A DNA stretch of 64,000 bases, taken from Candidatus Gemmiger stercorigallinarum (GTDB taxonomy: Bacteria; Bacillota; Clostridia; Oscillospirales; Ruminococcaceae). The position numbers and the translations under genes are program-made. Where the stretch lies: assembly GCA_019119495.1 (NCBI GenBank), contig DWWX01000020.1:245738-309737 (forward strand), in the 5' to 3' direction. Shown one piece after another: positions 1 through 64,000 of this stretch. Every line of letters starts with the position of its first letter. The stretch's first letter is position 1. The notes under the pieces are model-generated. The model saw nothing but the letters and a program-made list of their open reading frames with translations. It had not been told where the DNA came from and ran no database searches.

Positions 1-255
1 GCGGGGCACGATCTCGATGCGGTCCTTGACCTTTTCCTGCACGCGGGTCAGGCGGCTGATGTAGTCGCAGACAGCCTCCTCGTTGTCCGCCGAGCAGGGT
101 CCGATAATGACCATGAACTTGTCCGACTTGCCGGTGATGATATCCCGCAGGGCCTCATCCTTGCGGCGTTTGATCTCGCGCCCGCGCTCCGACAGCGGGT
201 ACTGGGCGCGGATCTCGGCAGGCGTCGGCAGCCTTTTCAGATAATTAAAACTCAT
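1..255 (-). CDS. 3-deoxy-7-phosphoheptulonate (DAHP) synthase, N-terminal part, truncated by window edge
   Basis: Reverse translation MSFNYLKRLPTPAEIRAQYPLSERG...SDKFMVIIGPCSADNEEAVCDYISRL, the class I DAHP synthase IGPCS motif. Confidence 0.85.
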   Translation of the reverse strand, partial: MSFNYLKRLPTPAEIRAQYPLSERGREIKRRKDEALRDIITGKSDKFMVIIGPCSADNEEAVCDYISRLTRVQEKVKDRIEIVPR

Positions 256-361
256 TGGAAACAACCCCTTCTGCTCTCATTCCCGGTTCTCTCCATGCAG
301 GCGGGCAGCGTGCGCCCGCGGCAAACTGTATATTTATGCACATGCATGTAGGCCGATTACT

Positions 362-391
362 ATAATATATCCTGTCGATGCAAAATGTCAA
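362..391 (-). promoter_or_regulatory. Candidate SigA-type promoter for the DAHP synthase gene
   Basis: Reverse strand TTGACA - about 17-18 nt - TATTAT. Confidence 0.5.
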
Positions 392-421
392 CCGGCGGGC
401 AAAAAGGGGCGGTATCCACCT

Positions 422-1291
422 TTAACCGGGCAGCGCGTGCAGCACGTCGCCGATGTCCCCGCGGATGCAGATGGACTGACGCTCGATCTCGCCGGGGCAG
501 GCGGCCTCGCTGCAGTTGATGCAGGCATAGGTGGCCTGCGGGTTTTGGAAGGTCATCTGCCAGAAGGGATATTTGATGATGACCGGGGTGTTATACCCCA
601 CCCCCAGCTCCAGGCACAGCACTTTGCCGCGCCGGTGGCGGCGGACAAAATCGTTATACCGCCCGGACGCCTGCTGCCAGCCCGCATCCTCCACAAAGCG
701 GTCGTTGGCGCGCAGGTTGGTGGTCAGCGGCCGGCCGCAGTTGGGGCAGCGGGGCACCAGCCCGGCGGGGACCCGCATGTCCTTCTGTTCGGCTACCATG
801 CGGCGGATCAGGGCCTCGTTGTCCCAGGTCTGTCGGCAGCAGGGCCGGGAGCATTGCAGCAGCCCGTAGTCGCCCTGGGTGTAAAACAGGCGGTGTTTGT
901 CAAAGCCGGCTTTCTGGAAACAGTGGTCCACGTTGGTGGTCAGCACAAAATAGTCCTTTCCGTCCAGCAGCCGCAGCAGGTCCTTATATACCGGCCTGGG
1001 CGCGTCCAGATAGCGGTTGATATAGATATACCGGCTCCAGTAGGCCCAGTATTCCTCCGGCGTCTGGTAGGGGTAAAAGCCGCCGGTGTACATGTCCCGG
1101 AACCCGTACTTTTCGGCAAAGTCGGAAAAATACTGCCGGAACCGTTCGCCGTCGTAGGTGAAGCCGGCGGAAGTGGAAAGCCCCGCCCCGGAGCCCACCA
1201 GGATGGCGTCGGCGCTGTCAATGGCCTGCCGCAGCCGCTCCAGGCTGGAGGAGGGCTTGGTAGAGTTCCCGGTCCGTATCCTTGAAAACAT
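422..1291 (-). CDS. Sir2-family protein, class M (SirTM)-like ADP-ribosylating sirtuin
   Basis: GSGAGLSTSAGF, TTNVDHCFQKAGF and two CxxC zinc knuckles (CSRPCC, CPNC). Start set at ATG 1291 because GGAGG lies 9 nt upstream; the ORF track start at 1345 is also possible. Confidence 0.8.
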   Translation of the reverse strand: MFSRIRTGNSTKPSSSLERLRQAIDSADAILVGSGAGLSTSAGFTYDGERFRQYFSDFAEKYGFRDMYTGGFYPYQTPEEYWAYWSRYIYINRYLDAPRPVYKDLLRLLDGKDYFVLTTNVDHCFQKAGFDKHRLFYTQGDYGLLQCSRPCCRQTWDNEALIRRMVAEQKDMRVPAGLVPRCPNCGRPLTTNLRANDRFVEDAGWQQASGRYNDFVRRHRRGKVLCLELGVGYNTPVIIKYPFWQMTFQNPQATYACINCSEAACPGEIERQSICIRGDIGDVLHALPG

Positions 1292-2030
1292 TGAAAACGA
1301 CCTCCATACTGCTTTGGGTCCGGCGCCGGTACTGCCGCACGGCATCCACGGCGATCTGCGCGGCGCGGCGGCCGGGAAAATGGAACTCTCCGGTAGAGAT
1401 GCAGCAGAACGCCACGCTGTGCAGCCCGTTTGCCTCTGCCAGCTCCAGGCAGCTGCGGTAGCAGCAGGCCAGCAGCCGCTCGTCCGTTGGGGTCACGCGG
1501 CCATGCACGACGGGCCCCACCGTATGCAGCACATACCGGCAGGGCAGGTTGTAGGCCGGGGTGATTTTGGCCCGGCCGGTGGGTTCCTCATGGCCCTGGC
1601 GCTCCATCTGGCGGGCGCACTCCAGCCGCAGCTGCACCCCGGCAAAGGTGTGGATGGCATTGTCGATGCAGCCATGGTTGGGGCAAAAACAGCCCAGCAT
1701 CCGGCTGTTGGCGGCGTTTACGATGGCGTCGCACCGCAGCGTGGTGATGTCCCCCTGCCACAGGTACAGCCCCGGCTGCACCGGCGCAAGGTCCGACAAG
1801 TCGGTGACGCCCTTGCGTCGGGTCTCCTGCTGCAGGTAGGCGTTCTGCACGGCGAGAAATTCCTGCGAAGCGGGCATGGGCGGGCGGATGTTGAACAGCG
1901 CGCGCAGCAGCTGCTTTTGTTCGGCTTCCCCTTCGGGGATGGGCATGGCTTGCAGCCGGGGCTGTTCGGTGCGCTCCTGCAGCAGCGCACCGATCAGCCA
2001 GCGGCGTCTTTGCTGCTGGTCCATGGTCAT
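1218..2030 (-). CDS. Protein-ADP-ribose hydrolase, macrodomain of the zinc-dependent type
   Basis: GDITTLRCDAIVNAANSRMLGCFCPNHGCIDNAIHTFAG; Cys/His-rich insertion after the NAAN motif; directly precedes the sirtuin. Confidence 0.85.
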   Translation of the reverse strand: MTMDQQQRRRWLIGALLQERTEQPRLQAMPIPEGEAEQKQLLRALFNIRPPMPASQEFLAVQNAYLQQETRRKGVTDLSDLAPVQPGLYLWQGDITTLRCDAIVNAANSRMLGCFCPNHGCIDNAIHTFAGVQLRLECARQMERQGHEEPTGRAKITPAYNLPCRYVLHTVGPVVHGRVTPTDERLLACCYRSCLELAEANGLHSVAFCCISTGEFHFPGRRAAQIAVDAVRQYRRRTQSSMEVVFNVFKDTDRELYQALLQPGAAAAGH

Positions 2031-2644
2031 GCCTCCCAGGGCCGGACGGCCGATACCGGGCAGTGCTCAAAGCAGCTGCCGCAATGCAGGCAGTTCTGCT
2101 GCCGGATGGCGTAGGGCTGCCCCGGCGTGATGCAGCCCTGGGGGCAGTTGGCCGCGCAGGCACCGCAGCCGATGCAGCTTTCGGTGATTTGATAGCCTTT
2201 CGGCGCAGCCTGGCCGCCGCCGAAGGGATAGCTCTCGCGGAAGATGGGGCGCACGCCCAGGTCAAAGTATTCGATGGAACCGCGGCGGATGGCAAACACG
2301 ATGCCGATGTTCCTGGTATCGCCGGGGTAGACGTTGGCCAGATAGGGCTGCTCGGCAAAGATGGTCTCGATCCAGCGGGCCTGTTCCTTTTGGGGCACAG
2401 GCTCGGCGGCGGCGGTCAGGCGGATCATCTCTTTATAGTGGGTGTAGCCCAGCACCTGCACCCGGCCGTCGGCCAGCAGCTGGCGGCAGAAGTCCTTGCC
2501 GCGGGCGGTGAAAAAGTAGATGGCGTCCGGTTCGTAGTGGATGGCGCTGATGTTGCGCACCTGGGGCGCGCCCCGGCCGTCCACCGTGGCAAAGGCCAGC
2601 ACGCCCACGTATTGCAGTTTTTGCAGGCAGGTTTTTGCGTCCAT
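2027..2644 (-). CDS. Pyridoxamine 5'-phosphate oxidase-like FMN-binding protein with C-terminal 2x[4Fe-4S] ferredoxin domain
   Basis: N-terminal PNPOx-like split-barrel (FATVDGRGAPQVRNISAIHY) followed by CIGCGACAANCP and CLHCGSCFEHCP. Confidence 0.8.
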   Translation of the reverse strand: MDAKTCLQKLQYVGVLAFATVDGRGAPQVRNISAIHYEPDAIYFFTARGKDFCRQLLADGRVQVLGYTHYKEMIRLTAAAEPVPQKEQARWIETIFAEQPYLANVYPGDTRNIGIVFAIRRGSIEYFDLGVRPIFRESYPFGGGQAAPKGYQITESCIGCGACAANCPQGCITPGQPYAIRQQNCLHCGSCFEHCPVSAVRPWEA

Positions 2645-2678
2645 GGGTTTTCTCTCCTTTCCTGTTCGGTTTTCCCGC

Positions 2679-3269
2679 TCAGAACCGCAGCACGCGGCCT
2701 TCCCGGCGGGGTTTGGGTTCGGGGTGCCTGTCGCCGGGGCGGGGATACCCCAAAAGCAGCTGCATCACCGCATAATAGCCGGCAGGGATGCCCCACTGCC
2801 GCAGGATCTTTTGGCCGTAGGGGTCGGCAAAGGCGGGCCACCCCTGGCCGATGTAGCAGCTGCCGATACCCAGCGCGTCGGCGGCCAGCATCATGTTCTC
2901 GGCGGCGCAGGCGCAGTCCTCGGCCGCAAACAGGAAGTTTTTGGGCCCGAACAGCGTAATGACGGTGGGCGCATCGTAAAAGGCGTTGGTCAGCGTGGGA
3001 TCGTCGGCAATGCTGGGCTGGTCCTTCGAGACATAGTTTCCGCCCGCGGCCATCCGCGGGTGAGAATTGGCCCGCTTGATGCGCCCCAGCCGGGCGTTGA
3101 CTTCGGCGTCCTGGCAGACGACGAACAGAGGTCCCTGCCGCCCGCCGGCGCTGGGGGCGTACAGTCCCGTCTGCAGGATCTTTTGCAGGGCGTCCTCGTC
3201 GATCTGGCGGGCGGTGTCGAACCGGCGGATGGCACGGCGGTGCAGGATGGTTTCCAGTACGTCCTTCAT
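2679..3269 (-). CDS. Nitroreductase family protein
   Basis: ILHRRAIRRFD...GLYAPSAGGRQ...LGIGSCYIGQGW; start chosen at MKDVLETILHRR. Confidence 0.85.
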   Translation of the reverse strand: MKDVLETILHRRAIRRFDTARQIDEDALQKILQTGLYAPSAGGRQGPLFVVCQDAEVNARLGRIKRANSHPRMAAGGNYVSKDQPSIADDPTLTNAFYDAPTVITLFGPKNFLFAAEDCACAAENMMLAADALGIGSCYIGQGWPAFADPYGQKILRQWGIPAGYYAVMQLLLGYPRPGDRHPEPKPRREGRVLRF

Positions 3270-3271
3270 GG

Positions 3272-4306
3272 TCAGTTTACCTCCTTCCAGCACTGGGGGT
3301 CGGCGGCGTAAAAGTTGCCGTCCCTTCCGCTGGCCACCGCCGGGCACCCCCGGCAGAAGGCCAGCAGCTCGCATTTGGCGCATTTTTCAAATTTTGTGTA
3401 GTCCCGGTAGGCTTCCATCCGGCAGACCCACACGTCGGCCAGACGGTCCTCGAACACATTGCCCACCCGGCTGTTCCGGACCCGGCGGCAGGCGTAAATA
3501 TCGCCGGTGGGCAGGATGGTCAGGTGGCAGTTGCCGCAGTTACAGCCGCCGTAGATCACGCCCTCCTCCGCCGCCTCCGGGATGCGGAAAGCGCCGGTCT
3601 CGTACTCGTACAGAGTCCAGAGGTGGTCTTTTTTGTTGAAGTAGGTCTGGCAGCCGGCGGCCTCGTATGCCTTGAACTTTTTGTCGCAGTCGGCCAGCAG
3701 CTGGCGGTATCGCTGCGGGGTGACGCCCACCTCCTTTTCCTCGCTGGTGGGGCAGTAGCGGGCAAAGGCAAAGACGTTGGCACCTGCCTGCACCACCGCG
3801 TCGATGATGTCGGGCACCTGGTCGATGTTGGTCCCGGAGACAGTGGTCATGATGACGCTGCGGATGCCGGCACGGTTGATGCAGCCGATCTTTTCCAGCG
3901 TGATGTCAAAGCTGCCCGGCTTGCGAAACCAGTCGTGGGTCTCGCGCATGCCGTCCAGCGAGAGCTGGTATTTTTCGCAGCCGAAGTCTTTCAGCCGGCG
4001 GCAGACCTCGTCGGTCAGATGGAAGGGGTTGCCCAGGATGGTGAAGGGGATGCCGTGCTCCTTCATCAGGGCCAGCAGCTTCCAGAAATCCGGGTGCAGG
4101 ATGGGGTCGCCGCCGGTGATGTAAAAGTAGGGCAGCCGGCCGTAGACTTTGCAAAAGTCCAGGCAGTTGTAAAAGGTATCCTGCATCTGCGGCCAGGTCA
4201 TGGAATCCAGCGCCTTGCAGTTGTTTTCCGAAAAGATATAGCAGTGCTTGCAACGCTGGTCGCACTCGTCGGTGATGTGCCACTGGAAAGAGAAATACTG
4301 CTTCAT
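3272..4306 (-). CDS. Radical SAM/SPASM domain protein, probable maturase of the ACGX-repeat peptide
   Basis: CDQRCKHCY (CX3CX2C) plus Cys-rich SPASM C-terminus (CNCGNC...CRR...CAKCELLAFCRGCP...C); adjacent to ACGX-repeat peptide. Confidence 0.88.
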   Translation of the reverse strand: MKQYFSFQWHITDECDQRCKHCYIFSENNCKALDSMTWPQMQDTFYNCLDFCKVYGRLPYFYITGGDPILHPDFWKLLALMKEHGIPFTILGNPFHLTDEVCRRLKDFGCEKYQLSLDGMRETHDWFRKPGSFDITLEKIGCINRAGIRSVIMTTVSGTNIDQVPDIIDAVVQAGANVFAFARYCPTSEEKEVGVTPQRYRQLLADCDKKFKAYEAAGCQTYFNKKDHLWTLYEYETGAFRIPEAAEEGVIYGGCNCGNCHLTILPTGDIYACRRVRNSRVGNVFEDRLADVWVCRMEAYRDYTKFEKCAKCELLAFCRGCPAVASGRDGNFYAADPQCWKEVN

Positions 4307-4387
4307 AGGGGGAACGCCTCGCTTTGGGGTAAAGTTTGAGTATCTATCGGCAAGCCGGGCCGGCCGGCCCGGCGGTAGGATGCAAAG

Positions 4388-4414
4388 GTTCCCGGCGGCC
4401 GCGCCGCCGGGAAC
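4388..4414 (-). terminator. 12-bp perfect hairpin between precursor peptide and maturase (attenuator or mRNA-stabiliser candidate)
   Basis: GTTCCCGGCGGC-CGC-GCCGCCGGGAAC; only a weak T tract (CTTTGC) follows on the - strand. Confidence 0.55.
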
Positions 4415-4432
4415 GGGAAAGGTCCGGCAGGC

Positions 4433-4640
4433 TTACTTGTCAGCAGCGCCACAAGCGGAACCGCAGGCCGCGGGCGTCTGGGCCGGCTTGTCGGCCGCAC
4501 CGCAGGCGGCGGGAGCCTCGGCGGGCTTGTCGGCAACGCCGCAGGCAGAACCACAGGCCGCGGGGGTCTGGGCGGGCTTATCGGCAGCGCCGCAAGCGGA
4601 GCCGCAGGCCGCAGCAGGGGATGTCTGCGCATTGCCACGC
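4433..4640. repeat. In-gene tandem repeats encoding ACGSACGxADKPAxxPA
   Basis: Imperfect roughly 51-bp repeats visible in both DNA and protein. Confidence 0.85.
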
Positions 4641-4666
4641 CATCCGAACAGGTTGGAAAGTGCCAT
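4433..4666 (-). CDS. ACGX-repeat Cys-rich peptide (candidate RiPP precursor)
   Basis: MALSNLFGWRGNAQTSPAAACGSACGAADKPAQTPAACGSACGVADKPAEAPAACGAADKPAQTPAACGSACGAADK; strong AAAGGAGGT RBS; rSAM/SPASM gene immediately downstream. Confidence 0.9.
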   Translation of the reverse strand: MALSNLFGWRGNAQTSPAAACGSACGAADKPAQTPAACGSACGVADKPAEAPAACGAADKPAQTPAACGSACGAADK

Positions 4667-4754
4667 ACAAATGACCTCCTTTGGGGTTGGGGCCGGACGG
4701 GCGCCGGCCCGGTTTGCGGAATGCAGGCGGTGGTGTTTCCCTGCCTGCAGCTAT

Positions 4755-4760
4755 ATTGTA
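4755..4760 (-). promoter_or_regulatory. Candidate -10 box (TACAAT) for the ACGX peptide gene, no good -35
   Basis: Reverse strand TACAAT about 90 nt upstream of the start; the -35 position reads TTTTTT. Confidence 0.35.
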
Positions 4761-4827
4761 GCGCCGGTGCGGCGGAGAAAAAAGTACGCACAAATCTATT
4801 ACTTAGTCACCTTTTGGTGACCCCGGC

Positions 4828-4856
4828 TTGACATTTTGGGGATGCTGCACTAATAT
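4828..4856 (+). promoter_or_regulatory. SigA-type promoter for the HxlR gene
   Basis: TTGACA - 17 nt - TAATAT. Confidence 0.7.
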
Positions 4857-4906
4857 TTAAGTGCAACATTCTATTTTAAACTATTGGAACTATTGGAGGT
4901 GCCCCT

Positions 4907-5236
4907 ATGCTGACCAAAGAGGAACTGCCCGCCTGCCCCGTAGCCACCACCGTGCAGCTGATCGGCAGCAAGTGGAAGCTGCTGATTTTGCGCAACCTGC
5001 TCCAGCGTCCCTGGCGCTTCAACGAGTTGCGCCGCGACCTGGAGGGCATCAGCCAAAAGGTGCTGACCGACAGCCTGCGCGCCATGGAGGAAGACGGCAT
5101 CATCACCCGCACCGTCTATCCCGAAGTGCCGCCCCGCGTGGAGTACGCGCTGAGCCCGCTGGGCGAATCGATGCGCCCCATCCTGGACGCCATGGCGCAG
5201 TGGGGCACCGAATATAAAAAGAAGCTGTCCGCCTGA
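4907..5236 (+). CDS. HxlR-family winged-helix transcriptional regulator
   Basis: CPVATTVQLIGSKWKLLILRNLLQRPWRFNELRRDLEGISQKVLTDSLRAMEEDGIITR. Confidence 0.92.
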   Translation: MLTKEELPACPVATTVQLIGSKWKLLILRNLLQRPWRFNELRRDLEGISQKVLTDSLRAMEEDGIITRTVYPEVPPRVEYALSPLGESMRPILDAMAQWGTEYKKKLSA

Positions 5237-5240
5237 ACAA

Positions 5241-5285
5241 GCAGCTGCCCGGACGCCTGTTGGCGCGTCCGGGCAGCTGCTTTTG
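5241..5285 (+). terminator. Rho-independent terminator after HxlR gene
   Basis: GCAGCTGCCCGGACGC loop GCGTCCGGGCAGCTGC TTTTG. Confidence 0.85.
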
Positions 5286-5333
5286 TCTGTACGTGATTTT
5301 TTTGCATGGAACGGCGGTTTGCCGGGCTCGGCG

Positions 5334-5585
5334 TTACAGCATCAGCTGCAAAAGCAGCACCCCCACCACGCCGGGCAGGCCCAGCACGGCGGCCGCAAAG
5401 CCGGTAAACCGGTTAAGGGGCAGCGCAACGCCGGTGTAGGGCGCCAGAAGCGCCACTACGGCCAGCGCCGCAACACCGCACAGCGCACCGCCCAGCACCG
5501 CCGCCAGCGCGTGCTTTTGCCGGGCGGCGCAGCGGGCCACCACCAGGATGCACACCGCCCCCGCCGCCGTCAGCCAGAGGGGCAT
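5334..5585 (-). CDS. bofA: Pro-sigmaK processing inhibitor BofA family protein
   Basis: Small TM protein ending LPLNRFTGFAAAVLGLPGVVGVLLLQLML; next to YaaL-like gene. Confidence 0.75.
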   Translation of the reverse strand: MPLWLTAAGAVCILVVARCAARQKHALAAVLGGALCGVAALAVVALLAPYTGVALPLNRFTGFAAAVLGLPGVVGVLLLQLML

Positions 5586-5785
5586 GGGCCCTCACCTCCC
5601 CGCACATCCCGCAGCAGGGCGCGGTAATGGCACATCAGCGCCGCACGTTCGTAGACCAGCTGTTCAATGGCAAGGGCGTCCTCGGCGTAGGCAAAGCGGC
5701 GCTCGTTTTCGGCAAGGGCGTCGGCCAGCTCTGCCAGTTCCGCCTGGCGGGCACGGCGCTGCCGATTTTGTGCATGTTCGCGCAT
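5570..5785 (-). CDS. YaaL/DUF2508-like small protein
   Basis: 71 aa helical protein immediately upstream of bofA, as in the B. subtilis yaaL-bofA pair. Confidence 0.6.
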   Translation of the reverse strand: MREHAQNRQRRARQAELAELADALAENERRFAYAEDALAIEQLVYERAALMCHYRALLRDVRGGEGPCPSG

Positions 5786-5802
5786 GGCAGTGCCCTCCCC
5801 TT

Positions 5803-7278
5803 TTACAAAAGAATGCAGATCAGGCCGTCACAGCCGTCGTTGATGATGCGCTCCAGCGTGACCTGCAGGCGGCTGCGGGCTTCCTGGGGCATGTGCAGCA
5901 GCTTGGCCTGCACCCCCTCGTTGACCAGCTCGTTCAGGCTTTTGCCAAAAATATTGGTGTTCCACAGCTTGCCGGGGTCGCTCTCGAAATCCTGCAGGAT
6001 GCTTTTGATCAGCTCCTCGCCCTGCTGCTCGCTGCCCACGCTGGGCGAGATCTCGGTGTGGATGGTGGCCCGCATGATGTGCAGCGACGGCGCGCTGGCC
6101 GACAGCCGCACCCCGTACTGCCCGCCCTGGCGCACGATCTCCGGTTCCTCCAGCGCCAGCTCGTCGATGTCCGGCATGACGATGCCGTAGCCGGTGGCCT
6201 CCACCTGGTCCAGCGCGCCCTTGATCTTGTCGTAGGCACGCTTGGCCCGCGCCAGGCTGACCACGCAGGGCAGAAGCGTCGCTTCGTCCACAATGTCCAG
6301 CCCGGTCTGCTCGCCCAGGATCTTATAGAAGATATCCGGCGCGATGCGCAGCGTGATGCGCACGCTGCCGGTGGCCAGGTCCATGCCGCAGAGGCTGGCG
6401 CCGGTCAGGTACTCGCAGTCGATGGCCGGCGTCTGCCCGGCCACGTCCCGCATGCGCTGGATGCCCGCGGCATACTGCTGCAGGGCGCCGTAGACCGAGC
6501 TTTGCAGCCAGTGGCCCGGTTCCAGCATGGTAACCCAGGCAGGCATGTTGACGGCGATCTCCTGCACCGGGAACTCGTAAAGCAGCTGTTTCAAGATGGC
6601 GTCCAGTTTTTCGGCGGTGAGCTGGGTGCAGTTGACCGGGATGACCGGGCGGCCGTAGTCCCGCTCCAGGCCGGCGGCCAGGCTGCGGCTGGCTTCGCTG
6701 TCCGGGTCCACACAGTTGAGCAGGATCAGGTACGGCTTGCCGATGTCGTCCAGCTCGGCGATGATGCGCTGCTCGGCATCCAGATAGCGTTCCCGCGGGA
6801 TCTCGGCGATGCTGCCGTCGGTGGTGACCACCAGGCCCACGGTGGCATGCTCCCGGATGACCTTGCGGGTGCCGGTCTCGGCGGCCAGGTCAAAGGGCAC
6901 GGCGTTGTCGAACCAGGGGCTTTTGACCAGGCGCGGGGCATTGTTCTCCTCGTGGCCGAGGGCCCCGTCCACCATATAGCCCACGCAGTCCACCAGCCGG
7001 GCGCGGAAACTGCCCCCGCCCGAAAGCTCCACCTCCACCGCCTTTTCGGGGATAAATTTCGGCTCGGTGGTCATAATGGTGCGGCCGGCCGCCGACTGGG
7101 GCAGCTCGTCGGTGGCGCGCGCCCGCTGGGCGTCGTTTTTGATGTGGGGCAAAAGCATCAGCTCGGCAAACCGTTTGATCAGGGTGCTTTTTCCGGTGCG
7201 CACCGGTCCCACCACGCCGATATAGATATCGCCGCCGGTGCGCTGGGCAATGTTCTGGTAAATTTGTTCCTGCGTCAC
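5803..7278 (-). CDS. spoIVA: Stage IV sporulation protein A
   Basis: IYQNIAQRTGGDIYIGVVGPVRTGKSTLIKRFAELMLLPHI; GTG start at 7278 with AAGGGGG RBS. Confidence 0.95.
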   Translation of the reverse strand: MTQEQIYQNIAQRTGGDIYIGVVGPVRTGKSTLIKRFAELMLLPHIKNDAQRARATDELPQSAAGRTIMTTEPKFIPEKAVEVELSGGGSFRARLVDCVGYMVDGALGHEENNAPRLVKSPWFDNAVPFDLAAETGTRKVIREHATVGLVVTTDGSIAEIPRERYLDAEQRIIAELDDIGKPYLILLNCVDPDSEASRSLAAGLERDYGRPVIPVNCTQLTAEKLDAILKQLLYEFPVQEIAVNMPAWVTMLEPGHWLQSSVYGALQQYAAGIQRMRDVAGQTPAIDCEYLTGASLCGMDLATGSVRITLRIAPDIFYKILGEQTGLDIVDEATLLPCVVSLARAKRAYDKIKGALDQVEATGYGIVMPDIDELALEEPEIVRQGGQYGVRLSASAPSLHIMRATIHTEISPSVGSEQQGEELIKSILQDFESDPGKLWNTNIFGKSLNELVNEGVQAKLLHMPQEARSRLQVTLERIINDGCDGLICILL

Positions 7279-7292
7279 TTTGGGTCCCCCTT

Positions 7293-8831
7293 TCACAGTG
7301 CCGCCGGGATCAGCAGGCAGGTTTTCTCTGTGGTCATTTCCTGCACGGCGACGCCGGGCTCCGGCTCCAGATGGTTGGCCGCGGCCAGGTCCCTGGCGCG
7401 GGCATGGTAGCGTTTGGCAATGTCAAAAATGCGTTCGCCCTGGGATGCGTAGTAAAGATAAAGCGCCGGGCCGTCGGCTTTGTCGGCAAACTCCTCGCCC
7501 AGGGTCACCTCACGCAATGCCGGCGACGCCTGCACGGCAAACAGCCGGCCGTTCACGCTGAGCTCGACCTCCACCCGCAGGCGGCCGCCGGCTTTGGCAG
7601 AGGTCACCTTGCCCACCGCCCCGTGGGCGCGCAGGCAGTAGTCGGCGGGCGCGCCGGGCCAGCTTTGCGGCAGCTGCCAGACAAACGCCTTGTCGTAGCA
7701 GGTCAGCTCACCGCGGGGATCGGCGCAGAGCACATGGGCCGTGCCCTTGCCCGCAAACACAACGGTGTGCTCCTGCTCGCCGGGCATGGCTGCCAGCGCC
7801 CCCAGCGTGACAAAACAGCCGGTGACCTCGGCATCCGGGTCGGGCAGATCGTCGCTGATCTCGGCCTGCACCGCCGCGGGCAGCGGGCCGGCGTCGGTCA
7901 GCAGGCGGCAGGGCGCCGCGTCCGTTTCGGTCTGGCAGAGGGTGGAATAGGCGTCGGCCACGGCGGTATACTGCACATCCCGCCACAGTTCGGCGTGCAG
8001 CTTCCATGTAACGGTCAATGTGGGATCGCCGTCGCCGGCTTCCAGCGTGCTGCCCAGCACCTCGCCCCAGAACAGGCACTCATCCCCTTCCGCCGCGGCG
8101 GCCAGGTCCAGAGTCTGGCGCACGGGGAGTTCCACCTGGCGGGCGGTGATCTCCTCAACGCTGGCGGGCCGGAAGGCAGCCTGGATGCGCAGCGTTCCCT
8201 GGCAGTTGACCTGCCCGGTCAGGACGGTGGCGGCTTCCGGCAGGAACACGCCGGAGATGTCCAGCACCACCGCGTCGCCGGCGGGCAGCGGGATGCGGCT
8301 TTCGGCCGTGAAGGTCTTTTCCTCCACCGCCGCGCAGGCCCTGCCGTTCAGCACGCGGGTGCGCTGCTCGATGCCGCAGTCCGCCAGCGAGGTGACCAGC
8401 TCCAGCTGGTCCACCATCTGTACCGCCACGCACAGCGCGTAGGCGCCCCGCAGGTCGATGCGGTGCTCGCTGATGGCGCGGCAGTTGACGTATTCCAGCT
8501 CGCCGGAAACGGCGGCAGGGCCTGTCTCGTAGCGGCCTTCGGGCAGGTCGGCGGTCTTTTCAAACGGGAATTTCTGCTCGATGCGGTACAGCTGTGCGCC
8601 GGCCTCGTCCGACTGGTAGTAGACGGTGCAGCGCAGGTAGCCTTCCCCCTGCCATTTGGCGGCGGCGGTGTGGTTCTGCAAAAGCACCGGCTCCACCAGG
8701 CATTTGACGATCTTGAACACCGCCGGCAGATAATCCGGGATCAGGAGCTCGGTCTCCACCGGCAGCTCCAGCCTTGTCTCCCACCGGCCGCCGTAGGCGG
8801 CGACGGTGTCTTTGAACACCTTCAATTCCAT
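7293..8831 (-). CDS. DUF3794 (SPOCS) and LysM domain protein, SipL-like
   Basis: DUF3794-type repeats and C-terminal LysM-like region (YLYYASQGERIFDIAKRYHARARDLAAANHLEPE); start chosen at MELKVFKDTVAAYGG. Confidence 0.8.
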   Translation of the reverse strand: MELKVFKDTVAAYGGRWETRLELPVETELLIPDYLPAVFKIVKCLVEPVLLQNHTAAAKWQGEGYLRCTVYYQSDEAGAQLYRIEQKFPFEKTADLPEGRYETGPAAVSGELEYVNCRAISEHRIDLRGAYALCVAVQMVDQLELVTSLADCGIEQRTRVLNGRACAAVEEKTFTAESRIPLPAGDAVVLDISGVFLPEAATVLTGQVNCQGTLRIQAAFRPASVEEITARQVELPVRQTLDLAAAAEGDECLFWGEVLGSTLEAGDGDPTLTVTWKLHAELWRDVQYTAVADAYSTLCQTETDAAPCRLLTDAGPLPAAVQAEISDDLPDPDAEVTGCFVTLGALAAMPGEQEHTVVFAGKGTAHVLCADPRGELTCYDKAFVWQLPQSWPGAPADYCLRAHGAVGKVTSAKAGGRLRVEVELSVNGRLFAVQASPALREVTLGEEFADKADGPALYLYYASQGERIFDIAKRYHARARDLAAANHLEPEPGVAVQEMTTEKTCLLIPAAL

Positions 8832-8964
8832 AGTGTGCATGCCCCTTTCTGCGGGTCTGTAATGTGCCAAAGCGCAGAGCCGTGCAGGGTTGGGCACCTT
8901 GCGTTTTCTGCCGCCCGCCTTCCACGCTTTCTTGTGCATCTATATGCGGGCACAAAACAAAATA

Positions 8965-8999
8965 GGCATCCCGCGCCGGGGAAAGTTGCGCGGGATGCC
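8965..8999 (-). terminator. Rho-independent terminator downstream of spoVM
   Basis: 12-bp stem GGCATCCCGCGC/GCGCGGGATGCC followed on the - strand by TATTTTGTTTTG. Confidence 0.8.
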
Positions 9000-9077
9000 T
9001 TGGATGCACGGGTCATGCAGGGCAAAAAAAACAGCCCGGCCTGCTGCGGGGCAGTGCCGGGGATTTGTGTATACGGC

Positions 9078-9149
9078 TTATTTTACTTTGAATACGGCCC
9101 GCAGCAGCCAGCTGAGCGCCTTGGGGCATTTGACGACGACGATTTGCAT
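9078..9149 (-). CDS. spoVM: Stage V sporulation protein M (23-aa micro-ORF)
   Basis: MQIVVVKCPKALSWLLRAVFKVK*; strong AGGGAGGTG RBS; located after thiN as in other Firmicutes. Confidence 0.85.
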   Translation of the reverse strand: MQIVVVKCPKALSWLLRAVFKVK

Positions 9150-9221
9150 GGCACACACCTCCCTGTTTGACCGTGTATGCCATTGTATGCCGCGGGCGGG
9201 CGATGCGTCACTGCCGGGCGG

Positions 9222-9869
9222 TCATGCCCCGCTGTCGGCGCGGGTCAGCACAACCAGGCCGCTGCCGCCGGTGCAGGCCAGGTGCGCCTGCGGGGCGGTG
9301 AACTCGTTGCTGACGCCCAGCGGAAAATCCGGCGTAAGCGTGGCGGCGCAGAGCGGGTAAAACACCCCCGCCAGGTCAACGCCGGTCAGCGGGCCGTCCA
9401 GCGGGAACACCGAAAGATACATCCAGTCCCCTTTTGCCAGCGTCAGCGGGCGGCCGGGCAGCAGGTAGTGCAGCTCGCTGCGGTCGCCGGCCAGGGTGAC
9501 GCAGACGCCGTTTTTGGCCAAAAACAGCCCGGTGGCGATGTTGGCCAGGGTGTGTTCCATCCGGGCGCCGCCCAGCGCCCCCAGCATGGTGACGGTCCGG
9601 GCGCCGTGTTCCAGCAGCCAGCGGGCGGCGTAGTGGGTGTCGGTATCGTCCTTGACATGGGGCAGCACGATGGTATGGCCGGTCTGGGGCGGGCGCGGGG
9701 CCGAGTCGAAATCGCCCACGATCAAATCGGGCTGCACGCCCAGGCGTTCGGCATGGCGGTAGCCGGCGTCGCAGGCAACGATGCAGTCGCCGGGGCGGAT
9801 ATACCGGCGCACCGCCGGCGTGACCGGGCCGGCGGAAAGGATCACCGCGCGGGTAACGGGTTTTGTCAT
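9222..9869 (-). CDS. thiN: Thiamine diphosphokinase
   Basis: DCIVACDAGYRHAERLGVQPDLIVGDFDS; HVKDDTDTHYAARW. Confidence 0.9.
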   Translation of the reverse strand: MTKPVTRAVILSAGPVTPAVRRYIRPGDCIVACDAGYRHAERLGVQPDLIVGDFDSAPRPPQTGHTIVLPHVKDDTDTHYAARWLLEHGARTVTMLGALGGARMEHTLANIATGLFLAKNGVCVTLAGDRSELHYLLPGRPLTLAKGDWMYLSVFPLDGPLTGVDLAGVFYPLCAATLTPDFPLGVSNEFTAPQAHLACTGGSGLVVLTRADSGA

Positions 9870-9977
9870 GGCGGGCCTCCGCAAAAGTTTGATTTGGATA
9901 CCGGGACGCAGCGCCGGGGCGGATGCATCCATCCGCCCCGGCGTGTGTCCCCGCCGATGGCGGCGGATCTTGGGGTC

Positions 9978-10856
9978 CTATCTGGGTCCCTTTTTTGTCT
10001 CCCACTCTTTGACCTGGGCGGCTTCCTCGTACATGGCAAGGTAGCTGGCATAGCGGGTGGGGGAAATTTTGCCCTCTTCCAAAGCCGCACGGACGGCGCA
10101 GCCTGTTTCGGACCGGTGGGAGCAGCCGATAAAGCGGCACTGCTCCCGGTAGGGCGCAAACTCCGGGAACACCTGTTCCAGCTCCTCTTTGGGGATATGG
10201 CACAGGCGCTGGGTCTCCAGGCTGGCAAAACCGGCGGTGTCGGCGATGCGGCCGCCGCAGACCTCAAAGATCTCGGTCTCGCGGGTGGTATGGCGGCCGC
10301 GGCCCAGCTTGCGGCTGATCTCGCCGGTTTCGCGGTGGAGCTGGGGCGCAATGGTGTTGAGCAGCGTGGATTTGCCCACGCCGGAGTTGCCGCAGAACGC
10401 GCACAGCCTGCCCCGGATCCAGCCGCGCAGCTCGTCCAGCCCCTCGCCGGTGTCATAATGCACAAACACCAGCGGCAGGCCGCTTTGGGCGTAATCCGCC
10501 GCCAGCATATCGGCAGCGGACAGGTCGGTCTTGGTAAACACCAAAACCGGCTGGACGTTCTGGTACAGGGCGGCGGCCGCCAGCTTGTCCAGCACCAGGG
10601 TGCTGGGCACCGGCTGGGTGGTGCTGGCCACGATGAACAGCACGTCCAGGTTGGCCACCGGCGGGCGCACAAACACGTTTTTGCGGGGGGCGATGTCGTC
10701 GATCATATTGCCTTCGGCGTTGAGGGTGACGTTATCCCCTGCCACCGGCGTGACGCCCCGCTTGCGGAAGATGCCGCGGGCGCGGCACTCCTGCACGCCG
10801 GCGTCGGTGCGGACATAGTAAAAGCCGCCCACGCCCTTGGTGATATAGCCGGTCAT
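9978..10856 (-). CDS. rsgA: Ribosome small subunit-dependent GTPase A
   Basis: Circularly permuted GTPase: TKTDLS, GNSGVGKSTLLN, DTAGF, C-terminal zinc finger. Confidence 0.95.
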   Translation of the reverse strand: MTGYITKGVGGFYYVRTDAGVQECRARGIFRKRGVTPVAGDNVTLNAEGNMIDDIAPRKNVFVRPPVANLDVLFIVASTTQPVPSTLVLDKLAAAALYQNVQPVLVFTKTDLSAADMLAADYAQSGLPLVFVHYDTGEGLDELRGWIRGRLCAFCGNSGVGKSTLLNTIAPQLHRETGEISRKLGRGRHTTRETEIFEVCGGRIADTAGFASLETQRLCHIPKEELEQVFPEFAPYREQCRFIGCSHRSETGCAVRAALEEGKISPTRYASYLAMYEEAAQVKEWETKKGPR

Positions 10857-12751
10857 CCTTCTTTGTACAGGAAGGTGCCGTCAGAGCGGTAAACGCTGCC
10901 GTCGCCGGTCTGGTAACGGTCCTCCCAGTTGCCGTCGCCCAGGTCCTCGGACCATCTTTTGACAATGGTGTTGGGATCGCCGTTCAGAACGCCGTCGTTT
11001 GTTGTTACCGGTGTCTCAGGCACGCCGCTGGAGACGGTCAGGCGCACGGTGGAGCCGATGCGCACCGTGCTGCCGCCGGCCGGCGACATGGAAAGCACCG
11101 TGCCGGCAGGCTGGTCGCTGGGGATCTCCTCCACCGAAGGCGTCACGTTCAGGCGGGTCAGGCGGGCGCGGGCTTCCTCCACCTGCAATCCCTCCACCGA
11201 GACCAGCTCCACGGTGGTGTCGATGCTGGCCTGGGCGATATACAAGGTAACGGTGGCGTCACCTTCCACCTGCTGGCCCGCCGCCGGGTCGGTGCGCACC
11301 ACCGTGCCGGAGGTCACGCTGTCGTCAATGACAAAGCTGCTGACGACGTTGTTGACCCCCATATCCTTGATGGCCTGCTCCGCCTCGTCCTTATCCATAC
11401 CAATGATGGTGTCCGGAATGGTGACCCAAAGGGGCCCCATGCTGACATACAGCGTGACGGCCTGGCCCTCCTTGACGATGCGCCCGGCGCGCGGATTCTG
11501 CTGGTAAATGACCCCTTCCTCGTACTGGGAGTTGTACTCGTACTGCCATTTGGGGGACAGCTGGGTGTAGTAGTCCGAGGCGCGGAACTCGCTCTCGGTC
11601 ATGTTGACAAAGTCGATCAGCTGCACGTCGGCCCGGTTGGAGAACAGGGGGTTGGTGGAGTTGGCAAAAATCAGGTAGACCAGGATAAAGGCGCCGATGA
11701 CAAAGGCCACCGCCATGCCGAAGAAGATGGGCACCACCGAGAACGGCTTGTCCCGTTTCTTTTTGCGGCTCTTGCCGTTTTTGCCGTGGTTGGTGCCCTG
11801 GCCGGCCCGGCGGGCGTCGGCGGTGCGCACGGCGGCGCGGGGCTTGTTGTCGTTGACGATCTTGTTGATAGTCCTGGCAGGTGCGTCGGTAGTCATATAC
11901 TCATACTCAAATTTGATGGAAGGGTTGTGCTTGAACTCGGTAATGGCGTCCAGCATTTCGCGGGCGGACTGGTAGCGGTCATCCGGCTCCTTGCTCATGG
12001 CCTTTTCGGTGATCTGGCGCAGGCCCTCCGGCACATTGGGGGCAACCTCGGCCAGGGGGCGGGGCTTCTCGGAGATCTGCATGATGGCGATGGAGACCGC
12101 GCCGGTGCCGTCGAAGGGCAGCTGGCCGCTGAGCATCTCGTACAGCATGACGCCCACCGAGTAGATATCGGTGCGGGCGTCGGTCTTGTCGCCCTTGGCC
12201 TGTTCGGGGCTGATATAATGCACCGAGCCGATGGCCTTGTCGCTGACGGTCTGGCTCTGCGCGCGGGAGAACCGGGCAATGCCGAAATCCATCATCTTGA
12301 TGGAACCGTCGGCCAGCAGCATGATGTTCTGGGGTTTGACGTCCCGGTGGACGATGCCCTTGGCGTGGGCATGCTCCAGCGCCGCCAGGATCTGGGTGGC
12401 AAAGTGCACCGTCTCTTTCCAGGTCAGGGCGCCGCCGCGCTGCTTGAGGTACTCTTTCAGCGTGATGCCGTCGATATATTCCATGACGATGTACTGCATC
12501 CTGTCCGACACAGAAACGTCGTACACCTTGACAATGTTGGGATGGCTGAGGATGGAAATGGCCTTGGACTCGTTTTTGAAGCGGCGGACCAGTTCCTCGT
12601 TGTCCATCAATTCCTCTTTCAGGACCTTGACAGCCACGGCGTTGCCGGTCTGGGTATCCTTGCCGCGGTAGACGTTGGCCATGCCGCCCACGCCGATCAG
12701 GCTCTCGATCAGATAGCGGCCATCCAGCTTTTTGCCGATCAGATTATCCAT
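10853..12751 (-). CDS. prkC: Ser/Thr protein kinase with PASTA repeats (PrkC/Stk1 type)
   Basis: Kinase motifs HRDVKPQN and DFGIAR, TM segment, about three PASTA repeats. Confidence 0.95.
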   Translation of the reverse strand: MDNLIGKKLDGRYLIESLIGVGGMANVYRGKDTQTGNAVAVKVLKEELMDNEELVRRFKNESKAISILSHPNIVKVYDVSVSDRMQYIVMEYIDGITLKEYLKQRGGALTWKETVHFATQILAALEHAHAKGIVHRDVKPQNIMLLADGSIKMMDFGIARFSRAQSQTVSDKAIGSVHYISPEQAKGDKTDARTDIYSVGVMLYEMLSGQLPFDGTGAVSIAIMQISEKPRPLAEVAPNVPEGLRQITEKAMSKEPDDRYQSAREMLDAITEFKHNPSIKFEYEYMTTDAPARTINKIVNDNKPRAAVRTADARRAGQGTNHGKNGKSRKKKRDKPFSVVPIFFGMAVAFVIGAFILVYLIFANSTNPLFSNRADVQLIDFVNMTESEFRASDYYTQLSPKWQYEYNSQYEEGVIYQQNPRAGRIVKEGQAVTLYVSMGPLWVTIPDTIIGMDKDEAEQAIKDMGVNNVVSSFVIDDSVTSGTVVRTDPAAGQQVEGDATVTLYIAQASIDTTVELVSVEGLQVEEARARLTRLNVTPSVEEIPSDQPAGTVLSMSPAGGSTVRIGSTVRLTVSSGVPETPVTTNDGVLNGDPNTIVKRWSEDLGDGNWEDRYQTGDGSVYRSDGTFLYKEG

Positions 12752-13493
12752 TTGTCCCCTCCGTTACTTCCACGCCCATCAAAAGGACCGTGATGTTGTC
12801 CTGCCCGCCGCCCTTGATGGCGCGGTCCACCAGGATGCGCGGCGCGTCGAAAAATGTGGTTTCCTGCAAGATCAGGGCGATCTCCTCGTCCGGGACCATG
12901 TTGGTCAGGCCGTCTGTGCAAAGCAGCAGCACGTCGCCGGGCTGGACCTCGCAGCGGTTGTATTCGGGCACGATGTTGGCCGAAACCCCCAGCGCCCGTG
13001 TGATAAGGTTTTTCTGCGGATGCGCGGCGGCCTGCTCGCGGGTGATCTGGCCGCTGTCCACCAGCTGCTGCACCATCGAGTGGTCGCGGGTCAGCTGGCG
13101 GATGCTGCCGCCCCGGCACAGGTAGGCGCGGCTGTCGCCCGCATGGACGATGTGCGCCATATTGCCGAACAGATACGCACAGACGCCGGTGGTGCCCATG
13201 CCGAGCATCTCCGGGTCCGAGGTAGCTTTATCATAAACCGCGCGGTTGGTAATGTCAAATCCGTGCATGATGAACTGCTTTTCCTCGCCATGGCGCAGTG
13301 TTTTGAGCTGGCGGGAAAAATACTGCAGCATGGTGTCGGTGGCGATCTTGGCCGCCGCGCGCCCGCCGTTGGCACCGCCCATGCCGTCGCATACGATGCC
13401 CCAGCCGGAACCGTCGGGCAGCTGCTGGCCGCAGTAGTTGTCCTGGTTTTCCTGCCGGCAGCTGCCGATATCTGTGAGCGCCGCAAGTTTCAT
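12744..13493 (-). CDS. PP2C-type Ser/Thr phosphatase (Stp1/PrpC type)
   Basis: QENQDNYCG...VCDGMGGANGG...HAGDSRAYL; overlaps prkC start. Confidence 0.93.
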   Translation of the reverse strand: MKLAALTDIGSCRQENQDNYCGQQLPDGSGWGIVCDGMGGANGGRAAAKIATDTMLQYFSRQLKTLRHGEEKQFIMHGFDITNRAVYDKATSDPEMLGMGTTGVCAYLFGNMAHIVHAGDSRAYLCRGGSIRQLTRDHSMVQQLVDSGQITREQAAAHPQKNLITRALGVSANIVPEYNRCEVQPGDVLLLCTDGLTNMVPDEEIALILQETTFFDAPRILVDRAIKGGGQDNITVLLMGVEVTEGTNG

Positions 13494-14572
13494 GTGGGGT
13501 CGTTCCTTTCCATGGCTGAACTTTGCCGGGCGTCCTCGCGCCGGAGCTGGCCGCAGGCCGCGCTGATGTCTGCGCCCAGGCGGCGGCGCACGGTGGCGTT
13601 GACGCCCAGCTGCTCCAGCAGATCGCGGAAACGGCGGATGTTTTTGTCGTCGGTGGCGGAATAGGGGCTGCCGTCGACGGGGTTGATGGGGATCAGGTTG
13701 ACGTGGGCGCCCATGCCGCGGATCAGGCGGGCAAGTTCGCGGGCGGTCTCAGGCGAATCGTTGACGCCGCGCACCATCGAATACTCAAAACTGATGCGCC
13801 GCCCGGTAGCCTGCTGGTAGCGGCGGCAGGCGGGGATCAGCTGCTCCAGCGGGTAGGCGTCGTTGACCGGCATCATGCTGCTGCGCATTTTGTTGTTGGG
13901 CGCGTGCAGCGAGATGGAAAGCGTCAGCTGCAGTTTGCGCTTGGCAAGCTCGTCGATCTTGGGCACCAGGCCGCAGGTGGACAGGCTGATGTTGCGCATG
14001 CCGATGTTGAGGCCGCCGGGGCTGGAGATGATCTCCAGAAAGTCCATGACATTATTGAAGTTGTGCAGCGGCTCGCCGATGCCCATCAGCACGATGTGGG
14101 AGACCCGCTCGCCGGTGTCCCGCTGGACGGTGTAGATCTCGGAAGCGATCTCCCCCGCCGTCAGGTCGCGGACGCGGCCCGCCTGGGTGGAGGCGCAGAA
14201 CCGGCAGCCCATGGCGCAGCCCACCTGGGTGGACACGCAGACCGAGTTGCCGTAATGGTAGCGCATGAGCACCGTCTCGATGCAGTTGCCGTCGGCCAGC
14301 TGCAAAAGATACTTGACCGTGCCGTCTTGGGAACACTGTTTGCGCCGGATGGACGGCGAAGCGATGGTGCAGGTCTGCTGCAGCTGCTCGATCAGTGCTT
14401 TGGGCTGGTCGGTCATGGCGGAAAAATCGGTGACGAGTTTCTGGTGCAGCCATTTGTAGATCTGCTTGGCGCGGAAGGCCGGCTGCCCCAGCGAGGCGAT
14501 ATACTCCGCCAGCCTGTCCTGCGTCAGGTCTGACAGGCAGACCGGCCGGGTTTGCTGTGTGGTGGGGGTCAT
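13490..14572 (-). CDS. rlmN: 23S rRNA (adenine2503-C2)-methyltransferase
   Basis: STQVGCAMGCRFCAST, MGIGEPLHNFNNV. Confidence 0.95.
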   Translation of the reverse strand: MTPTTQQTRPVCLSDLTQDRLAEYIASLGQPAFRAKQIYKWLHQKLVTDFSAMTDQPKALIEQLQQTCTIASPSIRRKQCSQDGTVKYLLQLADGNCIETVLMRYHYGNSVCVSTQVGCAMGCRFCASTQAGRVRDLTAGEIASEIYTVQRDTGERVSHIVLMGIGEPLHNFNNVMDFLEIISSPGGLNIGMRNISLSTCGLVPKIDELAKRKLQLTLSISLHAPNNKMRSSMMPVNDAYPLEQLIPACRRYQQATGRRISFEYSMVRGVNDSPETARELARLIRGMGAHVNLIPINPVDGSPYSATDDKNIRRFRDLLEQLGVNATVRRRLGADISAACGQLRREDARQSSAMERNDPT

Positions 14573-14681
14573 GGCTGGCGCTCTCCTTTCCCGTCATAGT
14601 CCGGGCATTTTTCCGTCATTCTATTATAGTACATTTCTGGAAGGAATTGTTAACTTCCTTCAAAATTTCAGAAATTTGCAA

Positions 14682-16007
14682 TCATTTTACCGGTCTGCGT
14701 ACCAAAATTGCAGCAAAAAAACCGTCGGTGCCGGTGCGGTCGGGCAAAAGCAGCGTGCCGAAGCCGGTATCCGCCGCGCCTTCCGGCGCGGATGCGGGCG
14801 GCAGGACGGCAAACTGCGGGTGATCGCGGCAGAACGCACGGATCTGATCCTCGTTTTCCTGCGGGTTGAGCGTGCAGGTGGAATAGACCAGCCGCCCGCC
14901 CGGCGCAAGGCTGGCGGCGGCGCTGCGCAGGATGCGCTGCTGCAGGGCCGCCAGTTCCGGCAGGCCTTCCAGCGTTTTGTAGCGCACATCCGGCTTTTTG
15001 CCGATGACCCCCAGCCCGCTGCAGGGCACGTCGCAGAGGATGCAGTCAAACTGCCCCAGCGCCGGGTTTTGGCACGAGGCGTCGTTTGCCAGCACCCTGC
15101 CGCAGGTAACGCCGCAGCGGCGGAAGGCGGACTTAATCAGCGGCAGGCGGCTTTGCACCGCGTCGCAGCTGACAAGCGCGCCGGCGTTGCCCATGGCATA
15201 GGCCATGGTCAGGCTTTTGCCGCCGGGGGCGGCGCACAGGTCCAGCACCCGCTGGCCAGGGCGGGCGTCCACGCAGTCGGCCGCGAACTGGGACGCAAGC
15301 CCCTGCACATGGTAAAGCCCCTGGCGGAACGCCTCGGTGGCGGCGGGCGAACCCGCAAACCGCACCAGCAGGCAGTGGGGCCAGGGGCCCGGCTCCACCC
15401 GGCAGCCCGCGGCGGTCAGCAGCGACGCCAGCTCCGCGTCGCCGATGCGCAGCGTGTTGACACGGATGGCGGTGACATTGCGTCCGGCGCTGTCATAAAA
15501 CGCCTGCGCGATGGCAAACGCCCTGTCGCCGTAGTTCTGATACAAAAGCTCCGCCACCGGGTCGGACAGGCTGTACAAAACGGCCAGCCGCTGCACCGGG
15601 CCGGCAAAGGCGGAAGGCTCCGGCGCAAACTGCACCGCCCGGCGCAGCACCGCGTTGACCATGCCGGCCGCGCTGGACTTGCCAAAAGCCCTGGTCAGCT
15701 TGACCGACTCGTTGACGGCGGCGGATACCGGCACATCCAGAAATTTCGCCTGGGCCAGCCCGGCGCGCAGGATGGCGCGGACGGGCGCGTCCAGCTTTGC
15801 CACCGGCTTGCGGAGAAACTGCGCCAGGCAGAGATCCAGCAGCCGCTGGCGCTCCACCGCCGTGTAAAAAATGCGGGCGGCAAAAGCAGCGTCGCGGGAG
15901 TCCATCGGCGGGTCGCACTTTTTCAGCTCTGCGTCCAGCACCAGGTTGGCGTAGCCGTTTTGCTCCTGGTGCATCAGGGCGCGGACGGCCAGGGCTCGCG
16001 CGGTCAC
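14682..16007 (-). CDS. rsmB: 16S rRNA (cytosine967-C5)-methyltransferase
   Basis: NusB-like N-terminus, LDLCAAPGGKSL, CDVPCSGLGV. Confidence 0.93.
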   Translation of the reverse strand: MTARALAVRALMHQEQNGYANLVLDAELKKCDPPMDSRDAAFAARIFYTAVERQRLLDLCLAQFLRKPVAKLDAPVRAILRAGLAQAKFLDVPVSAAVNESVKLTRAFGKSSAAGMVNAVLRRAVQFAPEPSAFAGPVQRLAVLYSLSDPVAELLYQNYGDRAFAIAQAFYDSAGRNVTAIRVNTLRIGDAELASLLTAAGCRVEPGPWPHCLLVRFAGSPAATEAFRQGLYHVQGLASQFAADCVDARPGQRVLDLCAAPGGKSLTMAYAMGNAGALVSCDAVQSRLPLIKSAFRRCGVTCGRVLANDASCQNPALGQFDCILCDVPCSGLGVIGKKPDVRYKTLEGLPELAALQQRILRSAAASLAPGGRLVYSTCTLNPQENEDQIRAFCRDHPQFAVLPPASAPEGAADTGFGTLLLPDRTGTDGFFAAILVRRPVK

Positions 16008-16924
16008 AGGCTGTCCCCCGCTTTCAGGCGGCGGCCGGCGGCCCAGGCGGTGCCGTCCATCGGCTTGCCGCCCTCCGGCGTGACCTGCAAAAGCTGCAAA
16101 GCGCCGTCTGCGCAGGCGATGGTCAGCGGCTTTGTGGCAAGCACGGCGCCTGCCGGGGCGCCGCTTGGATTTTCCGCCGTGCGGCTGGCAAGCACCTTTA
16201 CTTTTTTGCCGCCGTACTCAAAGAACGCCACCGGCCAGGGGTTCATGCCCCGGATCAGATCGTGAAGCGCGGCGGCGGGCTGGTCAAAGGCAAAGCGCGC
16301 CATCTCTTTTTTGAGCATGGGCGCCTGGGTTGCCTGGCTGTCGTCCTGCTTTTGGGGGGCAAGCTTGCCCTCGTCCAGCAGGGCGACGGCCCGCACCAGC
16401 GTTTTTGCGCCGATGGCCGCCACCCGGTCGAACAGTTCACCGGAGGTCTCCTCCGGGCCGATGGGGACTTTCTCCACCATCAGGATATCGCCGGTGTCGC
16501 AGCCCTCGTCCAGCTGCATGATGGTGACGCCGGTCTCGGCGTCGCCGTGGATGACCGCCCACTGGATGGGCGCCGAACCGCGGTATTTGGGCAGCAGCGA
16601 CACATGCAGGTTGATGCACCCCAGCCGGGCAATGTGCAAAAGCTCCGGCGGCAGGATGCGGCCGTAGGCCACCACCACCACCAGGTCGGGCGCAAGGGTG
16701 CGGAACACAGGCTCGGCACTGCCGTCCCGCAGGGTGGCGGGCTGGTAGACCGGGATGCCGTGCCGCACCGCCAGCTGTTTGACCGGCGGCGCGGTAAGCA
16801 CTTGCTTGCGGCCGACGGGCTTGTCGGCACGGGTGTAGACGGCGCAGATCTCGTGGCCTGCGTCGATCAGGGCGGCAAGGCTTTGGGCCGCGATGTCCGG
16901 CGTGCCCATGAACAGGATCTTCAA
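16004..16924 (-). CDS. fmt: Methionyl-tRNA formyltransferase
   Basis: KILFMGTPDIAAQSL; TTG start at 16924 with GGAGGGG RBS; INLHVSLLPKYRGSAPIQWAVIHGDAETGVTIM. Confidence 0.93.
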   Translation of the reverse strand: MKILFMGTPDIAAQSLAALIDAGHEICAVYTRADKPVGRKQVLTAPPVKQLAVRHGIPVYQPATLRDGSAEPVFRTLAPDLVVVVAYGRILPPELLHIARLGCINLHVSLLPKYRGSAPIQWAVIHGDAETGVTIMQLDEGCDTGDILMVEKVPIGPEETSGELFDRVAAIGAKTLVRAVALLDEGKLAPQKQDDSQATQAPMLKKEMARFAFDQPAAALHDLIRGMNPWPVAFFEYGGKKVKVLASRTAENPSGAPAGAVLATKPLTIACADGALQLLQVTPEGGKPMDGTAWAAGRRLKAGDSL

Positions 16925-17015
16925 GGTTGGAATCCCCTCCGGTTTATGGTCAGTGATAAAAGGGCAAAGCAAAGCGGGGCGCAATGCCCCGGCGTTTGCC
17001 CGCTGCGGGCGGAGA

Positions 17016-17525
17016 TCACTCCTCGTCGGGATAGTCGTCCTCGTAAAAATGGGTGGCCAGGTCCATGATGGTGATGCCGTCCAGATGGTTGTTCTCGTGC
17101 TGGATGCAGCGGGCCAGCATATCGTCGGCCTCCATGGTGAACCACTCGCCGTGGCGGTCCTGGGCCTTGACCTTGACGTGCTTGGAGCGGGCGATGGCGC
17201 CGTTGTGGCCGGGGAAGGACAGGCAGCCCTCGTACAGCTCCACCTTTTCGTCGCTGAGTTCCAGAATTTCGGGGTTGATGAACTCGATGAACTTGTACTC
17301 GTAGTTGGCGGGGACTTCCTCCGGCATATCCCGGTCATCCAGGCAGATGAACAGCCGGCGCATATAGCCCACCTGCGGGCCGGCCAGGCCCAGGCCGTTT
17401 GCGTCCAGCAGCGTTTCTTTCATGTCGTCCAGCAGGGTGCCCAGACGGTCGTCGAACTTGGTGACAGGGCGGCAGACTTTTTTCAGGATCGGGTCGCCGT
17501 CCTGGACAATGGTGCGAAGTGCCAT
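17016..17525 (-). CDS. def: Peptide deformylase
   Basis: GLAGPQVG, EGCLSFPG, IQHENNHLDG (HExxH variant motif as read). Confidence 0.93.
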   Translation of the reverse strand: MALRTIVQDGDPILKKVCRPVTKFDDRLGTLLDDMKETLLDANGLGLAGPQVGYMRRLFICLDDRDMPEEVPANYEYKFIEFINPEILELSDEKVELYEGCLSFPGHNGAIARSKHVKVKAQDRHGEWFTMEADDMLARCIQHENNHLDGITIMDLATHFYEDDYPDEE

Positions 17526-17626
17526 GGTAAATTACCTCCATTGGAAATCATGTAAATGGTTGCTGTGGGTAGTTTGCGGGTATTTCAAATCTGAATCTGC
17601 TTTGGCGGCTGCTGCGGGAGGCAGGC

Positions 17627-17920
17627 TCAGTCCCGGCTCAGCCAGGCAAAGACCGACAGCACGGCGTTGACCGCAAAGATGCCGAAACTGACCCAGGCGG
17701 CGGTGGCAAATGCGTCAAGGAAACCGGCGCGGGTTCCCGCCTCGGGGAAAGGCCCGTCCAGCGTGCCGAACCAGCTTTGCAGCACGCTCCGGTAACCGAT
17801 GCCGTCCGTCTGCAGTTCCGGCACAAGGGAATTGACCAGGTTGATGCCGTAATCCACCGTGACAAACAGCGAAATGACCAGCGCGATCAGGGCGATCATG
17901 CGGGCGATTTTCAGCGCCAT
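17627..17920 (-). CDS. Hypothetical small membrane protein (97 aa, two predicted TM segments)
   Basis: ORF with hydrophobic N- and C-terminal segments, between def and priA. Confidence 0.6.
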   Translation of the reverse strand: MALKIARMIALIALVISLFVTVDYGINLVNSLVPELQTDGIGYRSVLQSWFGTLDGPFPEAGTRAGFLDAFATAAWVSFGIFAVNAVLSVFAWLSRD

Positions 17921-18050
17921 CTTGTTTCAGCTCCTTTTCTTTTGGGTGGTCGGTTGGGTGATCGGGTGGGTGTTCAACATCGGTTCCGCCCGCAACGGTG
18001 CGGGCGCTCTGCCAAAATCAGGGTGCAGGCGCGCCGGGGCGCGGCGGGGG

Positions 18051-20291
18051 TCACAGGTCGCCGTCCGAGTTGAAGTCCAGCACCACCGACGCCTTGGCCG
18101 GCCATTTGTCCCTGGCGTAGGCATCCAGCGCGGCGCGCATCAGGCTGCGGAAGGCGGAGTCGTTGCGGCACTTGATGGTCAGCTTGTAGCGGTATTTGCC
18201 GTTGAGCATACTGATGTTCATGGGGGCGGGGCCCAGCAGCCGCAGCGGGATGTCCGGGTGTTTGGCCGCCAGCCCCGCCAGCAGCCGGCCGAAGGCAAAG
18301 GCCGCCTGGGCGACCGCACCCTCCTGTTTGCCGGTAAAGCCCGCCACGCAGAAGGCGCAGAACGGCGGGTAAAGGCCAAACTTGCGGAAGGCGATCTCCT
18401 GGGCGTAAAAGGCCGGGTAATCCTGTTTGGCGGCCAGCTGCAATACCGGGTGGCCGGGCACAGCGGTCTGGACCAGGGCGCGGCCGGGCAGGTCGGCACG
18501 GCCGCAGCGGCCCACCACCTGGGTGACCAGGCTGAACACATTCTCGTAGGCGCGGAAGCCCTGGCCGAACAGCATCGAGTCGATGCCCAGCACCCCCACC
18601 AGCGTGACCTTGGCAAAATCCAGCCCCTTGGCCACCATCTGGGTGCCCAGCAGGATGTCGTACTCCCCCGCCGCAAACCGGGCCAGCATCCGTTCGTGGG
18701 AATTTTTCTGCATGGTGGAGTCCTGGTCCATGCGCAGGATGCGCGCGCCGGGCAAAAGCCCGGCCAGCTCCTCCTCCACCCGCTGGGTGCCAAAGCCGCT
18801 GTAGGCCATTTTGCCGCCGCATTCGGGGCAGGTCTGGGGCACCGGCTGCACGGTGTGGCCGCAGTGGTGGCACATCAGCGCCTGCTGGGGCTTGTGGTAG
18901 ACCATGGGCACGCTGCAGTTGGGGCACTGGAGCACATGGCCGCAGGCGGTGCACATGCCCACCGTGCGGTAGCCGCGGCGGTTGAGCAGCAAAATGCTCT
19001 GCTGGCCGTTTTGCAGGTTGGCCTGCAGCTCCTGCACCAGGCGGGCGCTGACCTCCCGCGGGTTGCCGGCGGCCAGCTCCGCCCGCATGTCAATGAAATC
19101 CACCGCGGGCAGCGGGCGGCCGCCGTACCGCTGATTGAGGGTGACCAGCCGCAGGCGGCCGGCTTTGGCGGCATGGTAAGTCTCGGTGCGGGGGGTGGCG
19201 GAGGCAAGCACCAGCAGGGCGTTCTCGGCGGCGGCGCGCTTGCGGGCCACATCGTGGGCCGAGTAGCGGGGCGCAGATTCGCTCTGGTAGGTGTGCTCCT
19301 GCTCCTCGTCGATCAGGATCAGGCCGATGTTTTGCAGCGGGGCAAACACCGCGCTGCGGGTGCCCACCACAATGTCCGCCCGGCCGGACTGGATCATCCG
19401 CCACTGCAAAAGGCGCTCGGTGTTGTTGAGGGCCGAGTGCTGCACCGCCAGCCGGCTGCCGAAGGTCTCTTTCAGGCGGCGGATCATCTGGGGGGTCAGG
19501 CTGATCTCCGGCACCAGCACCAGCGCCTTGCGGCCCAGTTCCAGCGTCTTTTCGATCAGCTTGAGGAACACCGCCGTCTTGCCGCTGCCGGTGACGCCGT
19601 ACAGCAGCGCCGCCTTTGCCTGGCCGGAGAGAAGGTCCCCCTCCAGCGCGCGGTAAGCCGCCCGCTGCTCCGGCGAGAGTTCCAGCGGGCGGGGGTCAAA
19701 GGGGATGGCGGCAAACAGGTCGATGGGTTTGTCCCGCCGGCCGGCCGCCAGCACGCCTTTGGCGCACAAAGTCTTTAACGTCGCGTCCGAAACGCCCTGT
19801 TCGTTCAGCTCCCGTTTGCTGCGCGGGCCGTTTTGCAGGGCGGCCACCGCCGCCAGCTGCTTGGGGCCGGGCTTGGGCTTTTGGGGCAGCTCCCCCGCCA
19901 GCGTGTAGACCGTCTCCTCGGTGCGGGAGAGCTTGCTGCGCACCACCCAGCGGCCGTTTTCTTTGGCCGGCTGGTACTGCGCGCCGTAGGGGATCATCGC
20001 CTTGACCGCCTCGAACCAGGTGCAGAAGGTGCGGTCCTTCAAAAAGCGCGCCAATGCGATCAGGTCGGGGGTCAGGCGGGCTTCCTCCGGGGCGGCGTCC
20101 AGCAGGGTTTTCAGCCGGGCGTCGGGGGCGGGGTCCTCGGCACATTCCAGCGCCACCGCCATGCGGGGATGGTTGCCCGCGCCGAAAGGCGCCAGCACCA
20201 TGCTGCCCGGCCAGACCCTGCCCTCCAGTTCCGGCGGGATACGATAAGAATAGAGCTTGTCAAAATGGATGGTGGCGTCGCTGACCGCCAC
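18051..20291 (-). CDS. priA: Primosomal protein N' (replication restart helicase PriA)
   Basis: GVTGSGKTAVFL, DEEQEHTYQS, zinc-binding CTACGHVLQCPNC; non-ATG start, GTG 20291 or CTG 20309. Confidence 0.92.
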   Translation of the reverse strand: MAVSDATIHFDKLYSYRIPPELEGRVWPGSMVLAPFGAGNHPRMAVALECAEDPAPDARLKTLLDAAPEEARLTPDLIALARFLKDRTFCTWFEAVKAMIPYGAQYQPAKENGRWVVRSKLSRTEETVYTLAGELPQKPKPGPKQLAAVAALQNGPRSKRELNEQGVSDATLKTLCAKGVLAAGRRDKPIDLFAAIPFDPRPLELSPEQRAAYRALEGDLLSGQAKAALLYGVTGSGKTAVFLKLIEKTLELGRKALVLVPEISLTPQMIRRLKETFGSRLAVQHSALNNTERLLQWRMIQSGRADIVVGTRSAVFAPLQNIGLILIDEEQEHTYQSESAPRYSAHDVARKRAAAENALLVLASATPRTETYHAAKAGRLRLVTLNQRYGGRPLPAVDFIDMRAELAAGNPREVSARLVQELQANLQNGQQSILLLNRRGYRTVGMCTACGHVLQCPNCSVPMVYHKPQQALMCHHCGHTVQPVPQTCPECGGKMAYSGFGTQRVEEELAGLLPGARILRMDQDSTMQKNSHERMLARFAAGEYDILLGTQMVAKGLDFAKVTLVGVLGIDSMLFGQGFRAYENVFSLVTQVVGRCGRADLPGRALVQTAVPGHPVLQLAAKQDYPAFYAQEIAFRKFGLYPPFCAFCVAGFTGKQEGAVAQAAFAFGRLLAGLAAKHPDIPLRLLGPAPMNISMLNGKYRYKLTIKCRNDSAFRSLMRAALDAYARDKWPAKASVVLDFNSDGDL

Positions 20292-20343
20292 TTTTGCAAT
20301 TTGTGGCAGACGCGCCGCCCCCTTCCTTAACAGGATGTACGGT

Positions 20344-20919
20344 TTATTCCCGGCCGTACTGGATGTGGTACTGAATGATGGTGTACAGGCTCTCGGCACA
20401 GGGGCCGACCTCCACATTGACCAGGTGTTCGTCGTAGTGGATGGCGTTGGCGATCTCGGTCTGGGCGCGGGTCAGGCGCTTCTGGATGGTCGCCTCGTCC
20501 TCAGTGCCGCGGGCGCGCAGGCGGCGTTCCAGCTCCTGGATGTCAGGCGGCAGCACAAAGACGGTGGTGGCGCCGGGGTACAGGCGCTTGATGTTGCCGG
20601 CGCCCTCCACCTCGATGACCAGGATGACGGGGGTCTTTTCCCGCATATGGCGCTCGATCTCGCTGCGCAACGTGCCGTAGTAGTTGCCGCAGTAGCAGGT
20701 GTGCTCGACGATCTCGTCGTTTTGCAGCTTGCGCTCAAAGTCCTCTTTGCTGACAAAGTAGTAGTTGACGCCGTCCTGCTCGCCCTCCCGCGGGGCGCGG
20801 GTGGTGGCGGAGATGGTGTGCCGGATCTCCGGGTGGTCGGCCAGCAGCCGTGCCACAATGGTGTCCTTGCCGGTGCCGGAAGGGCCCGACACAACAAACA
20901 AATACTTTTCTCCCTGCAT
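20344..20919 (-). CDS. gmk: Guanylate kinase
   Basis: YLFVVSGPSGTGKDTIVARLL, TTRAPREGEQDGVNYYFVS. Confidence 0.95.
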   Translation of the reverse strand: MQGEKYLFVVSGPSGTGKDTIVARLLADHPEIRHTISATTRAPREGEQDGVNYYFVSKEDFERKLQNDEIVEHTCYCGNYYGTLRSEIERHMREKTPVILVIEVEGAGNIKRLYPGATTVFVLPPDIQELERRLRARGTEDEATIQKRLTRAQTEIANAIHYDEHLVNVEVGPCAESLYTIIQYHIQYGRE

Positions 20920-21037
20920 ATACGTTCCTGTTCCTTTCCTCTTTTTCCAGTTCCTCAGGTTCTTCTCTGCTGTATTTATTGGGATAGCGGCGCACGCGGT
21001 CCGCGGTGCGGTAGGGGGATACAGCGCCGGAAGGCGC

Positions 21038-21289
21038 TCAGTCTGCCGGGCCGGCCTCGGCATCCGAGCGGCCGGCGATGGTCTCCGGCTGGACTGCCGA
21101 CAAAATCACATGGTCGGAGTCCATCACGATGACCGCGCGGGTGCGCCGCCCGCAGGAGGCGTCGATCAAAGCGCCCTTCTCCCGCGCGTCCTGCACGATG
21201 CGCTTGATGGGCGCGGCGTCCGGGGCCACCACGGCGATGATGCGGTCGGCATTGACGATGTTGCCGAAACCGATGTTGACAAGTTTCAT
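21038..21289 (-). CDS. DUF370/RemA-like regulatory protein
   Basis: [36 protein letters not shown]. Confidence 0.88.
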
Positions 21290-21321
21290 GGATCCGCCTT
21301 TCTATGCCTGCGGCGCGGGCA

Positions 21322-22200
21322 TCATTCCAGGTTCTGGAGCTGCTCGCGCAGCTTCTCGATCTCGCTTTTCAGCTCCACCACCAGGCGGGTGATGTCCACG
21401 TCCTGGCATTTGGAGCCGATGGTGTTGGCCTCGCGGTTGAGCTCCTGGGTCAAGAAGTCCAGCTTGCGGCCCACCGGGCCATCGCCGGAAAGGATGTCCC
21501 GGTATTGGGCGATATGGCTGTGCAGGCGGACGGTCTCCTCGTCGATGGCGGTCTTGTCGGCAAAAATGGCGGCCTCGGTCACCAGGCGGGACTCGTCGAT
21601 GCTGCGGTCGGCCAGCAGTTCCTGCAGGCGGGCGTAGAGCTTGTCCGAGTACGCCTTGACCCGGCCGGCGGTGTTTGCCTCGATCCGGCCCACCAGCTGC
21701 TCCACCACGTCCAGATGGGAGAGCAGGTCGGCCTTGAGCTTTTCGCCCTCGGCGGCGCGCATGGTCAGGAAAGCGTCCACGGCCTGCCCCGCCACAGTCT
21801 GCACGTCCGCCCACAGGGCCTCCTCATCCAGCGGCGCGGCGGTCTGGGCCAGCACGTCGGGCATGCGGGCGATCAGGCTGACGCTCATGTCGTTTTTCAG
21901 CTCCAGCTGTTCGGACAGCGCCGTCATGGCGTCGCGGTAGCCTTTGGCCAGCGGCCAGTTGACGGTGACGACGGTGTCGGCGGCGGTGGTGTTCTGCACC
22001 GTCAGCGAAAGTTCCACCTTGCCGCGGCTGACGCGGGCAGCCACCAGCTTTTTCAGCGGGTCCTCCAAAAAGGCAAAGGCCCGCGGCAGACGGGAGGAAT
22101 ACTCCAGAAAGCGCGCGTTGACGCCGCGCAGCTCCACGGTGATCTCGCGCCCGTTGAGCACCTGACGCGCGCGGCCGTAGCCGGTCATGCTAAGGATCAT
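21322..22200 (-). CDS. YicC family protein
   Basis: MILSMTGYGRARQ...RGKVELSLTV; C-terminal NREANTIGSKCQDVDITRLVVELKSEIEKLREQLQNLE. Confidence 0.93.
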   Translation of the reverse strand: MILSMTGYGRARQVLNGREITVELRGVNARFLEYSSRLPRAFAFLEDPLKKLVAARVSRGKVELSLTVQNTTAADTVVTVNWPLAKGYRDAMTALSEQLELKNDMSVSLIARMPDVLAQTAAPLDEEALWADVQTVAGQAVDAFLTMRAAEGEKLKADLLSHLDVVEQLVGRIEANTAGRVKAYSDKLYARLQELLADRSIDESRLVTEAAIFADKTAIDEETVRLHSHIAQYRDILSGDGPVGRKLDFLTQELNREANTIGSKCQDVDITRLVVELKSEIEKLREQLQNLE

Positions 22201-22370
22201 AATTGCAGCACCCCATTTTTCTGTGGTCCGGAAACGTACAATAACTCTATTATATAGATGTAACCTATTCTACTATCTTTTGGGGTGTTTTGCAAGGCCG
22301 GGAAAGGGCTTTTGGGTGTGCCGCACAAGCCCCGCCGGCTGCCTGCCATGCCCCGCCATGCAGAAAAAGC

Positions 22371-22414
22371 GGCCGCCCCCAAAGCCTGTCTGCATTTGGG
22401 GGCGGCCGCCTTTG
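22371..22414. terminator. Rho-independent terminator between metH and yicC operons
   Basis: GGCCGCCCCCAAA loop TTTGGGGGCGGCC; strongest on the - strand after metH. Confidence 0.7.
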
Positions 22415-22456
22415 CGTTTGGTTGGAAGCGGCGGAAACCCATCCTGCGCCGCGTGC

Positions 22457-24868
22457 TCAGGCTTTGAGAGCGGCGAACACCTGTTTGGCGATATCCGCAC
22501 TGGCCTTGGCGTCCCTGGCATAGAAATCGGCGCCGATCTGGCGGGCAAAGTCGGGCGTCAGCACCGCGCCGCCCACCATGACCCGGCAGGGCAGGTCAGC
22601 GTCGTGCAGCGCCTTGATGGTGGCCTGCATGCTGGGCACGGTGGTTGTCATCAGGGCGGAAAGCCCCACCAGCGGCGCGCCGGTCTCCCGCACCGCCTGC
22701 ACCACCGCCTCCGGCGGCACATCGCGGCCCAGGTCCACCACGTCGTACCCATAGTTTTCCAAAATGACCCGCACGATATTTTTGCCGATGTCGTGCACGT
22801 CGCCCTTGACGGTGGCGATGACGATGCGGCCCCGGCTTGCGCCCTGTCTGCCGCTGGCCGCGATGGCGGCCTTGACCACCTCAAAGGCGGCCTGAGCGGC
22901 GGATGCCGACTGCAGCAGCTGCGGCAGGAAGATGGTGCCTTTTTCAAAGCCGTCGCCCACCTGGTCCAGCGCGGGGATCAGCACCTGGTTGACCAGGTCC
23001 AGCGGCTCGGTATGGGCCAGGGCTTCCCCGGCGGCGGCGCGGGCCTCGGCTTTCAGGCCGCGGCGCACCGCGTCGGCCAGGGCGTTCTCCCCTGCCGGCC
23101 GTGTTTCCGGTGCGGATGCGGCGGTTTTCGACGTCTGGGTGGTCTGGATCTGCACGTCGGCGTAAGCGCGGATGTAATCGGCGCTTTTTTCGTCCCGGCA
23201 GGTCAGCACGCGGAAAGCCCGCACCGCGCCCATCATGTCCGGCGTGTTGGGGTTCAGGATGGCCAGGTCCAGCCCTGCCTGCATGGCCATGGTCAGGAAA
23301 GCGGCGTTGAGGTAGCCCCGGCAGGGCAGGCCGAAACTGATGTTGGACACGCCCAGCACGGTGCGCACGCCCAGCTCCCGCTTGCAGGCGGAAAGGGCTT
23401 TCAGCGTTTCGGCCGCGGCGTCCTGCTGGGCGCTGGCGGTCAGCGTCAGGCAGTCGATGTAGATGTCCTGCCGCGGGATGCCGTATTCCTCGGCGGCTGC
23501 CACGATGCGGCGGGCAACGGCCAACCGCCCGTCGGCGGTCGGGGGGATGCCGTTTTCGTCCAGCGTCAGGCCCACCACCGCCGCGCCGTATTTTTTGCAC
23601 AGCGGCAGGATGGCGTCCAGCGTTTTCTGCTCGCCGTTGACCGAGTTGACGATGGGCTTGCCGTTATAGACGCGCAGCGCGCGGGCCAGCGCCTGCGGGT
23701 TGGAGGAATCCAGCTGCAAGGGCAGGTCGGTGACGCTTTGCAGCTCCCGCACCAGGTGCTCCAGCACAGCCGGCTCGTCGATGCCGGGCAGGCCCACGTT
23801 CACGTCCAGCACCTGGGCGCCGGCCTCGGCCTGGGATACCGCCTGGGCGCAGGGGTAGGCGGTGTCCCCCTCCCGCAGGGCCTGCTGCAGCCGCTTTTTG
23901 CCGGTGGGGTTGATGCGCTCGCCCACTACCGTGATGCCGTCCACCTCCACGCAGCGCACCGGCGTGCAGAGGACGCTGCGGCGCAGCGGGACCTTTTGGG
24001 CGGGGCTGCGGCCGGCAAAAGCCTGTTTCAGCAGGCGGATGCTCTCCGGCGTGGTGCCGCAGCAGCCGCCGGCCATCGAGATGCCGGTGGAAAGGTAGGC
24101 TTCCATTTCCCGCGCAAAATCGGCCGGGGTCAGATCGTAGCTGCCGTCCGGGTTGGGCAGGCCGGCGTTGGGCTTGACAAACACCGGCATCCCCGCCGGC
24201 ACCAGCCGGCACAATCGCCGGATAAAGGGCAGGATCTCGGCCGGGCCCAGCGAGCAGTTGATGCCCACCGCGTCGGCCCCCAGGCCCACGGCGGTGGCGG
24301 CAAAGCTGTCCACCGTGCAGCCGGTGAAGGTGCGGCCGCGGCTTTCAAAGCTCATGGAAGCAAACACCGGCAGGCGGGAATGCTCCCTGACCGCCAGCAG
24401 CGCGGCTTTCAGCTCGTACAGGTCGGTCATCGTCTCAAGAAAGACCAGGTCGGCGCCGGCCTTGACGCCGACTTCCACCACCTGGGCAAACTGGTCCACC
24501 GCGTCCTCGAACGCCAGGGTGCCGGCCGGGGCCAGCAGCTCCCCCAGCGGGCCGACATCCAAGGCCACCAGCGCGCCGGTCTCGTCGGCGGCGGCGCGGG
24601 CGCAGGCGATGGACGCCGCAACCACCCGGTCCACCGTGCAGCCGGTGCCGGCCAGCTTGCGCGGGTTGGCGCCAAAGGTGTTGGCACACAGGATCTCGGC
24701 CCCGGCCCGGGCGTAGTCCCGGTGGATGGCGGTGAGAGTCTCCGGCATGGTCAGTGCGGCAAGCTCCGGCTTTTGGCCGGGCTGCAGGCCGCGGGCGGTC
24801 AGCTGGGTGCCCATGCCGCCGTCCAGAAAGACAAAGCGGCTGCGGGCAAAAATATCAGTCAGTTGCAC
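22457..24868 (-). CDS. metH: Cobalamin-dependent methionine synthase lacking the activation domain
   Basis: Hcy-methyltransferase, pterin-binding, and B12-binding motif VHDIGKNIV; GTG start. Confidence 0.92.
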   Translation of the reverse strand: MQLTDIFARSRFVFLDGGMGTQLTARGLQPGQKPELAALTMPETLTAIHRDYARAGAEILCANTFGANPRKLAGTGCTVDRVVAASIACARAAADETGALVALDVGPLGELLAPAGTLAFEDAVDQFAQVVEVGVKAGADLVFLETMTDLYELKAALLAVREHSRLPVFASMSFESRGRTFTGCTVDSFAATAVGLGADAVGINCSLGPAEILPFIRRLCRLVPAGMPVFVKPNAGLPNPDGSYDLTPADFAREMEAYLSTGISMAGGCCGTTPESIRLLKQAFAGRSPAQKVPLRRSVLCTPVRCVEVDGITVVGERINPTGKKRLQQALREGDTAYPCAQAVSQAEAGAQVLDVNVGLPGIDEPAVLEHLVRELQSVTDLPLQLDSSNPQALARALRVYNGKPIVNSVNGEQKTLDAILPLCKKYGAAVVGLTLDENGIPPTADGRLAVARRIVAAAEEYGIPRQDIYIDCLTLTASAQQDAAAETLKALSACKRELGVRTVLGVSNISFGLPCRGYLNAAFLTMAMQAGLDLAILNPNTPDMMGAVRAFRVLTCRDEKSADYIRAYADVQIQTTQTSKTAASAPETRPAGENALADAVRRGLKAEARAAAGEALAHTEPLDLVNQVLIPALDQVGDGFEKGTIFLPQLLQSASAAQAAFEVVKAAIAASGRQGASRGRIVIATVKGDVHDIGKNIVRVILENYGYDVVDLGRDVPPEAVVQAVRETGAPLVGLSALMTTTVPSMQATIKALHDADLPCRVMVGGAVLTPDFARQIGADFYARDAKASADIAKQVFAALKA

Positions 24869-25535
24869 AGGTGGTCCCCCTTTTTCGGTAGGCGCAGTCG
24901 CCGCGCAGCGCGCAGGTGGCGCAGCCGGCCTTTGCGCCGGTGACCGGATGGTCGGCGGTGCCAAGGATGGCGGTGACGCTTTTGCGGGGCGTCATCAGGT
25001 ATTCGGGCGTCAGGCAGAGGCCGATGCCCCGCACGGTATCCAGTGCCAGGCACAGCTCCTGCTGCAGTGCCAGCGGACAGTCGCCGTAGCCGGGCGAGTA
25101 GCGGCCGGTCATATGCAGCCCCTGCGCGGCGACGGCGGCGCGGATCTCGGCCTCAAACCCGTCGCAGACCTGTTCCAGCAGCACCGAGGCCACCGCGTCG
25201 GCCACCGCGCCCAGTGCCACGTCCTGCAGGCAGAGCCGCCGCAGCGCCGCGTCGGCGCCGCTGCCCAGCGTGACGGCCATCAGCACCAGGCCGGTGCAGC
25301 CCTGCAGGTGGCGGGCCAGGTCGCGCCCCGCCCCCGCCAGCGGCAGCGCCGAGAGGGGCAGCCGCCGCCAGACGCCCCGCGGCGTGGCGGCGGCGCGCAG
25401 GGCGGATTCGGCCCCGGCCAGCAGCCGGGCGGTGCCGTCGTCGGGCGTCCACCCGGCCGCGCCCAGGTAGCGCAGCGCGGTCCCGGTATCCAATTGCGGG
25501 GGCAGCGTCAGTTCCATGGCAGCTCCTTCCGGCAA
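24855..25535 (-). CDS. Vitamin B12-dependent methionine synthase activation-domain protein
   Basis: GRYSPGYGDCPLALQQ...LTPEYLMTPRKSVTAI; overlaps metH start. Confidence 0.88.
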   Translation of the reverse strand: MPEGAAMELTLPPQLDTGTALRYLGAAGWTPDDGTARLLAGAESALRAAATPRGVWRRLPLSALPLAGAGRDLARHLQGCTGLVLMAVTLGSGADAALRRLCLQDVALGAVADAVASVLLEQVCDGFEAEIRAAVAAQGLHMTGRYSPGYGDCPLALQQELCLALDTVRGIGLCLTPEYLMTPRKSVTAILGTADHPVTGAKAGCATCALRGDCAYRKRGTTCATD

Positions 25536-25574
25536 ACAGGTGCAGGTGTTTTGGGCGATGCGGCTTGATGCGGC

Positions 25575-26450
25575 TTACAGCAGGTCGCGGATGCCGTCGT
25601 AAACGGCGGCGGCCACGCCGGCGTCGTTCATGGCGTAGAGATGGACGCCGTCTGCGCCGCCCTCGATCAGGTCGCGCAGCTGTTCCACCGCATACTCGAT
25701 GCCGGCCTGATACAGCGACTGGGGGTCGTCCTGCCAGCGGGAGATCATGCGGGTGAAGGCGGAGGGCAGGCTGGCGCTGGACAGCGCCACCGTGCGCTCG
25801 ATCTGGCTGCGGCGGACGATGGGCATGACGCCGGCCGAGATGGGCAGCGTGACGCCGGCCTTGCGGGCCATGTTCAAAAAGCGGTAGTATTTGCCGTTGT
25901 CAAAAAACAGCTGGCTGACCAGATGCGACGCGCCCGCCTGCTGCTTGTGGCGCAGGTTGGCCACATCGGCGGCGAGCGATTCCGCTTCCGGGTGGCCTTC
26001 CGGGTAGCAGGCGCCCGCAAAGCTGATGTCCGGCGCGGTGTCGCGGATAAAGTCCATCAGGTCGCAGGCATGGTGGAAGTCGGGGCTTTCGGGGCGCAGC
26101 GGGGTGCGGTCGCCCCGCAGAGCCAGCACGTCCCGCACGCCGGCGGCGCGCAGGGCTTCCAGCTGGGCGGCGGCCTTCTGCCGGTCGCTGCCCATGCACA
26201 GCACATGGGCCAGCGGCTGGATGCCCAGCTCGTTTTTGAGGAAGCTGGCCACCTGCACCGACGACACCCCGCCGGCCGAGCCACCTGCGCCGTAAGTGAC
26301 GCTGATAAAGTCCGGGTCCAGCGCCTTCATGCGGCGCAGGGTGTCCTGCATGGCGGCAAATTTGGTGGTCTGCTTGGGCGGGAAGCATTCGATGGAAAAA
26401 ACGCAGGGTTTCTGCCGGTACAGCTGCGAGATGGCAGACATGGGGTTCAC
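25575..26450 (-). CDS. metF: 5,10-methylenetetrahydrofolate reductase
   Basis: SIECFPPK, DFISVTYGAGGS, LALRGD. Confidence 0.93.
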   Translation of the reverse strand: MNPMSAISQLYRQKPCVFSIECFPPKQTTKFAAMQDTLRRMKALDPDFISVTYGAGGSAGGVSSVQVASFLKNELGIQPLAHVLCMGSDRQKAAAQLEALRAAGVRDVLALRGDRTPLRPESPDFHHACDLMDFIRDTAPDISFAGACYPEGHPEAESLAADVANLRHKQQAGASHLVSQLFFDNGKYYRFLNMARKAGVTLPISAGVMPIVRRSQIERTVALSSASLPSAFTRMISRWQDDPQSLYQAGIEYAVEQLRDLIEGGADGVHLYAMNDAGVAAAVYDGIRDLL

Positions 26451-26490
26451 TCTCCTTTTGCGGGGTATGTTTCACACGGCGCAGGCGGCG

Positions 26491-27507
26491 TCAGGCCGCC
26501 GGGGCAAGGACGCCGCTGTCGTCGGCGGTGCAGTGGATCTGCAGGCCGTTTTGGTCATAGACGACGGTGACGGCACCGTCCTGGTCGGTACGGTAAAAAT
26601 CGGCGCCGGCGGCCAGGACGCGCTCCACCACCTCGGCGTGGGGGTGGCCGTAGTCGTTGTCCAGACCGCAGCCGGCCACCACGACCTGCGGCGAAACGGC
26701 GTCCAGAAACGCCTGGGTGTTGGAGGTATTGGAGCCGTGATGCCCGGCTTTGAGCAGGTCGGCCTGCAGCCCGGCGCCGCAGCGGGACACCAGCTGTTCT
26801 TCCAGATCAGCCTCGGCGTCGCCGGTGTCCACAAAGGCAAAGCTGCCGGCGGTGTAGCGCAGGCAGAGCGAGAGGTTGTTGGCGTCGATGGCGTCCCCCT
26901 CGTTTTGCGGCTGTTCCCCGGCCTGCAATACGGTCAGCGTACCGCCGCCCAGGACAAAGGTGTCGCCGTCCAGCGCCACATACATGGGCACGCCGTTGTC
27001 GGCGGCCGCGGCCAGCGTGCGGTCCAGGCCGGCGGATTCCTCGTCGTATTCGGTCAGGTCGGGCAGGATCAGCAGGCCGGTGTCAAAGCTTTCCAGCACC
27101 TGCGGCATGCCGCCGATGTGGTCGGCGTGGGGGTGGGTCATGACCAGATAAGCCAGCTCGTCCACGCCGGCGGCGCGAAGGGCGGCCACCAGCGAGTCGG
27201 CCGAGTCCGGCGTGCCGGCGTCGATCAGGCAGAACTCGCCGTCCTGGCAGATCAGCACCGAATCCCCCTGCCCCACGTCCAGAAACGTCACGCTGGTCTG
27301 GCCGGATGCAACGATCTCGGCGTCGGGGGCGTTGTCCGCCACGCCCAGCATATCGTACAGCTGGCCCCAGGTGGGCAGCACGCCCTGCCCGCCGTAGTGC
27401 TCCACCGCAAAGGCAAGCGCGGCCGCCGCCACCCCCAGCAGACCGCACAAAACGGCGACGATGCGGCGGTGGTCGGCTTTGGGGCGGCGCTTGCGGGAAC
27501 GGGACAT
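26491..27507 (-). CDS. MBL-fold hydrolase related to the ComEC C-terminal domain
   Basis: TM anchor then VTFLDVGQGDSVLI, THPHADHIGG, KAGHHGSNTSN. Confidence 0.85.
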   Translation of the reverse strand: MSRSRKRRPKADHRRIVAVLCGLLGVAAAALAFAVEHYGGQGVLPTWGQLYDMLGVADNAPDAEIVASGQTSVTFLDVGQGDSVLICQDGEFCLIDAGTPDSADSLVAALRAAGVDELAYLVMTHPHADHIGGMPQVLESFDTGLLILPDLTEYDEESAGLDRTLAAAADNGVPMYVALDGDTFVLGGGTLTVLQAGEQPQNEGDAIDANNLSLCLRYTAGSFAFVDTGDAEADLEEQLVSRCGAGLQADLLKAGHHGSNTSNTQAFLDAVSPQVVVAGCGLDNDYGHPHAEVVERVLAAGADFYRTDQDGAVTVVYDQNGLQIHCTADDSGVLAPAA

Positions 27508-27607
27508 GATGGCTCCTTTTTTGTATCAGACGGGGTCCGGCGGGGCAAAACGGGACGGCCGCAGGCTCCGCAAACGGAGCGGGCAGGGCAGGCCCCCATG
27601 CGGGGGC

Positions 27608-30600
27608 TTACTCCTCGTCCTGGCCGCCCAGCTTGCGCTCCTGCCACTGGGCGCGGGTGACCAGCACCGCACGGGGCTTGGCGCCCTCGTAGGGGCCGAT
27701 GACCCCCTCCTGCTCCATCTGGTCCATGATGCGGGCAGCGCGGGCATAGCCCAGCTTGCAGCGGCGCTGCAGCAGGCTGGTGGAGGCCTGTCCGGCCTCG
27801 ATGACGCACTCCACCGCCTGGTCGAACATCGGGTCGCGGGCGGAGCCGCCGTCGGCGTCGTCGCCGGGATCATGGCCGCCCTTTTCGGCCACGGCGCGGC
27901 GCTCCATCTCGGCGATCATCTCCTCGTCGTACTGGGCGGAGCTGGTGGTCTTGATAAAGTTGAGCACCGCGCTGATCTCCTCGTCGGTGACGTAGGTGCC
28001 CTGGATGCGGGTGGGCTTGGCCGCGCCCACCGGCAAAAACAGCATATCGCCGTTGCCCAGCAGCTTTTCGGCGCCGCCGGCATCCAGGATGGTGCGGCTG
28101 TCGATCTGGCTGGACACCGCAAAGGCGATGCGGCTGGGGATATTGGCCTTGATCAGGCCGGTGATCACGTCCACGCTGGGGCGCTGGGTGGCGATGATCA
28201 GGTGGATGCCCGCGGCGCGGGCTTTCTGCGCGATGCGGCAGATGTAGTCCTCCACCTCCTTGCCGGCCACCATCATCAGGTCGGCCAGCTCGTCGATGAC
28301 GATGGCGATATAAGGCAGGTGTTCCAGCACCGGGGACTGGGCGGCCAGCTTGTTGTAGCTCTTGATGTCGCGGACGTTGTTTTCGGCAAACAGTTTGTAG
28401 CGGCGCTCCATCTCGGCGACGGATGCACCCAGCGCGCCGGCGGCCTTGCGCGGCTCGGTGACCACCGGCATCAGCAGATGGGGGATGCCGTTGTACTCGG
28501 CCAGTTCCACCACCTTGGGGTCGATCAGGATCAGCTTGACGTCCCCCGGCGAGGAGCGGAACAGGAAGCTGATGATGATGGAGTTGACGCAGACCGATTT
28601 GCCGCTGCCGGTGGAGCCGGCGATCAGCAGATGGGGCATCTTGCACAGGTCGGCCACCTGGGCGGTGCCGGCGATGTCCTTGCCCAGCGCCATAGTCAGC
28701 GGGGACTGCATGTTGATATAGTTGGGCGACTCGAACACGCTGCGGATGTTGACCGCCGCGCGGATGCGGTTGGGCACCTCGATGCCCACGGCGGGCTTGC
28801 CGGGGATGGGAGCCTCGATGCGGACGCCGGCGGTGGCCAGGTTCAGTGCGATGTCGTCGGCCAGGTTGGTGATGCGGCTGATCTTGACGCCGGCCTGGGG
28901 CTGCAGCTCGTACCGGGTGACCGACGGGCCGCGGCAGATGTCCATGATGCGGGTCTTGACGCCAAAGCTGTCCAGCGTGCGCACCAGGGTGTCGGCGTTT
29001 TTCTTCATCTCGCGGGCGGCGCCGGCGTCGTCCTCCGGCTTGTTGGGGTTGAACAGGTTGAGCGACGGGTAGCAGTAGGGCTGCACCTCGGCCTGGGCCA
29101 GCTCGGCCAGGCTGGGCTGCCGGCCGGCGGCAGCCTCCCCGTCACCGGGGGCCACGGCAGCCACGGCGGCGGCCCGCGGCGGCGTGTGGACAGGCTCCGA
29201 CGCTGTGTTGCCGGCGCCGGATACCCGCAGGCGGGAGATGCCGTCCGCCTCCTCGGCGGCCGGTTCGGCGGGCGCGGCGGGGGCCGCGGGGGCCGCGGGG
29301 GGCGCCGCCCTCCCGGCCAGCACGTCGCTGATGGGCACGCCGGCGTTCCAGGCGGCCTGGGCGGCGTCAAAGCTGCCGCCCAGCGTGGGGATCACATCCC
29401 GCGTGCCCATGGGGTCGGGCTGCGGCGCAGGCTGCACCGTGGCGCGCTGGGCTTCCACATCCAGGCGGATCTCGCCCACGCTGTCCTCGTCGGCCTCGTC
29501 GGGGATGCCGGCCATGGCCCTGCGGATCAGGTCGTCCAGCTCGCCGGAGGTGGTCGGCTCCGGTTCGGGCGCGGCCTCCAGATGCAGCGAGAAATCCTCC
29601 TCCGGTTCCGGCTCCGCCGGGGCGGCGGGCCGGGGTGCAGGCTGGCGGTTTTTGCGGCCCAGCTGCTTGAGCGGGTCCAGGCCAAAGGTGCCGCCGGGGC
29701 CGATCTCCACCGGCTCCAGCGGGTCGTGCTCCAAAGCCTCGTGCAGCACCTGATCGGCGCGGTCGGGGCCCAGGTCCACGTCAAAGGCGGCGCGCTGGTC
29801 GGCCTGCGGCATGACCGGGGCGGCCCCGGATACCGCGGGCTGGCCGGGCCGGGCCGGGCGGGGGGCGGCAGGCTGCTGCGCTGCCCGGCGGCGGGCCAGG
29901 CGGGCTTCGTCCTGCTCCAGGTAAGGCTCGGCGTCAAAGGCCGGGTGATGGGGCTGGTCGGCGGGCTGCGTGTCGGGCAAAGCGCCGGTCAGGTTCTCGA
30001 TGGGTTCCTCCTCCGGGCCACCGGCAAACAGCTGGGTGTCGTACTCGGTCTCGCCGGCCTCGGCTTTGGCGCGGGCTTCCTTCAGGCGGGCGGACTGGTA
30101 GGCGATAAACTGCACCACATCCTTTGGCGTGACGGCAAAAAAGACCATCAGCCCGGTGATAAACAGCAGGATCATCACAAAGTTGGCGGCAGGGCGGCCG
30201 CACAGCGCCACCAGGCTTGCGCCGATGGCGCCGCCGAACACGCCGCCCGCCCAGAACCGGGTCTGGCCCCAGGCAAACAGCGTCTGCACCACCTGCACAA
30301 AGTTGGAATCCCCCACCGTAAAGCTGGAGAACACCACCGGCACGCTGCTGCACACCAGCGCCAGCAGCAGCGTTTTGGCCAGGAACTTGCCCACCAGATA
30401 GCCCGAAGCCATCAGATAGGCCACATACAAAAGCAGCGGCCCTACAAAGTAGGTCAGGATGCCGAACACCCCGAACAGCCAGCCGCGCACCAGGTTCCAG
30501 GCGGCCTGCCCCGGAACGACCACCAGCGCGATGGCCAGCACGCCCAGCGCCGCCACCAGAATGCTGCCCATAACGCCGGAGCGTTCCTCCCGGCGCCGGG

Positions 30601-30754
30601 TACGGCGGGAAGCCGGCTTGCCGGAACTGCTGCTGCGCCCCGATCCGCTTTTGCTGCGCGCGGAGCTGCTGCGCGTGCCGGAGCTGCGCCCGGCCGAGGA
30701 CGGCCGCTGCGCGGAAGATTTTGCCGACGATCTGCCGGAACGAGATTGTGCCAT
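27608..30754 (-). CDS. FtsK/SpoIIIE family DNA translocase
   Basis: Four N-terminal TM segments, Pro/Ala-rich linker, IAGSTGSGKSVCVN, C-terminal winged-helix gamma domain. Confidence 0.95.
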   Translation of the reverse strand: MAQSRSGRSSAKSSAQRPSSAGRSSGTRSSSARSKSGSGRSSSSGKPASRRTRRREERSGVMGSILVAALGVLAIALVVVPGQAAWNLVRGWLFGVFGILTYFVGPLLLYVAYLMASGYLVGKFLAKTLLLALVCSSVPVVFSSFTVGDSNFVQVVQTLFAWGQTRFWAGGVFGGAIGASLVALCGRPAANFVMILLFITGLMVFFAVTPKDVVQFIAYQSARLKEARAKAEAGETEYDTQLFAGGPEEEPIENLTGALPDTQPADQPHHPAFDAEPYLEQDEARLARRRAAQQPAAPRPARPGQPAVSGAAPVMPQADQRAAFDVDLGPDRADQVLHEALEHDPLEPVEIGPGGTFGLDPLKQLGRKNRQPAPRPAAPAEPEPEEDFSLHLEAAPEPEPTTSGELDDLIRRAMAGIPDEADEDSVGEIRLDVEAQRATVQPAPQPDPMGTRDVIPTLGGSFDAAQAAWNAGVPISDVLAGRAAPPAAPAAPAAPAEPAAEEADGISRLRVSGAGNTASEPVHTPPRAAAVAAVAPGDGEAAAGRQPSLAELAQAEVQPYCYPSLNLFNPNKPEDDAGAAREMKKNADTLVRTLDSFGVKTRIMDICRGPSVTRYELQPQAGVKISRITNLADDIALNLATAGVRIEAPIPGKPAVGIEVPNRIRAAVNIRSVFESPNYINMQSPLTMALGKDIAGTAQVADLCKMPHLLIAGSTGSGKSVCVNSIIISFLFRSSPGDVKLILIDPKVVELAEYNGIPHLLMPVVTEPRKAAGALGASVAEMERRYKLFAENNVRDIKSYNKLAAQSPVLEHLPYIAIVIDELADLMMVAGKEVEDYICRIAQKARAAGIHLIIATQRPSVDVITGLIKANIPSRIAFAVSSQIDSRTILDAGGAEKLLGNGDMLFLPVGAAKPTRIQGTYVTDEEISAVLNFIKTTSSAQYDEEMIAEMERRAVAEKGGHDPGDDADGGSARDPMFDQAVECVIEAGQASTSLLQRRCKLGYARAARIMDQMEQEGVIGPYEGAKPRAVLVTRAQWQERKLGGQDEE

Positions 30755-31014
30755 GATCCATGTACCCCTCTTGCTGAAAGCGCCCCGGCCCTTTAGCGGA
30801 GTGCGCATACGATGTTCTATGTATCCGGGGCGGCGCGCCGGCAGGCGGTGCGCTGTCCCCTGTTTTCCAGTTTCAATCGAAATCTATGGTCTTTTATTTT
30901 AGCATGAAATTCCGGTCTTGTAAAACCGCGCGGGGCCATATTGGCCGGGCGCGGCGTAAAAAATCCAGCCGGGACGGCAGGGCGTTTTTGTCGACTTTCA
31001 CAATAGTTGACGTT

Positions 31015-31716
31015 TCAGCGAGCGTTATCGATCTCACGGTAGAGGTAGGCCAGCGCGTCGCCCAGGCCGCCCAGCGCGTCGATCAGCCCCTCGTCCACAG
31101 CCTGCTGGCCGTTGAGCACGGTGCCCATGTCCATGACCAGCTCGCCGGTGTTGTGCATCAGCTGCACAAACCGCTCGGCCGAGATGCCGGAATGCCCCGA
31201 CACAAAGCTGACGATGCGTTCCTGCATCTGCTCAAAGTAGCGCATGGTCTGGGGCACGCCCAGCACCATGCCGGAATGCCGCACCGGGTGCACCGTCATG
31301 GTGGCGGTGGGCACGATAAAGCTGCGCCGGGCCGACACCGCCAGCGGGATGCCGATGGAGTGCCCGCCGCCCAGCACCAGCGTGGCGCTGGGCTTGGACA
31401 GGCCGGCGATCAGCTCCGCCAGCGCCAGGCCGGCCTCCACATCGCCGCCCACCGTGTTCAGGATTACCAGCAGGGCCTCGATCTCGGGGTCCTCCTCAAT
31501 GTCCACCAGCTGGGGGATGACGTGCTCGTACTTGGTGGTCTTTTGGTTGTCGGGGGCAAAGCTGTGGCCCTCGATGGTGCCGATGACGGTCAGGCAGTGG
31601 ATGGTGTGGCTGCCGCGGGTGGCCGCCACGATGCCGCTCTCGGCGATCAGTTCCTGCTCTTTCTGTTTCTGCATGGCGTCCTGCCGGGGGGCAGGCTTTG
31701 CCGGTTTCTGGCTCAT
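31015..31716 (-). CDS. ClpP-like serine protease, TepA type
   Basis: [43 protein letters not shown]. Confidence 0.85.
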
Positions 31717-31845
31717 GGAAATACCTCCTTGCATTGCCGGCGCAGCGCCGGACATCTTCTGGGAAAGTATGCCCAGAAGCCTTCCCGCTTATTTGTTGCA
31801 CCGGCGGCGGAGAGCGCCCCAAAGGCCAAAAACTTAGACAAAAAA

Positions 31846-31874
31846 TTGACAAACGCTTTTGAAATGATTATACT
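31846..31874 (+). promoter_or_regulatory. SigA-type promoter for rex
   Basis: TTGACA - 17 nt - TATACT. Confidence 0.75.
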
Positions 31875-31974
31875 GTTTTTGTGAGATATGCTGTTTCCGG
31901 GTTCGGCCGGCAGCTGCGCACAGCCGTTTTGAACCCTTTGCAAGGCGCAAAGTCCGATATGGGGAGGTGCACGT

Positions 31975-32616
31975 ATGCCCGCGCAAAACAAAGTATCGCT
32001 GCCCGTGATCAAACGGCTGCCCAAGTATTACCGCTATCTGGTAAGCCTTTCTGCCGACGGGCGGGACAAGGTGTCCTCTAGCGAGCTGGCCCGCATGATG
32101 GGCACCACCGCCAGCCAGGTGCGGCAGGATTTTAACTGCTTTGGCGGGTTTGGCCAGCAGGGCATCGGCTACAAGGTGGATGTGCTGCTGGAAGAGATCG
32201 GCCGCCTGCTGTTTGGCAGCGGCGAGCTGCTGCCCACCATCCTGATCGGCGCCGGCCGGCTGGGCAACGCGGTGTCCAGCTTTATCGCCCGCGACACCAA
32301 CGGCTACCGGCTGATCGCCGCCTTTGACATCAACCCCGACCTGGTGGGCCGGGAGATGAGCGGCGTGACCATCCGCCCGCTGGAGGAGCTGGAATCCTTC
32401 TGCCGGGAGTACAAGCCCGTTGTGGCGGTGCTGTGCGTGCCCCGCCAGAGCGCGGTGGAGGTAAGCGGCGAACTGGTGCGGCTGGGGCTGAAAGGGTTTT
32501 GGAATTTCAGCCACTACGACCTTTCGGTGGAGCACCCGGAGGTGACCGTCGAGAATGTACACCTGGGCGACAGCCTGATGAGCCTGGGCTACCGCCTGCG
32601 CAACAGCGGCATGTGA
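31975..32616 (+). CDS. rex: Redox-sensing transcriptional repressor Rex
   Basis: MPAQNKVSLPVIKRLPKYYRYL, SSSELARMMGTTASQVRQDF, GAGRLGNAV. Confidence 0.95.
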   Translation: MPAQNKVSLPVIKRLPKYYRYLVSLSADGRDKVSSSELARMMGTTASQVRQDFNCFGGFGQQGIGYKVDVLLEEIGRLLFGSGELLPTILIGAGRLGNAVSSFIARDTNGYRLIAAFDINPDLVGREMSGVTIRPLEELESFCREYKPVVAVLCVPRQSAVEVSGELVRLGLKGFWNFSHYDLSVEHPEVTVENVHLGDSLMSLGYRLRNSGM

Positions 32617-32673
32617 CCCAAACGCCGCCCCTGCGACCTGCCCCGTCCCCGGCCCATGCGCCGGGCCTGTTCC

Positions 32674-32705
32674 CTGCCAGCCGCAGACTGCGGCTGGCAG
32701 TTTTG
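32674..32705 (+). terminator. Rho-independent terminator after rex
   Basis: CTGCCAGCCGCA-GAC-TGCGGCTGGCAG-TTTTG. Confidence 0.9.
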
Positions 32706-32791
32706 CTGCGGCGGATTGCAATTTGCCGCCAATCCCGTATAATAGAAAAGAATCTGGCGCGGGCACCGCGCAAAAACGGAGGAATTCCCTG

Positions 32792-33406
32792 ATGGCAAAG
32801 CTCTATTTCCGATACGGCGCGATGAACAGCGGCAAGACGACGGCGCTTTTGCAGGTGGCGTTCAACTACAAGGAGCGGGGCATGCGGGTGCTGATTTTGA
32901 AACCCGCGGTGGACACCAAAGGCGGAGACCGGCTGGTGTCCCGGCTGGGCGTTGGGCGCAAGGTGGATGCGCTGGTCACCCCCGACCGGGATGTTTTCGC
33001 CCTGGTGGAGGCAGACCGGAACGGCAGCGGCTCCCTGGCCTGCGTGCTGTGCGACGAAAGCCAGTTTTTCACCCCCGAACAGGTGGAGCAGCTGTTCCGT
33101 GTGACGGTGGACCTGGGCATCCCGGTGATCTGCTACGGCCTGCGCGCCGATTTCATGATGAAAGGTTTCCCCGGCTCCACCCGGCTGCTGGAACTGGCCC
33201 ACACCATCGAGGAGATGAAAACCATCTGCGCCTGCGGGCGCAAGGCCACCTGCAACGGCCGCAAGGTCAACGGGCAGTTCGTGTTCGAGGGCGAGCAGAT
33301 CGCCATTGACATGGTGGACCATGTGGAGTACGAAAGCCTCTGCCCCCAGTGCTGGTACCGGGAGTACCGCGCCTATCAGAAGCGTCAGGGCAAAACCGGC
33401 GGGTAA
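32792..33406 (+). CDS. tdk: Thymidine kinase
   Basis: MAKLYFRYGAMNSGKTTALLQ, DESQFF, zinc-ribbon CACGRKA/CPQCW. Confidence 0.95.
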   Translation: MAKLYFRYGAMNSGKTTALLQVAFNYKERGMRVLILKPAVDTKGGDRLVSRLGVGRKVDALVTPDRDVFALVEADRNGSGSLACVLCDESQFFTPEQVEQLFRVTVDLGIPVICYGLRADFMMKGFPGSTRLLELAHTIEEMKTICACGRKATCNGRKVNGQFVFEGEQIAIDMVDHVEYESLCPQCWYREYRAYQKRQGKTGG

Positions 33407-33442
33407 GCCCCGCCCGGATGCCCGGCGGACGATCTGCAACGA

Positions 33443-33503
33443 CAAAAGCCGCACCGCGTCCCCTTCCCCTTTGACGGGGCGGGACGCCGGTGCGGCTTTG
33501 TTG
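33443..33503. terminator. Bidirectional terminator between tdk and alpha/beta hydrolase gene
   Basis: CAAAAGCCGCACC..GCGTCCC / GGGACGCCGGTGCGGCTTTGTTG. Confidence 0.8.
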
Positions 33504-33529
33504 TCTGCCGGGCCCGATCCCCCGGCGGG

Positions 33530-34501
33530 TCATTCTTCGGGGCGGTCCTGCGGCCGGCCTTGTCCGCCGAACAGCCGGCTGTCCAGCCAGGCAAGCTCGT
33601 CGGCAAACAGTTCGGCGCGGTTGGTCTCGTTGTGCATCTCGTGGCGGCCGCCCTCGTAGATCTGGCAGGTCAGGTCCTGCATGCCGGCGTCGCCCAGGAG
33701 GGCGTAGACCTCGCGCACGCCGCTGCCGTAATCTCCCACCGGGTCGTCGGTGCCGGCCACCAGCAGGACGGGCAGATCTTTGGGCAGGGACGCCGCCCAT
33801 TTGCGGCTGCTGACGTGGGTCAGCGCGGTGAGCATATCCCGGTAGGCCGCCGCGGTAAAGTTGAACTGGCAGCCGGGGTCGGCGTCGTAGGCGGCAACCA
33901 CAGCCGGGTCGCGGCTGACCCAGGCATTGTGCGAGACCGCATCCGGAATGCGCCTGCAGTAGCTGCCGGTCTGCGCACGGATGATCAGCGCCGAGTGATA
34001 TCTCTGCCCGGCCACCGCCGCCGTCACACGGGCCAGCGCCAGCCCCAGCCGGTTGCGGGGCGAGGGGCCCGCGGTGCCGCTGAGGATCAGCGCGTCGATG
34101 GTATCCGGCCAGAGTTCGGCATACCAGCGGGCAAAAAAGCTGCCCATGCTGTGGCCGTACAGCACCACCGGCAGACCAGGAAACCGCTGATGCAGCTTGT
34201 CGTTCATGGTTTTTAAGTCCGCCAGGATGCAGCGGTAGCCGTTTTTGTCGGCAAAGTGGCCGCGATCCTCCGGCGGGGCGCTGGCGCCGTGGCCCAGGTG
34301 GTCGTTGCCGGCCACCGCAAAGCCCTGCGCCGTGAAAAAGTCGATCAGATGCCGGTAGCGGCCGATGTACTCGCACATGCCGTGGCTGATCTGGATCACG
34401 GCGCGGGGCGCCGCGCCGGGCAGCGTGTACAGGTAACCGGCGATGATGTGGTTTTTGTCCGCCGACGGGTATTGCAGCGGCTCGCAGTTGGGCTGCGTCA
34501 T
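33530..34501 (-). CDS. Alpha/beta hydrolase (monoacylglycerol lipase-like)
   Basis: VIQISHGMCEYIGRY, LYGHSMGSFFARW, VLLVAGTDDPVGDYG. Confidence 0.85.
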   Translation of the reverse strand: MTQPNCEPLQYPSADKNHIIAGYLYTLPGAAPRAVIQISHGMCEYIGRYRHLIDFFTAQGFAVAGNDHLGHGASAPPEDRGHFADKNGYRCILADLKTMNDKLHQRFPGLPVVLYGHSMGSFFARWYAELWPDTIDALILSGTAGPSPRNRLGLALARVTAAVAGQRYHSALIIRAQTGSYCRRIPDAVSHNAWVSRDPAVVAAYDADPGCQFNFTAAAYRDMLTALTHVSSRKWAASLPKDLPVLLVAGTDDPVGDYGSGVREVYALLGDAGMQDLTCQIYEGGRHEMHNETNRAELFADELAWLDSRLFGGQGRPQDRPEE

Positions 34502-34550
34502 AGTGTGTCCTCCCCTGCTGTGCAGGTCCGGGGTGAATAGGCGGGCGCGG

Positions 34551-35873
34551 TCAGAATCGTTCGACGCCGTCGGCCGTAACGCGGGCGTAGACCAGCGGCG
34601 GCAGCGCGGGCTTTGTGTCCGACAGGATCAGCCCGCCGCGGTACATTTCCTCCGCCGCCGGGAACAATGCCGGGTCGTCGGCATAGAAGGTGCAGATGGC
34701 GTCGCCGGGGCGGACGTAGTCGCCCAGCTTTTTGTGCATGACGATGCCGGCGGCAAAGTCGATGGCGTCCTCCTTTTTGATGCGGCCGGCACCCAGCAGC
34801 ACGCTGGCGTTGCCGATCTTCTCCACGTCGTTTTTGGCGATGTAGCCCTCGCCCTGGGCGGTCAGGGCATAGCGGTACTTTGCCGCGGCCAGCTTGCCGG
34901 GGTCGTCGATGCAGGCGGCGTCGCCGCCCTGGGCCGCGAACATCTGGCGGCACTTGACAAAGGCGGTGCCGTCGGCCAGGGCGCGCTCGGCCAGGGCGCG
35001 GCAGGCAGTCAGGTCCCCCCTGCCCGCCAGTACCAGCATATTCGACGCCAGCTGCAGGCAGACCTCGGTCAGGTCTGCAGGACCGCGGCCCTTTAGCACC
35101 GCGATGCTCTCGGCCACCTCCAGCGCGTTGCCGATGTTGTGGCCCAGGGGCTTGTCCATATCGGTGATAAGGGCGGCCACCTTGCGGCCGTGGGCGGTGC
35201 CGATGGAGACCATCAGCCGGGCCAGCTCGATGGCATCGTCCAGGTTTTTCATGAACGCGCCGTCGCCCATGGTCACATCCAGCAGGATGGCGTCGGAACC
35301 GGCCGCCAGCTTTTTGCTCATGATGGAGGAGGCGATCAGCGGGATGCAGCCCACGGTGGCGGTCACGTCCCGCAGGGCGTAGAGCTTTTTGTCCGCCACG
35401 GCGATCTGGCCGCTTTGGCCGATGACCGCAATGCCGATGTCGTTGACCTGGCGGAAAAATTCCTCCTGCGTCAGGCTGGTGCGGGTGCCGGGCACCGACT
35501 CCATCTTGTCGATGGTGCCGCCGGTGTGGCCCAGGCCGCGGCCGCTCATTTTGGCGATCTTGACGCTGCAGGCCGCCACGATGGGCGCAATGACCAGCGT
35601 GGTCTTGTCGCCCACGCCGCCGGTGGAATGCTTGTCCGCCTTGACGCCGGCAATGGCCGAGAGGTCGACCATATCGCCGGAGCGGGCCATCACCTCGGTC
35701 AGCACCGCGGTCTCCTCGTCCGTCATGCCCCGCAGATAAATGGCCATCAGCAGGGCGCTCATCTGGTAGTCAGGCACGTCGCCGGACACATAGCCGTTGA
35801 CCGCAAAGGCGATCTCGGCCCGGTCCAGGACGCCGCCGTCCCGCTTTTTGGCGATGATGTCATACATACGCAT
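34551..35873 (-). CDS. Pyrimidine-nucleoside/thymidine phosphorylase
   Basis: MRMYDIIAKKRDGGVLDRAEIAFAVNGYVSGDVPDYQMSALLMAIYLRGM, DKHSTGGVGDKTTL. Confidence 0.93.
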   Translation of the reverse strand: MRMYDIIAKKRDGGVLDRAEIAFAVNGYVSGDVPDYQMSALLMAIYLRGMTDEETAVLTEVMARSGDMVDLSAIAGVKADKHSTGGVGDKTTLVIAPIVAACSVKIAKMSGRGLGHTGGTIDKMESVPGTRTSLTQEEFFRQVNDIGIAVIGQSGQIAVADKKLYALRDVTATVGCIPLIASSIMSKKLAAGSDAILLDVTMGDGAFMKNLDDAIELARLMVSIGTAHGRKVAALITDMDKPLGHNIGNALEVAESIAVLKGRGPADLTEVCLQLASNMLVLAGRGDLTACRALAERALADGTAFVKCRQMFAAQGGDAACIDDPGKLAAAKYRYALTAQGEGYIAKNDVEKIGNASVLLGAGRIKKEDAIDFAAGIVMHKKLGDYVRPGDAICTFYADDPALFPAAEEMYRGGLILSDTKPALPPLVYARVTADGVERF

Positions 35874-35917
35874 GGTGGATACTCCTTTGTTTGCGGCGCG
35901 ATCCTGCGCCAAAAAGC

Positions 35918-35957
35918 GCGAACGCCCGGCCCGCAGGGTTCCGGGCCGGGCGTTCGC
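35918..35957 (-). terminator. Rho-independent terminator after the ABC permease gene
   Basis: 15-bp stem GCGAACGCCCGGCCC/GGGCCGGGCGTTCGC then GCTTTTTGG on the - strand. Confidence 0.85.
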
Positions 35958-35990
35958 CGGTTATTGTTGTGTGTGCAAAGCGTACAAAGG

Positions 35991-36983
35991 TCAGCGGGAG
36001 CCTTTGTCGTAGGGGATGCCCTCCGCCTTGGGGGCTTTGGACTTTTTGGAAGTGAAGATCAGAACGATCATGGTGACGATATAGGGCAGCATCTGGTACA
36101 GGTTGGAGATGTCCCGCACGCCCTCGAACTTGGGCAGGAAGGCCAGCGAACTGTTGTAGGCCGCAATGACCTTGAACAGCGCAAAGAACACCGCCGAGCC
36201 CAGGATGGGCAGGGGTTTCCAGTTGCCGAAGATCATGACCGCCAGCGCCAGGAAGCCGTAGCCGCCCACGTCGGAGTTAAAGCCGCTGCCGGCCGCCACC
36301 GTGTAGGCCAGACCGCCGATGCCGCCCAAAAAGCCGGAGAGCAGCACGCCGGCATAGCGCATGCGGTAGACGTTGATGCCCACCGAGTCCGCCGCCTGGG
36401 GATGCTCGCCGCAGGCGCGCAGCCGCAGGCCGAACCGGGTCTTGTACAGCACGATGTACGAGACGATCAGCAGAATGATGGCGATGGGGGTGGTCAGGTA
36501 AAAATACTTGAAGAACAGCGTATCCCAAAAGCTCTGGCCCTCGATGGGGGCAAGGCCCACCGTCTCGCGGGTGATGCGCACCCAGCGGGGGATGCTGATG
36601 GTGGTCAGGCCCTGGCCCTGGATAGCCCAGGTCAAAACCACCGCAAAGGCGGGGGCAAACTGGTTGAGCGCGGTGCCGCCGATGGTCTGGTCGGCTTTGA
36701 GGTTGATGGCGGCAAAGGCCAAAAGCAGCGAGAAGATCATGCCGCACAGGCCGGCCACCAGGATGGCGATGAACATGGCCAGCTGGGGGTGCGCCGCGCC
36801 GAAGCCGTTCTGGTCAAAGGCCTGCAGCGTAAAGCAGGCGAACAGCGCGCCGATGATCATCATGCCTTCCAGGGCGATGTTGATGACGCCGGAATGTTCC
36901 GAGAACATGCCGCCCAGCGCCACCAGAAGAAGCGGCACGGCAAAAACCACCGTAAGACTGATAATATTGGCAAGTACGATCAT
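35991..36983 (-). CDS. ABC transporter permease, nucleoside/BMP type
   Basis: Polytopic; EHSGVINIALEGMMIIGA. Confidence 0.88.
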   Translation of the reverse strand: MIVLANIISLTVVFAVPLLLVALGGMFSEHSGVINIALEGMMIIGALFACFTLQAFDQNGFGAAHPQLAMFIAILVAGLCGMIFSLLLAFAAINLKADQTIGGTALNQFAPAFAVVLTWAIQGQGLTTISIPRWVRITRETVGLAPIEGQSFWDTLFFKYFYLTTPIAIILLIVSYIVLYKTRFGLRLRACGEHPQAADSVGINVYRMRYAGVLLSGFLGGIGGLAYTVAAGSGFNSDVGGYGFLALAVMIFGNWKPLPILGSAVFFALFKVIAAYNSSLAFLPKFEGVRDISNLYQMLPYIVTMIVLIFTSKKSKAPKAEGIPYDKGSR

Positions 36984-38088
36984 TTCCCGTCCGCCTCCTT
37001 CTCTTTGCGGCGGCTGAGCGCCCTGGTAATGACGCCGCGCATCAGCAGTGCGAAGGCCGCCAGATAGATGATGACTGCAATGACGATGTCGGTGGTCTCC
37101 GGCGAGTAGTTGGGCTGCATGGCCGAGCCGCCCACCTGCAGGTAGCTGACAAACAGCGAGCTGAAGATGGTGCCGATGGGGTTGGAGTTTGCCAGCAGCG
37201 CCACCGGGATGCCGTTGAAGCCCATGTCCAGAATGGATTTGGTGATGACGTACTGGACGGTGCCCGCCAGATAGTAGATGCCGCCGCCCAGGCCGGACAG
37301 CGCGCCTGCAATGACCATGGACAAAACCACGTTGCGCTTGGCGTTGATGCCGGCGTACTGCGAGGCGTCCTTGTTCAGGCCGCAGGCCTTGAGCTCATAG
37401 CCGAAGGTAGTCTTTTGCAGGACCACCCAGACGACGATGGCGACCAGGATGGCGATCAGGATGCTGATGTTGATCCAGGGGGAATCGCCGAACAGCTTTT
37501 CCAGCCCGCCGGTGGGGATGATGGCGCCGGGGTTGGCCGCGCTGAGCGCCGCCGTGCGGTCCGAGTTGGATGCGCCCCAGGCGGAGGCCAGCATAATGGG
37601 CATATTGGCAAAGACCAGGTTGACCAGGTACATGCCGATCCAGTTGAACATGATGGAGGTAATGACCTCGTTGACGTTGAACAGCGCCTTGAACAGGCCG
37701 GGGAAAACGCCCCAAACAGCGCCGCCCGCCATGGATGCCAGCAGGCAGACATACCAGGGCATCTGGAACTGGATGGCGAACAGCAGGGCGAAAAAGACGC
37801 CCAGGGTATACTGGCCCGGCGCGCCGATGTTGAACAGGCCGGTCTTAAAGGCAAAGCCCACCGAAAGGCCGCACATCATCAGCGGCGCCGCCTGGTACAG
37901 CACCTGCGAGAAGCTGTTCAGGCTGGAAATGCCGCGGGTCAGCATCGAGTTCATGCCGGCAAGCGCCGCGTCCGGTTTTAAGATCACCAGCAGGACAAAG
38001 CCCAGGATCAGGCCGACCACGATGGACAGCAAACTGGCCAGCACGCCGACCAGCGCGCCGTTTTGGGAAAGAGGCTTGCGCTGTTTTT

Positions 38089-38092
<4 letters not shown>
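36980..38092 (-). CDS. ABC transporter permease, nucleoside/BMP type
   Basis: FKTGLFNIGAPGQYTLG, NEVITSIMFNWIG. Confidence 0.88.
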
Positions 38093-39627
<1,535 letters not shown>

Positions 39628-39770
39628 TGGGTGCCTACCCCCTTTCTCCTGCTTGGGGGACCCGGTTCCGCCGGCGGCGCAGGGCTGACCGATGTACAGA
39701 CAGCAAACGAGCGCCGATGCCGCAACAGTTGCAGCCGGCGGAACAGGTCCTTTGTTTACTCTTTGTTCAT

Positions 39771-39799
39771 ATTATATCGAACATCGGCGCTTTTTACAA
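39771..39799 (-). promoter_or_regulatory. Promoter for the nucleoside ABC operon
   Basis: Reverse strand TTGTAA - 17 nt - TATAAT. Confidence 0.7.
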
Positions 39800-39973
39800 G
39801 GTTTTGGGGCAAAAAATCAAACTTGTTGTACAAAGTTTTTGAATAGTACGACTTTTTCAGCAAACCTCCGCGCCCTGCCGCCTGTTCCCTGCCGCTGCGG
39901 CAAACGGCGGAGCAGAAACGGTCTCCCCTGCCCGCGCTGTCCCGGCAGCGCAGCGGGCGGAACACAAAACGCC

Positions 39974-40006
39974 GGCCCGGCAGGGGCAGATCTCCCCCGC
40001 CGGGCC
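39974..40006. terminator. Terminator downstream of pheT
   Basis: GGCCCGGCAGGGG loop CCCCCGCCGGGCC with T-rich flank on both strands. Confidence 0.75.
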
Positions 40007-40082
40007 AGCATTTTTGCTTTGGATGGCTTTTAATGGTTTTGCCGTCAGGCGGCTGCGGATGCCGTCAAACCTGCACAGGCAA

Positions 40083-42497
40083 TCAGCGGATCTCGACGCC
40101 CAGGCGGTATTTCAGGTTGCCCAGGATCTTTTTGACGTAGCGGTCCACCTCGGCGTTTTCCAGCGGCTTGCCGGTGGGGACAAAGTGCAGGGTAAAGGCC
40201 ATGCTCTTTTTGCCCTCGCCCAGCTGCTCGCCGCGGTAAATGTCGAACAGCTGGATCTCGCCCACATGGGGGCAGGCCTTGTGCATCTCGCCGACGATGT
40301 CGCCGCAGGTCACGGCCTCGTCGGCTACCAGGGCCAGGTCGCGGCTGACCACATCGAACTCCGGGATGGGCTTGTAGCGCAGGTTGGCGTCGGCCAGCGC
40401 CGAGAAGGCGACGTAGTCGATCTCGCCCAGGTAGATGTTCTGGTGGTTCTTGCTGTCCTTGGGCAGCTTGAGCTCGGCGGTGACGTCGTTGGCCAGCTTG
40501 CCGAAGCAGCCGATGCGCTGCCCCTTGCAGAGGATGCGGGCCGAGATGCCGGGGTGCAGCCAGGGGGTGTCATCCGCGCGCTGGTAGTCGAACGTCAGGC
40601 CGAACTGCTCGGCCAGGGCCTCGACCGCGCCCTTGACCTGGAAGAAGTCCTCGTCCTCGCCCCAGGCCACAAAGCCCAGGTGCAGGCGTTCCTCCGGCAG
40701 CTCGGTGACGGGCAGCTGTTTGGGGAGATAGATGTTGGACAGCTCGAACAGACGGCCGGAAGCGTTGCCGTTTTTCAGGTTGGTGACGGCGGCGTTCAGC
40801 AGCGAAGGCGCCAGCAGCGTGCGCATGATGGTCAGGTTGGAGCTGATGGGGTTGAGAAGGCGGATGACCTTGCGCTCCGGCGCATCGGCGGCGATGTGCA
40901 GCGCGTCCAGGTCGGCGTCGGCGTAGAAGGACATGGTCTCGGCCTCGTAGAAGCCCTGGGCGCACAGCACCCGCTTTGCCTTGGCGCGGCGGCGCTGCTC
41001 CGCGTCCAGGCCGCCGCCCGTAACGGTGGCGTCCTTGAGGAAGGTGGGCACGATATGCTCGTAGCCGTACTCGCGGATGACTTCCTCGGCCAGGTCGGGC
41101 TCGCCCACCTCGATGTCCTCGCGGTAGCGGGGGGCGACGACCTCCAGCCTGTCGCCGTCGCGCTCGACCTGGAAGTCCAGCCGGGTCAGGATGTCCACCA
41201 CCGCGTCGGCGGGGACCTCGATGCCCAGGATGCGGTTGATGCCGCTGACGGTGGCCGAGATGTGCTTGCCCTCGCGGGGGGCGCCGGCGCTGACGTCAAA
41301 GGCACTGGCGGTGACCTCGCCGCAGCCCAGTTCCTGGATCAGGTGCAGCGCGCGGGCCATGCCCAGTTCGGCGGTGTACTCGGAGACGCCCTTCTCGTAG
41401 TGGCTGGAGGCGTCGGTGGACTGGCCCAGGCTGCGGGAGGTCTTGCGGATGCTGTCGCGGGCGAACTTGGCAGACTCGAACAGCAGCTGGGTGGTCTTGT
41501 CGGTGATCTCGCTGTTCAGGCCGCCCATAACGCCGGCCAGCGCCACCGGCTTGGCGCCGTCGCAGATGACCAGATTGCTTTCGCTCAGGGCAAACTCTTT
41601 GCCGTCCAGCGTGACGATGCTTTCGCCCTGCCGGGCGCGGCGGACGATGATCTGGCAGCTTTCCAGCGTGGACATGTCAAAGGCGTGCATCGGCTGGCCG
41701 ATCTCCAGCATGACATAGTTGGTGATGTCCACCACGTTGGAGATGCTGCGCAGGCCGCACAGCGCCAGGTGGCGCTTCATCCAGCGGGGGGACTGGCCGG
41801 GGGTGATGTTGCGCACATAGTGGCCCAGGTAACGGGGGCACAGGTCGGGCGCTTCCACCGCGATGGAGAGGCGCGGGTCTTTGTAGTCGCTGGTGGTGTA
41901 GTCGGTGGCGGGCATCTTGAGGGGCTTGTTCAGCACGGCGGCCACCTCGCGGGCGATGCCCAGAACCGACTGGCAGTCGGCGCGGTTGGCGGTGATGGAG
42001 ATGTCGAAGATATAGTCGTCCAGCCCCACCACCGGCACAATATCGGCGCCGGGGACGGTGTCCTTGGGCAGGTCCAGCAGGCCGTAGACCTCGGCGCCGG
42101 GGTACAGGTCCTCGTTCAGGCCCAGTTCCTCGCCGCTGCACAGCATGCCGTTGGACTCGACGCCCATCAGGGGCTTTGCCTTGATCTTGATACCGCCGGG
42201 CAGCGTGGCGCCGTCCAGCGCGGCGGGGGTGTGCATGCCCACATAGACGTTGGGCGCGCCGGTGCTGATCTGGATGTCATGGCCGTAGTCGCCGCAGTCC
42301 ACCTTGCAGACGTGCAGGTGGGTGCCCTCCTGGGGCACGGCCTCGGTGACGACGCCGACGACGACGCGGCTGATCTCGGCCCCCAGGTCGATCAGCTCCT
42401 CCACCTCGAACCCGCAGGAGAACAGCTTGCTCTGCAGCTCCTGGGGGGTCACGTCAATGTCCACATATTCTTTCAGCCAACTGAATGGTACTTTCAT
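40083..42497 (-). CDS. pheT: Phenylalanine--tRNA ligase beta subunit
   Basis: MKVPFSWLKEYVDIDVTPQEL through GKPLENAEVDRYVKKILGNLKYRLGVEIR. Confidence 0.96.
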   Translation of the reverse strand: MKVPFSWLKEYVDIDVTPQELQSKLFSCGFEVEELIDLGAEISRVVVGVVTEAVPQEGTHLHVCKVDCGDYGHDIQISTGAPNVYVGMHTPAALDGATLPGGIKIKAKPLMGVESNGMLCSGEELGLNEDLYPGAEVYGLLDLPKDTVPGADIVPVVGLDDYIFDISITANRADCQSVLGIAREVAAVLNKPLKMPATDYTTSDYKDPRLSIAVEAPDLCPRYLGHYVRNITPGQSPRWMKRHLALCGLRSISNVVDITNYVMLEIGQPMHAFDMSTLESCQIIVRRARQGESIVTLDGKEFALSESNLVICDGAKPVALAGVMGGLNSEITDKTTQLLFESAKFARDSIRKTSRSLGQSTDASSHYEKGVSEYTAELGMARALHLIQELGCGEVTASAFDVSAGAPREGKHISATVSGINRILGIEVPADAVVDILTRLDFQVERDGDRLEVVAPRYREDIEVGEPDLAEEVIREYGYEHIVPTFLKDATVTGGGLDAEQRRRAKAKRVLCAQGFYEAETMSFYADADLDALHIAADAPERKVIRLLNPISSNLTIMRTLLAPSLLNAAVTNLKNGNASGRLFELSNIYLPKQLPVTELPEERLHLGFVAWGEDEDFFQVKGAVEALAEQFGLTFDYQRADDTPWLHPGISARILCKGQRIGCFGKLANDVTAELKLPKDSKNHQNIYLGEIDYVAFSALADANLRYKPIPEFDVVSRDLALVADEAVTCGDIVGEMHKACPHVGEIQLFDIYRGEQLGEGKKSMAFTLHFVPTGKPLENAEVDRYVKKILGNLKYRLGVEIR

Positions 42498-42518
42498 GGT
42501 GCGTTTCCTCCTTTTTAC

Positions 42519-43541
42519 TTAATCCTTGAACTGTTTGAGGAAACGCAGGTCGTTTTCAAACAGCAGGCCGATGTTGTTGATGCCGTACTTGAGCATGGCA
42601 ATGCGCTCGATGCCGATGCCGAAGGCCAGGCCGGAATAAACATTGGGGTCGATGCCGCAGTTTTCCAGCACGCTGTGGTGGACGATGCCGGCGCCCAGCA
42701 CCTCGATCCAGCCGGTGTGCTTGCACAGCGGGCAGCCCTTGCCGCCGCACTCGAAGCAGGAGACGTCCACCTCGACGCTGGGCTCGGTGAAGGGGAAGTA
42801 GGACGGGCGCAGGCGGGTTTTGACGCCGGCGCCGAACAGCGCCTGCACAAACTGGTCCAGCATGCCCTGCAGGTCGCACAGGGTGATATGCCTGTCCACC
42901 ACCAGACCCTCCATCTGGTGGAACATGGGCGAGTGGGTGGCGTCCGAGTCGGAGCGGAACACCCGGCCGGGCACCAGCACCTTGATGGGGGGCTTCTGCC
43001 GGTCCATGACGCGGATCTGGCCGCCGGAGGTCTGGGTGCGCAGCACGATGTCCTCGGCCACATAGAAGGTATCCTGCATATCGCGGGCGGGGTGGTTTTT
43101 GGGCACGTTCAGGCGGGTGAAGTTGTGGTCGTCGTCCTCAATCTCAGGGCCTTCGTAGATGTCAAAGCCCATGCCGGCAAAGGCGTCCACGATCTGGTTT
43201 TTGACCAGCGTGATGGGGTGCAGGTTGCCCATCTCCCGGCGGACGCCGGGCAGGGTGATGTCCACCGCCTCGGCCCTGTTGCGGGCTTCCAGCTCGATGC
43301 GCTCGATCTCGGCGTTCAGCTGCTGGTAGCGGGCCTCGGCCCAGGCCTTGCACTCGTTGATGGTCTTGCCGGCGGCGGGGCGCTCTTCTTTGGGCACATC
43401 CCGCAGGCCCTTCATCAGGCCGGCCACGCTGCCGTTTTTGCCCAGATACTTCTGCCAGAAGGCAGAAAGCTCCTCTTTGCTGCGCACGCCGGCGGCGTCG
43501 GCCTCCAGCTGTTCTTTCAGTGCGCGGATCTTTTCTTCCAT
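42519..43541 (-). CDS. pheS: Phenylalanine--tRNA ligase alpha subunit
   Basis: [25 protein letters not shown]...FEGPEIE-type and [14 protein letters not shown] motifs. Confidence 0.96.
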
Positions 43542-43604
43542 AATACACCTCGTTTTCGATTGTCGGCCGGTGCCGGCCGCTGGCGCAAACAGACGTAAAC
43601 AGAA

Positions 43605-43930
43605 AAACGGCTCCGTCCCTGGCATAAGAGCCAATGGGACGAAGCCGTTTGCAACACTCCGCGGTACCACCCGTATTCCGCCGTGCAAAGACGGCGGCGC
43701 TTGTTTCTGCCGGTAACGGTGCAGGGCCGTCCCGCGTTACTGGGCGTAAAAGCCGTTCGCACGGGCCACTCGGGAGCGAACTTCGGCGCAGCGCCGTTCG
43801 GGGGACCTTTCAGCCGGTGAGTCCCCTCTCTGCCAATGCCTGCCGTTTGGGGCGGGCCGCGCCGCGTGTGCGGCAGCCGGGCAGCTGCGATTACTTTCTC
43901 CGTCAAGGTGTTTCGCCATAGACTGGTTTC
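43605..43930 (-). promoter_or_regulatory. T-box riboswitch leader of pheST
   Basis: Reverse strand GGGTGGTACCGCGGAGTG T-box, terminator AACGGCTTCGTCCC...GGGACGGAGCCGTTTTT, stem I with probable UUC specifier at 43778-43780. Confidence 0.92.
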
Positions 43931-43931
43931 T

Positions 43932-43960
43932 ATTTTATGCGTTTGGGCGGCGTTCGTCAA
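43932..43960 (-). promoter_or_regulatory. Promoter for the pheST T-box transcript
   Basis: Reverse strand TTGACG - 17 nt - TAAAAT. Confidence 0.8.
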
Positions 43961-44024
43961 GGGGTGGGGCGAACAATTTTAAAGGTTTGCCGCCAACGCA
44001 GGCTCCGGGCAGGCCGCCCTGGCG

Positions 44025-44540
44025 TCACTGAACCGCAGACTGCGCAGCCCCGGCAAGATACCCCTGCAAACTGCGCAGCGCCGCCGGGTCATCGGGATAG
44101 TAAATCAGCAGCCCTTCACTGCCCGGCAGCTGCACAGCAAGCAAATTATCATCCATCACCATCAAGTAGGTGGCGTCTGCCGTCTCTGCGTCCCAGGTCA
44201 GCAGAAGGTAGGCCGCGCACTCTGTCATGCCAGGGCTGGCGGTTTGGGGCCAGGGCAGCAGGTTGCGCAGCGCCGGGCGGTACTGCGTTTGGCTAAGCAG
44301 CTCTATCACCCGGGTATAGGCCTCATCATCGGTGGCAAGGCCCTGCAGTTCGGCCGTATCGGGCACAAATTTGCCGTCGATCAGCTGCAGGCTATCCCAA
44401 ATGCAGCTGACAGCCTGCGGCTGCCTGCCATCGCTGCCGGAAACCTGCGAAAACGTCCGGGGCAACAGCCGCCAGGTGAGCAGAGCGGCCAGCAGGACAG
44501 CCGCCACGGCCAAGACGGCAAAACGCTTGCGGATGCGCAT
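44025..44540 (-). CDS. Hypothetical protein with N-terminal signal/TM segment
   Basis: MRIRKRFAVLAVAAVLLAALLTW then soluble domain; no family recognised. Confidence 0.6.
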   Translation of the reverse strand: MRIRKRFAVLAVAAVLLAALLTWRLLPRTFSQVSGSDGRQPQAVSCIWDSLQLIDGKFVPDTAELQGLATDDEAYTRVIELLSQTQYRPALRNLLPWPQTASPGMTECAAYLLLTWDAETADATYLMVMDDNLLAVQLPGSEGLLIYYPDDPAALRSLQGYLAGAAQSAVQ

Positions 44541-44747
44541 ACCAGTTCCTCCTTACAGGGGTCGGGGAGACGGATAGGGTTTTGGGCCATACCAGAAGCC
44601 GCCAAAGCTGCCCGCGGTTCCCGATGTGCCCCGGCTTTGACCGCAGTATACCATTTCCGCCCATGCCCGGCAAGCGCCCCGCGCGCATTTTGCGTCGAAT
44701 TGACGTCCATTTTACATTGATTTTACGTTGGTTTGCGGCATGCTAAA

Positions 44748-44810
44748 AGCCGCGCCCCGGCACGGCGGAAGATACCCAAACAGGCTTCCGCCGGCGCGGG
44801 GCGCGGCAAA
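44748..44810 (-). terminator. Terminator of the Bax inhibitor-1 family gene
   Basis: Long GC hairpin GCCGCGCCCCGGCACGGCGGAAG / CTTCCGCCGGCGCGGGGCGCGGC, TTTT on the - strand. Confidence 0.75.
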
Positions 44811-44856
44811 AATAGATTGGATCACGTTATGCCGGAAGTCTCCGGCCGCGGCACGC

Positions 44857-45660
44857 TCAGTTGCTGCGGCTGCGGCCCAGCAGGCGGATAACGTACAGGA
44901 AGATGTTGATATAGTCAAGATAAAGCTGCAGCGCGCCGATGATGGAGCTTTTGTGCAGCATGGCTTCGTCGCCGCCGAAGTAGGCGTAGAAGCTGCGCAG
45001 CTTCTGGGTGTCGTAAGCGGTAAAGCCCATGAACACCAGCAGGCCAACGGCGCACAGCAGCACGTCAAACAGGCCGAAGCTGCCCACGAACAGCATGCCG
45101 AACAGCGACACCACCAGCAGGGCGATCAGGCCGCCCATCAGCTTGGGGCCCCAGCCGGTCAGGTCCCGCTGGGTGCGCAAGCCGTACACGGCCATGATGC
45201 CGAAGTAGACCGCGCCCACCAGGAAAGCCAAGATCAGCGTGGACAGGTCGTAGACCACAAAGTAGACGCTGAGGTTGATGCCGGTCAGCGCCGCATAGGC
45301 AAAGAACATGGCCGTGGCGGTGGCGGGCTGTATCTTCTGCACCCGCATGGACAGCACCGCGACCAGGATCAGCTCGCCGATGGACAAAGCAAAGACCAGG
45401 CCGGTGTTCCACAGCGCGACAAACGCGCCCGAAATCACGGTGGCCAGCGCCACGGCGAAAGTAAGCATCAGGCCGGCGAACATCCAGCCAAAGGTGCGGG
45501 CCATGTACTGGCTCAGGGACAGGTACGGGCTTTCGGCATAGCCGGCGGCGCCGGCCTGCGCCTGCTGATACCGCTGCTGCTGATATTGCTGATACGCCTG
45601 GTCGTAACGGTCATTCTGCTCAGACCCGTTGCGGCGAGGATCATTTTCGTAATAAGCCAT
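44857..45660 (-). CDS. Bax inhibitor-1/YccA family membrane protein
   Basis: Seven TM segments, GFTAYDTQKL, ALQLYLDYINIFLYVIRLLG. Confidence 0.92.
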   Translation of the reverse strand: MAYYENDPRRNGSEQNDRYDQAYQQYQQQRYQQAQAGAAGYAESPYLSLSQYMARTFGWMFAGLMLTFAVALATVISGAFVALWNTGLVFALSIGELILVAVLSMRVQKIQPATATAMFFAYAALTGINLSVYFVVYDLSTLILAFLVGAVYFGIMAVYGLRTQRDLTGWGPKLMGGLIALLVVSLFGMLFVGSFGLFDVLLCAVGLLVFMGFTAYDTQKLRSFYAYFGGDEAMLHKSSIIGALQLYLDYINIFLYVIRLLGRSRSN

Positions 45661-45891
45661 AGTTGATTTCCCCTTTCTGTTTGGGTACACTTATTATATA
45701 CCCAAACAAATGAAAAATGTGTAAATTATCTATGAACTGTTGGGGGAACGGGCCGGTATTTGCTATAAAAGCATCAGGCTGCACCGCTGTTTTCCTGCTT
45801 TTGCGGCCGGCCCCTCTGCAAAGCTGCCGGCGGGGGGGGCTTGCCGCAGCGGCCGGGAGCCGTTTCCCCACAAACGCCAAAGGAGGCTGCC

Positions 45892-46998
45892 ATGCCCTGT
45901 TCCGCCGCGCCGTTCGGCATCTATCTGCATATTCCCTACTGCCCGGCCAAGTGCCGGTACTGCGACTTTTTCTCCCGCCCGGGCTGCCGGGCGGTGCCGC
46001 AGGACTACTGCGATGCCCTGCTGCGGGAACTGCGCAAAAATACCCGCCGGCCCAACACGCTGTATTTCGGCGGCGGAACGCCGGCGCTGCTCTCCCCCGC
46101 CCAGGCGGCCGCGCTGATTGAGGCCGCCGACCCGCTGCCGGGGGCGGAGATCACGCTGGAGGCCAACCCCGATGTGGTGACGCCGGAGACACTGAAGGGT
46201 TTCCGCGCCGCCGGGGTGACGCGCATCAGCTTTGGCGTGCAGAGCGCCGACGACGCCCAGCTGCGCCGCCTGGGCCGCACCCACACCGCGGCGGGGGCCG
46301 CGCAGGCGCTGGACTGGGCGGTGCAGGCGGGCTTTGACGAGATCTGCGGCGACATCATGCTGGCGCTGCCGGGGTATTCAAACGCCGAATTTGACCGCAC
46401 GCTGGCGCTTTTGAAGGACGGCGGCTGCACCCATATCTCGGCCTACCTGCTCAAGATCGAGCCGGGCACCGCCTTTTTCAAACATCCGCCGGCGGACCTC
46501 CCGGACGGGGACGCGGCGGCGGATTTTTACCTGTACGCAGTGCAGCGGCTGGCCGAGGAAGGTTACCCCCAGTACGAGATCAGCAACTTTGCCGGGCCGG
46601 AGCACCGGGGCCGGCACAACCTGCTGTACTGGGACTGCCGGGACTACCTGGGCCTTGGCCCCGCCGCCCACAGCTGCCTGGACAGCGTGCGCAGCTTTTG
46701 GCCTGCCGGGCCGGGCGCGGTGGAGGCCTTTATTGCTGGGACGCTGGAACCCCGGACCGAGGGCATCTGCGACGCCGAGGACTATCTGATGCTGCGGCTG
46801 CGGCTGCGGGACGGGCTGGACCTGGAGCAGTACGCCGCCCGGTTCGGCGGGGCGCTGAACCCGCGGCAGCGGGCCTTTGCCGGGCAGTGCGCTGCCGCCG
46901 GCTACGCCGAATTTGACGGCAGGGTGCTGCGCCTGACGCCGCGGGGGCTGCTGGTGCAGAACAGCATCGTATCCGAGCTGATGGCGGAGGAAGAATAA
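45892..46998 (+). CDS. hemW: Radical SAM family heme chaperone HemW
   Basis: FGIYLHIPYCPAKCRYCDFFS; YFGGGTPALLSPAQ; HISAYLLKIEPGT. Confidence 0.93.
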   Translation: MPCSAAPFGIYLHIPYCPAKCRYCDFFSRPGCRAVPQDYCDALLRELRKNTRRPNTLYFGGGTPALLSPAQAAALIEAADPLPGAEITLEANPDVVTPETLKGFRAAGVTRISFGVQSADDAQLRRLGRTHTAAGAAQALDWAVQAGFDEICGDIMLALPGYSNAEFDRTLALLKDGGCTHISAYLLKIEPGTAFFKHPPADLPDGDAAADFYLYAVQRLAEEGYPQYEISNFAGPEHRGRHNLLYWDCRDYLGLGPAAHSCLDSVRSFWPAGPGAVEAFIAGTLEPRTEGICDAEDYLMLRLRLRDGLDLEQYAARFGGALNPRQRAFAGQCAAAGYAEFDGRVLRLTPRGLLVQNSIVSELMAEEE

Positions 46999-47056
46999 AA
47001 AGCGAAAGCGCCAGGGGCGGACCGGCGCTTTGGCGCGGCGGTTTTGCCGGCCGCGG

Positions 47057-47680
47057 TCACAGCTTGTCCCAAAGGCGCAGGCGGGTCAACAGCAGCAGTG
47101 CAACGGCATATTCTGCTGCCAGGAAAATACCATTGGTCACCAGGTAAAGATGCGGGATCGGCAGAACGTCCGTCAGCCAGCCTGCCAGCACAAAAAGCGG
47201 CAGAAACAGCCCCACAGCACAGCCGGCTTTGACCATCCAGCGGGCAGGGCGCGCCGGGGACAGCATCCGCCCAACGCCGTAGCAGACCACGCCAATGCCC
47301 TGCACCACCATGCCGCCCGCAATGTAGTCGGCCGTCTGTTTTTCGTGCCAGGCGGCCAGGGCGCAAACCAGCCCGACCCCCAGGAAAAACAGCGCCGCCA
47401 GATACAGCACCCGGCTGGCAAAAGCGGCGTCCAGCCGGCGCGCCGGGGCGGGCCCGGCTTCCGGCGGCGTGCCCCGGCTGCCCTTGAGCAGATAGTCGGT
47501 GGTGACGCAGAACAGCTCGCTCAGGGCAATGATTTTATCCAGCTCCGGCTGGGCCTGGGCGGATTCCCACTTGGATACCGCCTGGCGGGAGACGTTCAGT
47601 TTTTCGGCAAGCTGTTCCTGCGAAAGCCCGTGTTCGCGGCGCAGCTGCTGGATACGGTCGGCAAGGGTCGGTTGGTTCAT
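47057..47680 (-). CDS. XRE-family HTH regulator with C-terminal membrane domain
   Basis: LADRIQQLRREHGLSQEQLAEKLNVSRQAVSKWES plus several TM segments. Confidence 0.9.
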   Translation of the reverse strand: MNQPTLADRIQQLRREHGLSQEQLAEKLNVSRQAVSKWESAQAQPELDKIIALSELFCVTTDYLLKGSRGTPPEAGPAPARRLDAAFASRVLYLAALFFLGVGLVCALAAWHEKQTADYIAGGMVVQGIGVVCYGVGRMLSPARPARWMVKAGCAVGLFLPLFVLAGWLTDVLPIPHLYLVTNGIFLAAEYAVALLLLTRLRLWDKL

Positions 47681-47950
47681 CGTCTGGTTTCTCCTGTTTC
47701 CGGGGCGTGCCCCATTTGTTGCGGCCTTATCGTACCATTTTGGCCGGTTGCGGGGCAAGCAAGTCAGGCTGGAAGTTTGTCAACCGGGGGTTGCGCCGGA
47801 TATATGGCGCGTTGTCATGCCGTTTGGGGAGTTTCCGGTCACTTTTCTGGCACACCACCCCGGCCCGCGCAGCACGATACAGCAATCGCCGCCTTTGCCC
47901 TCGAAAGAGGGCAGGGGCGGCGGTTTTGTATCTGCCGTTTCCAGCAGCCG

Positions 47951-48610
47951 TCATTTCTTTTTGGTAAAGCGGTACTCGGTGCCATCCTTCAGGCGCTGGA
48001 TGTTGGAGCGGTGCATATAGATGACCATGCCGCCCATGATGGCCGCGCAGACGCCGATGAACACCAGCGACGGCAGGTTGGCCCCCTGCCAGGCCCAGTA
48101 AACGATGGCCAGGATGGGATACAGCCCCGCCACGATGATACTGCCCAGCGAGACGATGCGGGTGATGGCAAACTCGATCAAAAAGATGATCAGCAGCGCC
48201 AGCACCACCACCGGAGAGGTGGCCAGAATGGCGCCCGCGCCCACCAGCACGCCCTTGCCGCCCTTGAAGCCGAAGTAAACGGGCAGCGTGTGGCCGATGA
48301 CCGCAAAGATACCGGCCAGGTAGGCGCCGCAGACCGGCTCGATCCCGGTGCCGGCGAGCAGCCATGCAAAGATCAGGCGGCCCAGCAGCACGGCAACCGC
48401 GCCCTTGGCCACATCGCCCACCGCGGTGGCGGCACCGGCGGCCTTGCCGTAGTTGCGCAGCATGTTGGTCATGCCCGCGCTGCCGCTGCCGTGGGTGCGC
48501 ACATCGTCGTGGCAGAAGTGCTTGGAGATCAAAATGCCGAACACGATGCTGCCCAAAAGATAAGCTTCGGCCGCCACAAGAATACAGGCCGCGATCAGTT
48601 TGAATCCCAT
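47951..48610 (-). CDS. plsY: Glycerol-3-phosphate acyltransferase
   Basis: AYLLGSIVFGILISK, GSGSAGMTNMLRNYG, FKGGKGVLVGAG. Confidence 0.93.
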   Translation of the reverse strand: MGFKLIAACILVAAEAYLLGSIVFGILISKHFCHDDVRTHGSGSAGMTNMLRNYGKAAGAATAVGDVAKGAVAVLLGRLIFAWLLAGTGIEPVCGAYLAGIFAVIGHTLPVYFGFKGGKGVLVGAGAILATSPVVVLALLIIFLIEFAITRIVSLGSIIVAGLYPILAIVYWAWQGANLPSLVFIGVCAAIMGGMVIYMHRSNIQRLKDGTEYRFTKKK

Positions 48611-48635
48611 GGAAAATCCTCCTCCAACAGATAAG

Positions 48636-49970
48636 TCAGGCGCGGGCAGTGCCGTCGCCGTGCTCCCGCACCAGCATGCGGATGGGGGTGCCGGTCATGC
48701 CGAACGTCTCGCGGATCTGGTTTTCCAGATACCGCTTGTACGAAAAGTGGAACAGCGCCTTCTGGTTGACAAAGCAGACAAACGTCGGCGGCCGGGTGGA
48801 GCTTTGGGTCATGTAGAAGATCTTGAGCCGCTTGCCCTTGTCGGAAGGCGGCTGCACGCGGGCGGTGGCGCGGGCCAGCATCTCGTTGAGGGCACCGGTG
48901 GGGATGCGGGTGCCGTTCTGCATATCCACAAAGCGGATGGTCTCGAACAGCTTGTCGATGCGCTGGCCGGTCTTGGCGCTGATAAACAGGATGGGCGCGT
49001 AGGACATAAAGCTGAAATCCTCGGCCAGCTGCTTGCGCATGGCGTCCATGGTGTAGCTGTCCTTCTCGACCAGGTCCCACTTGTTCACCGCGATGATGCA
49101 GGCCTTGCCCTGCTCGTGGGCGTAGCCGGCAACTTTCGAGTCCTGCTCGGTGAAGCCCTCGGTGGCGTCGATCATGATGACGCATACGCGGCTGCGCTCG
49201 ACCGCGGCCAGGCTGCGCAGCACGCTGTACCGCTCGACGCCGCTTTCCACCTTGCCCTTTTTGCGCAGGCCGGCGGTATCGGTAAAGATGAACTTGCCGT
49301 ACTTGTTGTCCACCGCGGTGTCGATGGCGTCGCGGGTGGTGCCGGCCTCGTTGGCGACGATCATGCGGTCCTCGCCCAGGATATGGTTGACCAGGCTGGA
49401 CTTGCCCACGTTGGGCCGGCCGATGACCGCCACGGGGATGCGCTCGTCATCCTCCGGCTGCTCGTCCGAGAAATCCAGGTGGTCGCAGACGGCGTCCAGC
49501 AGGTCGCCGGTGCCGTGGCCATGCACGCCGGAGACGGGGTACAGCTCGCCGATGCCCAGCGAGTAAAAGTCGTACAGCTCCATGGGCGGCTCGCCGACGG
49601 AATCGCACTTGCTGACCGCCAGCACGATGGGCTTGCCGCTGCGCATCAGCATGCCGGCAATGTCCACGTCCTGCGGCGTGACGCCGGCGGTGACGTCGCA
49701 CAGCATGATGACGCAGTCGGCCGAGTCGATGGCGATCTGGGCCTGGCGGCGCATATGGGCCAGGATGCCGTCGTCGATGTTGGGCTCGATGCCGCCGGTG
49801 TCCACCAGCAGAAACTGGTGGCCGTTCCACTCGCAGTCGCAGAAAATGCGGTCGCGGGTGACGCCGGGGGTATCCTCCACAATGGCCAGGCGCTGGCCGG
49901 TGAGCTTGTTGAACAGCGTCGACTTGCCCACGTTGGGCCGGCCGACGATGGCTACGATCGGTTTTGGCAT
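48636..49970 (-). CDS. der: Ribosome biogenesis GTPase Der
   Basis: Two G domains: GRPNVGKSTLFNKL and GRPNVGKSSLVN, DTAGLRKKGKVE. Confidence 0.96.
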   Translation of the reverse strand: MPKPIVAIVGRPNVGKSTLFNKLTGQRLAIVEDTPGVTRDRIFCDCEWNGHQFLLVDTGGIEPNIDDGILAHMRRQAQIAIDSADCVIMLCDVTAGVTPQDVDIAGMLMRSGKPIVLAVSKCDSVGEPPMELYDFYSLGIGELYPVSGVHGHGTGDLLDAVCDHLDFSDEQPEDDERIPVAVIGRPNVGKSSLVNHILGEDRMIVANEAGTTRDAIDTAVDNKYGKFIFTDTAGLRKKGKVESGVERYSVLRSLAAVERSRVCVIMIDATEGFTEQDSKVAGYAHEQGKACIIAVNKWDLVEKDSYTMDAMRKQLAEDFSFMSYAPILFISAKTGQRIDKLFETIRFVDMQNGTRIPTGALNEMLARATARVQPPSDKGKRLKIFYMTQSSTRPPTFVCFVNQKALFHFSYKRYLENQIRETFGMTGTPIRMLVREHGDGTARA

Positions 49971-49974
49971 TTTG

Positions 49975-51342
49975 TCACTCCCCTTTCGGTTTGCGTTTGC
50001 GCAGGCGGGCGGCAAGGCCGGCCAGCCGTTTGGCGGGGGCCTGGGCGGTCAGCAGGGCGCGGCAGCAGCCCGCGCCGTCGGTGGGCAGCACCTGCACCCG
50101 GCAGCCCAGCTCTTTGCCCAGCTGCCCGGTGGTGATGTCGTCCAGAAAGGCGCCCTCGCCGTCCCGGAGCATGACTTCCGGCACGCCCAGGGTGCGGCTG
50201 TGCAGTCTGCCCTTGCACTGGCGGATGATGTCGGTGGCGGTGACCAGCCCCGCCACGCTGACGTTGCCGCCGAAAAAGTGGTTCTGGATGGGATGCACCG
50301 TAATGTCCACCTGCGGATACTGGCGGTGCAGCGTGTCCGCCATCTGCCCGATCAGCGGCGCGGCCAGCGTGCCGGTGACGATGTCAATGCTGCGGGGCAG
50401 CACCAGGCCGCGGGGCTCGGCCAGCTCCTCCAGGAAGGTGTCGTGGTACTGCCGCCACATGCCCACGCCGTCCTCCAGCTGGGCGTAGTCGTCGTAAAAC
50501 TCCGCCTGGGGCAGCGGGCGGCCGGCGGTCAGGTACCATTCGTCGCTGGGGTAAACGATGCTGCGGCCGTACTCGGCGCGGCATTTGTTGCTGTACTCTT
50601 CCAGGATGTCCAGCGTCTCGGCGGCGGAGGCCGCGTCGTAGGGTTCCAGATGGTACAGCCCCTTGCGGTGGGACGTCACCCCGGCCGGCACCGCGGCGAT
50701 GCTGCCCACCTGGGGGCGCAGCGCCAGCAGGTCGTCCAGCGTGCGGCGCAGCTCGTCCCCGTCGTTGACGCCCCGGCAGAGCACCAGCTGGCAGTTCATC
50801 TCGATGCCGCCCTTGGCAAACCGGTCCAGATAGGCCAGCGTGTCCGCGGCCTTTTTGTTGGCCATCATCCGCACCCGCAGCGCGGGGTTGGTGGTGTGCA
50901 CCGAGATGAAGATGGGGCTGATGTGCATCTGGATGATGCGCTCCACCTCCCGCTCGGAGAGGTTGGTCATGGTGATGTAGTTGCCGAACAGGAAGGACAG
51001 GCGCTCGTCGTCGTCCTTGAAATACAGGCTTTTGCGCAGGCCGCGGGGCAGCTGGTCGATGAAGCAGAACATACAGTGGTTGTCGCAGCTGTGCTTTTCG
51101 TCGCCCAGGTAGGTCTTGAAATTGCAGCCCAGCGGCTCGTACTCCCCTTTTTCCACCTGGATGGTGCGCTGCCTGCCGTCCCGGCAGATCGCCAGGGGGA
51201 AGCGGGCCGCCACCGTATAATACTGATAGTCCAGCATATCGGCCATCTGGTGGCCGTCGGCGGAAAGCAGCGTGCAGCCGGGCAAAATGCCCAGCCGCTC
51301 GGCCGGGGAGCCGGGGTCCACGCTTACCACGCGCAGCGCCAT
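49975..51342 (-). CDS. PDZ-like/radical SAM protein with DUF512
   Basis: CDNHCMFCFIDQLPRGLRKSLYFKDDDERLSFLFGNYITMTNL. Confidence 0.9.
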   Translation of the reverse strand: MALRVVSVDPGSPAERLGILPGCTLLSADGHQMADMLDYQYYTVAARFPLAICRDGRQRTIQVEKGEYEPLGCNFKTYLGDEKHSCDNHCMFCFIDQLPRGLRKSLYFKDDDERLSFLFGNYITMTNLSEREVERIIQMHISPIFISVHTTNPALRVRMMANKKAADTLAYLDRFAKGGIEMNCQLVLCRGVNDGDELRRTLDDLLALRPQVGSIAAVPAGVTSHRKGLYHLEPYDAASAAETLDILEEYSNKCRAEYGRSIVYPSDEWYLTAGRPLPQAEFYDDYAQLEDGVGMWRQYHDTFLEELAEPRGLVLPRSIDIVTGTLAAPLIGQMADTLHRQYPQVDITVHPIQNHFFGGNVSVAGLVTATDIIRQCKGRLHSRTLGVPEVMLRDGEGAFLDDITTGQLGKELGCRVQVLPTDGAGCCRALLTAQAPAKRLAGLAARLRKRKPKGE

Positions 51343-51449
51343 GGCGAAACCTCCTGTCTGTATCTACGTCAAGAATACCCGCCGCAGGCGGCGGAAACGG
51401 GCGGAACCTGGCGGGGCCGCCGCCAAAGATTGAACAAGTGGCAAAGAAA

Positions 51450-51474
51450 AAGGGAAGGGCTTTGCCCTCCCCTT
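51450..51474 (-). terminator. Terminator after rpmF
   Basis: AAGGGGAGGGC-AAA-GCCCTTCCCTT then TTTCTTT on the - strand. Confidence 0.85.
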
Positions 51475-51484
51475 GTAAGAACGC

Positions 51485-51670
51485 TCAGGCCTCTTTGACC
51501 TTGACGACTTCCTGGCCCTTGTAGTAGCCGCACTTGCCGCACACCTGGTGGGGCACCGTCAGCTCACCGCACTGAGGACATTTCACCAGCGTAGGAGCCT
51601 CCAGCTTCCAGACATTGGAACGACGCTTGTCGCGGCGGGCTTTGGATTGTTTTCTCTTGGGTACTGCCAT
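51485..51670 (-). CDS. rpmF: 50S ribosomal protein L32
   Basis: MAVPKRKQSKARRDKRRSNVWKLEAPTLVKCPQCGELTVPHQVCGKCGYYKG. Confidence 0.97.
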   Translation of the reverse strand: MAVPKRKQSKARRDKRRSNVWKLEAPTLVKCPQCGELTVPHQVCGKCGYYKGQEVVKVKEA

Positions 51671-51695
51671 GTTTAAGCACCTCCTTGGTGAAATT

Positions 51696-52196
51696 TCAAC
51701 TGAGCAGTTGTTTTAATATGCTAAGCCGGGCATCTGCAGGGGCAGCTTCGCCTGCCGGTTGGCAGGTACATCCTGCCGCCTTCCTTTTTCCACAGATGGG
51801 GCATAGGCCAAGACAGTCGGGACTGCACAGCAGCACCCGCGGAACTGCCAGGATGATCTCCTGGTAAACCAGTTCCTCTACGTCCAGCAAGCCTTCTTCG
51901 TCCAGGGGAAGCTCGAAATCCGGGTCCTCCAGATCACGGGGACGAACGGTGTACTGCTGTGCGATGTGGTAAGTCTCGTGCACCGGCGCAAGGCAGCGGG
52001 CACATTCCGCTTCCACCGCAGCATCGGCCTGGAGCGCGACCTCGGCGCCTTCGGCCGTGCGCGTCACAGAAAAAATGCCGGCCACAGGAGCAGGCAGCTG
52101 GTATCCCGGCCAGTCCCGGCCCGACAGGTCAAACGAAAACGACGCTGTGTGCGGGTTTTTGGCGGCTGACAGGAACTTGTTCAGGTCAAATCGCAT
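51696..52196 (-). CDS. DUF177/YceD family protein
   Basis: AECARCLAPV; C-terminal Cys motif; upstream of rpmF. Confidence 0.9.
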   Translation of the reverse strand: MRFDLNKFLSAAKNPHTASFSFDLSGRDWPGYQLPAPVAGIFSVTRTAEGAEVALQADAAVEAECARCLAPVHETYHIAQQYTVRPRDLEDPDFELPLDEEGLLDVEELVYQEIILAVPRVLLCSPDCLGLCPICGKRKAAGCTCQPAGEAAPADARLSILKQLLS

Positions 52197-52317
52197 AGTA
52201 CACCTCAAAAGGTTGCCTAACTAGTATACACAAGCAAAGGGGGCTTGTCAACAGGATTTTGCAAAAAAATTTGGGTTTTGCGGCAGCCGGGGCGCAATAT
52301 CTGGTATCCGGGCCGCC

Positions 52318-53649
52318 TCAGTCTTCCGGGGTATCGTCCTTGGGGATGATGATGTTCAGAAGGAACGCCACCAGGAAGGACACCACCAGAGAGCTGCCGA
52401 AAACATTCTGGAACAGCTGGGGCGCAAACTGCAAAATCTCCGGCGCGGCGTCGATGCCCAGGCCCAGCGCCAGCGAGATGCCCACGATCATGCGGTTGCG
52501 GTAGTTCAGCGGCTGCTCTTTCAAAAGCTGGATGCCGGACATGGTGATGGCCGCAAACACCGTGACGGTAGCGCCGCCAAGGACCGACTGGGGGATGGTG
52601 GCCATCAGGCCGCTGAATTTGGGGAAGATGCCCGCCAGCAGCATGATAACGCCCACCATGGTGAACACCCGGCGGGAGACCACCTTGGTGGTGCAGATCA
52701 GGCCGACATTCTGGCTGTACGGGTCGGTGGGCAGGCCGCCGATGCAGGCGCCGATCATGCCGCAGATGCCCTGGCCCTTGATGGCGCCGCCCAGCTCCTG
52801 GTCGGTGGCCTCGCGGCCAAAGCCGCCCATGGCGGTGGAGGACACGTCGCCGATGGTCTGCACGGCCTGGACCATGTACATCAAAATCATCATCAGGATG
52901 GCGTCGGGGTGGAACTCCAGCCCGAAATGGAAGGGCATCGGCACCGAGAACCAGGACGCCGTGGTCAGGCCGGAGAAGTCCACCACGCCGCCCATGATCA
53001 GCGCCGCGATGTAGCCGACGATGATGCCGATCAGCATGCCGGAAGCCTTGAGCAGCCCTTTGCCGAAGAAGTTGCAGGCCAGCGTGACCACCAGGGTCAG
53101 GATGGCCAAGACCCAGAATTTCGGCGAGCCGAAGGTGCCGTCCGCCTGGGCCGCGCTGCCGCCGCCGATGTAGTTGATGGCAGTGCCGTACAGCGAAAGG
53201 CCGATGCTGATGACCACCGTGCCGCTGACGATGGGCGGGAAGAAGCGGCGGATCTTGCCGATGAACATGCCGATGAAGATGGACACAAAGCCCGCCACCA
53301 GCTGGCTGCCGAAGATGGCCGCAATGCCGTACTGCTGGCCGATGATGGTCAGGATGGGCATGTAGGCGAAGGCAACGCCCATGACGTTGGGCATTTTCAT
53401 GCCGAAGCCGAACACCGGGAACAGCTGCAGCAGGGTGGTGATGCCGCCGATGAGCATGGCCGCCTGGGTCAGCAGGATCTGATCCTCGGCCGAAAGGCCG
53501 CAGGTGCCGGCGATGAGCATGGGCGGGGTGATGTTGCCGATCAGCATGGCAAGGACATGCTGCAGCGCCTGCGGGAAGGCGACGCCCCAGGAGGGCTTGC
53601 CCTCAAACCGCAGCAGTTCCGAGTTGGTTTGCGTGGTTGCAGAACTCAT
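52318..53649 (-). CDS. NCS2-family nucleobase permease (xanthine/uracil type)
   Basis: FPQALQHVLAMLIGNITPPMLIAG; polytopic; GQGICGMIGACIGGLPTDPYSQNVGLI. Confidence 0.92.
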   Translation of the reverse strand: MSSATTQTNSELLRFEGKPSWGVAFPQALQHVLAMLIGNITPPMLIAGTCGLSAEDQILLTQAAMLIGGITTLLQLFPVFGFGMKMPNVMGVAFAYMPILTIIGQQYGIAAIFGSQLVAGFVSIFIGMFIGKIRRFFPPIVSGTVVISIGLSLYGTAINYIGGGSAAQADGTFGSPKFWVLAILTLVVTLACNFFGKGLLKASGMLIGIIVGYIAALIMGGVVDFSGLTTASWFSVPMPFHFGLEFHPDAILMMILMYMVQAVQTIGDVSSTAMGGFGREATDQELGGAIKGQGICGMIGACIGGLPTDPYSQNVGLICTTKVVSRRVFTMVGVIMLLAGIFPKFSGLMATIPQSVLGGATVTVFAAITMSGIQLLKEQPLNYRNRMIVGISLALGLGIDAAPEILQFAPQLFQNVFGSSLVVSFLVAFLLNIIIPKDDTPED

Positions 53650-53702
53650 TTACGATCTTCCTCACTTTCCAAATCCAAAAGTTGATACACCCAATACTGG
53701 AC

Positions 53703-53731
53703 AGTATATCCGATGGCGCAGGGTTATGCAA
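53703..53731 (-). promoter_or_regulatory. Promoter for the NCS2 permease gene
   Basis: Reverse strand TTGCAT - 17 nt - TATACT. Confidence 0.6.
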
Positions 53732-53895
53732 TACATTCTTGCGCTTTTTTGCCGCTTTTGGCCGGAAGTTCGGGCGTATTGCGTTCATTGCCGGCATTTG
53801 GCCGCTACGTCCGGGGCACAGGGGGCTTTGCGGGCTGCAAAACAGGGGGCGGCAGCCAAAAGGCCGCCGCCCCCGCTATGGGATATGACAAAACT

Positions 53896-55050
53896 CTATT
53901 CCGCCGTTTTGGGGCGGCCGCTCCCCTGCCGCCCCGCCAGGGCTGCTTCCAGCCGGGCCAGGTCGGCCGGGGTGTCGATGTCCGCAAGCTCCCATTCGTC
54001 CGCCGCCGGCAGCAGGCGGACGCTGCCGGGATGGGCCTGCGCCACGGCGCCGCCGCCCCGGCCTTCGGGCAGGGCGCGCAGCTCCGGGTAGGCCCAGGCC
54101 GGGAACAGCACCGGCGCGCCGGGCTTTCCCTGCCAGGCGGGCCGCCAGATGGACTGCGGGTCGTCCGCCGCGCAGAGGGCCAGGCCGGCCACCGTTTCCC
54201 GCCGCAGCAGCGGCTGGTCGGCCGGGCAGAACAGGCAGCCGGCGTCCGCCCGCAGCGCCGCAAGGCCCAGGCGGACGGTATCACTGCGGAAAGGCCGGCT
54301 GTGCAGCAGGACCGGCACGCCCTGCCCGCGGCAGAAGGCGGCGGCTTCGGCGCTGCGGGTGACCACCACCCGCCGGGCGAAAACGCCCTGCGTGGCGTCC
54401 AGCGTGTACTGCAAAAGCGGCCTGCCCGCAAAGGGGGCCAGCAGCTTGCTGCCGCCGAACCGCCGCCCCAGCCCCGACGCCATGATGACGCAGCCCAGGC
54501 TGCCGAAAGGCGCGTCCAGATCGACGCAGAACACATCCGGATGCCGGCACAGCCGGCGCAGAAAGGGCAGATCCTGCTTGCGCACCGCCGCGGCCAGCCG
54601 CTTGCGGGACATCAACTCCAAAACGGCGGCGCAGTATTCCGGGCAGGCGGTTTCCAGATAGCCCGCCTCATCCAGAAGGGCCCACTCCCCCGCCGCGTCG
54701 GCGCAGCGCCGCAGCGCCGGGACGCCCAGCGCGCAAAAGCCCTCCGTTACCGGGCGCATGCGGTTTTCGGGGCCGGGCAGCGCCGGGTCGAACCGGCCGA
54801 TCACCGCGGTACGGCCCGTGGTGTTTTCTTTCAGGTACACCGCCCTGCCCGGCTGCGCCCAGGTGGTAAGGCCGGGCAGCGCCCCCGCCGCCCCCAGCCG
54901 CGGGGCCAGCACCGCCAGCAGCGTCGATTTGCCGCTGCGCCGGCCGCCCGTCACGACCAGATGGCGCTTACCGCTGGCCAGGAAAGAAGTCCAGATACAG
55001 TCTGCGGTTGGCCTGTATGCAGGCGTCGCGGTAGGCTTCATAGCGGGCAA
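53896..55050 (-). CDS. Fusion of P-loop NTPase (THEP1-like) and MobA/MocA-like molybdopterin nucleotidyltransferase
   Basis: N-terminal VVTGGRRSGKSTLLAV and WALLDEAG; C-terminal CVIMASGLGRRFGGSKLLAPFAGRPLLQYTLD and CPADQPLL. Confidence 0.8.
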   Translation of the reverse strand: MPAMKPTATPAYRPTADCIWTSFLASGKRHLVVTGGRRSGKSTLLAVLAPRLGAAGALPGLTTWAQPGRAVYLKENTTGRTAVIGRFDPALPGPENRMRPVTEGFCALGVPALRRCADAAGEWALLDEAGYLETACPEYCAAVLELMSRKRLAAAVRKQDLPFLRRLCRHPDVFCVDLDAPFGSLGCVIMASGLGRRFGGSKLLAPFAGRPLLQYTLDATQGVFARRVVVTRSAEAAAFCRGQGVPVLLHSRPFRSDTVRLGLAALRADAGCLFCPADQPLLRRETVAGLALCAADDPQSIWRPAWQGKPGAPVLFPAWAYPELRALPEGRGGGAVAQAHPGSVRLLPAADEWELADIDTPADLARLEAALAGRQGSGRPKTAE

Positions 55051-55309
55051 GCCACTCCTTTCCTTCCGGGGTCAGGCGGCTGCCGCCGCCGCAGCGGCCG
55101 CCCGCGGCGCGCTCGGTCAGCGCAAAGCCCAGCGCCTTCTCGGCGTTCTGCAAAAGCTTCAGCGCCTTGGTGTAGGCCATGCCCATCTCACCGGCGGCGG
55201 CCCGCAAAGAACCGGTCCGCTCCACCCCGTGCAGCAGACGGCAGGGGCCTTCGCCAAAAAACTTTTCCTGTTCGTCGGTATAAAAAACGATCTTTGTCAC
55301 TGCCTGCAT
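54968..55309 (-). CDS. ModE N-terminal-like winged-helix regulator
   Basis: GPCRLLHGVERTGSLRAAAGEMGMAYTKALKLLQNAEKALGFALTER. Confidence 0.82.
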   Translation of the reverse strand: MQAVTKIVFYTDEQEKFFGEGPCRLLHGVERTGSLRAAAGEMGMAYTKALKLLQNAEKALGFALTERAAGGRCGGGSRLTPEGKEWLARYEAYRDACIQANRRLYLDFFPGQR

Positions 55310-55363
55310 GGCGGGTCCTCCCGGTCTGTGCGCCGGTTTTGGGGCGGTTGGGGCGGCTTTGTT

Positions 55364-56179
55364 TTACGGGTCTATTGTACCGCATCCCTCCGGCTCTTTC
55401 AACAGCACCAGCTGCTGCCGGCCGCTGCGGTCGGCGCAGCGGTGCAGGCTGATGGCCCCGTACACCTCCGCCAGCTGCCGTTCCAGCTGCTGCGGCGGGT
55501 CGGCGGCGGGGTCCAGCACCGCGCGTACCCTGCCCCCCGCCAGCACCAGCAGGCGGTCGCAGCAGTTCAGCGCCAGGGCGGGGTCGTGCAGCGCCGCCAG
55601 GACGGCGCGCCCAGGCGCCTGCCCCACCCACTGCCGCAGAAGATCCAGCATGCGGTAGCGGTGGCGGAGATCCAGCGCGCTTTCCGGCTCGTCCAAAAGC
55701 AGCAGCCGGCTGCCGGCCGCCAGCGTGCGGGCCAGGATGCAAAGCTGTTTCTGGCCCTCGCTCAGGTGCAGGTAGTTTTCCTCCTCCCGCCCGGCAAGGC
55801 CCACCTGGGCCAGCGCCCGGCGCGCCTGCTCCCGCATGGCCGGCGTGGGGCGTTCCAGCAGGCCCAGCTGCGGGTTAAAGCCCATCAGCACCACCTCCAG
55901 CGCCGTGACGTCGATGGCAATGCCGCTGCGCTGGGGGATGTAGCCGCACCGCCCGGCCAGCTGCCGGGGCGAAAGCTCCTCCAGCCGGTTGCCCTCCAGC
56001 GTGCAGCTGCCGCCGTGGGGCAAAATACCGCACACCGCCTTGAGCAGCGTCGTCTTTCCGCTGCCGTTGGCCCCCACGACACCCACGATCCGCCCCGGCT
56101 CCACCGCAAAGCAAACGCCGTCCAGGACCGGCCTGCCGCCGTAGCCGGCGGTCAGGTTTTCCACTGCAAAAAAGCTCAT
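55364..56179 (-). CDS. ABC transporter ATP-binding protein, FecE/BtuD type
   Basis: GANGSGKTTLLKAVCGILP, LSEGQKQLCILARTLA, LLLDEPESALD; overlaps permease by 4 nt. Confidence 0.92.
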   Translation of the reverse strand: MSFFAVENLTAGYGGRPVLDGVCFAVEPGRIVGVVGANGSGKTTLLKAVCGILPHGGSCTLEGNRLEELSPRQLAGRCGYIPQRSGIAIDVTALEVVLMGFNPQLGLLERPTPAMREQARRALAQVGLAGREEENYLHLSEGQKQLCILARTLAAGSRLLLLDEPESALDLRHRYRMLDLLRQWVGQAPGRAVLAALHDPALALNCCDRLLVLAGGRVRAVLDPAADPPQQLERQLAEVYGAISLHRCADRSGRQQLVLLKEPEGCGTIDP

Positions 56180-57156
56180 GCCTGCCGCCTGCCTTTCACG
56201 ATAAGGAAGATAAGGAACGGCGCGCCCAGCAGGCTGGTAAAGATGCTGACCGGCAGCTCGACGGCGGCCGCGCTGCGGGCCAGGATATCCGCCCCGGTCA
56301 GCAGGATGCCGCCCAAAAGCCCGCCCAGCAGCATGGTGCCGGGGCCGCTGCGCTTTGTCAGCAGCCGCGCGCCGTGGGGCGCCAGCAGCCCCACAAAGCT
56401 GATCAGCCCCGAAAGGCTGACCACGCAGGACACCGCCAGCGTGGCTGTCAGCAGCACCGCCAAACGCATCCGCCCCACCGAGACCCCCAGCATCCGGGCT
56501 TCGCCCTCGTCGGCCGAGAGCAGCAGCACCTGCCGGTGCAGAAGGAACAGCGCCGCCACGCAGAGGGCGCACAGCGCCAGGTTGCCGCCGATGGAATACC
56601 CGCTGACGCCGTTCAGGCTGCCCATGATCCAGTACTCGATGGAGGCCAGCTCCCGCTCCGGGTCGGCGGTGAGTTTCAGGCACATCAGGGCGGTCTGCGC
56701 CAGCGAGTGCACCGCGATGCCCGCCAGCACGATGGTGCTGTGCCGGCCGGAACGGTCCAGCGCCGACAGCGCCAGCGCCAGCCCCACCGCGGCCAGCGCC
56801 CCCGCAAAGGAGGCCGCCGTGACCGCCGCCGCGCCGGACAAAAACAGGATGCCCGCCGCCGCGCCCGCGCTGGCCCCGGAGGAAACGCCGATCACATCGG
56901 GCGAGGCCAGCGGGTTGCGGAACACCGTCTGGTAGACAAAGCCCGCCACGCCCAGCGCAAAGCCGCCCAAAACGCCCACCGCCGTCCGGCTGGCCCGCAG
57001 CGTCCAGAACACCCGCAGCTGCATTTCGTCGCCGGCCAGCATGCCCTCCAGCGTGAGCGGGTACTTGCCGGTGAACAAACCGGCAACAGCCAGGACGGCC
57101 AAAAGGGCCGCCCCGGCTGCGCAGAACAGTTTGATCTTTGTGCGGTCAGGCTGCAT
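56176..57156 (-). CDS. ABC transporter permease, FecCD family
   Basis: [43 protein letters not shown]. Confidence 0.93.
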
Positions 57157-58270
57157 CGGTCCCGCCGGCGGCCGCGCTGTAGGCAAAGCCGTAGAAAGTC
57201 TGGTAGAACTCGTCGATCACGGCCAGGCTGTCGGCTTCGGGGCACAGGTCAGGGTGCAGCACGCTGGAAAGCCACACCGCACCCAAGATGCCGCCGGGCA
57301 CCGGGCTGTCCCAGGCCTCGGCGTCGCCGGGGATCTGGAACACGTTGCCGTTCTCCACCGCGGCGCAGCCGGCCAGGTTGGGGTCGGCCAACACGTCGTC
57401 CACGGTGTAGTCGGCGTCAGAGGCCAGCACGATGTAATCGGGGTCCCAGGCCAGCACCTGCTCGTAGCTGACCTCGGCCCAGTAGGTATCGGTGATCTCG
57501 GCCGCCGCGTTGACGCCGCCCGCCATGCGGATCATGTCCGACTGGTACATGGCGTCGCCGGCGGTGGAGAGGAAGTCCGAGTTGCCGGCCAGGTAGACGC
57601 TGGGGGTCTCGGCGCCGGCCAGCGTATCGGCCAGCCGCTGCTCCTGCTCCGCCGAGAAGTCCAATAGCGCCTGGGCGCGGGCCTGGGTGTTGGTGGCGGC
57701 GCCGATCAGGGTGACGGCCTCGTTCAGCAGGGCCTGGTCCTCCGGGTTGACCAGCAGCGCGGGAATGCCCAGCTCGGCCAGGCTGTCGGCGGCGCTTTCC
57801 AGCTTGAGGGGCAGGATGACCAAGTCGGGGGCCAGGGCGGCGCACCCCTCCAGGTCAAACTCCTTGGCGGTGCCCACGCTGGGCAGCTCCAGCAGCTCCG
57901 GCGCGCTGAGGGCGTAGATGGGGCGGGTGTCGGCCTTGGCCTCGATGCCCACCAGCTCGTCCTGCAGGCCCAGGGCGATCAGCAGGCTGGTGGTGATGTA
58001 GTAGCCGCTGACCAGCGTTTCCGGCTGGGACTCAATGGTGACCTGGCGGCCGGCCTGATCGGTGACGGTGACGGGATAGGACGTCTCGGACGCCCCGTCA
58101 GGCTGGGCGGTGGGGTCGGCGGCTTCCGGGGTGTCGGCGGCCGGCTCGGACACAGCTTCCGGCTGGGAGGCCGGTTCGCTGCCGGAAGCGTCGGGCTGTG
58201 CGCCGCAGGCTGCCAGGGACAGGGCCATGGCAAGGGCCAGCAGCAGGGACAGGGTCTTTTTCATCTTCAT
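57146..58270 (-). CDS. ABC transporter substrate-binding lipoprotein, FecB family
   Basis: Lipobox [43 protein letters not shown]; 3' overlap with permease gene. Confidence 0.9.
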
Positions 58271-58328
58271 GTCGTTTTCTCCTTTGGCGGGCGGCTCGCG
58301 CCCGTTGTTCTTTTGAAACTACAACGCG

Positions 58329-58357
58329 ATTATAGCAATTTCTCTTTCCAAACGCAA
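58329..58357 (-). promoter_or_regulatory. Promoter for the ABC operon
   Basis: Reverse strand TTGCGT - 17 nt - TATAAT. Confidence 0.6.
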
Positions 58358-58373
58358 GATGTACTGATATAAT
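58345..58373 (+). promoter_or_regulatory. Promoter for the molybdenum hydroxylase operon
   Basis: TTTCCA - 17 nt - TATAAT; overlaps the divergent - strand promoter. Confidence 0.55.
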
Positions 58374-58502
58374 GTTGTCGGAAATGTGCCGTTTTGCGCG
58401 GTTTTCGCGCCGGCGGCATGCGGTTTTGCGGCGGGCGGCGCTTTGCGCGCCCGCCCGGACGTCCCCCGCCGCGGGGACAGGGATCTGGAAAAGGAACGTG
58501 CT

Positions 58503-59303
58503 ATGCTTACCATCCAAAACTACGTCCAGGCCGAAAGCCTGGAGCAGGCCTGGCAGCTGAACCAGAAAAAGAGCACCCGCATTTTGGGCGGCATGCTCTG
58601 GCTGAAGATGGCCAAAAACACCGTGGGCACCGCCGTGGACCTGTGCCGCCTGGGGCTGGACGCCATCGAGGAGGACGAAACGCAGTTCTCGCTGGGGGCC
58701 ATGGTCACGCTGCGCCAGCTGGAACAGCACCCCGGCCTGAACGCCTACACCGGGGGCGCCGCCGAAAAAGCCGTCCGGGACATTGTGGGCGTGCAGTTCC
58801 GCAACATGGCCACGGTGGGCGGCAGCGTGTGGGGGCGGTTCGGCTTCTCTGACGTGCTGACGCTGCTGCTTGCCATGGACAGCGCCGTGGAGCTTTACCG
58901 GGGCGGCGTGGTGCCGCTGGAACAGTTCGCCGCCATGGACTACGACCGGGACCTGCTGGTGCGGGTGCTGGTGCGCAAAACGCCGGGGCGGTTTGCCTAC
59001 CGGGCCATGCGCAACCAGCGCACCGACCTGCCCGCCTTGACCTGCGCGGTATCCTGCCTGGACGGCGAGTACCGCGCCGTGATCGGGGCAAGGCCGGGCA
59101 AGGCTGTGGTGCTGCGGGACGAAGCCCGCATTCTTTCCGGCGGCATTACGCCGGAAAGCGCCGCCGCCTTTGCCGACTTTGCGGCCGAAACCGTCCCCAC
59201 CGGCAGCAACCTGCGCGGCAGCGCGGCTTACCGTACCCATCTTGTCCGGGTGCTGACCCGGCGCAGCCTGTTGGAGCTGGGAGGTGTGCAGGCATGGAAC
59301 TGA
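58503..59303 (+). CDS. FAD-binding subunit of xanthine dehydrogenase-family hydroxylase
   Basis: AVDLCRLGLDAIEED, VGVQFRNMATVGGSVWGRFGFSD. Confidence 0.9.
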   Translation: MLTIQNYVQAESLEQAWQLNQKKSTRILGGMLWLKMAKNTVGTAVDLCRLGLDAIEEDETQFSLGAMVTLRQLEQHPGLNAYTGGAAEKAVRDIVGVQFRNMATVGGSVWGRFGFSDVLTLLLAMDSAVELYRGGVVPLEQFAAMDYDRDLLVRVLVRKTPGRFAYRAMRNQRTDLPALTCAVSCLDGEYRAVIGARPGKAVVLRDEARILSGGITPESAAAFADFAAETVPTGSNLRGSAAYRTHLVRVLTRRSLLELGGVQAWN

Positions 59304-59770
59304 AACTGACTTTGAACGGCAGGCCGGTGACCGACCACGCGGACCCCGACCTGCTGCTGATCGACTTTCTGCGCGCCCACGGCTGCTACAGCGTCAAGCG
59401 CGGGTGCGAGACCTCCAACTGCGGGCTGTGCACCGTGCTTTTGGACGGCAGGCCGATCCTTTCCTGCTCGATGCTGGCCCTGCGCGCGGCGGGACACAGC
59501 GTCCAGACGCTGGAGGGCCTGCAGGAGGAAGCCGCCGATTTTGTCGGGTTCATCGCCGACCAGGGCGCCGACCAGTGCGGTTTCTGCAACCCCGGCTTTG
59601 TGATGAACACCATCGCCCTGCTGCGGGAAAACCCCGACCCCACCGACGACGAGATCCGGGCTTTCCTGGCCGGCAACCTCTGCCGCTGCTCCGGCTACGA
59701 CGGGCAGCTGCGGGGCATCCGCAGCTATCTGGACAGCCGGAAGAAAGGGGGCGACCGCCATGACCAATGA
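59294..59770 (+). CDS. 2Fe-2S subunit of xanthine dehydrogenase-family hydroxylase
   Basis: VKRGCETSNCGLCTVLLDGRPILSC, QCGFCNPGFVMN, LAGNLCRCSGYD. Confidence 0.95.
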   Translation: MELKLTLNGRPVTDHADPDLLLIDFLRAHGCYSVKRGCETSNCGLCTVLLDGRPILSCSMLALRAAGHSVQTLEGLQEEAADFVGFIADQGADQCGFCNPGFVMNTIALLRENPDPTDDEIRAFLAGNLCRCSGYDGQLRGIRSYLDSRKKGGDRHDQ

Positions 59771-62078
59771 AAAACAGGACCCCCGCCGCGGCGAATACCG
59801 CTCCATCCACAAGCCGGTGCGCAAAAAGGACGCCATGCAGCTGCTTTTGGGCAAGCCGGTATATATGGACGACATCACCCCGCGGGACGCGCTGGTGGTC
59901 AAGCTGCTGCGCTCGCCCCACGCCAACGCCATCGTGGAGGAGATCGACACCGCGCTGGCTTTGAAGGTGCCCGGCGTCGTGGCGGTGTACACCTGGCAGG
60001 ACGTGCCCAAAAAGCGGTTCACCATCGCGGGGCAGACCTACCCGGAGCCCTCCCCCTATGACCGGCTGATCCTGGACCGGCATGTGCGGTTTGCGGGCGA
60101 CGCGGTGGCCATCATCGCCGCCGAGACCGAGAAGGCCGCCCTGCGCGCCATGAAGCTGATCAAGGTCAAATACCAGGTGCTGGAGGCGGTGCTGGATTTC
60201 CGCACCGCCAAGGACAACCCCGTCCTGGTCCACCCGGAGGAGGACTGGTACCCGCCCTGCCCGGTGGGCGGCGACAACCGCCGCAACCTGGTGGCCAGCG
60301 AGGTGAACGGCGACGGCGACGTGGAAGCCGTGCTGGCCAACTGCGACATCGTGCTGGACCGCACCTACCACACCCGCGCCTTCAGCCAGGCGATGATGGA
60401 GACCTTCCGCACCTACACCGAGATGGACCGCTACGGCCGGCTGCATGTGATCTCCTCCACCCAGATCGTTTTCCACTGCCGGCGCATTTTGTCCCACGCG
60501 CTGGGCATCCCCAAAAGCCGCATCCGGGTGGAAAAGCCCCGCATCGGCGGCGGGTTCGGCGCCAAGCAGACCGCCGTCTGCGAGGTCTACCCCGCCTTTG
60601 TCACGCTGCAGACCGGGCGGCCGGCCAAGCTGATCTACACCCGCGAGGAAGCGCAGATCGCCGGGTCCCCCCGGCACGAGATGGAGGTGCGCATCCGGCT
60701 GGGCGCCGACAAAGACGGGCGCATCCGCTGCATCGACCTGTACACCCTCTCCAACACCGGCGCCTACGGCGAGCACGGCCCCACCACGGTGGGACTTTCG
60801 GGCCACAAGTCCATCCCGATGTACACCGGCGGGCTGGAGGCCTACCGCTTTGGCTACGACGTGGTCTACACCAACCTGCAGGCGGCGGGCGCCTACCGCG
60901 GCTACGGCGCCACCCAGGGCATTTTTGCGCTGGAAAGCATCGTGAACGAACTGGCCGAGCGGCTGGGCATGGACCCCACCCGGCTGCGGGACAAAAACAT
61001 GGTGCGCGAGGGAATGGTCATGCCCAGCTACTACGGCGAGACCGCCAACGCCTGCGCGCTGGACCGCTGCATGGAGCACTGCCGCCAGATGTTCCACTGG
61101 GACGAGAAATACCCGGTGCGGGACATGGGCAACGGCAAGGTGCGCGCCGCCGGCGTGGCCATGGCGATGCAGGGGTCCTGCATTTCCCGCGTGGACGTGG
61201 GCTCCGCCACCATGAAGCTGAACGACGACGGCAGCTATACCCTGATCATCGGCGCGGCGGACATGGGCACCGGCTGCGACACCATCCTGGCCCAGATGGC
61301 CGCCGAATGCATGGACTGCGATGTGGACGACGTCGCGGTCTTTGGCGCGGACACCGACGCCTCGCCCTACGATTCCGGCTCCTACGCCTCCAGCACCACC
61401 TACATCACCGGCAAGGCGGTGGAAAAGGCCTGCGCCGAGCTGAAAGAGAAGATCTGCGCCATCGCCGCCGAGATGATGGACTGCGACCCTGCGGACGTGG
61501 TCTTTGCCGGCAGGCAGGTGCGGCGCGCCGGCACCTGCCAGGCCGTCAGCCTGGAGGAGATCGGCTGCAAGACGCAGGTGTTCAGCAACCGGGCCGCCGT
61601 GGCGACGGCCAGCCACTCTTCCCCGGTCTCGCCGCCGCCCTACATGGTGGGCATGGTGGAGATTGAGCTGGACAAAGAGACCGGCCACGTGACGGTGCTG
61701 GACTACATGGCCGTGGTGGACTGCGGCATCCCCATCAACCCGGCGCTGGCGCGCATCCAGACCGAGGGCGGCATCGTGCAGGGCATCGGCCACACGCTGA
61801 TGGAGGACGTGCAGTACGACCGCAGCGGCCGGCCGGCGGGCAGTTCCTTTTTGCAGTACAAGCTGCCCACCCGGCTGGACATGGGCCGGCTGCATGTGGA
61901 GTTTGAGCACAGCTACGAGCCCACCGGCCCCTTCGGCGCAAAGTCCATCGGCGAGATCGTCATCAACACGCCGGCCCCGGCCCTGGCCCACGCCATCTAC
62001 CGCGCCACCGGCGTCTGGCACCGGGACCTGCCCATTACGCCGGAAAAGATCGTTATGGCAGCGGAGACAAAGCGGTAA
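59760..62078 (+). CDS. Molybdenum cofactor-binding catalytic subunit of xanthine dehydrogenase-family hydroxylase
   Basis: IGGGFGAKQT, GAYRGYGATQGIFALE, GPFGAKSIGEIVINTPAPALAHAIY. Confidence 0.95.
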   Translation: MTNEKQDPRRGEYRSIHKPVRKKDAMQLLLGKPVYMDDITPRDALVVKLLRSPHANAIVEEIDTALALKVPGVVAVYTWQDVPKKRFTIAGQTYPEPSPYDRLILDRHVRFAGDAVAIIAAETEKAALRAMKLIKVKYQVLEAVLDFRTAKDNPVLVHPEEDWYPPCPVGGDNRRNLVASEVNGDGDVEAVLANCDIVLDRTYHTRAFSQAMMETFRTYTEMDRYGRLHVISSTQIVFHCRRILSHALGIPKSRIRVEKPRIGGGFGAKQTAVCEVYPAFVTLQTGRPAKLIYTREEAQIAGSPRHEMEVRIRLGADKDGRIRCIDLYTLSNTGAYGEHGPTTVGLSGHKSIPMYTGGLEAYRFGYDVVYTNLQAAGAYRGYGATQGIFALESIVNELAERLGMDPTRLRDKNMVREGMVMPSYYGETANACALDRCMEHCRQMFHWDEKYPVRDMGNGKVRAAGVAMAMQGSCISRVDVGSATMKLNDDGSYTLIIGAADMGTGCDTILAQMAAECMDCDVDDVAVFGADTDASPYDSGSYASSTTYITGKAVEKACAELKEKICAIAAEMMDCDPADVVFAGRQVRRAGTCQAVSLEEIGCKTQVFSNRAAVATASHSSPVSPPPYMVGMVEIELDKETGHVTVLDYMAVVDCGIPINPALARIQTEGGIVQGIGHTLMEDVQYDRSGRPAGSSFLQYKLPTRLDMGRLHVEFEHSYEPTGPFGAKSIGEIVINTPAPALAHAIYRATGVWHRDLPITPEKIVMAAETKR

Positions 62079-62139
62079 GCCCCGGTGGCAGCCCGGCCGC
62101 CGCAGAGACCATATCACATCGTACCATCGCAATACGCAG

Positions 62140-62182
62140 ACGCAGCGCCCTGCCGAAAAACGGCAGGGCGCTGCGTGTTTTC
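62140..62182 (+). terminator. Terminator of the molybdenum hydroxylase operon
   Basis: ACGCAGCGCCCTGCCG-AAAAA-CGGCAGGGCGCTGCGT-GTTTTCG. Confidence 0.92.
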
Positions 62183-62250
62183 GTTTGAGCCGCAGACTGT
62201 GTGACACAAGCTTTCCGGGCAGTTTTGCGGGATCTTTGCAGCGGCAGGGG

Positions 62251-63087
62251 TCAGGGCCTGCGGGGCAGGGTGCCGAACACACCGTCCAGCTCCCGGCGCA
62301 GATCCGCCGCCAGGATGCCGCGGCGCACCGCATCGCCGGCGCTGTCCTGCAGCACAAGGCCGGCAGGGTCCGGCTGCGGCGGCAGCCGAAAGCACAGCCG
62401 CAGGCCGGCGCCCTGCTCCACCGTGATCTGCCAGCCCAGCGCGGCGGCGTAATCCCTCACCAGCAGCAGGCCCAGGGCGCCCCGGTCCAGCAGCTCGGCG
62501 GCGGGGCGGCCCTGCTCCAGCAGGGCGCGGGCCGCCGCCGGATCCATGCCGGGGCCGTTGTCGGCATAGCGCAGCGTGCGGTCGGGCGAGAGGGTCAGGA
62601 GCATCTCGCCGTCGGCGCGGGCGCAAAGCAGGTTGGAAAGCAGGTTGGTAAAGATGCCGTCCAGCAGGCTGGCGCTGCCCAGCACCCACAGCGGGCCGGC
62701 GCCTTCCAGCCGGATACGGGCGGCAAACCCGCGCATGGCAAGCTCCTCGTTGGCGCAGCCCGCCAGGGCGGACAGGTAGCCGGACACTTCCAGCGGGGCG
62801 GCCTCGTCGGCGCCGCGCATCCCCGCGCCGGCCGCCAGCCGCGCCGCATTGCAGGAAAGCCGGTACAACAGGGCGATGCGCCCGGTCATGTCATCCAGCA
62901 GATCCAGCGCCGTTTGCCGCAGCTGGGGCGGCGCATTGCAGGCAAGATACCGCTGCAGCGCGTCCACCGAGCTTTGCAGCGCGCCGAACCCGCCGGCCAT
63001 CCTGCCCTGCAGGCCGCCGCGCAGCGCCAGTTCCTCCGGCGCCCCGCCGGAATGCTGCTGCCGCGGGGCACAGGTGTCCTTTTCCAT
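62251..63087 (-). CDS. HATPase-domain protein related to sensor histidine kinases, no evident H-box
   Basis: N-box IFTNLLSNLLCA, G1 box YADNGPGM, LGLLLVRDYAAALGW. Confidence 0.75.
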   Translation of the reverse strand: MEKDTCAPRQQHSGGAPEELALRGGLQGRMAGGFGALQSSVDALQRYLACNAPPQLRQTALDLLDDMTGRIALLYRLSCNAARLAAGAGMRGADEAAPLEVSGYLSALAGCANEELAMRGFAARIRLEGAGPLWVLGSASLLDGIFTNLLSNLLCARADGEMLLTLSPDRTLRYADNGPGMDPAAARALLEQGRPAAELLDRGALGLLLVRDYAAALGWQITVEQGAGLRLCFRLPPQPDPAGLVLQDSAGDAVRRGILAADLRRELDGVFGTLPRRP

Positions 63088-63167
63088 ATGCTGTCTTCCT
63101 CCCCGGATGCAGGCGGACAGGCTCAAAGACAATGGTCCCGGTCCCGGTCCGGCCGCCGGGCGGAGCG

Positions 63168-63917
63168 TTACAGCCCCAGCTCCCAGCGGACACGCTCCGC
63201 CAGACTCATCACAAATTTGCGGTTGGAAAGCGGCTTGTCGGTGCTTTCGCCCAGCTGCCGGCAGAGTTCCAGGTAAGCCGGGGTCGCCTGTTTCCACATG
63301 GCGCGCACCGCGCGGCCCACCGCCTTGCTGATGGTGTTGGGCGTGGTATAATAGCGGGCTGCCAGCTGGCAGTACAGTTCCTCCGCGGTGGTGTTCGGGT
63401 CGCGCAGCACAAGCTCCTCCGCCATCCAGCGGATGTAGTTGCCGCCCACCAGCTCCGGCGGCGAGCGGTACGCCCGCAGGTGCCAGTTGATGTGCGAGCG
63501 CACCCGCCGCTGCCGCAGCGTGTCGTTGTCCGCCGCCAGATAGATCGCCGTATCCAGCAATTCTTCCAACCGATATGGTTTTAGCATAAAGAAATCGGCC
63601 CCGGCTGTCAAGAGTCTGCGGGCCATCGCCTCGCTGGGCGCGCGCATCGTCACAAGGACCGCGGGCGGGTCCTTCAGGCACAGGCGGCCCACGCCGGCAA
63701 GCAGCTCAAACACGCTTATGTCCGGCAGCAGCATATCCACGATCAGCACATCGGGCGGCGGGCTTTCCCGCAGCCGTTCCAGCACCTGCCTGCCGGTGCC
63801 GGCCACCGTGACCTGAATGTCCTGCTGAAGCTGCGCATACAGTCCGACCGCGCTGCACACCTTCCCGTCGCCGTCCGCAAACAGCGCCGTCAGGGTCGTT
63901 CCGGCTGCATTGGTCAT
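63168..63917 (-). CDS. Spo0A-like response regulator (receiver plus Spo0A C-terminal DNA-binding domain)
   Basis: Receiver VLIVDMLLPD; C-terminal GGNYIRWMAEELVLRDPNTTAEELYCQLAARYYTTPNTISKAVGRAVRAMW...NRKFVMSLAERVRWELGL. Confidence 0.82.
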   Translation of the reverse strand: MTNAAGTTLTALFADGDGKVCSAVGLYAQLQQDIQVTVAGTGRQVLERLRESPPPDVLIVDMLLPDISVFELLAGVGRLCLKDPPAVLVTMRAPSEAMARRLLTAGADFFMLKPYRLEELLDTAIYLAADNDTLRQRRVRSHINWHLRAYRSPPELVGGNYIRWMAEELVLRDPNTTAEELYCQLAARYYTTPNTISKAVGRAVRAMWKQATPAYLELCRQLGESTDKPLSNRKFVMSLAERVRWELGL

Positions 63918-64000
63918 AGTGTTTCCGCCTCCTGTGTTTTCTATTCCTGCGTTGCCGCCCGCATGGTGCCCGGCGGCGGGCGGGTCACCGGCTGCCGGCC

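Follow-up and report, generated by a model that had tools for sequence, protein, structure and literature searches.

In Bacillus subtilis, spoVM encodes a peptide of 26 aa and sits after thiN in the prpC-prkC-rsgA-thiN block, with rpmB downstream. In C. difficile, spoVM is located near rpmB and co-transcribed with CD25622, the partners of the peptide are SpoIVA and SipL, all three genes are sigma-E dependent, and the bacterium can largely do without SpoVM (PMC5607322). Pro9, the one SpoVM residue conserved throughout, is tied to the recognition of positively curved membrane (PMC5607322), and its importance for convex-membrane recognition comes also from PMC4307972. It was already stated in 2012 that annotation rarely catches spoVM (PMC3533761).

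The locus described here lies in a window of 64,000 nucleotides, the whole stretch of Gemmiger DNA that was analysed. It resembles the B. subtilis system in the site after thiN, Pro9, Arg17 and the amphipathic C-terminal helix. The differences are in the length of the peptide (23 versus 26 aa), in the residues at positions 2, 6, 14 and 15 (from B. subtilis to the window, K2 to Gln, I6 to Val, G14 to Trp and I15 to Leu), and in the genes downstream, which are sipL-spoIVA instead of rpmB. With C. difficile it shares the SpoIVA and SipL partner set, and the sigma-E control described there has a possible counterpart in a sigma-E-like -10 element; the window spoVM is, however, placed directly upstream of sipL-spoIVA. 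In other Oscillospirales (e.g. Faecalibacterium, MQMIVIKSPKCLAGLLRMLFGIKKEGGR, locus L048, and loci L080-L101) many SpoVM genes occupy the same site, but these forms have Ser8, often Gly14, and in many cases a GIKK-type tail, whereas in Gemmiger Cys8 and Trp14 are found and the tail is lost.

The spoVM micro-ORF and its gene neighbourhood

The sequence-only reading that preceded this analysis had placed a SpoVM micro-ORF of 23 aa at positions 9078-9149, after thiN and without mention of the strand. The peptide is encoded exactly there, on the minus strand (the plus strand at 9078-9149 reads differently), and the end of thiN at 9222 is 72 nt upstream. The genes that matter for the argument are the following.

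12744 to 13493, minus strand: prpC, PP2C phosphatase (NF033484, 255.6 bits, cut-off 230)
10853 to 12751, minus strand: prkC, PASTA Ser/Thr kinase (NF033483, 543 bits, cut-off 450)
9978 to 10856, minus strand: rsgA (cpgA), GTPase (profile matches)
9222 to 9869, minus strand: thiN, thiamine diphosphokinase (TIGR01378, 121.7 bits, cut-off 76.4)
9149 to 9078, minus strand: spoVM, 23 aa, MQIVVVKCPKALSWLLRAVFKVK, with the ATG start at 9149 and the TAA stop ending at 9078
7293 to 8831, minus strand: sipL-like gene, SpoIVA-interacting protein (SPOCS domain PF12673, E = 7e-9)
5803 to 7296, minus strand: spoIVA, coat morphogenetic ATPase (TIGR02836, 650.7 bits, cut-off 459.9)

The order of transcription on the minus strand is priA-def-fmt-rsmB-rlmN-prpC-prkC-rsgA-thiN-spoVM, followed by sipL-spoIVA. 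Up to spoVM this is also the order in B. subtilis apart from rpe, which is not at the B. subtilis-like position in the window. The gene is thus found after thiN in the prpC-prkC-rsgA block of a genome encoding SpoIVA, and it adjoins both expected partners of the peptide, since sipL and spoIVA come next on the same strand. The start of spoIVA overlaps the stop of sipL. The C-terminal LysM of the sipL-like gene gives a weak match, below the cut-off, and the true start of this gene is probably at 8831, where the homologous SipL N-terminus MELKVFKDTV begins, and not at 8939 as in the mechanical ORF list. The sequence-only reading was silent on the two genes directly downstream, as it was on the shortened, divergent form of the peptide in this genus and on the loss of alpha/beta SASPs and GPR.

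In most Gemmiger loci and in many other Oscillospirales loci (Faecalibacterium, Pseudoflavonifractor and unclassified families included), spoVM precedes spoIVA by ~1.7 kb, and sipL, where it was detected, lies between the two. Two Gemmiger contigs (L041 and L050) do carry the SpoVM peptide, but at a distance of 9-10 kb. Most Ruminococcus-type loci (L052-L066) have sipL-spoIVA, and spoVM was not found within the stretches examined. The adjacency of the three genes reaches well past Gemmiger (Oscillospirales loci L080-L101), and the syntenic spoVM-sipL-spoIVA cluster offers a simple route to finding spoVM.

In a profile search of the whole genome, the window peptide is the sole match of the SpoVM model (E = 1.2e-4). 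With NF033436 (NCBIfam SpoVM_broad) it aligns over positions 1-23 of 26 with E = 4.3e-6, at a score of 26.6 bits versus the curated cut-off of 31. The search with the family HMM, proposed in the sequence-only reading as a check, returned a full-length match and fell short of the curated threshold; the proposed identity holds, and it agrees with the gene order and with the residues known to matter in SpoVM. The Bacillus-type SpoVM model (NF011327) gave no match to the window peptide, none of the Pfam models recognises it (the one match is due to chance), and a search of solved structures gave no match with the 23-aa query, which is probably too short. The micro-ORF is a real gene and a SpoVM orthologue, that is, a member of a known family. 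It is filed as SpoVM because none of the biological features tested failed, most of them being present and sigma-E control being possible, and the NF033436 cut-off is an annotation threshold, no defining feature of SpoVM.

Conservation, residues and annotation

The survey of the genus comprised 35 Gemmiger genomes, including the source genome, whose spoIVA is 92-97% identical to those of the nearest Gemmiger isolates and MAGs. The sequence-only reading had made its case depend on conservation of the peptide in related genomes, and this was found, in 35/35 Gemmiger genomes and in many other Oscillospirales. Among six genomes with an identical peptide, 16 of the 69 coding positions vary, and every one of these is a third position with a synonymous change (for random changes P would be about 1e-10). 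A pN/pS of 0.26 was obtained for the reading frame from 30 Gemmiger loci. The identity among six relatives is 90% inside the ORF and about 42-43% just downstream; in the region from -20 to -1 ahead of spoVM it is 82.5%. As judged from these substitution patterns, spoVM is under purifying selection as a protein, which argues that the step served by SpoVM is still used.

Pro9 is invariant in the window and in the 30 Gemmiger loci (30/30), and position 17 is occupied by Arg in 28 and by Lys in 2 of them. Position 6, the SpoIVA contact, is Ile in B. subtilis and in C. difficile, whereas it is Val in the window and in the Gemmiger loci (Leu in one). Position 2 is Gln, His or Arg in Gemmiger, in place of the K2 of B. 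subtilis. Cys8 and Trp14 are genus-specific and present in 30/30 loci, and the Gemmiger peptides, with a length of 22-23 aa, have lost the C-terminal GIKK-type tail. For residues 10-23 of the window form a hydrophobic moment of 0.55 was calculated, versus 0.49 for B. subtilis in the same way; this moment is reached by 7% of the shuffles for the window form and by 0.9% for the G. formicilis-like form. The peptide stays below the 30 aa that bound a SpoVM, and the helix that follows Pro9 is amphipathic.

The Faecalibacterium form exceeds the NCBI cut-off for SpoVM and the Gemmiger forms do not; five other Gemmiger forms show zero match in the NCBI model. In the order as a whole, 57/295 sampled genomes have a match above the cut-off, and some match at E up to 1 is present in 227/295, partly as noise. 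Matches with E above ~0.01 were left uncounted in this search because control genomes (Caulobacter, archaea) also give SpoVM-model matches at that level (E up to 1). The cut-off of NF033436 is conservative, given that only 57 of the 295 genomes pass it and that a syntenic Pseudoflavonifractor orthologue scores 19.3 bits. It is plausible that automated pipelines overlook the Gemmiger spoVM, since the window peptide scores below the NCBI cut-off and the five other forms are unmatched. The NCBI model under-calls the Gemmiger form, and sporulation surveys based on annotation would score spoVM as absent in this common gut genus.

Expression signals around spoVM

All signals considered are on the minus strand and are listed in the order of transcription.

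9190 to 9181, minus strand: -10-like promoter element GCATACAATG, fitting the sigma-E -10 consensus of B. subtilis (KCATANANTN) at every position
9163 to 9156, minus strand: RBS GGGAGGTG, 6 nt before the ATG, from the sequence and the local identity among relatives
9061 to 9024, minus strand: terminator-like hairpin 1 (hairpin 9061-9035, then U8), -21.1 kcal/mol for the stretch, z -1.4
9000 to 8955, minus strand: terminator-like hairpin 2 (13-bp stem 9000-8964, then UAUUUUGUUUU), -29 kcal/mol, z -4.6
8948 to 8925, minus strand: promoter-like block of 24 nt, CGCATATAGATGCACAAGAAAGCG, located after the spoVM terminators and ahead of sipL

The -10 consensus was taken from PMC3416734, and 0.0018 matches to it are expected in 72 bp. 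CATANNATGG is present at the promoter site in 30/30 Gemmiger loci, 7 of which have the exact sigma-E -10 while 23 deviate from it. No recognisable -35 for sigma-E or sigma-K was found upstream of spoVM. Some relatives have an ACAC close to the stop of thiN; it belongs to the conserved end of that gene and is not counted as a -35. Control of spoVM by sigma-E is suggested by the -10-like element, in line with C. difficile.

The RBS that had been proposed as strong lies 6 nt ahead of the ATG. In the case of the proposed downstream terminator, two candidates with a hairpin and a U-tract were found, which differ in quality: the second folds better than shuffled sequences (0/200 fold equally well), and the first, at a z of only -1.4, folds only slightly better than its shuffles. 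With 0-7 mismatches, the CGCATATAGATGCACAAGAAAGCG block recurs ahead of sipL in almost every Gemmiger locus and is probably the sipL-spoIVA promoter, GCATATAGATG being a candidate promoter element for sipL, as GCATACAATG is for spoVM. The same block can mislead the calling of start codons (ATG at 8939).

Sporulation genes of Gemmiger and the probable role of SpoVM

A strong match to Spo0A is found in 34/35 Gemmiger genomes (weak in the remaining one), and SpoVAD is present in 35/35. Genes resembling those for sigma-E and sigma-G are found in 33/35, with scores that are strong although under the cut-off. In the source genome the sigE-like and sigG-like genes form a tandem on the contig that contains the window, ~30 kb to the left of the latter (G000:C7:214123-216284), and neither reaches its NCBIfam equivalog cut-off (314 versus 348.6 bits and 350 versus 457 bits, respectively). 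Neither alpha/beta SASPs (PF00269) nor GPR, the protease that degrades them (TIGR01441), were found in any of the 35 Gemmiger genomes (0/35 for each). Both searches match in B. subtilis, and in the same GTDB family SASPs are found in 86/120 and GPR in 92/120 sampled genomes. The loss has already been reported in part, as Gemmiger, Faecalibacterium and Anaerofilum were described without spore proteins and with the remaining sporulation genes present (PMC6069880). In the literature searched, endospores of Gemmiger are not directly addressed, and the papers on sporulation in the gut do not mention the genus.

That the coat-foundation set is under selection despite the loss of SASPs and GPR is more interesting than the peptide itself, and it raises a testable question, namely why a genus labelled as non-sporulating keeps the machinery for the foundation of the coat and has lost the spore DNA-binding proteins together with their protease.

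The ORF is very probably the single spoVM of this Gemmiger species, acting in the foundation of the spore coat. Early in sporulation, sigma-E of the mother cell would transcribe spoVM from a separate promoter located behind thiN, and a second promoter would drive sipL-spoIVA. The 23-aa peptide would form a short amphipathic helix with a kink at Pro9, and SpoVM would be placed in the outer forespore membrane where this is convex and help tether SpoIVA. By analogy, SpoIVA would then polymerise and bind SipL, which would give a basement layer for the coat. The gene with its conservation, selection, synteny and key residues is shown here; the membrane and SpoIVA steps are carried over from B. subtilis and C. 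difficile. For the completion of a coat or spore by the organism we can only infer, and what is finally made may differ from a normal spore, since the genus is without alpha/beta SASPs and GPR and is described as non-sporulating. The retention of Spo0A, SpoVAD and the sigma-E-like and sigma-G-like genes in the genus speaks for this explanation. The points that speak against it are the score below the cut-off, the replacement of K2, the missing tail, the missing -35, the deviation of 23 of the 30 loci from the sigma-E -10 consensus, the absence of alpha/beta SASPs and GPR, and the small need for SpoVM in C. difficile.

A more far-reaching proposal, which we regard as tentative and rather doubtful, is that Gemmiger has a complete, selected coat-forming forespore programme made up of Spo0A, sigma-E and sigma-G, SpoVM-SipL-SpoIVA and SpoVA, without alpha/beta SASPs or GPR and with an adapted, genus-specific, shortened SpoVM (Cys8, Trp14, tail lost). 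If true, spores would be formed without SASPs in a genus that has been called non-sporulating.

It is unlikely that selection keeps spoVM-sipL-spoIVA for a non-classical role, for instance in an endospore-like or abortive forespore or in an unrelated curved-membrane structure. The loss of SASPs and GPR although Spo0A, the sigma factors, SpoVAD and SpoVM are kept would be consistent with such a role, as would the altered SpoVM of the Gemmiger clade (invariant Cys8, Trp14, tail lost) and the inability of C. difficile sspA sspB mutants to complete spores (PMC10245694). SpoVAD, however, a component of dipicolinic acid uptake for which no use other than in a true spore is obvious, is present in 35/35 genomes, and SASP genes are easily lost, with no great SASP diversity needed for viable spores (PMC3533761).

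We consider it very improbable that spoVM is in decay, as the remnant of a sporulation pathway that has been lost. The shortened C-terminus, the weak profile score and the absence of SASPs and GPR could be read in this way, but the substitutions among the six genomes are synonymous in 16/16 cases, pN/pS is low (0.26), the gene is intact in 35/35 genomes, and the RBS and the promoter-like element are kept.

A chance short ORF, or an unrelated SpoVM-like amphipathic peptide, can practically be dismissed: short models do yield chance matches, as in the Caulobacter and archaeal controls, but the micro-ORF is the only model match in its genome, with a significant score at the site predicted by synteny, is conserved through the order, has been lost from no Gemmiger genome (35/35 carry the peptide) and is under purifying selection.

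The window also encodes, at 63168-63917 on the minus strand, a second response regulator whose C-terminal domain resembles that of Spo0A (PF08769, 33.4 bits, cut-off 25; TIGR02875, 67 bits, cut-off 200). It is distinct from the main Spo0A (G000:C7:10648-10959), and secondary Spo0A_C-like matches are found in about a dozen other Gemmiger genomes.
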